DNA of 34,541 nt, taken from NCBI RefSeq assembly GCF_000373365.1, contig NZ_KB891244.1, positions 146 through 34,686 on the forward strand. The letters are read 5' to 3'. The translations under genes were made by a program, and so were the position numbers. The number at the start of each line of letters is the position of its first letter. The first letter of the stretch is position 1. Below, in pieces: positions 1-34,541 of this stretch. The stretch is from Parafrankia discariae (GTDB lineage: Bacteria; Actinomycetota; Actinomycetes; Frankiales; Frankiaceae). The notes beneath the pieces are model-generated. The model was not told where the DNA came from. It saw only the letters and a list, made by a program, of their open reading frames with translations, and ran no database searches.

Positions 1-153
1 CGCGGCGGCAACGACGCCAACCTGTGGTACGCATCCTTCGACGGAACCAGCTGGACCGCGGACAACCCGGTTTCCAACTACCAGCTGGCGGCTGGCCCGG
101 CCGTGGCCGTCTTCAACGGCAAGCTGTACTGCACCTACCTCCCAGCCAACTGA
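1..153 (+). CDS. C-terminal end of a secreted beta-propeller / lectin-like repeat protein (partial)
   Basis: Frame 1 is open from the first base to a TGA at 151-153 and gives the last 50 residues of a protein that begins outside the window. The sequence contains LWYASFDGTSW followed by GPAVAVFNGKLYC, an aromatic and glycine pattern typical of blades in actinobacterial propeller or fucose-lectin-like repeats attached to secreted proteins. I infer an extracellular protein. The catalytic or anchoring part, if any, lies upstream, so no function can be assigned. The single cysteine near the end is seen, but its partner is not. Confidence 0.6.
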   Translation, partial: RGGNDANLWYASFDGTSWTADNPVSNYQLAAGPAVAVFNGKLYCTYLPAN

Positions 154-451
154 CTGATATCTGGCTGCCGTCCGGTTCCTGCGTGGTCAGTGCTGTTTGA
201 GGATTTCGCGGGTCAAGTAGATCGAGGCGGTTCGCAGCGTCGAGCGTCCGTCGATGTGATCTGTGAGTTCTCCGTCTGGTTCGCGAGTCGACGCTCAACG
301 GCGTTGTGTGGTTAAGACGTGCGGTGCGGGTTGCGACGCGCCCGGCAAGCACGGCCGCGCAGGCGGTCAGGCCCGCACCGCGCCTTGATCCAGCCGGACT
401 CCCTCATGCCGGGCTGCCTCGCCCGACGCTGGCAGTCCGCGTGGCCACGTC

Positions 452-715
452 TTAACGGGACCTCCCGCGCCGCCCAAGGATGATCAACCTCTTCGTCGCG
501 CTGACGAGCGTGACGAAGAGGAGGAAGCTCACCCCGAGAGCCGCCTGCATCCCCAGCCGGACCCGAGACTCTGGCGACGTGGCGACGCTGAGACGTCCGA
601 TGGCAATCAGCAGGACGAAGACGAGGACAGCGATCAGCAGCACCGCGCCGATCGGCGTGGCGGGGTCTTGGAATCGACGCTGAAGCTGCTGGGCCGCGGC
701 TTGGTCCTTGTTCAC
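452..715 (-). CDS. Small two-helix membrane protein, unknown function
   Basis: Reading from GTG at 715 gives 87 residues starting VNKDQAAAQQLQ and ending at TAA (452-454). Two hydrophobic segments are clear: residues about 24-42 (GAVLLIAVLVFVLLIAIG) and about 58-76 (AALGVSFLLFVTLVS). Between them is a charged loop, and the C-terminus is basic (RLIILGRRGRSR), which suggests the tail is cytoplasmic. The frame stays open upstream to 1099, but that extension is arginine/serine/proline-rich and looks like random GC-rich translation, so I chose the internal GTG. There is no clear Shine-Dalgarno. I do not recognise the family. It stands alone, divergent from the methyltransferase remnant. Confidence 0.55.
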   Translation of the reverse strand: MNKDQAAAQQLQRRFQDPATPIGAVLLIAVLVFVLLIAIGRLSVATSPESRVRLGMQAALGVSFLLFVTLVSATKRLIILGRRGRSR

Positions 716-1077
716 CCGCGGGGACCGGCACGGCGGACACGGGCGGGGACGGTGCCGGACGTCGGCGGACGTCGGCGGACCGACGCCCCGCGACACGGCC
801 AGGGCGCAGGACGCCCGCGATGCCAAGTCGGACGGTGATGACGCCGAAGCGGTGGCGCGCTGGGTAGCCGAGACGCTTTCGGAGGCCCCGCCTGCCCGCC
901 AGCGGTCGCCGCTCTCATCGCGGGCGTGCTCGTCCGGCGACCGTCCGCCGCCTAATCTCCCGAGCCGCGGGCCACCGTCGTCTACGCGCCCAGAACACCG
1001 AACCGACATGCGCGCCGATCGTTGCTCACGGCCGCTCCGGCATGCGGATACCACCTCTCGCCATGTGTAACCAAGGG
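716..1077. other. Gene-poor stretch between the small membrane protein and the methyltransferase remnant
   Basis: No convincing intact gene. A plus-strand segment at about 817-890 translates as AEAVARWVAETLSEAPP. A second segment in another plus frame, 908-955, ends VAALIAGVLVRRPSAA before a stop. Together they resemble a short helical actinobacterial protein broken by a frameshift, but the match is too weak to call a pseudogene. A short repeat of GACGTCGGCG occurs at about 757-780. Confidence 0.35.
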
Positions 1078-1629
1078 GTGGTACCGATCGTCCTGGCACA
1101 CGCCCGCGCCCTGTTCACCGGCACGGCGGCGGGCCGGACCGCCTACCTCGACGCCGACCTGCGCGACCCCGAGGCGATCCTGGCCTCCGCCGAGCTGCGC
1201 GGCATCCTCGACCTCACCCGCCCGGTCGCCCTCTCACTGATCGCGATCCTGCACTTCTTCCCGGACGCCGACGACCCCGCCGCGATCGTGCGGCGGCTCA
1301 CCGACGCGCTGCCCGCCGGCAGCTTTCTGATCATCAGCCACGGCACCGGGGACATCGCGCCCGAGGCGACCCGGCGGGTGGCGGGCGTCTACAACCAGCG
1401 CGGCATCCCCTTCCGGACCCGTAGCCGGGCCGAGGTGACCGCGCTCGTCCCGCCCGGCCTGGAACTGGCCGAGCCGGGCCTGGGGCTGCTGCACCGCTGG
1501 CGTCCCGACACCGACCCGCAGCAGTGGGCGGACGAGGACATCAGCGCCTACGCGCTGGTCGCCCGCAAGCCCCAGCCCGACAGTTCGTTTGCTCGCGGTT
1601 CACCGGGCCGCCGTAGTGTCAGCCGGTGA
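1078..1629 (+). pseudogene. SAM-dependent methyltransferase (DUF574 / PF04672 type), N-terminal half missing
   Basis: From about 1078 the frame reads VVPIVLAHARALF, then GRTAYLDADLRDPEAIL, then a segment with ALSLIAILHFFPD and a C-terminal YALVARKP. These are the second-half landmarks of the actinobacterial DUF574 methyltransferases, which are normally about 270 residues. The first half, with the YDYYLGGKDNF-like opening and the glycine-rich SAM loop, is absent. Upstream of 1078 the homology stops abruptly in unrelated sequence, so this is a 5'-truncated remnant. After YALVARKP there is an extra tail of about 20 residues before TGA. The stop overlaps the phosphatase start by three bases (GTGA). 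It might still be translated from the ATG at 1042 or 1063, but it would lack most of the cofactor site. Confidence 0.75.
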
Positions 1630-2399
1630 CCGCCTCGCAGGAAGTACCCCGTTGGATCGAGCTCACCGGCGCCCACAACGTCCGGGACGTCGGCGGGTTA
1701 CCCGCGGCCCGGGGGACCGTCCGCCCCGGGGTGCTGCTGCGCGGGGACAACCTCGACAGTCTGACCACCGACGACATCGCGCTGCTGCGGGACAGGGTGG
1801 GCCTGCGCGGCGTCGTGGACCTGCGCGCGCCGTTCGAGAGCCCGCGGCCCGCCGAGTGGTTCCCCCAGCTGGGCATCACCTGGCTGCACGAGCCGCTGAT
1901 GGACTTCACCGGGCTCAGCGACCCGAAGGCGCTGCGGGACCGGATCAGTGGCGACTACGCCAGGTTCTACGCGCTGATGCTCAAGAACGCCGGCCCGGGG
2001 CTGGTCCGCATCCTGGACTTCCTCGTCTCCGGTGAGCGCACTCCGGCGCTGGTGCACTGCGCCGCGGGCAAGGACCGCACCGGCATCACGACGGCCGTCC
2101 TGCTCGCCGCCGCCGGTGTCGAGCGTGCCGCGATCGTCGCGGACTACCTCGCCACCGAACAACGGATCCAGCGGGTCCGGGACGCATTGAGCCGGCGGCC
2201 GGAGTACAGCCACCTGTCCGAGGGCCGGTCGGCGCCGCGCGGCATCGGGGGCGCGGTCCTCGTCGACCCGAACGCCATCGCCAGCGTGCTCGACACGATC
2301 GACGCCGCCCCCGGCGGCCCGGCCGGGTACCTCACCGCCAACGGCGCGACCGCCGAGCAGATCGGCCGCTGGCAGGAGATGATCATCGAACCGCGCTGA
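1626..2399 (+). CDS. Protein tyrosine/serine phosphatase (Y_phosphatase3 family)
   Basis: The 257-residue product opens with an N-terminal segment ending NVRDVGGLPA and carries the P-loop HCAAGKDRTG. The nucleophile is Cys145, with Arg151 closing the CX5R phosphate loop. The general acid is probably one of the aspartates around residues 93-100. Length and layout match the Y_phosphatase3 (PF13350) group, cytosolic dual-specificity phosphatases that include mycobacterial PtpB and act on phosphotyrosine, phosphoserine or phosphoinositides. Start GTG at 1626 overlaps the stop of the methyltransferase remnant, so it was probably once translated by coupling to it. No Shine-Dalgarno of its own is obvious. 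The physiological substrate cannot be told from sequence. Confidence 0.85.
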   Translation: MTASQEVPRWIELTGAHNVRDVGGLPAARGTVRPGVLLRGDNLDSLTTDDIALLRDRVGLRGVVDLRAPFESPRPAEWFPQLGITWLHEPLMDFTGLSDPKALRDRISGDYARFYALMLKNAGPGLVRILDFLVSGERTPALVHCAAGKDRTGITTAVLLAAAGVERAAIVADYLATEQRIQRVRDALSRRPEYSHLSEGRSAPRGIGGAVLVDPNAIASVLDTIDAAPGGPAGYLTANGATAEQIGRWQEMIIEPR

Positions 2400-2427
2400 C
2401 GGGACGGCGCCGCCCGACGGCCGACCC

Positions 2428-2901
2428 TCAGGGCAGTTCCATCGTCTGCGCCCGGCGGAGCTCGTCGAAGACGCGGGCCAGTTCGGCGTCCAGCGGGACG
2501 CCGAGCCGCCGGATCAGGTCGCTGACCACCGCCGAGCAGGCGATCGGGAGCACCTCGGCGTCGACCGGCGGCCCGTCCTCCTCGTGCACCGACAGCACGC
2601 CGGTGAGCACGACGGCGACCGGGTAGGCGTCCAGGCCCGGCAGCCAGGCCGCCGCCGACCGCAGGACGTCCGCCAGCAGCGCGCGCAGGTCGGCCGCGTC
2701 GAGCCCGTCGGGGAAGGCCTGCTCGATCAGCCCCAGGGTCAGCCCGTGCAGGACGTCGCGAACCTGTAGTTCGTCGACGGTCCGCAGCCGCGAGCACGCC
2801 TCGCGCAGCGCGTCCGGGTCCCGTGCGGTGACGGCCGCGACGGCCGCGGTCACCTCGCGGCTGATCGCGCGCCCGGACGGTGGGAGCCCGGCCGGCGTCA
2901 T
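2428..2901 (-). CDS. Conserved-looking helical protein of unknown function
   Basis: ATG at 2901 is preceded by a GAGGG-like Shine-Dalgarno and gives 157 residues. The protein looks almost entirely alpha-helical, with runs such as EVTAAVAAVTARDPDALREA and DAADLRALLADVLRSAAAW. It has no signal peptide, no membrane segment and one cysteine in each half. It is convergent with the phosphatase, with a 28-bp gap. I do not recognise the family. Amino-acid composition and third-position GC look like a real actinobacterial gene, and the strand opposite gives only low-complexity shadows. A regulatory or scaffold role is possible but not supported by any motif. Confidence 0.6.
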   Translation of the reverse strand: MTPAGLPPSGRAISREVTAAVAAVTARDPDALREACSRLRTVDELQVRDVLHGLTLGLIEQAFPDGLDAADLRALLADVLRSAAAWLPGLDAYPVAVVLTGVLSVHEEDGPPVDAEVLPIACSAVVSDLIRRLGVPLDAELARVFDELRRAQTMELP

Positions 2902-3154
2902 GCGCCCTCGGCGCGGGAATGACCAGGCCGCCGTGCCGTGTCTCGCATGCCGCCATGGTGACTCACCAGCGCGCCGGTCGGGTGCGGGGGCGTGGCAGCA
3001 CGCCTTGGGACGAGCGCGACCGCCTGCCGAGGTTCAGACCGTGTTGAGTCGACCTCCCCCCCAGCGGCTCCGGACTGGTGGGTCGTCAGGTCCCCCCTTC
3101 GCCTCCAAACAGCCGGCGCGCGATGCCGTCATTCGTCATCGTTTCTCCTCCGTT

Positions 3155-4015
3155 CTAGTTCGTCCCGGCTACCGGAGTCCGGGCGATGACCCACTCGTAG
3201 CGCCTTCCCTGCGGATTTGGATCATGCCAGTCCACCACCCATTCACCGGTACTCGAACGTGTCGGAGAAGAAGTCGTTCCGTATCCGTTCCGTTCGCTTA
3301 CCCGAGGCTTGAACGCGGAATCCGTGAATACGAAGGTGATGCGGAAGTCGACCATGGGGGATCTGCCGTCGGACGGCATCGTGTCGTGCCAGACGAGACG
3401 GTCGTGGCCAGTCTCGCGAAGCTCCCGCCACAGGCCGCGTGGACGGTACTGGAACCGCCATACGGTGGGCTTGGTCAACGTCGGGGTGAAGATCAACCAT
3501 ATCTGCAGGTACTCGCGGTTCCGCATCGGTCGAGGCCGGACAAGCACCGGGCCGTCGTCGCTCTCGTCCACGGCGCAGGTGAACTCGATGTCGCGGAGGT
3601 GATCGGGTCGTCGCCAGTGATAGGGCATGACCGGTCGGATGATCCGGTTGACGACCTGTGGATTCGGTCTGACCCGCACCTCCTCCTGGACGCGGTCACC
3701 CTCGTCCGAGCAGCCAACTATGATCTTGACCTGGACGGACTCCTCGTTGGGTGCCGACTGTCGGGTGACGACGTCCTCGATATCCCGGATGAGCTCCTCC
3801 GCCGAGACGAGGTCGTTCTCGCGGGAGAGCCGGTAGTAGGTGCCGAGCAGATAGATCAGGTAGACGGCCGCGATGCCGGCCACCACCCGAAGAACGACCT
3901 GCGCCGTGCCCGCGGTCCAGCCGCCCAGTGCGCTCGCGCCCGTTCCGACCGTGAAAAGGAAGACGACGGCGTCCTGGAACCGGGTCCAGGAGCCTCTCCG
4001 CTCGTTCCTGCTCAC
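3155..4015 (-). CDS. Membrane-anchored protein of unknown function with a C-terminal soluble domain
   Basis: GTG at 4015 with an upstream GAGGTG gives 286 residues. The N-terminus is basic (MSRNERRGSW). Two hydrophobic helices follow at about 15-35 and 40-61 (VVLRVVAGIAAVYLIYLLG). The remaining 220 residues are soluble, with many tryptophans, arginines and beta-prone stretches (EYLQIWLIFTPTLTKPTVW, MVDFRITFVFTDSAFK). The hairpin of two helices puts both ends on the same side, probably the cytoplasm. Base composition is visibly less GC-biased than the neighbours, with codons such as TAT, ATA and AAC, which may mean recent acquisition. I do not recognise any family. It is divergent from the small membrane protein at 4340. 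Confidence 0.6.
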   Translation of the reverse strand: MSRNERRGSWTRFQDAVVFLFTVGTGASALGGWTAGTAQVVLRVVAGIAAVYLIYLLGTYYRLSRENDLVSAEELIRDIEDVVTRQSAPNEESVQVKIIVGCSDEGDRVQEEVRVRPNPQVVNRIIRPVMPYHWRRPDHLRDIEFTCAVDESDDGPVLVRPRPMRNREYLQIWLIFTPTLTKPTVWRFQYRPRGLWRELRETGHDRLVWHDTMPSDGRSPMVDFRITFVFTDSAFKPRVSERNGYGTTSSPTRSSTGEWVVDWHDPNPQGRRYEWVIARTPVAGTN

Positions 4016-4339
4016 TTGTCATACACCTCTTGCTCGAAAAGGTGACTTCATCAACACGACGAGGCGCGGTCGATGTGCTCATGCCCGACAGCGGATGCAT
4101 CCGGATCGCTGCGCAACCGGTACTGTCGGTGACTGTCATTGGGCTGGGCTGGATCGGTTCCAGTGTCGAAGCTCCTGCTCACGGGAGTGGCAGGCAGTCG
4201 CTGCGGGGTAATGCTCTCCATCTGGGTTCACCGAGGGTAATTGTTCTTGCACGATGGGAGTTCTCTGGGGCAGAATTGACCGGTACCGCGCGGCTGGAAT
4301 TCAGGGTCGCGTGGTCGGGGGGAATTGGGGGAGACCGGG
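4016..4339. other. Divergent intergenic region
   Basis: This 324-bp gap separates two divergent genes and should contain both promoters. It is relatively AT-rich for the window, for example around 4238-4302. A TTGACC at 4276-4281 could be a -35 element for the downstream plus-strand gene, but no well-placed -10 hexamer is convincing. No RNA gene was seen. Confidence 0.35.
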
Positions 4340-4600
4340 ATGACGAGGGCAGTGCAGATACCAGCAACCTCAAACGGAGAGCCGGCCGCCACGTCCTCCC
4401 GTAGCGGTGGTGAGGGTGGCCAGGCTTCGTTCGTGGATGTCGAAGCATTCATTGACGGATCCGAACCGCCGAGGGGCGAGGAGCGAGCGGACTCCAGAAT
4501 CCCGTTCGGGGGGCGACTCCCGGCTGGAGCCTTCCTTTTCGCGGCCGCGCTGGTCGGGGTATTTCTCGTCATGCTCGTGGTGACACCGCTCAACCACTGA
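4340..4600 (+). CDS. Small tail-anchored membrane protein, unknown function
   Basis: ATG at 4340 sits six bases after GGGGGAG (4327-4333), a good Shine-Dalgarno, so I prefer it over the TTG at 4325. The product is 86 residues: a polar Ser/Gly/Glu-rich N-terminal part of about 60 residues, then one strong membrane helix (AGAFLFAAALVGVFLVMLVV, residues about 61-80) and a four-residue tail. This topology suggests a single-pass membrane protein with most of the chain in the cytoplasm. I do not recognise a family. A 19-bp imperfect tandem duplication covers the last codons and stop. Confidence 0.55.
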   Translation: MTRAVQIPATSNGEPAATSSRSGGEGGQASFVDVEAFIDGSEPPRGEERADSRIPFGGRLPAGAFLFAAALVGVFLVMLVVTPLNH

Positions 4601-4621
4601 GGCACCGCTCAACCACGGAGT
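4584..4621 (+). repeat. 19-bp tandem duplication across a stop codon
   Basis: Units 4584-4602 and 4603-4621 share CACCGCTCAACCAC and differ at only two positions. The first unit supplies the C-terminal TPLNH and TGA stop of the small membrane protein. In the second unit, the equivalent TGA has become GGA. Confidence 0.8.
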
Positions 4622-5474
4622 CGGCGATCGACCTTAGCGGGTCGCCGGGGGTGGATCGCATCCGTCGTCAGTGGGGAAACGGGGGCGCCGGCCGTCCAGG
4701 TCCGCGATTAGTCCCTGTGGGACCACGACATATGTCGTGGTTGGCGTCGGGCGGGCGGAGAAGCGTGGTGGTCCTCTTTCCGGGCCAAGGTAAGGGCGCC
4801 GGGTTCCTTGCTCGGATGCCCTCACGGGCGAGACTTGCAGCGTCGCGTCGACCACAGGTCGCACCTGTCCACCCCCATACGGCCGTGCCCAGAATACCCA
4901 TCTGGCCGTCAACGGCAAGTGACCGTCGATCGTGCCGGTCGGATCCCTGCGGTGCTCACCTCCTCAGGGTGCAATCTGGTCTTGACCGGCGCTCCGTCAA
5001 ACGTCCAACGGTTTGTGACGGCCTGGTTTCATATCGTGTGCGAGTCGGATGGCGGCGCGAATTGAGTTTCGGGCCGCGAAGGCGGCGCTGCTTTGTGGCC
5101 AGGCAACCTCGGCCGTGTCGTCCTGGGCGGCCTGCTGTTTCCGTCTTGGGCTGTCGTGCGATCTGACGGTGCGCACACGCTGGGCATGTGGCCCCTTCCT
5201 GGTCCCCGAAAGGCCGTGCCAACCATCCCCGGCGCGGTTCGTCGGCGCCGCGACGGCGGTGACCGCCGCGACGACCGCGGGTGCCTCGAGATTGATGGGC
5301 CCCGGCCGGGCGGCGGGGGACCGGCGTCGACACCCGGCCGGGGCCGGGTGTCGCGACCAGGCGGTATCCGGACTGATGTGCTGTGACGCACGGCACATCC
5401 TGACGGGCTGCCCGCGGGCCTGAGGTCGGGTCGGGCGGGTTCGAGGTCCGTCGGGCGCCGATCTATCTCAATTC
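4601..5474. other. Long non-coding stretch before the ABC exporter operon
   Basis: This 874-bp stretch has only low-complexity, Arg/Pro/Ser-rich translations in all frames, with no recognisable domain or good ribosome-binding site. It contains the 20-bp palindrome at 4722-4741. It is presumably intergenic DNA carrying the promoter of the exporter operon, but I could not identify a confident -35/-10 pair. Confidence 0.5.
4722..4741. promoter_or_regulatory. Perfect 20-bp palindrome, likely operator
   Basis: The sequence ACCACGACATATGTCGTGGT is a perfect inverted repeat with no spacer. In a region with no gene, a perfect palindrome of this length is typical of a site for a dimeric repressor such as TetR or a related helix-turn-helix family. 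No such regulator gene is beside it in the window. It lies about 730 bp before the exporter operon and 120 bp after the small membrane protein, so its target is unclear. Confidence 0.5.
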
Positions 5475-7514
5475 GTGATTGGTTCGATCTCGGGCGCGCG
5501 CTGGACGACGCCGCCATTCTTCACCATTCTGGTGAACATACGTAGGAATCTGGACGGGGAAGCGCGCGGCGGGGCGACGCTGTGGCCGGGGCTGCGCACG
5601 ATGCTGGACGGCTCGCTCGCCCACCCGCGGCCGGCCCTGATCGCCACCGTCGTCGGCATCGTCAACGGGACCACCATGATCCTGGGCGCGGCCGCCATCG
5701 GCTGGGCCACCGACGAGCTGATCGTCCCGGCCCTCGCCGGCGGCCATGTCGGCCGCGCCGCCTGGTGGATCGCCGTGGGCGCGATCCTCGGCGTCTCCAC
5801 GCTGCGCTGGATGACCATCGTCATCCGTGGCATCGCGACCGGGTACGTACAGTACGGCTCGCAGGCGCGGGTCCGCCGCTCCGTGGTCGGCCGGTATCTC
5901 GACCTCGACCTGGCCTGGCACCGCCGGCACCCGCCCGGACGGCTGCTGGCCACCGCGGTGTCCGACGTGGACGCGCTGTGGTTCCCGATGACGTTCTTCT
6001 ACTTCGCGCTCGGCATGGTCGTCATGCTGGTCGTCGCGATCGTCCAGCTCTTCGGGCACGACACCGCGCTCGGGCTGGTCGGGGTCGGCCTCATCGGTTC
6101 CGTCCTCGGCCTGAACCTGCTCTACCAGCGTCTGCTCAGCCCGCGCGCCCGGGCGGTGCAGGACAGCCGGGGCGAGTTCGGCGCGCTCGCCCTGGAGAGC
6201 ATCGAAGGCGGCCAGGTCGTCCGGACCCTCGGCATCGCCGGCCGCGAGCGGGCCCGGGTCGGTGCCGCGGCGCTGCGGCTGCGCGCGGCCAACACCGCGG
6301 CCGGCGATCTGAGCTCGGTGTTCGACCCGGTACTGGAAGTGCTGCCGACCGTCGCGGTCCTGGCCGTCCTCGTCGTCGGCTCGCGCCGGGTCGAGACCGG
6401 CGACCTCAACGTCGGCGTGCTCGTCGAGGTCGTCTACCTGCTGCTCACCATCTCCATCCCGCTCAACGTGATCGGCCGCTTCCTGGGGATGCTGCCGGTC
6501 TCGGCGGCCGGCCGTACCCGCGTCGCCGCCGTGCTCGAGGCCGCCGAGACCACCGCGTACGGAGACCGCGCCCTGACCGGCGACGCCGTTGCCGACCCGC
6601 GCGCACCGGCTCCGCGCGCATCGGAACGGCAGGTCAACGCTCCGCCCGTGCCCGTGCCCGTGCCCGTGCCCGTGCCCGTGCCCGTGCCCGTGCCCGTGCC
6701 CGTGCCCGTGCTGGGGCTGGGGCTGGGGTTGCGGGCGCGGGGCGTCGGGCTCGTCCGCGGCGGGACGCGCATTCTCGCGGCCGTCGACCTGGAGGTGCGC
6801 CCCGGCGAGATCGTCGCCCTCGTCGGGCCGACCGGCTCGGGCAAGACGACCCTGGTCGAGCTGCTCAGCCGCCAGGACGACCCCACCGACGGCGTCGTCG
6901 AGATCGGCGGGGTCCACGCCACCGACCTCGCCCGCGGGGAGATCTCCGCCCGGCTGGCCGTCGTCGGGCAGACCCCCTGGCTGTTCAACGGCAGCGTCCA
7001 CGCCAACCTGCAGCTCGATGGCCATCCCCGAGAACGGCGTCCCTACACCTCCGGCGAGATCTGGCGGGCGCTGGCCGCCGCCGGCGCCGACGACGTCGTC
7101 CGCGACCTGCCCGACGGCCTCGACACCCGGGTCGGTGAGCGCGGCGCCCGGCTCTCCGGCGGCCAGCGGCAGCGGCTGTGCCTGGCCCGCGCGCTGCTGC
7201 GCGAACCCGGCGTGCTGCTCCTCGACGACGCGACCTCGGCCCTCGACCCCGCGGTGGAACGCCGGGTGCTGGGCGGGCTGGCCGAGTTGCGCGGGCGGAC
7301 GACGGTGCTGATCGTCGGCGGACGTCCCAGTTCGGTGGCGGTCGCCGACCGGGTCGCGTTCCTGCGCGCCGGGCGGCTCGTCGCCGTCGGCACCCACCGG
7401 GAGCTGCTGGGCACCGAACCCGACTACCGCCGGATCCTCGGCGCCTACGGCGCGAACAGTGCCCACGGCGCCCACGGCGCGGAGACGGACGCGGCGGGCG
7501 TGGACGATGAGTGA
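5475..7514 (+). CDS. ABC exporter half-transporter with degenerate ATPase site (subunit 1)
   Basis: The 679-residue product has an N-terminal six-helix exporter domain (about residues 40-350), a long repeat-bearing linker and a nucleotide-binding domain. The Walker A is GPTGSGKTT with Lys457, the Q-loop lies in VVGQTPWLF, and the signature is canonical LSGGQRQ. Two catalytic residues are altered. The glutamate after Walker B is Asp585 (LLLDDATS), and the switch histidine is Gly616 (IVGGRPS where IVAHRLS is usual). These changes are typical of the inactive site in heterodimeric exporters. The start is uncertain: GTG at 5475 is the longest, GTG at 5532 is an alternative, and neither has a clear Shine-Dalgarno. 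The stop overlaps the next gene by 8 bp. Substrate unknown. Confidence 0.88.
   Translation: MIGSISGARWTTPPFFTILVNIRRNLDGEARGGATLWPGLRTMLDGSLAHPRPALIATVVGIVNGTTMILGAAAIGWATDELIVPALAGGHVGRAAWWIAVGAILGVSTLRWMTIVIRGIATGYVQYGSQARVRRSVVGRYLDLDLAWHRRHPPGRLLATAVSDVDALWFPMTFFYFALGMVVMLVVAIVQLFGHDTALGLVGVGLIGSVLGLNLLYQRLLSPRARAVQDSRGEFGALALESIEGGQVVRTLGIAGRERARVGAAALRLRAANTAAGDLSSVFDPVLEVLPTVAVLAVLVVGSRRVETGDLNVGVLVEVVYLLLTISIPLNVIGRFLGMLPVSAAGRTRVAAVLEAAETTAYGDRALTGDAVADPRAPAPRASERQVNAPPVPVPVPVPVPVPVPVPVPVPVLGLGLGLRARGVGLVRGGTRILAAVDLEVRPGEIVALVGPTGSGKTTLVELLSRQDDPTDGVVEIGGVHATDLARGEISARLAVVGQTPWLFNGSVHANLQLDGHPRERRPYTSGEIWRALAAAGADDVVRDLPDGLDTRVGERGARLSGGQRQRLCLARALLREPGVLLLDDATSALDPAVERRVLGGLAELRGRTTVLIVGGRPSSVAVADRVAFLRAGRLVAVGTHRELLGTEPDYRRILGAYGANSAHGAHGAETDAAGVDDE
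6645..6728 (+). repeat. Hexanucleotide tandem repeat in the exporter linker
   Basis: Eleven perfect copies of CCCGTG (6645-6710) are followed at once by three copies of CTGGGG (6711-6728). In frame they encode eleven Pro-Val pairs and then three Leu-Gly pairs between the membrane domain and the ATPase domain of the half-transporter. Because the unit is six bases, gain or loss of copies changes linker length without a frameshift. Confidence 0.95.
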
Positions 7515-9357
7515 CAGCGGCCTCGCCGACCTCGGACGCGCCCGGGCCCGGGAACTGGGCCGGCTGATCGCCGCCACCACCCCCGTCCTCACCGCCGGCC
7601 TGCCGTTCACCCTGCTGCTGGCGTTCGTCGCCGGCGGCGGCCGGATCGTGACACCGCTGACCGTCCAGTACGCCCTGGACCACGGGCTGCTCGAACCGCA
7701 CGAGGGGACCGCCGGTGTGGTGGCCCGGGCCGCCGGTGCCGGTGCCGCGGCGACCGTCACGGCGGTCCTCGCCTCCTGGTGGCTGAACCGCCGGATCTAC
7801 CGGCGCACCGAGGCCGCGCTCGCCGAGCTGCGCGCGGCCGGCGTCGCGCGCATCCACGAGATGGCCGCGGAGACGTTCGCGCGCACCGGCGGCGCCGACC
7901 TCGTCAGCCGGCTCACCGGCGACGTCGACGCCGTCACGATGTTCGTGCAGAACGGCGGCGTCACGCTGCTCGTCAACGTCACCCAGATGATCATCGCCGG
8001 TGTGCTGATCGCGGTGTACTCCTGGCAGCTGGCGGTGCCCGTGCTGGCGACGGCGGTGCTGCTGTTCGTCGCGATGCGCCGCGTGCAGACGCTGGTCGCG
8101 CGCCGGTTCACCGTCGTCCGAGAGAGCGTGTCCGCCCTGCAGTCCACCGTGGGCGAGGCCGTCACCGGGATCGGCGTCATCCGCTCGACCGGCACCGAGG
8201 CCCGCAGCCGCGCCCTGGTCTCCGACGCCGTCGAGCACACGGCGTCGGCGCAGCGCCGGACCCTCGTCCCGCTGCACTTCAACACCGCCTTCGGCGAGAT
8301 CGCCATCTCGTTCGTCACCGTGGTGGTGATCGTCGCGGGGATCCGCTGGTCGACCGCCCACACCCGATGGGAGCCGACGCTGCACCTGTCGGCCGGTGAG
8401 CTGGTGGCGATGCTCCTGCTCGTCACCTTCTTCGTCCGGCCGCTGCAGATGCTGGTCCAGATGCTCGGCGAGGCCCAGAACGCCGTCGTGGGCTGGCGCC
8501 GCGCGCTGGAGATCCTCGCCACCCCGTCCGGGGTGGTCGAGGGCGGGGACGCCCGCGAGCTGCCCGCCGGGCCGGTCGCCGTCGACCTGCGCGACGTCGC
8601 CGCCGCCTACGGGGACGGCCCGCTCGTGCTGCGGGAGCTGACCGTCGGCATCGCCGCGGGCGAGCATGTCGCCGTCGTCGGCGAGACCGGTTCGGGCAAG
8701 AGCACGTTCGCCCGACTGCTGACCAGGCAGATCACCCCACGCCACGGCCGTGTCCTGCTCGGCGGCCTGCCGGCCGGGCAGGTGTCGGACCTGTCGTTCC
8801 AGCGCCGGGTCGCGGTCGTCCCGCAGGACCCGTTCCTGTTCGACGCCACGATCGCCGACAACATCCTCGCCGGGGTCCGCGGCGACGCCGGGGCGCTCGA
8901 CGAGATCATCGACTCGCTCGGCCTGCGGCCGTGGATCGCCACCCTGCCCGACGGCCTCGACACCCGCGTCGGCACCCGCGGCGACCGGCTCTCCGCCGGT
9001 GAGCGTCAGCTCGTCGCCCTCGCCCGCACCGCCCTGGTCGACCCCGACCTGCTCGTCCTCGACGAGGCGACCAGCGGCGTCGACCCCGCCACCGACGTCC
9101 GGGTGCAGCACGCGCTCGGCGCGCTCACCGTCGGGCGCACCACGGTCTCGATCGCGCACCGCATGGTGACGGCCGAGCGCGCCGACCGCGTCCTCGTCTT
9201 CGACCACGGGCGCCTCGTCCAGAGCGGGCGTCACGACGAGCTCGTCGGTGTCCCCGGCCACTACGCCCGGCTGCACGCCGCCTGGGTCGAGCACACCGCC
9301 GGCGGCGACGAGCGCCACCAGACCCTCCTCCACCACAACGACGGGAGCACCCCGTGA
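7507..9357 (+). CDS. ABC exporter half-transporter with intact catalytic residues (subunit 2)
   Basis: ATG at 7507 overlaps the previous stop by 8 bp and gives 616 residues: a six-helix membrane domain to about residue 320 and a nucleotide-binding domain. Walker A is GETGSGKST with Lys398, the Q-loop is in VVPQDPFLF, Walker B has Glu520 (LVLDEATS), and the switch histidine is His551 (SIAHRM). The signature is changed from LSGGQ to LSAGE (residues 495-499). In a head-to-tail dimer this altered signature faces the altered Walker B and switch of subunit 1, so one composite site is degenerate and one is competent. I infer an obligate heterodimeric exporter like TM287/288 or BmrCD. The substrate is not known; the coupled monooxygenase hints at a metabolite. 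Confidence 0.9.
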   Translation: MSDSGLADLGRARARELGRLIAATTPVLTAGLPFTLLLAFVAGGGRIVTPLTVQYALDHGLLEPHEGTAGVVARAAGAGAAATVTAVLASWWLNRRIYRRTEAALAELRAAGVARIHEMAAETFARTGGADLVSRLTGDVDAVTMFVQNGGVTLLVNVTQMIIAGVLIAVYSWQLAVPVLATAVLLFVAMRRVQTLVARRFTVVRESVSALQSTVGEAVTGIGVIRSTGTEARSRALVSDAVEHTASAQRRTLVPLHFNTAFGEIAISFVTVVVIVAGIRWSTAHTRWEPTLHLSAGELVAMLLLVTFFVRPLQMLVQMLGEAQNAVVGWRRALEILATPSGVVEGGDARELPAGPVAVDLRDVAAAYGDGPLVLRELTVGIAAGEHVAVVGETGSGKSTFARLLTRQITPRHGRVLLGGLPAGQVSDLSFQRRVAVVPQDPFLFDATIADNILAGVRGDAGALDEIIDSLGLRPWIATLPDGLDTRVGTRGDRLSAGERQLVALARTALVDPDLLVLDEATSGVDPATDVRVQHALGALTVGRTTVSIAHRMVTAERADRVLVFDHGRLVQSGRHDELVGVPGHYARLHAAWVEHTAGGDERHQTLLHHNDGSTP

Positions 9358-10493
9358 CGACCTCCACCGCCAACCACACCGCCGCCAGCCACACCGCCGT
9401 CAACGACACCGCCGTCAACGACACCATCGCCGCCGGGCACACCGCCGCCACGGCCGCGGGGGAGACGCGCCGGCTCCGGCTCGGCTTCAACTCCCGCATC
9501 GCCTTCCCGGCCGGGCACGCCGCCGAGGGGCTGCGGGACGGCATCGAGCTGTTCCGGGTGGCCGAACAGCTCGGCTACGACACCGGGTGGGTCTACCAGC
9601 GTCACTTCGACAACTACCTCGCGTCGCCGATGGTGTTCCACGCCGCTGTCGCACAGCACACCGAGCGCATCGGCCTCGGCACCGCCATCATCGGCGCCCG
9701 CTACGAGGATCCCGTGCTGCTCGCCGAGGCCGCCGGCACCGCCGACCTGCTCAGCGGCGGACGTCTGCAGCTCGGCCTCGGCACCGGCCAGGGCGGCTAC
9801 GACCACATCTTCGGCCAGGAGCCGAACGACGGGCGGGACCAGTCCCAGGCCCGCCTCGCGACGTTCCTGCGGGGCATCCGCGGCGAGAAGCTCGGCGAGG
9901 TGACCGACCCCGCCGGGCTCGTCGCCGCGGGCACCGAGCTGTTCGTCCGCCCGACCAGCCCCACCCTGCCGGACCGGGTCTGGTACGGCGGCGGCTCGGT
10001 GGCCTCCGCCGAACGGGTCGGCCGCCAGGGCCTGCGCCTGCTGCTCAGCACCATCCTGCACGGCCAGATCGACGACTACGGCGCCGAGCTGGCCCGCGCC
10101 ATCGAGGCCTACCGCGCCGCCTACACCGGAACCACCCCGGCGCGGGCCGCCGTCGCGCGCTCCGTGCTGCCCGCCACGTCCCCGGAGCTCGCCCGCGTCT
10201 ACGCGGCCTACGACGAGGAGCGGCGCACCCAGGGGCCGGCGGCCTCACGCCCGCGGGGCGCCCTGACCCCCGTGGCGGCCCCGCCCGCCCGGTTCACGAT
10301 GAGCCCCGTGCACCACGGTGACCCGTCCGCCGTCGTCGACCAGCTGCTCGCCGACCCGAGCGTCGCGCTCGGCGACGAACTCATCGCCTTCCTGCCTCCC
10401 GCCTTCGGCCTGCGGGAGAACCTCCGCCTCCTCGAGGACATCGCCGAAACCGTCGCCCCCCACCTCGGCTGGGCGTCGGCGACGCCGTCGTGA
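9354..10493 (+). CDS. Luciferase-like (LLM class) flavin-dependent monooxygenase
   Basis: GTG at 9354 overlaps the exporter stop by four bases, so translation is coupled. The product is 379 residues. After a Thr/Ala/His/Asn-rich tail of about 40 residues it enters a bacterial-luciferase TIM barrel, with landmarks LGFNSRIAFP, GWVYQRHF, ERIGLGTAIIGARYEDP, LLSGGRLQLGLGTGQGG and VWYGGGSVASAERV. Enzymes of this class use reduced FMN and oxygen, usually in the cytosol. The arrangement suggests it makes or modifies the substrate of the exporter, or detoxifies an imported compound; this is inference. The low-complexity N-terminus contains a 15-bp tandem repeat and may be disordered. A later start is possible but none has a better ribosome-binding site. 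Confidence 0.85.
   Translation: MTTSTANHTAASHTAVNDTAVNDTIAAGHTAATAAGETRRLRLGFNSRIAFPAGHAAEGLRDGIELFRVAEQLGYDTGWVYQRHFDNYLASPMVFHAAVAQHTERIGLGTAIIGARYEDPVLLAEAAGTADLLSGGRLQLGLGTGQGGYDHIFGQEPNDGRDQSQARLATFLRGIRGEKLGEVTDPAGLVAAGTELFVRPTSPTLPDRVWYGGGSVASAERVGRQGLRLLLSTILHGQIDDYGAELARAIEAYRAAYTGTTPARAAVARSVLPATSPELARVYAAYDEERRTQGPAASRPRGALTPVAAPPARFTMSPVHHGDPSAVVDQLLADPSVALGDELIAFLPPAFGLRENLRLLEDIAETVAPHLGWASATPS
9396..9425 (+). repeat. 15-bp perfect tandem repeat in the monooxygenase N-terminus
   Basis: GCCGTCAACGACACC occurs twice in direct succession (9396-9410 and 9411-9425) and encodes AVNDT twice. It lies in the low-complexity leader before the flavin-enzyme barrel. Confidence 0.9.
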
Positions 10494-10539
10494 TCGGCGA
10501 AAGGCGTGCGTGAGGCCGGCGAGGCTCGTCCTACCGGGG

Positions 10540-12003
10540 TCAGCCGCGGTGCGTGACCAGGGCCAGGTGGTGGGCGAACCAGTCACGGGCGAGCACGGCC
10601 ACCGCCTCCAGCGCACCGGGTTCGGTGAACAGGTGGGTGGCCCGCGGGACCACCGCCAGCCGGTTCTCGCACCGCAGGCGGGCCTGGGCCTGCCGGTTGA
10701 GGTCGAGGACGAGATCATCGTGTTCGCCCACGACGAGCAGGGTCGGGGCCGCCACCGCGGCCAGTCTCGACGCGGCCAGGTCGGGCCGCCCGCCGCGGGA
10801 GACGACGGCGGCGACGCGGGACCCCGGTTCGGCCGCGGCCCACAGCGCGGCGGCGGCTCCGGTGCTGGCCCCGAAGTAGCCGACCGGGAGGTGGGACACG
10901 CTCGGCTGGCCGCGCAGCCAGCCGGTGACGTCCACGAGGCGGTGGGCGAGCAGGCCGATGTCGAACACGTTGGCCCGGTCGACCTCCTCGGCGGGGGTGA
11001 GCAGGTCGAACAGCAGGGTGGCGAGCCCGGCGGCGCCCAGGACCTCGGCCACGTACCGGTTGCGGGGGCTGTGTCGGCCGCTGCCGCTGCCGTGGACGAA
11101 GACGACCAGGCCGTCGGCCCCCTCCGGAACCATGAGATGCCCGGCCAGCCGGACCGGGACGGCGGGAATGTCGACCTCCACCTCGCGGCCCGGTGGGTCG
11201 GGATCGCGCCCTGGTGGGTCGGGCACCGCGTCCGGCGCCGCCGCCCCGTGCGCCCCGTGCGGCGCGGCCACCGGTACCGGCGGCACGGCGACCGCCGCCC
11301 TGCGCAGCAGGTCCGTCACCTCGTCGTCGGGTGTCTGGGCGAAGTCGGCGTAGAACATGCCGATGGCGAAGAACCGCTCCGGCGTGTGCAGGCACACGAC
11401 CTCGTCGGCGTCCCGGCGCAGCCAGCCGATCCGGTCCGGTGGCGCCACGGGAGCGGCCAGCACGACCCGGGCGGCGCCGGCGGCGCGGACCGCCTGGCAG
11501 GCGGCGGACGCGGTCGCCCCGGTGGCGATCCCGTCGTCCACCACGACCACGGTGCGGCCGGCGAGCGGAACGCGTGGCCGGGCGCCCCGGAACCGGCGGA
11601 TCCGGCGGTCCAGCTCCAGCCGTTCGTGGGCCTCGACCGCGGCCAGCTCGTCCGGGCCGATGTCGGCCAGCAGCCGCGTCTCGGCGTTGACGACCCGCAC
11701 GTCCCCTTCGGCGATGGCGCCCATCGCGAGCTCGGGCTGGAAGGGGACGCCGAGCTTGCGGACCAGAATGACGTCCAGCGGGGCACCCAGCGCCTGCGCG
11801 ATCTGGTAGGCGACGGGAACACCGCCGCGGGGGAGCCCGACAACCACGACGTCCTGCCCGCGTAGATACGTCAGCCTCCGGCCGAGCTGCCGGCCCGCGT
11901 CCATGCGATCACGAAAAAGCACCTCACACCGCCCATCCACCGAGCGACATCCCTGACCGGGCCGCGACCGGCGGCTTAGGGAGCGCTCCGCGTCGAGGAG
12001 CAC
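10540..12003 (-). CDS. Phosphoribosyltransferase - alpha/beta hydrolase (dienelactone-hydrolase-like) fusion
   Basis: GTG at 12003 lies seven bases after a perfect AGGAGG (12016-12011), which decides the start and gives 487 residues. Residues about 28-240 are a type I phosphoribosyltransferase-like domain, with VVGLPRGGVPVA and the PRPP motif VVVVDDGIATGATAS. A Pro/Asp-rich linker follows (two copies of PDPPGR). Residues about 285-487 are an alpha/beta hydrolase with HGSGSG, nucleophile motif GASTG, acid in GEHDD and the histidine in ATHLF. Fusions of this kind are known in actinobacteria and proteobacteria, but their physiological reaction is not established. The 27-residue leader before VLFRDRMDAG is longer than usual. 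The gene is convergent with the monooxygenase. Confidence 0.88.
   Translation of the reverse strand: MLLDAERSLSRRSRPGQGCRSVDGRCEVLFRDRMDAGRQLGRRLTYLRGQDVVVVGLPRGGVPVAYQIAQALGAPLDVILVRKLGVPFQPELAMGAIAEGDVRVVNAETRLLADIGPDELAAVEAHERLELDRRIRRFRGARPRVPLAGRTVVVVDDGIATGATASAACQAVRAAGAARVVLAAPVAPPDRIGWLRRDADEVVCLHTPERFFAIGMFYADFAQTPDDEVTDLLRRAAVAVPPVPVAAPHGAHGAAAPDAVPDPPGRDPDPPGREVEVDIPAVPVRLAGHLMVPEGADGLVVFVHGSGSGRHSPRNRYVAEVLGAAGLATLLFDLLTPAEEVDRANVFDIGLLAHRLVDVTGWLRGQPSVSHLPVGYFGASTGAAAALWAAAEPGSRVAAVVSRGGRPDLAASRLAAVAAPTLLVVGEHDDLVLDLNRQAQARLRCENRLAVVPRATHLFTEPGALEAVAVLARDWFAHHLALVTHRG
11192..11223. repeat. Direct repeat in the interdomain linker of the fusion protein
   Basis: GGTGGGTCGGG occurs at 11192-11202 and again at 11213-11223, 21 bp apart. 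On the coding (minus) strand this gives two successive PDPPGR units between the phosphoribosyltransferase and hydrolase domains. Confidence 0.8.
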
Positions 12004-12010
12004 CTCACGT

Positions 12011-12016
12011 CCTCCT
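12011..12016 (-). promoter_or_regulatory. Perfect Shine-Dalgarno of the fusion gene
   Basis: On the minus strand the sequence is AGGAGG with a seven-base spacer to GTG at 12003. It is the best ribosome-binding site in this part of the window. It selects the long form of the phosphoribosyltransferase-hydrolase over the later GTG (11922) and ATG (11903). Confidence 0.75.
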
Positions 12017-12047
12017 CGTGCCCTGAGTCCCCGTCGTCCGAACGTCT

Positions 12048-12345
12048 CGGCGACGAGCCGCTCGGTGGCGTCCCGTGCCGGTGTTCCCCGGCGGAGTGGA
12101 CGTGCCCGAATCCGAGGGCGAACCGACGAGCCTGCTCCTCGCGTGGGAAGGGGCCGACGCGGTCTGGATCATCGACGCCGCCGAGCCACGTCGTGATCTA
12201 CGCGATCTCCGGCCGCGACTTCTCCGCCGGCGAGGGCCTCGACCCGGACGTCGCGGCGGCCGCCCGGACGGTGGCCGCCCGGACGGTGGCCGCCGCGGTC
12301 CGCGCCGGGACGGCGAACCATGCCGCACCGCCGTCGACGGGCTGA
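12048..12345 (+). pseudogene. Remnant of a hydrogenase maturation protease (HycI/HybD family)
   Basis: Two pieces in different frames resemble one family. The first, to about 12180, reads VDVPESEGEPTSLL then WEGADAVWIIDAAEP, like the segment that precedes and includes the second metal-ligand region of nickel-iron hydrogenase endopeptidases. The second, from 12184 in another frame, reads SHVVIYAISGRDFSAGEG then LDPDVAAAA, the family's C-terminal signature, and ends at TGA 12343-12345. The N-terminal GNxxRGDDGxG motif and the middle section with the conserved histidine are missing. The gene has therefore lost its start and an internal segment and changed frame at about 12176-12184. It implies that this genome or an ancestor had a nickel-iron hydrogenase. 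A 15-bp tandem repeat lies near the end. Confidence 0.72.
12262..12291 (+). repeat. 15-bp perfect tandem repeat inside the protease remnant
   Basis: GCCCGGACGGTGGCC occurs at 12262-12276 and 12277-12291 and gives ARTVAARTVA in the C-terminal helix of the remnant. Confidence 0.9.
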
Positions 12346-12422
12346 CCGACGGCACGCTTACCCTGATCGACGCCCCGAGCCCGATCCTCTGAACGACCTG
12401 TTCCACGATCGCGAGGAGATCC

Positions 12423-14117
12423 ATGCCCCCACGGAAGAAGTCCGCTCAGGCCGGACCGCCCACCATGGCCCAGTTGCGCGAGACGCTGTGGAAGACGGCC
12501 GACAAGCTGCGTGGCTCGATGGACGCCGCCCAGTACAAGGACTTCGTCCTCGGCCTGATCTTCCTCAAGTACGTCTCGGACGCGTTCGCCGAGCGGCGCG
12601 AGCGGATCCGGCGGGATGCACTCGCCGACGGGATCGACGAGTCCCGGGTCGAGGAGTTCCTTGAGGACGTGGCCGAGTACGCCGGGCAGGGTGTGTTCTG
12701 GGTGCCGGGGCAGGCCCGGTGGGAGCACATCGCGGCGAACGCGAGAAGCGCCGGTATCGGGGAACTGCTGAACGCGGCGATGGAGGCCGTGATGAGGACG
12801 AACCCGGCGCTCACCGGTGTCCTCCCACAGATCTTCAACGGAGAGGGCGTCGACCAGCACCGGCTCGGCGAGCTCGTCGACCTGCTCGGTGACGCCCGCT
12901 TCACCGGCCACCGGTCGACCGCGCGGCCCGCGTCCACGCCTGCCGGCGAGGACGGTGCGCTTTTCGGTGAATCCGTCACCGGAGTTCCGACGGAAGCGGC
13001 GACCCGGCCGGCGCGGGACGTGCTGGGGGAGGTGTACGAGTATTTTCTGGAGAGGTTCGCCCGCGCCGAGGGCAGGCGCGGCGGTGAGTTCTACACCCCG
13101 GCCAGCGTGGTGCGGTTGCTTGTCGATGTGCTGGAACCCTACGAGGGCCGGGTGTACGACCCGTGCTGCGGTTCGGGCGGCATGTTCGTCCAGGCGGAGA
13201 AGTTCGTCGTCGCGCACCGAGGGCTCACCCACTCCGGCGACATCGCCGTCTACGGCCAGGAGTCGAACGAACGGACCTGGCGGCTGGCGAAGATGAACCT
13301 CGCCATCCACGGGATCACCGGTGATCTGAGCGCCCGGTGGGACGACACCCTCCGCAACGACCGGCATCCGGACCTGCGGGCCGACTTCATCCTGGCGAAC
13401 CCGCCCTTCAACATGTCCGACTGGGCACGCGCCGTCGACGACCAGCGCTGGCGGTACGGGACCCCGCCGACCGGCAACGCGAACTTCGCCTGGCTGCAGC
13501 ACATCATCGCCAAACTGGGCTCCCGCGGGACCGCCGGCGTGGTGATGGCGAACGGCTCGATGTCGTCGAAACAGTCCGGCGAGGGCGAGATCCGCGCCGC
13601 GCTGGTCGAGGCGGACCTGGTGGCCTGCATGATCGCGCTGCCGCCGCAGCTGTTCCGCACCACCCAGATCCCCGCCTGCCTGTGGTTCCTCGCGAAGGAC
13701 AAGGGCCAGCTGGGCACCCGCCGGCTCACCGGACGGCGCGGCGAGACGCTGTTCATCGACGCCCGCGACATGGGTTCGATGATCGACCGCACCGAGCGCG
13801 TCCTCACCGACGGTGACCTTGAGAAGATCACCGACACCTACCGCGCCTGGCGTGGCGCGGAGTCGGCCCGCGACAAGGGCCTGGCCTACGAGAACATTCC
13901 CGGCTTCTGCTATTCGGCCTCCACCGAGGAGATCCGCACCCACGACCACGTCCTGACCCCGGGCCGCTACGTAGGCGCCGCCGAAGCCGACATCTCCAAC
14001 GACGAGCCGGTGGCCGAGAGGATCGAGCGCCTCGCCAAGGAACTCTTCGTCCACTTCGAAGAGTCCGCTCGGCTGGAAAAGGAAGTTCGCAGCCAACTGG
14101 AGCGCCTCGATGCCTGA
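12423..14117 (+). CDS. hsdM: Type I restriction-modification methyltransferase subunit (HsdM)
   Basis: ATG at 12423 follows AGGAGA with good spacing and gives 564 residues, a usual HsdM length. Residues about 14-160 form the HsdM N-terminal helical domain (LWKTADKLRGSMDAAQYKD, FLKYVSDAF). The N6-adenine methyltransferase domain carries the SAM motif DPCCGSGG (from Asp246) and the catalytic NPPF (Asn326-Phe329), plus GGEFYTP before them. The protein would methylate adenines in the site chosen by HsdS, in an M2S1 complex. Its last 8 bp overlap hsdS. No hsdR follows or precedes in the window, so it is either an orphan methylase or its nuclease is encoded elsewhere. The hydrogenase-protease remnant lies just upstream. 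Confidence 0.95.
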   Translation: MPPRKKSAQAGPPTMAQLRETLWKTADKLRGSMDAAQYKDFVLGLIFLKYVSDAFAERRERIRRDALADGIDESRVEEFLEDVAEYAGQGVFWVPGQARWEHIAANARSAGIGELLNAAMEAVMRTNPALTGVLPQIFNGEGVDQHRLGELVDLLGDARFTGHRSTARPASTPAGEDGALFGESVTGVPTEAATRPARDVLGEVYEYFLERFARAEGRRGGEFYTPASVVRLLVDVLEPYEGRVYDPCCGSGGMFVQAEKFVVAHRGLTHSGDIAVYGQESNERTWRLAKMNLAIHGITGDLSARWDDTLRNDRHPDLRADFILANPPFNMSDWARAVDDQRWRYGTPPTGNANFAWLQHIIAKLGSRGTAGVVMANGSMSSKQSGEGEIRAALVEADLVACMIALPPQLFRTTQIPACLWFLAKDKGQLGTRRLTGRRGETLFIDARDMGSMIDRTERVLTDGDLEKITDTYRAWRGAESARDKGLAYENIPGFCYSASTEEIRTHDHVLTPGRYVGAAEADISNDEPVAERIERLAKELFVHFEESARLEKEVRSQLERLDA

Positions 14118-15234
14118 ATGGCGGCGCATCTCCCTCGCTGACCTGGTTCGGCTGCGGCGGGGATTCGACCTGCCGGCGCCGGAACGCCGGGCCGGTCGTT
14201 TTCCGGTGGTCGGTTCCGCCGGGGTCAGCGGGTGGCACGACCGGGGGCCGATCGCCGGGCCTGGGATCACTCTCGGGCGCAGCGGTTCGTCAATCGGCAC
14301 GGTGACGTACGTGCCGTCTGACTACTGGCCGTTGAACACCGTGCTGTTCGTCGAGGACTTCCAGGGCAACGATCCGCGTTTTCTCTACTTCCTGCTACGG
14401 ACGATCGACTTCGCCCGGTTCAACTCGGGGAGCGCGCAGCCGTCACTCAACCGCAACTACATCGCCGCCGTCGAGCTGCGCGCGCCGGAGCATCCCGAGC
14501 AGCGGGCGATCGCGGCGGTGCTGGGCGCCCTCGACGACAAGATCGCGCTGAATCGGCGTCTCGCCGCGACCGCCCGCGAGCTCGCCGAGGCCCGGTACGC
14601 GGCGGCGACGCGCGGGCCGGGCCGCCGGGAGCTCAGGCTCGGTGACCTGGTCGAGACGCTGACCCGGGGGATCACACCCCGGTACACGGCGGACGACGCC
14701 GCCCTCGTCGTGCTCAACCAGAAGTGCGTGCGCGCCGGCCGGGTCGACCTCGCTCCGTCCCGCGGGACGGAGCCGGCCGCGGTCCCCGCCGCGAAGCGGC
14801 TGCGGGCGGACGACGTCCTGGTCAACTCGACGGGCACCGGCACCCTGGGCCGGGTGGCGAGGTGGGTGCATGCGACGCGGGCGACCGTCGACTCGCATGT
14901 CACCGTCGTCCGGTTCGCGCCGGACCGGTTGGACCCGGTGTGCGGGGCGTTCGCCCTGCTGGCCGCGCAGCCGAGGATCACCTTGCTGGGCGAGGGCAGC
15001 ACCGGCCAGACCGAGCTGAGCAGGGCCAAGCTGAACGACCTGGTCATCGTGGTGCCGGCGGCCGAGCGGTGTGCCGGGATCGGCGCCGAGCTGGCGGCGC
15101 TGGACGCGCGCGGTGAGGCGGCGCACGCGGAGTCGGCGGCGCTGGCCCGGCTGCGGGACGCGCTGTCGCCGAAGCTGATGTCCGGGGAGGTCCGGGTCCG
15201 GGACGCGGAGCGGACCATGGAGAGCATGCTGTGA
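14110..15234 (+). CDS. hsdS: Type I restriction-modification specificity subunit (HsdS)
   Basis: ATG at 14110 overlaps the end of hsdM by 8 bp, and the product is 374 residues. There are two target-recognition domains, about residues 1-130 (FPVVGSAGVSGWHD, PSLNRNYIAA) and about 175-325 (VLVNSTGTGTLGRVA, GQTELSRAKLNDLVI). Each is followed by a conserved helical spacer: EQRAIAAVLGALDDKIALN in the middle and ALARLRDALSPKLMSGEVRV at the end. This is the full bipartite HsdS architecture, so a two-part recognition site is expected; the bases cannot be predicted here. Nothing looks truncated. Together with hsdM it forms an M-S module without a restriction subunit in view. Confidence 0.92.
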   Translation: MPEWRRISLADLVRLRRGFDLPAPERRAGRFPVVGSAGVSGWHDRGPIAGPGITLGRSGSSIGTVTYVPSDYWPLNTVLFVEDFQGNDPRFLYFLLRTIDFARFNSGSAQPSLNRNYIAAVELRAPEHPEQRAIAAVLGALDDKIALNRRLAATARELAEARYAAATRGPGRRELRLGDLVETLTRGITPRYTADDAALVVLNQKCVRAGRVDLAPSRGTEPAAVPAAKRLRADDVLVNSTGTGTLGRVARWVHATRATVDSHVTVVRFAPDRLDPVCGAFALLAAQPRITLLGEGSTGQTELSRAKLNDLVIVVPAAERCAGIGAELAALDARGEAAHAESAALARLRDALSPKLMSGEVRVRDAERTMESML

Positions 15235-15243
15235 CGGAGGAGG

Positions 15244-15278
15244 AGCGGGTCCGCCGGCGTCGGCGGCGGCGACCCGCT
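15244..15278. terminator. Hairpin between convergent genes, possible bidirectional terminator
   Basis: AGCGGGTC (15244-15251) pairs perfectly with GACCCGCT (15271-15278), and CCGCC/GGCGG can pair inside the loop. It starts 10 bp after the hsdS stop and ends 11 bp before the stop of the minus-strand gene. There is no U-tract, as is usual for GC-rich actinobacteria. Confidence 0.45.
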
Positions 15279-15288
15279 GGCCGCCGTA

Positions 15289-15720
15289 CTACCCGGTGAC
15301 GGGTGCCCCGGCCGCCACGGTCGCGATGACCATCGGCACGGTCGCGGTGGTTGCCGCGCTCGCCGGCACGGTGGTCGTGGTCGTGGCCGTTGCCGGGGCC
15401 GCTGCGGTCGCCGAGCGCGGGGCGGGCAGCGCGGGCAGCACCGGCAGCGGGGGCAGCGCGTGCAGACCGGGGATCGTCGTGGCGATCGGTGCGGGGAGCG
15501 ACGGCCGCGCGGGGGCGAGCGCGGGCAGCGGCAGCGGTGCCGACCTCGCCGCGGCGACCACCGCCCGGCGGCGTGCCGGGGTGAGGGCCGGTGTCGACGG
15601 CGCGTCCAGGTGAAGCTCGATCGCGTGCATCGCCAACATCATCAACATGAGGGCGAAGGGAAACGCCAGCACAATAAAGATCACTATTGGGGACGCCTTC
15701 CGTGCGGTGAGATCCGACAC
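15289..15720 (-). CDS. Small Ala/Pro/Thr-rich protein with one N-terminal membrane helix
   Basis: GTG at 15720 gives 143 residues. The start is MSDLTARKASP, followed by one strong hydrophobic helix (IVIFIVLAFPFALMLMMLAM, about residues 12-31) and a low-complexity tail rich in Ala, Pro, Thr and Leu. The tail has repeated Pro-Leu-Pro and Thr-Thr stretches. It may be an uncleaved signal anchor with an extended extracytoplasmic stalk. The helix-coding part is noticeably less GC-rich than the tail. There is no clear Shine-Dalgarno and no recognisable family. The gene is convergent with hsdS. The tail could partly be spurious if a frameshift is present, so I am only moderately sure. Confidence 0.45.
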   Translation of the reverse strand: MSDLTARKASPIVIFIVLAFPFALMLMMLAMHAIELHLDAPSTPALTPARRRAVVAAARSAPLPLPALAPARPSLPAPIATTIPGLHALPPLPVLPALPAPRSATAAAPATATTTTTVPASAATTATVPMVIATVAAGAPVTG

Positions 15721-15903
15721 GGCTGGTCACGGTGGGCGACCCGCAGGGCCCCCACCAGCCGTTCGCCTCATTACCGCACCAACCGGCCGATTCCTTCGCC
15801 CAGGAAACGGGCCAGCCTGGCATAGGTGGGCCTCCCCGCCACGATCGGACGCACCCGACGGCCCGGGGCCGCCGACCGGCCTGCCAGTCGACGGGCCGCG
15901 GGG

Positions 15904-16245
15904 TCACCGTCCGTGGTTCCGGTTCCATTCCCGCATCCGCCGCGGATAGCCGAGTACCGCGGCGTCGTACACGGGCACGCCCACCGACCGTGCCAGCTTG
16001 GCGGCGACGGTCGGCGTCCCGACCCGCCGGCGGATCCAGTCGCCGTCCCGGTCCACCGCGACAACCGTCGTGTCGGTCGCGGTTGTCTCCGGCTCGACGT
16101 AGAACTCCACCCCGGTCCGCTCCGCGACGAAGGCCCGCAGGTCGGCGAGGTCCGTGGGGCTGGCCTCCCGATCGAGCAGTGTGGCCCGGCTCTTCGAACG
16201 GCCCTGGCCGTACCGGCGCAGCAACAACCGGTCCCGCCAACTCAT
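15904..16245 (-). CDS. Conserved actinobacterial protein of unknown function
   Basis: ATG at 16245 gives 113 residues beginning MSWRDRLLLRRYGQ. A compact alpha/beta pattern follows: ADLRAFVAERTGVEFYVEP, TTATDTTVVAVDRDGDW, RRRVGTPTVAAKLARSVGVP and the C-terminal VYDAAVLGYPRRMREWNR. I recognise this arrangement, with the 'vEpeTt...TTvvaV..dGeW.RRrv' core and the 'vYd...GYPqRMRdy' end, as a small protein widespread in Streptomyces and relatives. It is sometimes labelled oxidoreductase without evidence. It is probably cytosolic. Function unknown. Confidence 0.75.
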   Translation of the reverse strand: MSWRDRLLLRRYGQGRSKSRATLLDREASPTDLADLRAFVAERTGVEFYVEPETTATDTTVVAVDRDGDWIRRRVGTPTVAAKLARSVGVPVYDAAVLGYPRRMREWNRNHGR

Positions 16246-16592
16246 CAGACGCCCTCCCGAAGGACCCGGCTCCAGTCGACTCCGACCATCGAAGCGCCGC
16301 CGTCCTAAACAAGCCTTGGCGGGACATCAGAACATCCTTGGACCACCCGTCGCGCTCGACGAGCCAGGCCCGGACGGCGACCCTCTCGGGGCCTGCTCGA
16401 CATCGAAGCCGGCGAGCACCTCGCCCGGTCTCGGCAGCGAGATCGCGGTCGGGCCCGCGCGGCGGCGGGGCCCGGCTGCCTCCCGAACGTCCTGGAAGCA
16501 GCCGGGCCCCGGTTCGTCCGTCCGTGTCACCGACTGATCTGGCGCGATGGGCTGTCAGCCCTGGAACCGCCGACCAGCCCGCCTGACGGAAT
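16246..16592. other. Intergenic region with a strong hairpin
   Basis: This 347-bp gap between two minus-strand genes has no convincing coding sequence. Its main feature is the 14-bp stem at 16466-16511. A short palindrome GGGCTGTCAGCCC lies at 16549-16561. Confidence 0.5.
16466..16511 (-). terminator. Strong GC hairpin downstream of the secreted paralogue genes
   Basis: CGGGGCCCGGCTGC (16466-16479) is perfectly complementary to GCAGCCGGGCCCCG (16498-16511), with an 18-base loop. It lies about 80 bp beyond the stop of the minus-strand gene ending at 16593, so it probably ends that transcript. There is no U-run. Confidence 0.65.
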
Positions 16593-18494
16593 CTATCGGC
16601 ACTGTCCCGATCGGACGCCGTTGACGGTGTTGCCCCTCTCCCGCACGGTGGGAATGTTTCCGGTGCAGCTCAGCCCGCCGCCGATGGTGTTCGCGGTGAC
16701 GGCGGGGACGGGGTCGGCGGGGTCCGGTCCGTCACCGCTGTTGTTCTTGACCGTGAGCGGCCCGCTGATCGTGGTGCCGCTGACCGACAGCCCACCGGTG
16801 TTGGTGTTCACGGTCAGGGTGCCCTTGACGGTGCTGCCCGTGCAGGGCAGGTAGTCCGAGCCGATCAGGACGAGGCCGGTGCTGCCCTGCACCGTGATGG
16901 CTCCGTTCACCGACGTCTGGCACAGGCTGAACGCGGCGGCCTGGTTGATGGAGACCGTCCCGGCGATCTCGGCTCCGGTCACGGCCAGTGCGCCGCCGGG
17001 CTGTACCGTGATCGCGCCCTGCTGCCGGCCGCCGGCCCCGAGGCACAGGGACTGCTCGGCCGTCACGGTGATGGCACCCTTGTGCACGGTGGTGATGCAG
17101 GGCTGGCTGAAGCCGACCGTGATCGTGGCCGGTGTCGGGGTCGCGCTGGGTTTGAAGGTCGGACCGCCGCTGTAGCGGGCCGTGATCTCGCGGGCTCCGG
17201 GCTGCAGGTTGGTGGTGCGCAAGGTGGCCGTGCCCATGGTCAGCGGGACGGTCGCCACGGGGATCGTCCCGTCGAAGAAGGTGACGGAACCGGTCGGGGT
17301 GCCGGCGCCGGGCACGACCGGTGACACCGTGGCCGTCAGTTCGACGGGCCGCCCGAACAGCGGGCTCGTGGTGCTCGGGGTCAGCGAGACCGACGAGTCG
17401 TGGTCGAAGTCGGCACACAGTGCGTACGCGCTCGCGACCTGGTCGCCCGTTCCGGCTCCCCCGCCAGCCGCGATGATCGCGCTCCAGGACGACGGGTTGG
17501 TCGTCCCGTTGACGACCGGATCACCGACCGCGTCGCTGGGATAGTTGCCACGGAGGTGGGTACCGGCGGCCGGCGGCCCGGCTGTGACGCCCCTCTGTAC
17601 GCCTTCTCCGCCCCCCAGCAGGGTGAGGTCCGTCGGGCAGCTCGCGGTGAGGATCGCGTATCCGCTGCCTTCCTGCGGGCCGAGACCGTCCGTCCGGGCC
17701 ACCCTGATCTCCGTCTCACCGGGTTCGGCGCAGATGGCCCACGCAATGGTCTGCGCGGTCCCGTCCGACTGCCCGTTGATGAGACCCATGGCGGTCCAGT
17801 ACCGGGGGTTGATCGCTCCGTCCGGGAGCGGGTTGCCCTGGGCGTCGCTGGGGAAGCTGCCCAGCGCTTTCAGGCTGGGTGACTGCGGGGGAGGCGTGTA
17901 CGCGCTGCCGCCCACGACGACGGTCCCGTCGGGACACGCGGCGGTGGCGTAGGCGAGGCCGGCCCGGACCGGGCCGGGGACGGCGGTCACGGCGACCACC
18001 CGGTGGTCGAGGTTCGCTCCCTCGGCGCACACCGCGAAGCTGGTGATCTTGTCACCGTCTTCGGTCTGCCCGCCGAAGTTGCCGACGGCCGCCCAGTGCT
18101 CGGGGTTCTGCGCGCCGTCGGTGCTGCTGATCCCGTTCGCGTCGCTGGGGAAGCTCCCCTTCGCGCGCAGCCCGTTGATGGGGGGGATGGGGTCGGTGGC
18201 ATCGATCTTGCTGCCCCACATGCCTCCGCTGACCAGCACGCTGCCCGCCGGGCACGATGTCACCGCCGTCGTGTTCGCCCCCGCCGCGGCGGACGGCACG
18301 GGAACATCGACGCTGGTCACATGGATCACCGGCTGCTGCGGTTCCGCCGCCGCGGCCGCGGCCGGTGCCACGACGGCGGGCGCCGCCGCGGCGAGGGCCA
18401 GCGCGAGTGGGGTCAGCGCGGCGACCACCACCCGCGATCGCCCAGGTGTCAGTTTTCGTCGACCCCGGCCCTCGGCCCGGCCCTTACCTGGCAT
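16593..18494 (-). CDS. Secreted protein: three Cys-framed repeats, Ig-like domain, beta-helix-like C-terminus (paralogue A)
   Basis: ATG at 18494, eight bases after a GGGGGG tract, gives 633 residues. This start matches that of the neighbouring paralogue. A long Arg-rich then Ala-rich signal peptide covers residues 1 to about 50. Three repeats of roughly 105 residues follow, each running from a CPxGxxLxGGG-like strand through a G-x-(F/Y)PSD turn and an NPxxW motif to an A-x-C ending (FAVCAEG, AICAEPG, ALCADFD). Then comes an Ig-like domain (TSPLFGRPVELTATVSP, TGSVTFFDG). The C-terminal 150 residues show short periodic strands (GAITV, GTLTV, GPLTV) like a right-handed beta-helix, with paired cysteines. 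I infer an exported structural or surface protein. No catalytic motif is visible and no known family name comes to mind. Confidence 0.8.
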   Translation of the reverse strand: MPGKGRAEGRGRRKLTPGRSRVVVAALTPLALALAAAAPAVVAPAAAAAAEPQQPVIHVTSVDVPVPSAAAGANTTAVTSCPAGSVLVSGGMWGSKIDATDPIPPINGLRAKGSFPSDANGISSTDGAQNPEHWAAVGNFGGQTEDGDKITSFAVCAEGANLDHRVVAVTAVPGPVRAGLAYATAACPDGTVVVGGSAYTPPPQSPSLKALGSFPSDAQGNPLPDGAINPRYWTAMGLINGQSDGTAQTIAWAICAEPGETEIRVARTDGLGPQEGSGYAILTASCPTDLTLLGGGEGVQRGVTAGPPAAGTHLRGNYPSDAVGDPVVNGTTNPSSWSAIIAAGGGAGTGDQVASAYALCADFDHDSSVSLTPSTTSPLFGRPVELTATVSPVVPGAGTPTGSVTFFDGTIPVATVPLTMGTATLRTTNLQPGAREITARYSGGPTFKPSATPTPATITVGFSQPCITTVHKGAITVTAEQSLCLGAGGRQQGAITVQPGGALAVTGAEIAGTVSINQAAAFSLCQTSVNGAITVQGSTGLVLIGSDYLPCTGSTVKGTLTVNTNTGGLSVSGTTISGPLTVKNNSGDGPDPADPVPAVTANTIGGGLSCTGNIPTVRERGNTVNGVRSGQCR

Positions 18495-18537
18495 CGTGCG
18501 AGCCCCCCGCAATCACCTGGTTGTCGGTGTTCAGCCG

Positions 18538-18568
18538 CGGCAACGGTCGGCGCGGGGCCGGGTTGCCG
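18538..18568 (-). terminator. Short hairpin between the two paralogues
   Basis: CGGCAAC (18538-18544) pairs with GTTGCCG (18562-18568). It starts immediately after the stop of paralogue B on the minus strand and precedes the ribosome-binding site of paralogue A. It may attenuate read-through between them. The stem is only 7 bp. Confidence 0.3.
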
Positions 18569-18575
18569 TCGATTC

Positions 18576-20477
18576 TCATTTGCACTGTCCGGATCGGGAG
18601 CCGTGGGCGGTGTTGGCCGTCTGCCGCAGGGTGGGAGTGTTCCCGCTGCAGCTCAGGGAGCCACCGACCTGGTTCGTGGTCACCGCGGGGACGGGATTCT
18701 CGGGGTCCGGGCCGTTACCGCCGTTGTCCTTGACCGTCAGCGATCCACCGGTCGTGTTGCCGATGATCTGTACGCCTCCGGTATTACCGGTCACGTTCAG
18801 GGCGCCCTTGATCGTGTTACCCGCACAGGGCAGATGATCCGAGCCGATCAGGACGAGGCCGGTGCCGGCCTGGACCGTGACACCGCCGCTCACCGAGCTT
18901 TGGCACAGCGTGAACGCGGAGGCGCCGCTACTGGAGACCGTCCCGACGATCTCAGCGCCGGTCACCGCCAACGCGCCGCCCGGTTCGACATTCACCGCAC
19001 CCTTCTGCTGGCCGCCGGGGCCGATGCAGAGGGCCTGCTCGGGCCGCACCGTCAGGGTGCTCTTGTGCACGGTGGTGAGGCACGGCTCACTGAAACCGAC
19101 CGTGATCGCCGTTGGTGCCGTGGAGCTGGGGTGGAAGGTCGGGCCTCCGCTGTAGCTCGCCGTGATCTGGTGGGTTCCGGGCTGCAGGCCGGAAGTACGG
19201 AAGACGGCGTTCCCCGCGGCAGTCAGCGCAACGGTCGCCAGGGGGGCCGTCCCGTCCGAGAAGGTGACGGTTCCGGTCGGGCTGCCGACAGTGCGCAGGG
19301 CCGGCAGCACCGAGGCCGTCAGTTCGACGGGCCGCCCGAACAGCGGGCTCGTGGTGTTCGTCGCCAGCGAGGTCGACGTGTCATGGTCGAAGTCGGCGCA
19401 CAGCGCGAAGGTGCTTGTGACCTGATCGCCCGTCCCGCCGGACCCACCCGCCGCGATGAGTGAACTCCACGAGGAGGGATTGGTCGACCCGTTGCCGGCG
19501 GGAACACCCGCCGGGTCACTGGGGTAGCTGCCACGCACATACGCGTCGGCCGCATACGCCCCACCCGCGCCCCTTTGCAGGTGCTCCCCGCCGCCCAGCA
19601 GAGCCAGATCCGCCGGGCAGCTCGCGGTGGAGATCACCTGACCGTTGCTGACCTGCGGGCCGAGACCGTCCTTGCGAACCACCCTGATATCGATGTCGGC
19701 GGGCTTGGCGCACATGACGCTCGCCATGGTCCGCGTGTTCGCCGGAGCCGGCCCGCTGCCGACCACCACGGCGGTCCAGTACCGAGGGTCCGTCGCTCCG
19801 TCCGGGAGCGGGTTCCCCGCAGCGTCGCTGGGAAAACTGCTCACCGTCTTCAGGCCGGCCACCGACCCGGACAGCGCCAGCCCGCCGCCACTCACCGCCA
19901 CGGTCCCGCCGGGACACGCGGCCGTCGTCTGGACGATGCCGGCCTCTCTCGGGCCGATCGCGAGTTGTGCGCGGACCGCCAGTTGGCCGAGCAACGTCGC
20001 TCCCGAGACACACACCGCGAAACTGGAGACCCTGGCGCCGTCTTCGGGCTGCCCGAAGAAGTCGCCCACACCGGCCCAGTACTCGGGGATCTCCCCCGTC
20101 TGGTCATTGATCTGGGTCCCGTCCGCGTGGCTGGGGAAGGTCCCCTTCGCGCGCAGCCCGTTGATGGGGGGGACGGGGTCGGTGACGTTGATCCCGCTGG
20201 CCCGTACACCCCCGCCGAGCAGCACGCTGCCCGTCGGGCACCAGGTCACCGCAGTCGCGGAGCCCGACGGCGTAACCGGGACGGGAACGTCGGCGGCGGT
20301 GACGCGGATCACCGGTTCCTGCGGTTCCGCCGCGGCGGCTGCGGCCGGTGCCACGACGGCGGGCGCCGCCGCGGCGAGGGCCAGCGCGAGTGTGGACAGC
20401 GCGACGGCCACTCCCCGGGATCGCCCAGGTCTCAGTTGTCGCCGGCCCCGGCCCGTGGCCCGGTCTTCACGTGGCAT
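18576..20477 (-). CDS. Secreted protein: three Cys-framed repeats, Ig-like domain, beta-helix-like C-terminus (paralogue B)
   Basis: ATG at 20477 has the same GGGGGGC ribosome-binding region as paralogue A and gives exactly the same length, 633 residues. The order is the same: an Arg-rich then Ala-rich signal sequence, three C...C repeats (CPTGSVLLGGG, CPGGTVAVSGGG, CPADLALLGGG), an Ig-like domain from about residue 385, and a beta-helix-like end with KGALNV, GSLTV and GGSLSCSGN. The Ig and C-terminal parts are more alike between the two than the repeats, whose loops differ considerably. This is a tandem duplication 81 bp apart. Retention of all cysteines and of length argues that both are functional. 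Role unknown; extracellular location inferred. Confidence 0.8.
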   Translation of the reverse strand: MPREDRATGRGRRQLRPGRSRGVAVALSTLALALAAAAPAVVAPAAAAAAEPQEPVIRVTAADVPVPVTPSGSATAVTWCPTGSVLLGGGVRASGINVTDPVPPINGLRAKGTFPSHADGTQINDQTGEIPEYWAGVGDFFGQPEDGARVSSFAVCVSGATLLGQLAVRAQLAIGPREAGIVQTTAACPGGTVAVSGGGLALSGSVAGLKTVSSFPSDAAGNPLPDGATDPRYWTAVVVGSGPAPANTRTMASVMCAKPADIDIRVVRKDGLGPQVSNGQVISTASCPADLALLGGGEHLQRGAGGAYAADAYVRGSYPSDPAGVPAGNGSTNPSSWSSLIAAGGSGGTGDQVTSTFALCADFDHDTSTSLATNTTSPLFGRPVELTASVLPALRTVGSPTGTVTFSDGTAPLATVALTAAGNAVFRTSGLQPGTHQITASYSGGPTFHPSSTAPTAITVGFSEPCLTTVHKSTLTVRPEQALCIGPGGQQKGAVNVEPGGALAVTGAEIVGTVSSSGASAFTLCQSSVSGGVTVQAGTGLVLIGSDHLPCAGNTIKGALNVTGNTGGVQIIGNTTGGSLTVKDNGGNGPDPENPVPAVTTNQVGGSLSCSGNTPTLRQTANTAHGSRSGQCK

Positions 20478-20830
20478 CGTGCCTGCCCCCCGAAATCATC
20501 TGGTTGGTCTACAGGCGCGGTGACTCCCCGCTCCTGACGTGCGGCCCAGCCGAGTGGTGACGCGGTACCGGAGACATCAGGCGAGCACCCGTGGTCGCGG
20601 ATCGTCACCTGTCTGAGCGGACAGCACCGTACTACTTGCGGAGCCGCAAAAACCAGAACTATCGGCGTAATCACCCGCATCTGCGGAAGGAGAGCGTTAG
20701 GGGAAACTGTGCGCAGTAGATCCCGTACCTGAGGTAGCCCGGCAGGCGGGCCGTGCGCCGAGCGCCGCACCCACCTGCCGGGGTCGTGCTGTTCCCCTGC
20801 GTTACGTGACCATTGCGCTGCGCGCGTCGG
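20478..20830. other. Intergenic region between the secreted paralogues and their broken relative
   Basis: This 353-bp gap has no coding sequence. It holds the compound hairpin at 20738-20782 next to the upstream gene. A less GC-rich stretch at about 20625-20700 probably carries the promoter of paralogue B, but no -35/-10 pair is certain. Confidence 0.45.
20738..20782 (-). terminator. Compound hairpin downstream of the frameshifted secreted protein
   Basis: CCCGGCAGG (20738-20746) pairs perfectly with CCTGCCGGG (20774-20782). The loop can form a second stem from GTGCG and CGCAC. It lies about 50 bp beyond the stop of the minus-strand gene at 20831, as a terminator would. Confidence 0.55.
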
Positions 20831-21939
20831 TCAGTTGCCGGTCATGCACAGCGCCCAGACATGGGACCTGGTGGCGCTCGTCGAGCCGTTTCCTCCGGTG
20901 TGCGTGGTGGACGTCCAGTACGCCGGCGAGGTGGTGAGCGGGTTCCCGCTCGAGTCGCTGGGGTAGCTGCCGTTCAGGTGGTCACCCTGTGCTCCCGGCG
21001 CATTGAAAGCGGAGGCCGTGATGTCGCCACCGCTGATACCGGCGCCGCCACTGATCAGCGTCCCGTCGCCTTGCTCGCATCCGACGGTGGTCTTCTGCGG
21101 CGCGCCGACCGTGGTCGGGCCGGTTGTCTCGTCATAGCGCACCGTCACGGTCACGCCGCTGACGTCGATGTCATCCCCGCTGCAGATGGCGTACGCATAG
21201 GTGACGTAGCCGCTGCCCGCCATCCCGCCGTTCTGCGCACCGGCGGCCCAGGAGTCCGGGTTGGTCTCCCGTCGGCGGCGGCGATCTGACCGTTGCTGTG
21301 CGTGCCCAGGCCGGTGCCGTCCAGATAGGTGGGGTAGCTGTCGATGGGCTTGGCCGGCCCCGCGGTGCCCGGGGTGAGCCGGGCCCCGCCGCCCAGGAGA
21401 CGGGTGTCCTCGGGGCAGGTCGCCGCCGCCAGGGCGGTCGCCCCGGCACTGGTCGGCCCCGCGACGCTGTTCATCACGATCTGGGTGCCCGTGATCGTGT
21501 CACCCGGGTCCAGGCACATGGCGTACGGCGTCGAGCCGAAGGCGGCGTCGAGGCCGCCGCCGGACCCACCCGTGCCGCCGACGGCGAGTGCCTGCGTCGC
21601 ATCGGTGTCGACGACTCCGGGCGAGTAGGCGGAGGCAATGTACTCGGCGGTGCCGTCATAGGGCGCGATGCCCTTGACGTGCAGGTTGCTCTGCGCTGCC
21701 CCGGTACCGACGGTCTGGAGAATGCCGACCCCGGTGACCACGTCGTCGGTGTCACCGCCGCTCCGACAGTCCGCGCTGCTCACGCTTTGCGAGTTCGCCG
21801 AGCCCGGTCCGGACGTGGCGCCAGGGCTGCGGACCGTAACAGTGGTTGAGGCGTAGGCGGTTCCTGGCAGTGCGACCGCCAGCACGGCGCCCAGGGCGAG
21901 CGCTGTGAACAACGGTGGCCGTAGAGATTTTCTCGCCAT
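20831..21939 (-). pseudogene. Secreted protein with three Cys-framed repeats, broken by a single-base frameshift
   Basis: ATG at 21939, after a GGAAGAAGGA-type ribosome-binding site, starts a clear signal peptide (LFTALALGAVLAVALPG, cleavage likely after AYA). The frame carries repeat 1 (CRSGGDTDDV to YAMCLDPGD) and the first half of repeat 2 (CPEDTRLLGGGARL). It then loses homology after NGQIAAADG. Another frame resumes with TNPDSWAAGAQNGGM, the NPxxW motif seen in the paralogues, and continues through repeat 3 (CEQGDGTLISGGAG to ALCMTGN). One extra G in the run at 21268-21270 would give DGETNPDSW and a 369-residue protein, and 1109 + 1 bases is a multiple of three. It has the repeat part of paralogues A and B but no Ig or beta-helix part. 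It is either a recent mutation or a homopolymer sequencing error. Confidence 0.8.
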
Positions 21940-22345
21940 TTCCTTCTTCCTCGCCGGAGAGATGGACGGACTTCCCGGCCGTGGCCCGAGGGAGCTCACG
22001 AACCTTTCACGGCCGGATTCGTGGCGGACTGAAAAATCGCAGGATCCAGATAGGAGAACCCCTCGGCATCCCTCCCGAAACACCGTGACGCACGCGCCGC
22101 GTCTCCCGGCGCGGCCACCTGGAAGATCTCAATGCGCGCGATGCCGCAGGAGAGGACCAGCCAAGTGACCTCTCGATCGCTTCTTCACGGCTGGGCAACC
22201 ACAGCGGTACCGGACTCTCGCCGCCCACCTCTCGGGTGACCGGCCCAGAGACGTGACGACGAGCCCGACAGGCCTTTCCCATGCCGTGGTCCGCATCAGG
22301 AGCAGATCTTCCGGGACGGAAACATACCTGGTTGGCGCCGCATCT

Positions 22346-22366
22346 GCGGTTGATTATCGATAATTC
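22346..22366 (+). repeat. Left AT-rich inverted-repeat copy with internal palindrome
   Basis: The copy contains GCGGTTGATTATC followed by GATAATTC. It includes the perfect 12-bp palindrome ATTATCGATAAT at 22353-22364. It is repeated in inverted orientation at 22659-22684 with a 5-bp insertion. Confidence 0.8.
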
Positions 22367-22658
22367 TTCCGGTTCTGCGGATGTGATGTCGCCTGTGTGG
22401 CCAGCCGACCGCGGCCGCTCCGGATGGAGCCACGTGGGCGCGTCGGCGTGGCACTGCCTGTCCCGCAGGGGATTCGCCACTGTGCCGCCGCGAGTCGACG
22501 ACGCCCGGGTGCCGATCGAGACGGCCGGCGCGGAGCGGCCCGCGCACGGCGTGGCAGGCGGCGGTTTCAGGTCGCGGGCCTTCGCGCCGGTGGGAGCCCT
22601 GCTCGCTCCTGCCGTGTCCGGATCACCGTGACGTGCCGGGGGGTTGCCTTTCTTGGTC

Positions 22659-22684
22659 GAATTATCCTCAAGATAATCAACCGC
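22659..22684 (-). repeat. Right AT-rich inverted-repeat copy
   Basis: Read on the minus strand it contains GCGGTTGATTATC, then TTGAG, then GATAATTC. It is thus the left copy with five extra bases between the two half-sites. ATTATC (22661-22666) and GATAAT (22672-22677) form a dyad with a 5-base spacer. It lies 300 bp before the HerA-like gene. Confidence 0.8.
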
Positions 22685-22983
22685 GTTGACGACACTCCGT
22701 CCGTTGGCGATCTTGAGGTGAGCTGAAGGCGCATCCGATGCCTCCCGGTCGGGCGGCGAACGCGTGGGAGGTCGCTGGTCGAGGTGGCACCGGCTGGGTG
22801 TCGGACCTCACGGCTAGCCTGGTGACGGCCGGTCGCCGGATGCGCCGGGCGATCGTCTGTGACGGAGGGTGCCGGGTGTCGGGCGCTGCATGGCCATTGG
22901 CATTGGCAGGCCGGCAGTCGCAGGCCGGTCGTGGCAGATCGGCAGGAGCAGGTCGGTAGGGGCAGTCGGTTGGGGGTTCGTGC

Positions 22984-24810
22984 ATGACGGTTGAGGTCGG
23001 TGGGGCGAACGGCAGGCGTACCGCCGGCCCGGCGCGGAAGGCGGCGGCCGTGGCGCCGGTCGGCCGGGTGCTCGGCACGGAGGAGAACACGCCTCTGCTG
23101 TTCCACGTCGCCCTGCTGGAGGGCAGCTACCTGCAGCTTGACGACGTGGTCGTCACCGTCCGCGCGGTGCCCGGGGTCGGGCCGGTGATGACCGCCGGCA
23201 TCGTCACCCAGGTGCGGGCCCGGCACGAGGGCGCGTCCTTCGGCTCGGATGTCTTCCTGATCGCCGACGGCGTCCTGCCCGCGCAGGTGCAGGAGATCGC
23301 CGAGGTCACCACGACCCGGGTGGAGCCGGAGGTCTACGTCCCGCCGCTGCCCGGTGAGCAGGTGCGGCGGGCGACCGGCGACGAGCGGGCGACGGCGCTG
23401 TACTTCGACATGATGGACAAGCGGATCCCGGTCGGCATCGGGCGGGACGGCAACCCGATCTACGTCAACCTCGAGTTCCTCGACGGCACCCGGGGCGCGC
23501 ACGTCTCCATCAGCGGCATCTCGGGGGTCGCCACCAAGACCAGTTTCGCGCTCTTCCTGCTGCATTCGATCTTCCGCTGTGGGGTGCTGGGGCGGGCCGC
23601 GGTGAACACCAAGGCGCTGGTGTTCTCGGTGAAGGGCGAGGACCTGCTGTTCCTCGACCACGGCAACGTCCGGATCGACGACGATGTGCGCGCGCGCTAC
23701 CGCCTGCTGGACCTGCCCGCCGAGCCGTTCCGCTCGGTCGGCTTCTTCGCCCCGCCGCTGCCCGACGACACCTCGGGACGGCCGCACGTCGCCTCCCGGC
23801 CTACCGGGGTGGCCGCGTTCTGGTGGACGATCCAGGAGTTCTGCGCGGGTGAGCTGCTGCCGTACGTGTTCGCCGACGCCGAGGACGACCGCAACCAGTA
23901 CACGATCGTCGTCCACCAGGTGGCCCTGCGGCTGCGCACGGACGCGGTGCCCGCCGGCGCCGACGGGGCCGTCAGCATCGACGGCCAGCTGGTGCGGACC
24001 TACTCCGAGCTGGTCGACCTGATCGTCGACCGGCTGACCGACGAGGAGACGCGCCGGGACTGGGCCGGCCCGGTGACGGGCGCCGGGACGGTCAACGCGT
24101 TCGTCCGCCGGCTGCGGTCGTCGTTGCGTTCGCTGCGGTCGCTGATCCGGGCGGATCTGGCGGACAGTCCGCGCCGGCGGGTGTCGACGGCCGACCAGCA
24201 GGTGACCGTGGTCGACCTGCACAACCTGCCGGAGCGGGCGCAGCGGTTCGTCGTCGGGGTGGTGCTCGCCGCGGAGACGAGACGCAAGGAGGAGGCCGGC
24301 GCCGGCGGCCTGCTGTTCACGATGATCGACGAGCTGAACAAGTACGCCCCGCGGGAGGGCACGAGCCCCATCAAGGAGGTGCTGCTCGACATCGCCGAGC
24401 GTGGCCGTTCGCTGGGCATCATCCTGATCGGCGCGCAGCAGACCGCGAGCGAGGTCGAGCGGCGGATCATCGCGAACAGCTCGATCAAGGTGGTCGGCCG
24501 GCTGGACTCGGCCGAGGCGGGCCGGCCCGAGTACGGGTTCCTGCCGCCCGGGCAGCGCGCCCGGGCCACGCTGGCCAAGCCGGGCACGATGTTCATCTCC
24601 CAGCCGGAGATCCCGGTGCCGCTCGCGGTGGAGTTCCCGTTCCCCGCCTGGGCGACCCGGCACTCCGAGACCGCGGGCCTCGCATCCGCGGCCACCGACC
24701 CGCCGCCCGGCTCACCCACCGGACCGCCCGGCAAGCCGCCCCCCGCGCCGATGCCCCGCAACCCCTTCGACCTCCTGCCCAACCCCACCGACGAGGCCCC
24801 GCCGTTCTGA
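22984..24810 (+). CDS. herA: HerA-like hexameric ATPase / DNA translocase
   Basis: ATG at 22984, after a G-rich GGGGG stretch, gives 608 residues. The N-terminal 150 residues look like a HAS-barrel (GRVLGTEENTPLLFHVAL, PVMTAGIVTQVRARHEG). The ATPase core has an unusual P-loop, ISGISGVATKTS (Lys185), where the canonical GxGK is replaced by ATK. Walker B is LLFTMIDELNKYAP (Asp449, Glu450), followed by the sensor-like GAQQTASEVERRI and an SIKVVGRLDSAEA stretch typical of HerA/FtsK-fold translocases. A proline-rich tail of about 50 residues ends the protein. It lies 22 bp before sbcD and in one operon with sbcC and a NurA-like nuclease. By analogy with archaeal HerA it would pump DNA for the nuclease. 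The name HerA is by homology only. Confidence 0.8.
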   Translation: MTVEVGGANGRRTAGPARKAAAVAPVGRVLGTEENTPLLFHVALLEGSYLQLDDVVVTVRAVPGVGPVMTAGIVTQVRARHEGASFGSDVFLIADGVLPAQVQEIAEVTTTRVEPEVYVPPLPGEQVRRATGDERATALYFDMMDKRIPVGIGRDGNPIYVNLEFLDGTRGAHVSISGISGVATKTSFALFLLHSIFRCGVLGRAAVNTKALVFSVKGEDLLFLDHGNVRIDDDVRARYRLLDLPAEPFRSVGFFAPPLPDDTSGRPHVASRPTGVAAFWWTIQEFCAGELLPYVFADAEDDRNQYTIVVHQVALRLRTDAVPAGADGAVSIDGQLVRTYSELVDLIVDRLTDEETRRDWAGPVTGAGTVNAFVRRLRSSLRSLRSLIRADLADSPRRRVSTADQQVTVVDLHNLPERAQRFVVGVVLAAETRRKEEAGAGGLLFTMIDELNKYAPREGTSPIKEVLLDIAERGRSLGIILIGAQQTASEVERRIIANSSIKVVGRLDSAEAGRPEYGFLPPGQRARATLAKPGTMFISQPEIPVPLAVEFPFPAWATRHSETAGLASAATDPPPGSPTGPPGKPPPAPMPRNPFDLLPNPTDEAPPF

Positions 24811-24832
24811 CCTCCGGCCGTTAGGGACCGCC

Positions 24833-25996
24833 ATGAAGTTCCTGCACACCTCGGACTGGCACCTCGGCAAGACGCTCAAGGGACGCAACCGGCTCGACGA
24901 GCAGCGCGCGGTACTCGGGGAGATCATCGGGATCGCCCGGGAGCACGAGGTCGACGCGGTGCTCGTCGCCGGGGACGTCTACGACAGCGCGGCCCCGCCG
25001 GCGGCGGCCCAGCAGCTCGCCGTGCAGGCGCTGGTCGCGTTGCGCGGCACCGGGGCCGAGGTGGTCGTGATCGCGGGCAACCACGACCATCAGCCGACCT
25101 TCGACGCCTACCGGCCGCTGATGTCCGCCGCCGGGATCACCCTGGTCGGAACGCCGCGCACCGCCGCCGACGGTGGGGTGGTCACGTTCCGGGCGCCTGG
25201 CACCGGGGAGCCGGTGACCGTGGCGGCGTTGCCGTTCGTCTCCCAGCGGTACGCCGTCCGCGCCGCAGACCTGGTGACCCAGACGCCCGACCAGACCTCG
25301 GCCCGCTACGACCAGGTCGTGCGCGCCCTGGTGGAACAGTTGCGCGGCGGCTTCGACGACAACGCGGTGAACCTCGTCCTGGCCCATCTGACGGTGACGA
25401 ACGGCCTGTTCGGCGGCGGGGAGCGGATGGCCCAGTCGATCTTCGAGTATCACGTGTCCGCGGCGGCGTTCCCCGCGGACGCCCACTATGTGGCGCTGGG
25501 GCATCTGCACCGGCGGCAGACCCTCGCCGCGCCGTGTCCGGTGGTGTACTCCGGTGCGCCGCTCGCGGTCGACTTCGGGGAGCAGGAGAACACGAACGTG
25601 GTGTGCCTCGTCGAGGCGAGCCCCGGCGTCCCCGCCCGGGTCACCGACATCGCGCTGACGGCCGGCCGCCGGCTGCGGACGGTCCGCGGCACGGTCGCCG
25701 AGCTCGCCGCGCGGGCCCCGGAGCTCGCAGAGGACCTGCTGCGGGTGGTGGTGCGCGAGCCGGCCCGGGCGGGGCTGCGCGACGACGTCCAGGAGCTGCT
25801 GCCGAACGCGCTCGAGGTCGGCATCGATCCGGAGTTCCGGGTGGCCCTCGGCGGGTCACGCCCGAGCGCGGCGGCGCTGGCGCGGCGCAGCCCGGCGGAC
25901 CTGTTCCGGGAGTACTGCGCCGCCGAGCGGTTCGACGATCCCCGGGTCGAGGCGCTGTTCGTCCGGCTGCACGACGACGCCTCCAGCGGCGACTGA
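24833..25996 (+). CDS. sbcD: Exonuclease SbcCD, subunit D (Mre11-like)
   Basis: ATG at 24833 with AGGGA five bases upstream gives 387 residues. All phosphoesterase motifs are visible: DWHLGK near residue 8, GDVYD, GNHDH, the LAHLTV histidine and YVALGHLHRR. These residues bind the two manganese ions of Mre11-family nucleases. The C-terminal third would be the capping domain and the SbcC-binding segment. Product and partner act on DNA ends and hairpins, with 3'-5' exonuclease and endonuclease activity in characterised relatives. The next gene is 20 bp downstream, so the complex is co-expressed. Confidence 0.95.
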   Translation: MKFLHTSDWHLGKTLKGRNRLDEQRAVLGEIIGIAREHEVDAVLVAGDVYDSAAPPAAAQQLAVQALVALRGTGAEVVVIAGNHDHQPTFDAYRPLMSAAGITLVGTPRTAADGGVVTFRAPGTGEPVTVAALPFVSQRYAVRAADLVTQTPDQTSARYDQVVRALVEQLRGGFDDNAVNLVLAHLTVTNGLFGGGERMAQSIFEYHVSAAAFPADAHYVALGHLHRRQTLAAPCPVVYSGAPLAVDFGEQENTNVVCLVEASPGVPARVTDIALTAGRRLRTVRGTVAELAARAPELAEDLLRVVVREPARAGLRDDVQELLPNALEVGIDPEFRVALGGSRPSAAALARRSPADLFREYCAAERFDDPRVEALFVRLHDDASSGD

Positions 25997-26016
25997 GGGA
26001 CCTGGGAGGAGACTGA

Positions 26017-29000
26017 ATGCGCCCGGTACAGCTGGACCTCGCCGGTTTCGGGTCGTTCCGGGAACCGGCGGTGCTCGACCTCGCCGACGCCGACTACTTC
26101 GCGCTGGTGGGCCCGACCGGCGCCGGCAAGTCGACGCTGATCGACGCGCTGACGTTCGCGCTGTTCGGTTCGGTGCCGCGCTGGAACAACCGGGCGACGG
26201 TGCACCTGGCGCTCGCCCCGACCGCGGCCCGGGGCACCGTGCGTCTCGTCTTCGACGTGGCCGGCGCCCGCTACGTGGTGGCGCGGGAGCTGCGCCGGGC
26301 CGCCCGCGGCGGGGTGAGCGTGCGCAACGCCCGGTTCGAGCGGCTGGTCGACCCGGCCGGCGCGGGTGAGCCGGGGGAGCCGACGGAGGTGCTCGCCGCG
26401 GGCGCGCCCGCGGTCACCGCGGCGGTCGAGGAGCTGCTCGGGCTCACCTTCGAGCATTTCTGCACCTGTGTGGTGCTTCCGCAGGGTGAGTTCGCCGAGT
26501 TCCTGCGGGCGAAGCCGAGCGAGCGGCAGGCCATCCTCACCCGGCTGCTCGGGCTGGGCGTCTACGACACGATCCGCGCGGCGGCCAACGCCCGCGCGAG
26601 TGACCAGCGTCAGCGCGCGGACGTGTTCGCCGAGCAGCTCGCCGGGTACGCGGACGCGACGGCGGCCGCCGAGACCGCCGCGGCCGACCGGGTCGGGGCG
26701 CTCACCCGGCTGGCGGCCGAGGTGGCCGGCGCGCTCGCCGAGCTGGCGGGGCTGGACACCGCCGCCGCGCAGGCCGCCGCCGAGACCGCCAGGCTGGCCG
26801 CCGAGCGCGACCGGCTCGCCGCCGTCCGGCCGCCGGCCGGGCTGGCGGATCTCGCCGGGCGGCTGCGCGCGGCCCGGGCCGCCGACACGGATGCCCGTGA
26901 GCGCCGGCAGGAGGCCGAGCGGGCGGACAGCGTCGCGCGGGAACAGCTCGCGGCCGCCGCGCCGCGCGGCCCGCTCGACCGGTCTGCCCGTGACCACGCG
27001 GAGCTCGCCGACCTGCTCGCGACCCGGCCGACGGCCGGCACCGAGCAGGCCGCCGCCGACACGGCCCTCGCCGCCGCGGCCGCGGCGCTCGAGGAGGCGA
27101 GAGACGGGCTGGCGACGGCGCGGGCCGCCGAACGAGCGGCCGAGCGGGCCGCCGACCTCGCCGCCGCCGAGACGGGCCGGCTCGGGTCCGAGCTGGATCT
27201 GCTCGCCGGTGTCCGGGCGCCGGGTGGGCTGGCGGCCCTCACCGGCCGGCTGCGCGAAGCCGAGGCGGTGCGGGCCGCGGCCGTCGAATATCGGGAGGCG
27301 GCCGAGCGGGCGGATACCGCCGTCCGTGCGGAGCGGGCCGCCGCGCCGCCGCGTGGCCCGCTGGAGCGGGCGCTGCGCGACCACGAGCGGCTCGCCGAGC
27401 TGTCGGCCGGCCAGGCCGGGGCGGCGGCCGCCCACGGCGAGGCCCGGGCCGCGCTCGACCGGGCGAACGCGGCCCTGGAGGCGGCCCGGCACGCCCGGCA
27501 GCGGGCGGCCGGCGTCCGGGACGAGGCCGCCCGCGCCGATCTGGCCGCGGCGCTGCGGCCGCACCTGGTGGTGGGGGAGGACTGCCTGGTCTGCGCGCGG
27601 CCCGTCGCGACGCTGCCACCCGCGTTGCCGGCCGCCGGTCTCGGTGTCGCGGACGAGGCGGTGGCCGCCGCCGAGCACGAGCTCGCCGCCTGCACCGCGC
27701 AGGCGCACGCCGCCACGCGGGCGGCGCTGGAATCCGAGGCCCACCTCACGGACCTGGATAACCGGGTCGAGGAGCTGCGTCGCGGGCTCACCGACGCGCC
27801 GGACGCCCGGCACGCGGCGGCTCTGCTCGCGGACGTCGAACGGCTCGACGGCGACGTCGCCCGTGCCGACCTGGCGCTGCGTCGGGCCCGTGACGCCGCG
27901 GCCGCCGCCGACGCGGCCGTCACCCGCTCCCGGGACGAGGCGGCCGGGGCCCGGCGGGCGCTCGACGCCGTCCGCGACCCGTTGGTGTTCCTCGGCGCCC
28001 CCGCTCTGCCGGACGGTGACCTGGAGGCGGCCTGGGCGACGCTGGTCACCTGGGCCGCCGGGCTGGCCCGTGACCGGGCCGGCCAGCGGGACGCGGCGGC
28101 CGGGCGCTCGGCCGCGGCCGCGGGGTCGCTCGCCGCCGCGCGGCAGGCGCTGGCCCTCGCCTCCGCGGGGCAGGCGCGGGCGGACGAGGAGCGGATCGCC
28201 GCGGCCCGGGCCCAGCAGCGGGCCGCCACCCGGATCGCGACCCTGGACGATCGGACCGAAGCCCTGCGCGCCGCGCTCGCCGGTGCGCCGACCGCTGCGG
28301 CGGTGGCGGCCGCGCTCGCCGAGCTGGACCGACTCGCCGCCACCGCCGACCGGGCCGACCAGCGGCTGCGTGCCGCCCGGGCGGAGGCCGACGACGCCGA
28401 GCGGGCGTTCGAGCGGGCCCGGGACGCCCTCGGCGCGGCCGGCGTCGCGCTGGCCGCGGCCCGCGACGGTCTCGTCCCGCTCGGCGCGCCCGTGGTCGAC
28501 GGCGAGGACGTCCTGGCCGGCTGGACGGTGCTGGCCGACTGGTCCCGCGGGCAGGTGACGGCCCGGGAGCGGCTGCTCGCCGAGGCCGCCGCCGAGGCCG
28601 AGGCCGCCCGCCGGCGGCACGAGGAGGCGGACCGGGCGCTGGGCGAGCGGCTCGCCACCCACGATCTGCCACCCGGCCCCGGCCCCGGCCCCGGTTCTGG
28701 TTCTGGTTCTGGTTCCAGGACCGCCGACGGTGCGTCCGTCGTGGTGGCGGACGGGCTGGCGGGGGCTCGCGCGGAGCTCGCCCGGGTCGTCGAGCGCCGG
28801 GCCGAGGCCGCCCGGCTCGCCGCCGAGGTGGCGGCGGCGCGTGAGGCGGATCAGATCGCCCGCCAGCTCGGCCAGCTGCTGCGCTCCGACCGGTTCCCGC
28901 GCTGGATGGTGGCCGCCGCGCTGGATATCCTGGTCGAGGAGGCGTCGGTGACGCTGTCGGAGCTTTCCGGCGGGCAGTTCGAGCTGACCCACGAGGAGGG

Positions 29001-29358
29001 CGAGTTCCTGGTCGTCGACCACGCCGACGCCGACTCGCGCCGGCCGGTGCGGACCCTGTCCGGCGGGGAGACGTTCCAGGCCAGCCTGGCGTTGGCGCTC
29101 GCGTTGTCCTCCCAGCTGCGGGCGATGGCGGCCGGTGGGGCGGCCTCGCTCGACTCGCTGTTCCTCGACGAGGGCTTCGGCACCCTCGACGAGGCGACCC
29201 TGGATGTCGTCGCGAGCACCCTGGAGAGTCTCGCGAGCGGCGGCGGGCGGATGGTCGGCCTGGTCACCCACGTCCAGGCGCTGGCAGAGCGGGTCCCCGT
29301 ACGCTTCGCGGTGAACCGGGACCAGCGGACGTCGACCGTCGTCAGGGAGCGCACTTGA
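26017..29358 (+). CDS. sbcC: Exonuclease SbcCD, subunit C (Rad50-like SMC ATPase)
   Basis: ATG at 26017 follows GGGAGGAGA, an excellent Shine-Dalgarno, and gives 1113 residues. The N-terminal ATPase half has Walker A GPTGAGKST (Lys38) and the Q-loop LPQGEFAEFL. Two very long Ala/Glu/Arg-rich coiled-coil arms flank the zinc hook CLVC (Cys523 and Cys526). The C-terminal half has signature TLSGGETFQAS and Walker B LFLDEGFGTLDE (Asp1051, Glu1052). All key residues are present, so it should be an active Rad50-type clamp for SbcD. A Gly-Pro/Gly-Ser hexamer repeat interrupts the returning coiled coil at about residues 887-900. The stop overlaps the next start (TTGA). Confidence 0.95.
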   Translation: MRPVQLDLAGFGSFREPAVLDLADADYFALVGPTGAGKSTLIDALTFALFGSVPRWNNRATVHLALAPTAARGTVRLVFDVAGARYVVARELRRAARGGVSVRNARFERLVDPAGAGEPGEPTEVLAAGAPAVTAAVEELLGLTFEHFCTCVVLPQGEFAEFLRAKPSERQAILTRLLGLGVYDTIRAAANARASDQRQRADVFAEQLAGYADATAAAETAAADRVGALTRLAAEVAGALAELAGLDTAAAQAAAETARLAAERDRLAAVRPPAGLADLAGRLRAARAADTDARERRQEAERADSVAREQLAAAAPRGPLDRSARDHAELADLLATRPTAGTEQAAADTALAAAAAALEEARDGLATARAAERAAERAADLAAAETGRLGSELDLLAGVRAPGGLAALTGRLREAEAVRAAAVEYREAAERADTAVRAERAAAPPRGPLERALRDHERLAELSAGQAGAAAAHGEARAALDRANAALEAARHARQRAAGVRDEAARADLAAALRPHLVVGEDCLVCARPVATLPPALPAAGLGVADEAVAAAEHELAACTAQAHAATRAALESEAHLTDLDNRVEELRRGLTDAPDARHAAALLADVERLDGDVARADLALRRARDAAAAADAAVTRSRDEAAGARRALDAVRDPLVFLGAPALPDGDLEAAWATLVTWAAGLARDRAGQRDAAAGRSAAAAGSLAAARQALALASAGQARADEERIAAARAQQRAATRIATLDDRTEALRAALAGAPTAAAVAAALAELDRLAATADRADQRLRAARAEADDAERAFERARDALGAAGVALAAARDGLVPLGAPVVDGEDVLAGWTVLADWSRGQVTARERLLAEAAAEAEAARRRHEEADRALGERLATHDLPPGPGPGPGSGSGSGSRTADGASVVVADGLAGARAELARVVERRAEAARLAAEVAAAREADQIARQLGQLLRSDRFPRWMVAAALDILVEEASVTLSELSGGQFELTHEEGEFLVVDHADADSRRPVRTLSGGETFQASLALALALSSQLRAMAAGGAASLDSLFLDEGFGTLDEATLDVVASTLESLASGGGRMVGLVTHVQALAERVPVRFAVNRDQRTSTVVRERT
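28675..28716 (+). repeat. Hexanucleotide repeat in sbcC
   Basis: Three copies of GGCCCC (28675-28692) are followed by three GGTTCT and one GGTTCC (28693-28716). In frame they encode three Gly-Pro and four Gly-Ser pairs, a flexible insertion in the C-terminal coiled-coil arm. Confidence 0.95.
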
Positions 29359-30467
29359 CCGAGGCACCAGCACGCCCGCGGCCGGCCGCGCCGGCCGGAC
29401 CGGCCGCCGCACCGTCCGCACCGGTCGAACCCGCCGCACCGGTCGTGCCCGCGGGCGGGATGAGGTTCAGTGTCGACGCCTGGGATCCCGGCTACGGGAC
29501 GAGCCTCGGCGAGGAGGAGCTCGTCGAGTCCAGCGCCCCGGTCGTGCTGGACGTCGAGGTGCCCGAGTCGGCGTGGGCGCCGCGGGACCCGGCCCCGGGC
29601 ACGGCCGCGCCGGCCGCGGTGCTGTTCGTCGACGGGGTGCGCCGGGTCGAGGGCCGCGCCTGGATCCACGACAGCGTGCCCACCGGTGAGCGGGCGACGT
29701 CCGCGCTGCCGGCCCTGTGCGCCTCCTACGCCAGCGGCGTCGTCTGCTGCTGCGCTGCCGGGGCCCACCTGGCCGTCGCGACGGTGCGCCGGGGGACGTT
29801 CACCGCCGCCGCGCACGCCGCGGACGTCCGGACGTCCGCCGGTGACTATCCCGTGCGCCGCACGCGCGCGACCGACCCGGTCGGGCTGAGCCTGGCGTTG
29901 CAGCGGGCCCTCGGCGAGCTCGAGGTGGAGTCGGCCGCCGCGGCCCGCGCCCAGCTCGGCGACCACCCGACCGGCGGCCACCCGGGCGGCCACACCGGCG
30001 GCCACCTGGCGGACGGCACCGACCTGCTGGTCGTCGACGGCCCGCTGCGCGGGCGTCAGCATCTGCCGCGGACCCTGGGCTTCGTCAAGACCCACCAGTC
30101 GGCCTACCTTCCGCCGCGCCAGCACGCGATGGTCGGCACCCTGGGCCCGGGGCAGCGCACCCCGGTCTTCCTGATGGGTTCCAGCTGGGACCGGCACAGC
30201 TGGTACCTGCGGCTGCCCGGCGGGCCGGGCGCGCCGTGGGCCGGGGTGGTGCGGGTCGAGTGCGGCGCGGACATGTCCGCCGCCGAGGCGATCGCGCTGG
30301 CCGACCAGAGCCAGGTGACGCTGCGGCGCTTCGCCTCCGCCGAGTTCAAGGACGCCCGCGCCCCGCAGAACCTCTACCCGATCGCCGGCCTGGAACGGGC
30401 GCTGCGCCGCCGGATGGGCGACCCCCAGCTGCTGTACCGCGCGCTGCGCCGTGCCGCGGTGAACTGA
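29355..30467 (+). CDS. nurA: NurA-like DNA-end nuclease
   Basis: TTG at 29355 overlaps the sbcC stop by four bases, with GGGAG five bases upstream, and gives 370 residues. A disordered Ala/Pro leader of about 40 residues comes first. The body has the NurA-type pattern: [12 protein letters not shown] (Asp93), then [10 protein letters not shown] (Asp228), [11 protein letters not shown] (Lys245), and a C-terminal [20 protein letters not shown]. NurA proteins are manganese-dependent nucleases of RNase H-like fold that resect 5' ends together with HerA. A Gly-Gly-His repeat at 29970-30005 lies between the two aspartate motifs. The assignment rests on motif pattern plus the herA-sbcD-sbcC context, so it is likely but not certain. 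Confidence 0.75.
29970..30005 (+). repeat. Three 12-bp repeats in the nurA-like gene
   Basis: ACCGGCGGCCAC, CCGGGCGGCCAC and ACCGGCGGCCAC follow one another at 29970, 29982 and 29994. They encode [12 protein letters not shown] in a loop before the second aspartate motif. Confidence 0.9.
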
Positions 30468-30469
30468 GC

Positions 30470-30495
30470 CGGCCGCCCCCGGCGGCGGGGCCGGG
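30470..30495 (+). terminator. Hairpin after the DNA-end-processing operon
   Basis: CCGGCC (30470-30475) pairs with GGCCGG (30490-30495), with further GCC/GGC pairing inside. It begins two bases after the stop of the nurA-like gene. There is no U-run. A GTACGA...TCGTAC dyad follows at about 30499-30531. Confidence 0.4.
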
Positions 30496-30618
30496 TGGTA
30501 CGAACTCGTGGGACGTACGGGGTCGTACGAGGTGGCAGTGGGACGCAGTCGTGCGTGGTCGCACAGGAAGCGGGTTGTCTTGTCCGTCGCAGGTTCCTCG
30601 CCGGTGTCGCCCGAGCCG

Positions 30619-31527
30619 ATGTCACCGGAGTCGACCCGGGTCGGGTGGATCGGCACCGGGGTGATGGGCGCGTCCATGTGCGGGCACCTGCTGCGCGGTG
30701 GCTACCGGGTGACGGTCACGACCCGCAGCCGGGACAGCGCGGCCGGCCTGCTCGCCGCGGGGGCGACCTGGGCCGACTCGCCCGCCGAGGTGGCGGCCGG
30801 CAGCGACGTCGTGTTCTCGATGGTGGGCCTGCCCGCGGACGTCCGCGAGGTGCTGCTCGGGCCCGCAGGCGCGCTCGCCGGTGCCGCGCCCGGGGCGGTG
30901 CTCGTCGACATGACGACGAGTGAGCCCGCGCTGGCGGTCGAGATCGGCCGGGCCGCCGGTGAGGTCGGGGCGCACGCGCTGGACGCGCCGGTGTCGGGCG
31001 GCGACGTCGGCGCCCGCAACGCCACCCTGTCGATCATGGTCGGTGGCCCGGTCGACGTGTTCGAGGCGGTCCGCCCCGGGTTCGCGGCGCTGGGCGCCGT
31101 GATCGTCCGGCAGGGTGATCACGGCGCCGGTCAGCACACGAAGATGGTCAACCAGATCCTCATCGCCAGCACCATGGTCGCGATGTCGGAGGGACTGCTG
31201 TACGCCAGCCGGGTCGGGCTGGACGTCGCCGGGGTGCTGGAGTCGGTGGCCAGCGGCGCCGCCGGCAGCTGGTCGCTGTCGAACCTCGCGCCGCGGGTGG
31301 TGGCCGGGAACTTCGCGCCCGGGTTCTTCGTCGACCACATGGTCAAGGATCTCGGTATCGCGCTCGCCGAGGCGCGGCGGGCCAGGCTCGCCCTGCCGGG
31401 GCTGGCGCTCGCCAACCAGCTCTACGTGGCCCTGCAGGCGCAGGACCGCGGCCGGGACGGCGCCCAGGCACTGGTGCACGCGCTGGCCTCGCTGTCCGGC
31501 CTGGAATGGCCCCCGCACCCGGCGTGA
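30619..31527 (+). CDS. NAD(P)-dependent beta-hydroxyacid dehydrogenase (3-hydroxyisobutyrate dehydrogenase-like)
   Basis: I start at ATG 30619, giving 302 residues, the usual family length. GTG at 30604 is possible, and the frame is open back to 30508. The Rossmann motif is [13 protein letters not shown], and the substrate-binding signature is [17 protein letters not shown]. The catalytic lysine lies in [11 protein letters not shown], and the C-terminal helical domain includes [17 protein letters not shown]. Members oxidise beta-hydroxyacids or reduce the corresponding semialdehydes in the cytosol; the individual substrate is not predictable. No strong Shine-Dalgarno is visible for any start. 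It follows the nuclease operon but a hairpin separates them, so it is probably transcribed independently. Confidence 0.9.
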
Positions 31528-31595
31528 CCGGGCCCGGCTGCCCCCACCACGGGCCGGCGGCGCGTACGCCGAGGTCAGCGGGGTAGACGGTAGCA

Positions 31596-32561
31596 ATGGA
31601 CGCGCTCGGAGCGGACACGGTCGGAGCGGGCACCGTCGGAACGGGCACCGTCCTGGTCACCGGTGCCGGCGGCGGGGTGGGCGGGGTCGGGCGCACCGTC
31701 GTCGAGCTGCTGCGCGAGCGGTCCGTCCCGGTGCGCGCGCTGGTGCACCACGACGACGAACGGGCCGAGACGCTGCGCGGGTGGGGCGCGGAGGTGGTCG
31801 TGGGCGACCTGACCCGCCCCGACGACGTGGCCGGCGCGCTCGCGGGCTGCCGCCGGATGTTCTTCAACATGAGCGTCTCCCCGGCCTACCTCGAGGCCAC
31901 GGCGACGGTCGCCACGGTCGCGCGGGCGGTTGGAACCCTGGACACGCTGGTGGCCATGTCGCAGATGACGGTCTCGCAGATGACCGCGGTCAGCACCGAG
32001 GAGTCGCACCAGCAGCGGCTGCACTGGCTCTCCGAGCAGGTGCTCGACTGGTCCGGACTGCCGGTGCGGCACCTGCGCCCCACCGTGTTCCTGGACAATC
32101 CGCTGTTCACGGTCCTGGCCGCCCGGTCCATCGCGGACGACGCGACCATCCGCCTCCCGTTCGGCCGCGGTCGGACGTCCCCGGTCGCCGCCTCGGACGT
32201 CGCCCGGGTCGCCGCCGAGCTCCTCACCGACCCGGCGGCGCACCGTGCGCACGTGTACGAGCTGACCGGCCCGCGTTCGCAGGACATGGACGGCGTCGCC
32301 GCCGAGTTCTCCCGGGCGCTGGGCCGCCCGGTGACCTACGTGGACGTCCCGCCCGACGAGTGGGTGAACCTGGTGGCGACCCAGACGGACCTGGCTCCGT
32401 TCACCCGGGACCACATCGTGACGATGGCGCGGCTGCACCGCCAGAACCGCTACGACCGGGCGACCACGACCGTCGAACAGGTGACGGGACGGCCGGCGCG
32501 CGGCGTCGCGGAGTTCGTCGCCGAGCGGGCCGGGCTCGTCGGCCACCCGCTCGGCGGCTGA
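31596..32561 (+). CDS. NmrA-like / atypical short-chain dehydrogenase (NAD(P)H-binding)
   Basis: ATG at 31596 gives 321 residues. A small repeat-like leader (GAGTVGTGTV) leads into the dinucleotide motif LVTGAGGGVGGVGRTVVELL. The body is of the NmrA/QOR2 type: VRALVHHDDERAETLRGWGAEVVVGDL, FFNMSVSPAYLEA, RHLRPTVFLDNPLF and a C-terminal substrate region with FSRALGRPVTYVDVPPDEW. No YxxxK active site is apparent, as in redox-sensing NmrA relatives. It might be a redox sensor or a quinone/ketone reductase. Gap of 68 bp to the upstream dehydrogenase. Confidence 0.85.
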   Translation: MDALGADTVGAGTVGTGTVLVTGAGGGVGGVGRTVVELLRERSVPVRALVHHDDERAETLRGWGAEVVVGDLTRPDDVAGALAGCRRMFFNMSVSPAYLEATATVATVARAVGTLDTLVAMSQMTVSQMTAVSTEESHQQRLHWLSEQVLDWSGLPVRHLRPTVFLDNPLFTVLAARSIADDATIRLPFGRGRTSPVAASDVARVAAELLTDPAAHRAHVYELTGPRSQDMDGVAAEFSRALGRPVTYVDVPPDEWVNLVATQTDLAPFTRDHIVTMARLHRQNRYDRATTTVEQVTGRPARGVAEFVAERAGLVGHPLGG

Positions 32562-32630
32562 CGCCCGCCGCCCGCGGCCCCGCAGCCCGAGGGCCAGCCA
32601 CCGGAGGGGTTTTCGTGTCAGACTCCGTAC

Positions 32631-32981
32631 GTGCCGAGATTTCACCATGCCAACCTCGGAGTTCCGCCGGCCGCCGCCGACGCCGAGGCGGAGTTCCTGG
32701 TGGGGGTGCTCGGCTACCGGCGGCTCGAACCGCCGGCGGTGGTCCGGGACCGCGCGCGGTGGTTCGAGGCCGACGACGGCACCCAGGTCCATCTGAGCCT
32801 CGACCCCGACCACGTTCCCGCGGCCAAGGCGCACACGGCGATCGAGGTCGGGCCCGACTGCGTCGCCATCGAGGCCCGGCTGACCGCGGCCGGCATCCCG
32901 TTCACCGCGGGTGACTTCGACGGCCGGCGGATCGTGATCTGCCGCGACCCCGCCGGCAACGGCTGGGAGCTGCGCGGCTGA
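32631..32981 (+). CDS. VOC (glyoxalase/bleomycin resistance) superfamily protein
   Basis: GTG at 32631 gives 116 residues with the VOC layout. The N-terminal metal-ligand region is FHHANLGVPP, followed by FLVGVLGYRRL and FEADDGTQVHLSLD (His in the second strand). The end is FDGRRIVICRDPAGNGWEL, with the typical C-terminal acidic ligand. Such proteins are dimeric metalloenzymes or binding proteins; the substrate is unknown. The only good Shine-Dalgarno nearby, GGAGGGG at 32603, is ideally placed for a GTG at 32615 in a different frame. The true start or an undetected frameshift is therefore an open point. Confidence 0.8.
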   Translation: MPRFHHANLGVPPAAADAEAEFLVGVLGYRRLEPPAVVRDRARWFEADDGTQVHLSLDPDHVPAAKAHTAIEVGPDCVAIEARLTAAGIPFTAGDFDGRRIVICRDPAGNGWELRG

Positions 32982-33025
32982 TCCGCGGCTGATTCCGAGG
33001 GCGGCCCGGCTGTTCCCGGCGGCCG

Positions 33026-34009
33026 TCAGCGTCCGCCAGGTGCCCGGCCACCGGGCGCGCCGCCCGGTGCCCCGCCGCCGGAGACCTGGCCGCCGCCCGC
33101 GGCCGTCGACGTGTCGACGCCCAGGGTGAGGGAGACCGCGTACCCGGCGGAGACGTCGCCGGTCACGGTGGCGAGCTGGGTGGCGGCCCCGTCATCGCCG
33201 AAGACGCCGTCGTTGTTCAAGCTGACCTGCGCCAGGTTGGTCACGGACGCCTCGTAGCCCGACTGGGCGTAGACCTTCTCGCAGACGTCCTGCGGCAGCG
33301 CGAGCTGCGAGGTGGCGATGGCCTTGGTCGAGTCGGTGATGCTGGCCTGGTCGGGATAGACCTCGAAGTGGACGTGCGGCCAGCGCCCCGAGTAGCACGC
33401 CGGGAAGACGCTGGTGAACCGGACCGTGCCGGCGGAGTCGGCGACCTGGACCCCGCGCAGGTAGTTCTGGTCGGTGACGCCGTCGGAGTACAGCGAGTAG
33501 CGGCCCTCCCGGTCGCAGTGCCACACGTACACGGCCACCCCGGCGAACGGCGAGCCGCCGTTCGCGAGGTCGCGGACCGTCAGCGCCAGCGTCATGGGGA
33601 CGCCCTCGGCGGTACCGGTCGAGTCGCCGAAGCTGGACCGGATGTCACTGCGGACCACACCGCTCTGCTCGAGGACGTCCGGCCCGTTCGACCCGTCGCC
33701 CGGGTAGGGGCCCGCCGTCTCCTCGGGGATCTCCCCGGCCGCCGTGGCCGTGGCCGAGGTCGTCGCGGCCGAGGTCGCCGAGGTGGATGTCCCCGAGGTG
33801 GCCGCGGCCGTGGAACCGGCGGAGTCCGAGCCGCAGGCCGCCAGGCCCGCCGCCGCGGCGCCGAGGCCGAAGAAGGTCAGCATCCGCCGCCGGCTGAGCA
33901 GTGTGCCGACGTCGAAGGCGAGGCCCTGGTCGACGATCTCCTCGTCGGGCCGTGCCAGCGGGCGCCCCTCGTACGCCCGCGTCCGGCCGGAACCCCGGTG
34001 ATCCGCCAT
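33026..34009 (-). CDS. Tat-exported lipoprotein intradiol ring-cleavage dioxygenase
   Basis: ATG at 34009 follows GGAGGG and gives 327 residues. The frame stays open upstream to 34270, but that part looks random. Residues about 38-60 hold a twin-arginine signal with a lipobox (SRRRMLTFFGLG then GLAAC), so the protein should be exported folded and lipid-anchored. A Ser/Thr/Ala linker follows. The catalytic domain begins at ETAGPYP and contains WHCDREGRYSLY and CYSGRWPHVHFEVY. These supply the two tyrosines and two histidines that bind non-haem Fe(III) in intradiol dioxygenases. It would open catechol-type rings outside the membrane, perhaps of lignin or humic origin. The C-terminus is Gly/Pro-rich. 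It is convergent with the VOC gene. Confidence 0.9.
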   Translation of the reverse strand: MADHRGSGRTRAYEGRPLARPDEEIVDQGLAFDVGTLLSRRRMLTFFGLGAAAAGLAACGSDSAGSTAAATSGTSTSATSAATTSATATAAGEIPEETAGPYPGDGSNGPDVLEQSGVVRSDIRSSFGDSTGTAEGVPMTLALTVRDLANGGSPFAGVAVYVWHCDREGRYSLYSDGVTDQNYLRGVQVADSAGTVRFTSVFPACYSGRWPHVHFEVYPDQASITDSTKAIATSQLALPQDVCEKVYAQSGYEASVTNLAQVSLNNDGVFGDDGAATQLATVTGDVSAGYAVSLTLGVDTSTAAGGGQVSGGGAPGGAPGGRAPGGR

Positions 34010-34458
34010 GTGCCCTCCAACTGGGATCGGCTGAGCTTGATGGCTCGAGCATGGCGGGCCGGGCGTTGCCCACGCTGTGCGCCTTCTGTGCGTTTGCTGT
34101 GCGCTCGGGTCTGGTGGCCGGGAGCGGTTGATCCGTCCCGGCGGCGGCTGGTCGCGGGCGTCGCGGCCGCGGACCGGATCGGCGATCGAACCGGGTTCGC
34201 GAGATGGCCCCGTCGCTCGCCTGGAGTGTCCATAATGATGCGCACCGTCAGATCTGGGCTCATCTTTCACTGAGCCTTTTCAGAGTTGCTTTGCCTGAAT
34301 CGTGGGAACGTTCCATCTCGCGCGCATGAAGGAGCCGCCGACGGGCGACCCGGAGGCCGGAAGTTGTCCGGACGCTGTCGGTCCGGACATGAGAAATAGA
34401 GAAGCCCTCGGTAGATCACAGGATGCCTAATCACCGTGACCTTGACCGAGGACTTCCG
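34010..34458. other. Intergenic region between the dioxygenase and the transposase start
   Basis: This 449-bp region has no convincing gene. It should contain the dioxygenase promoter. A short frame from ATG 34326 (34 codons, beginning MKEPPTGDPEAG) runs into the presumed insertion-sequence end and may be a gene fragment or nothing. The inverted repeat at 34365-34389 is the main structure. Confidence 0.4.
34365..34389. promoter_or_regulatory. Perfect 9-bp inverted repeat with 7-base spacer
   Basis: TGTCCGGAC (34365-34373) and GTCCGGACA (34381-34389) are perfectly complementary. The element could be a hairpin or a regulator site. It lies just before the presumed left end of the insertion sequence. 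Confidence 0.5.
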
Positions 34459-34541
34459 TTGCTAACCTACCCTGGCGCCATCATCCTGCCCGAGTCGACC
34501 CTGGAGTTCCTGGCCGCGCTGCTGGCCGACGACCGCGCCCA
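34401..34541 (+). mobile_element. Left end of an insertion sequence (IS5-like), truncated by the window
   Basis: The boundary is approximate. The segment contains an imperfect inverted pair, CGGTAGATCAC and GTGACCTTGACCG (about 34409-34446), followed directly by a transposase-like start. The terminal inverted repeat and target duplication cannot be defined without the right end. Confidence 0.4.
34459..34541 (+). CDS. N-terminus of an IS5-family-like transposase (partial)
   Basis: From TTG at 34459 the frame reads LLTYPGAIILPESTLEFLAA then LLADDRA to the window end. This closely resembles the usual opening of actinobacterial DDE transposases of the IS5/HARBI-like group (MLxYPsxLxLsxxTLxxLAxLxRxxR). 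Only about 27 residues are available, so the family is an inference from that pattern. No clear Shine-Dalgarno precedes the TTG. Confidence 0.5.
   Translation, partial: MLTYPGAIILPESTLEFLAALLADDRA

Follow-up and report, generated by a model that had tools for sequence, protein, structure and literature searches.

In the soil actinobacterium Parafrankia discariae, four genes, herA-sbcD-sbcC-nurA, form a single run at positions 22984–30467 of the window (the whole 34,541-nucleotide stretch of DNA that was analyzed), and, judging from their sequences, the products probably constitute one self-contained DNA-end processing machine. All four open reading frames (ORFs) are encoded by the + strand, successive genes being separated by 22, 20, and −4 bp, and re-checking the ORFs confirmed the coordinates and spacing given in an initial annotation of this DNA. 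Coding-type codon bias was observed in each, with a GC3 of 0.93–0.96. The 4-base overlap of sbcC and nurA hinges on an uncertain TTG start for nurA at 29355; a start at ATG 29460, where the conserved part of NurA begins, would place 101 bp between the two genes. Genes for HsdM and HsdS end ~8 kb upstream of the cassette, within the window. The features of the cassette are as follows:

22984–24810, + strand: herA, 608-aa HerA/FtsK-superfamily DNA translocase ATPase, by phmmer to D. radiodurans HerA (drHerA, 7f6d_B)
23515–23541, + strand: HerA Walker A GISGVATKT, residues 178–186, identical string in D. radiodurans HerA
24328–24354, + strand: acidic residues D449/E450 of the HerA Walker B, with pore arginine R457, by alignment to drHerA 487/488 and R495
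24833–25996, + strand: sbcD, SbcD/Mre11 nuclease (387 aa) from a lineage specific to the cassette, by TIGR00619 and trees
26017–29358, + strand: sbcC, 1113-aa SbcC/Rad50 ATPase, by TIGR00618, AAA_23, and SbcC_Walker_B
26110–26136, + strand: SbcC Walker A GPTGAGKST, motif in sequence
27583–27594, + strand: SbcC zinc-hook CxxC, residues 523–526, motif kept across loci
29056–29178, + strand: SbcC signature LSGGE and Walker B LFLDEGF, motifs in sequence
29355–30467, + strand: nurA, predicted NurA nuclease (370 aa if translated from TTG 29355, 335 aa if from ATG 29460)
29631–29633, + strand: NurA catalytic D93 (D53 of D. radiodurans NurA, drNurA), by alignment, 93/93 loci
30087–30089, + strand: NurA K245 (drNurA K201), by alignment, 93/93 loci
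30357–30359, + strand: NurA R335 (drNurA R309), by alignment, 93/93 loci

The product of the first gene matched Deinococcus radiodurans HerA, its only significant solved relative in the PDB sequence search, with an E-value of 3e-141 over residues 22–570 (phmmer), and the likeness to a proven HerA spans the length of the protein, N-terminal part included. The HAS-barrel-like start put forward in the initial annotation is a plausible reading by way of this full-length drHerA match. The HerA assignment that the initial annotation had drawn from motifs is thus upheld by homology, as is its HerA-type Walker B (MIDELNKY), the acidic pair of which aligns to the drHerA residues whose roles, with that of R495, are described in PMC9960219. 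Walker A and the pore arginines R457 and R514 likewise align to drHerA. The Walker A is a non-canonical one common to the Deinococcus protein, and G178, G181, T184, and K185 were found in 93/93 aligned cassette loci. The profile check proposed for this gene failed, as no Pfam family, PF01935 included, matched window HerA at E-values up to 1.

Window NurA matched drNurA (7f6d_H) at 1e-17 (phmmer), and a profile made from 21 relatives found drNurA at 2e-57 and T. maritima NurA TM1739 (1zup) at 5e-18. An AlphaFold2 model (pLDDT 85, pTM 0.84) was matched by Foldseek to 7f6d (9e-19), 1zup (1e-13), and S. solfataricus NurA 2ygk (1.6e-5), so that by this model the protein has the RNase H-like NurA fold and, by sequence and model together, is a predicted nuclease. 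The catalytic Asp, Lys, and Arg of drNurA are kept at all 93 loci, and a catalytic role for the Asp, D53, is described in PMC9960219. The motifs from which NurA had been guessed, two VDG motifs containing D93 and D228 and an NLYPI segment at residues 339–343, are therefore not a chance resemblance, given the drNurA match, the 21-relative profile, and the Foldseek results. The guess had been staked on a NurA profile or an RNase H-like fold; the fold was recovered, and Pfam PF09376 gave no match to window NurA.

SbcD scored 188 bits with the bacterial model TIGR00619 (cut-off 77.65), versus 53 bits for Sulfolobus Mre11. SbcC matched TIGR00618 at 8e-74 but, at 249 bits, under the model cut-off of 478.5, and it also matched Pfam AAA_23 and SbcC_Walker_B. 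The pair thus has the make-up of an SbcD nuclease and an SbcC ABC-ATPase with a zinc hook, the mid-protein CxxC of which was present in 92/93 cassette loci, and by sequence both belong to the bacterial subfamily. In the window genome, the cassette holds the only SbcD above the cut-off. In two trees, one taking every third named locus (L205 and short rows left out) and one taking 16 of 31 housekeeping rows (L200 and L209 left out), cassette SbcD formed a lineage separate from most housekeeping SbcD, with the split at 100/99 or better. Where one family has both, the cassette SbcD and the housekeeping copy are distinct.

Conservation of gene order, which the initial annotation had claimed, was found in relatives: the order was complete in 62 of 80 named loci, these being the 80 top-ranked among at least 521 relatives, and none of the same 80 was out of order, the other 18 being without upstream genes. 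Gene order was also compared in 40 regions, drawn from nine relatives and from 31 of the 33 other NurA-positive genomes in the phylum (all but G052 and G127). A rotated order, nurA-herA-sbcD-sbcC, occurs in other actinobacteria and on plasmids from one Chloroflexota bacterium and two cyanobacteria, so the four-gene set was seen in three phyla (Actinomycetota, Cyanobacteriota, and Chloroflexota). Distances for the four genes were correlated at 0.91–0.95 (Pearson, 93 loci with at least four genomes present twice, once under a named and once under an unnamed locus; shared species history was not corrected for). These sequence comparisons indicate that the four genes are inherited as a coherent unit. 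Clustering of flank ORFs from the 80 loci and the window, in which the representatives shown were mostly Amycolatopsis and Pseudonocardia and membership was listed for part of the clusters, gave no extra partner family in more than 14 loci, and a fixed extra partner gene was dropped. An IrrE-family protease, found beside the Streptomyces plasmid and Chlorohelix copies, was dropped as a partner as well, since relatives were near-absent at the loci searched: the Streptomyces protein had one in L141 only, and the Chlorohelix protein had none.

The distribution of the cassette is patchy. NurA was found in 14 of 197 genomes of the window's class, the window's own genome counted. Full HerA was present in 9 of 30 relatives, with NurA in the same nine (and as a relic in G150), and HerA, NurA, and cassette-type SbcD occurred together in 9 of 30. 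Even the window's own genus lacks the cassette in part (the G150 relic; none in G153). NurA was common in some families of the phylum (7/9 in f7, 8/11 in f13, 3/3 in f43, and 4/7 in f14).

The initial annotation had offered the cassette as an alternative or addition to AdnAB or AddAB. The window genome encodes two tandem ORFs, each with UvrD helicase and PD-(D/E)XK nuclease domains (G000:C107), and this AdnAB-like tandem speaks against a cassette that replaces AdnAB. Across the phylum, 32 of 34 NurA-positive genomes had at least one match to PF12705, a family that alone is no proof of AdnAB, and together with the tandem this makes addition the better fit. In some lineages, the cassette adjoins defence or RecBCD genes.

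Archaea have the gene order herA-mre11-rad50-nurA, and the four products serve there to trim the ends of broken DNA. The four functions share one archaeal operon in Sulfolobus and Pyrococcus, as reported in PMC2288612 and PMC4351679, and the cassette resembles it in bringing the same functions together, in the contiguity of the genes on one strand (read from gene positions and kept across loci), and in the NurA fold shared with 2ygk. The description "archaeal-style" therefore holds for gene set and architecture. It does not hold for protein type: unlike the archaeal operon, the cassette has SbcD and SbcC of the bacterial subfamily and HerA and NurA that match Deinococcus, with PDB sequence searches of window NurA finding Deinococcus and Thermotoga NurA and no archaeal NurA, and it shares a genome with an AdnAB-like enzyme. 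Because the cassette proteins are bacterial in type, recent transfer from archaea is not favoured. Overall, the four identities, the gene set, the fold, and the order proposed at the outset were retained, and the archaeal protein type and the alternative to AdnAB were not.

The closest solved relatives are D. radiodurans HerA–NurA (7f6d), with the same catalytic and pore residues; unlike the cassette, they are described as a herA-nurA pair. The connection of SbcCD to that pair is called open in PMC4663267, and translocation-coupled 5'-strand resection in vitro is reported for it in PMC9960219. An earlier bacterial case in print is nurA-hepA-sbcD-sbcC of Oceanithermus profundus (PMC5448004), in which the four genes also lie together and the herA homologue is followed by those for SbcD and SbcC, matching the rotated actinobacterial order; that account concerns one Thermales species and reads it as SbcD/SbcC recruitment, whereas three other phyla are involved here.

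In the machine proposed here, the SbcC–SbcD complex would grip a DNA end, including a blocked or hairpin one, and open it by nicking. A HerA hexamer would then load and pump the duplex into a NurA dimer, which would separate the strands and digest the 5' one, so that the end is left as a 3' single strand or the whole molecule is destroyed.

It is quite possible that such a machine is a dedicated anti-phage or anti-plasmid system, which would degrade invading linear DNA and spread with other defence genes. Six plasmid records with a HerA match were found, five of which were examined; record H2, unannotated and 11.85 Mb in size, is probably a chromosome. The copy on a 451-kb Streptomyces plasmid adjoins TIGR02680, TIGR02678, and DUF2397 genes, which we take to be Wadjet JetC, JetB, and JetA, and a gene for an ImmA/IrrE-family protease. 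On a conjugative cyanobacterial plasmid, the cassette is preceded by transposase genes at distances of ~7.8 and 2.5 kb. Shango SngABC adjoins a Nocardioides copy (PADLOC), pPIWI-RE genes adjoin one Streptomyces copy, and a type I methyltransferase adjoins another; at least 3 of the 12 cassette loci covered by the scan had such a neighbour, and the same scan of 12 housekeeping SbcCD control loci (12 used of 15 regions fetched) gave no Shango, pPIWI-RE, or type I methyltransferase. However, the 12 cassette loci were hand-chosen, one or two per genus, the control genomes came from other genera, and of the models matched in the control scan (PDC-S48, PbeA, DEDDh, and Csa3), PDC-S48 and DEDDh matched in both sets, with PbeA and Csa3 in the control only. 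A relative of the type I methyltransferase also adjoins the cassette in L144, and the HsdM and HsdS genes upstream in the window are in keeping with this. The neighbour scan, in which 25 of 56 families were listed, also held an mREase_IV match with no assigned locus.

Other observations weigh against a general defence role. The Amycolatopsis neighbour is a glycoside hydrolase, none of the neighbours checked in Amycolatopsis, Kineosporia, Sinosporangium, Streptosporangium, and Parafrankia EUN1f was a defence gene, and PADLOC matched none of the large neighbours submitted from L141, L156, L164, and L104. Viral contigs gave no cassette relatives, and a virus-borne cassette was rejected on that ground; three phage records gave distant HerA matches only. 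Run on the four cassette proteins, PADLOC gave nothing for NurA and weak matches for HerA (best mad8, 3e-10) and SbcC (best mad3, 2e-21). Other HerA–nuclease pairs, HerA-SIR2 and HerA-DUF4297, are reported as antiviral (PMC12977600), which favours defence, and in the cassette, too, a ring of HerA-like ATPase would be coupled to a nuclease. It differs from HerA-partnered defence systems in using NurA as the nuclease and in having SbcCD as well; Pfam searches of the 24 other window ORFs submitted gave no SIR2 or DUF4297 partner. The NurA model also matched one chain of the complex of TdpAB, a HerA-partnered defence system (8wfd; Foldseek, 5e-4).

A role in core homologous recombination, with SbcCD starting resection at chromosomal breaks and HerA–NurA extending it in parallel to AdnAB, is possible as well, if somewhat doubtful. 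In its favour, the gene set and catalytic parts are those of the archaeal operon, the cassette supplies the genome's only SbcD above the cut-off, and NurA is common in the four families named above, in which the cassette may be core repair. All four genes are reported as essential in Sulfolobus islandicus (PMC4351679), intermolecular recombination as reduced in D. radiodurans herA and nurA mutants (PMC4663267, PMC5448004), and a Thermus thermophilus herA (hepA) mutant as sensitive to UV and high temperature (PMC5448004). Against it stand the low count of NurA in the class, the gaps within the genus, and the AdnAB-like tandem already present. Furthermore, loss of both nurA and herA in D. radiodurans is reported to raise resistance to mitomycin C and high-dose UV ~10-fold (PMC9960219), and on that report HerA–NurA does not look like a main repair enzyme. 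An accessory role here, in which the machine would work alongside AdnAB or RecBCD and destroy or resect linear DNA that is foreign or damaged, appears slightly more likely than core recombination. Mere adjacency of two separate systems, HerA–NurA and SbcCD, is very improbable: herA and sbcD are 1–3 kb apart in several Pseudonocardia loci and likewise in L045 and L046, Thermus nurA-hepA is reported amid genes unrelated to DNA metabolism (PMC5448004), and relative G156 has a cassette-type SbcD, broken into two parts at the ends of contigs, with no HerA or NurA match, but the conserved order, the same set in three phyla, the distinct cassette SbcD, and the co-occurrence of HerA, NurA, and cassette-type SbcD in relatives all speak for a functional unit.

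The same block in other bacteria and on some plasmids suggests that the four-gene set may be portable, a machine that would trim DNA ends or destroy them. More tentatively, it could be a mobile four-gene bacterial defence machine, absent from the defence database searched and spread across the three phyla, in which a dedicated SbcCD would grip incoming linear DNA ends and feed HerA–NurA; it would then be the bacterial counterpart, and possibly the source, of the archaeal operon. Reports on the role of HerA–NurA in bacteria point in different directions: the Deinococcus double knockout is described as gaining damage resistance although recombination is reduced (PMC9960219, PMC4663267, PMC5448004). 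Because the four-gene set is genetically coherent, includes an SbcCD of its own, and occurs in tractable mesophiles alongside AdnAB-like or RecBCD enzymes, that role can be tested directly. The set also has a bearing on the origin of its archaeal counterpart, whether by inheritance, by transfer, or by repeated assembly.

The four open reading frames lie where the initial annotation had placed a HerA-Mre11-Rad50-NurA end-processing operon, with intergenic distances of 22, 20 and −4 bp.

22984–24810, + strand, herA
24833–25996, + strand, sbcD
26017–29358, + strand, sbcC
29355–30467, + strand, nurA

Pfam returned no match for the first or last gene. Its NurA model, PF09376, had zero matches anywhere in the genome. 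On the profile check taken alone, the identification would therefore fail. Searches against solved structures identified the first gene as HerA (Deinococcus radiodurans HerA, E 3e-141) and the last as NurA (D. radiodurans NurA, E 1e-17). A profile built from 21 relatives of the last protein matched T. maritima NurA at 5e-18, and the NurA fold was supported by an AlphaFold2 model (pLDDT 85), whose nearest structures were NurA entries 7f6d, 1zup and 2ygk. By alignment, D93, K245 and R335 correspond to D. radiodurans NurA D53, K201 and R309, which were shown to be important (PMC9960219, section 12). These residues were conserved in 93 of 93 loci with all four genes near full length, a set in which at least four genomes are counted twice, as a named and as an unnamed locus. 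SbcD was identified with TIGR00619 and SbcC with TIGR00618, the latter scoring under the model's cut-off.

A NurA match was present in 34 of 149 genomes sampled from the phylum, the window's own counted. Forty regions around NurA matches were fetched, from 31 of the 33 further phylum genomes with a match and from nine relatives. The full gene set was present in 32 of these regions, as herA-sbcD-sbcC-nurA in 14 and, rotated, as nurA-herA-sbcD-sbcC in 18; the remaining eight lacked one or more genes. Gene order was conserved among the 80 named loci, the best 80 of at least 521 found: 62 were complete, none was out of order, and the partial loci were sbcD-sbcC-nurA (nine) or sbcC-nurA (nine), some at contig ends. 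Carriers among the at least 521 matches included Parafrankia, Pseudofrankia, Pseudonocardia, Amycolatopsis, Nonomuraea, Kineosporia and Nocardioides, with a few Streptomyces, Gordonia and Mycobacterium. NurA occurred in 14 of 197 genomes of the window's class (own genome counted) and was common in certain other families of the phylum sample (f7, 7/9; f13, 8/11; f43, 3/3; f14, 4/7). Six Streptomycetaceae loci (L108, L111, L117, L121, L122 and L211; L121 and L122 are from one genome) had a helicase with helicase-associated repeats after nurA, 80–84% identical to the L211 copy.

The cassette SbcD is distinct from the ordinary protein. Of the nine relatives that bear the cassette, four (G158, G159, G162 and G165) have the ordinary SbcD as well, with about 34–49% identity to the cassette copy in aligned pieces. 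Ordinary SbcD rows formed a single group separate from cassette SbcD (29 rows, 100/100; second tree, 16 rows, 100/99), apart from L200 and L209, labelled housekeeping SbcD, which were placed elsewhere on long branches in the first tree and left out of the second. Rows with the window's gene order also formed a single SbcD group (100/95 and 98/91). The trees are unrooted, so the order of origin of the SbcD lineages cannot be read from them, and loci L059, L068, L198, L201 and L212–L214 sat on long, unsure branches. In quicker HerA and NurA trees, the three cassette groups required two changes in total, the minimum possible, and pairwise distances of the four proteins correlated at 0.91–0.95 over 93 loci (raw values, species history included). 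The window genome's sole other SbcD match scored 59 bits, under the 77.65 cut-off, and no SbcC match was found beside it.

Full HerA was found in nine of 30 relatives, with weak or broken matches in G160 and G174. NurA was present in the same nine, plus a fragment in G150, and cassette-type SbcD in the same nine, plus G156 (two pieces, at contig ends). Because the genes beside the G150 fragment also flank the cassette in its congener G152, the cassette was most likely lost in G150. Across 16 related loci, the window's downstream genes were common only to a Parafrankia soli genome, and the cassette therefore occupies differing sites.

Six HerA matches were found among 72,556 plasmid records, and in four of the records opened the cassette adjoined the HerA gene. 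The carriers were Streptomyces, the cyanobacteria Sphaerospermopsis (conjugative plasmid) and Aulosira, and Chlorohelix (Chloroflexota). Similarity to cassette NurA backed the Sphaerospermopsis and Chlorohelix NurA; the Aulosira NurA and SbcC labels are based on gene position and on alignments and trees built from those labels. A search of viral contigs for cassette-like loci found none. One genome with an ordinary rotated cassette held a second, divergent herA/sbcD/sbcC/nurA match set (L198, G146:C15:9500–18500), whose SbcD clustered with the Chlorohelix and Aulosira plasmid SbcD on long branches.

The cassette had been proposed as an alternative or addition to AddAB/AdnAB. The genome contains two tandem open reading frames, each with UvrD helicase and PD-(D/E)XK domains, which is the architecture of AdnAB, although no model gave the two that name. 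In Pseudonocardia, the cassette has RecB-, RecC- and RecD-like genes nearby: probes matched 12, 11 and 13 loci, respectively, all of this genus (22 Pseudonocardia loci in the list). These genes are within a few kb downstream of herA-sbcD-sbcC-nurA in L124 and 12 other Pseudonocardia loci.

L124 12539–20912, strand opposite to the cassette, RecD/RecB/RecC-like genes (probes)

The AdnAB-like tandem and these neighbours therefore favor an addition, and the alternative was not upheld. Two genomes of family f16 (G130 and G141) had a weak NurA match and HerA without a PF12705 match; there, HerA-NurA possibly stands in for AddAB/AdnAB.

The surroundings of the window cassette and of other loci were also examined.

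12423–15234, + strand, HsdM (N6_Mtase, HsdM_N) and HsdS (Methylase_S) of a type I restriction system (Pfam domains)
16593–18512 and 18576–20477, − strand, tandem open reading frames of ~635 aa with one bacterial Ig-like Big_3_5 domain each (domain scan)

HsdM/HsdS are located 7.8–10.6 kb upstream of herA, and HsdR was not found among the window reading frames scanned; the Big_3_5 proteins are perhaps secreted or surface proteins. PADLOC, run on 105 flank proteins from 12 cassette loci that we chose, identified SngABC, pPIWI-RE genes, a type I methyltransferase and a type IV restriction match, with defence-type neighbours in at least three of the 12 loci (Nocardioides L126, Streptomyces L121 and L092). 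None of these was present in the control of 119 flank proteins from 12 housekeeping SbcCD loci, whose six matches were PDC-S48 (two), PbeA (two), DEDDh and Csa3. The Streptomyces plasmid cassette adjoins genes annotated TIGR02680, TIGR02678 and DUF2397, presumably Wadjet genes. In Amycolatopsis, Kineosporia, Sinosporangium, Streptosporangium and Parafrankia EUN1f, by contrast, the large neighbouring genes that were tested were not defence genes. The cassette proteins themselves gave weak or generic PADLOC matches (best HerA-mad8, 3e-10, and SbcC-mad3, 2e-21), NurA having none. Neighbouring genes are thus only suggestive of a defence association.

In the literature consulted, Mre11-Rad50 is the working partner of HerA-NurA in archaea (PMC2288612, PMC4351679), and described bacterial HerA-NurA come from Deinococcus-Thermus (PMC9960219, PMC12977600). 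There, a D. radiodurans nurA-herA double knockout showed raised UV and mitomycin C resistance (PMC9960219), recombination was lowered in D. radiodurans nurA/herA mutants, and a mutant of hepA, the Thermus herA homologue, was UV sensitive (PMC4663267, PMC5448004). Oceanithermus profundus has sbcD and sbcC downstream of hepA, interpreted there as recruitment (PMC5448004). Our literature search found no account of actinobacterial, cyanobacterial or Chloroflexota cassettes; a 2004 FtsK-HerA survey outside that search may include bacterial cases. Judged from sequence comparison, the cassette is a real, conserved four-gene unit for predicted bacterial end processing, a putative mechanism that is well supported by homology.
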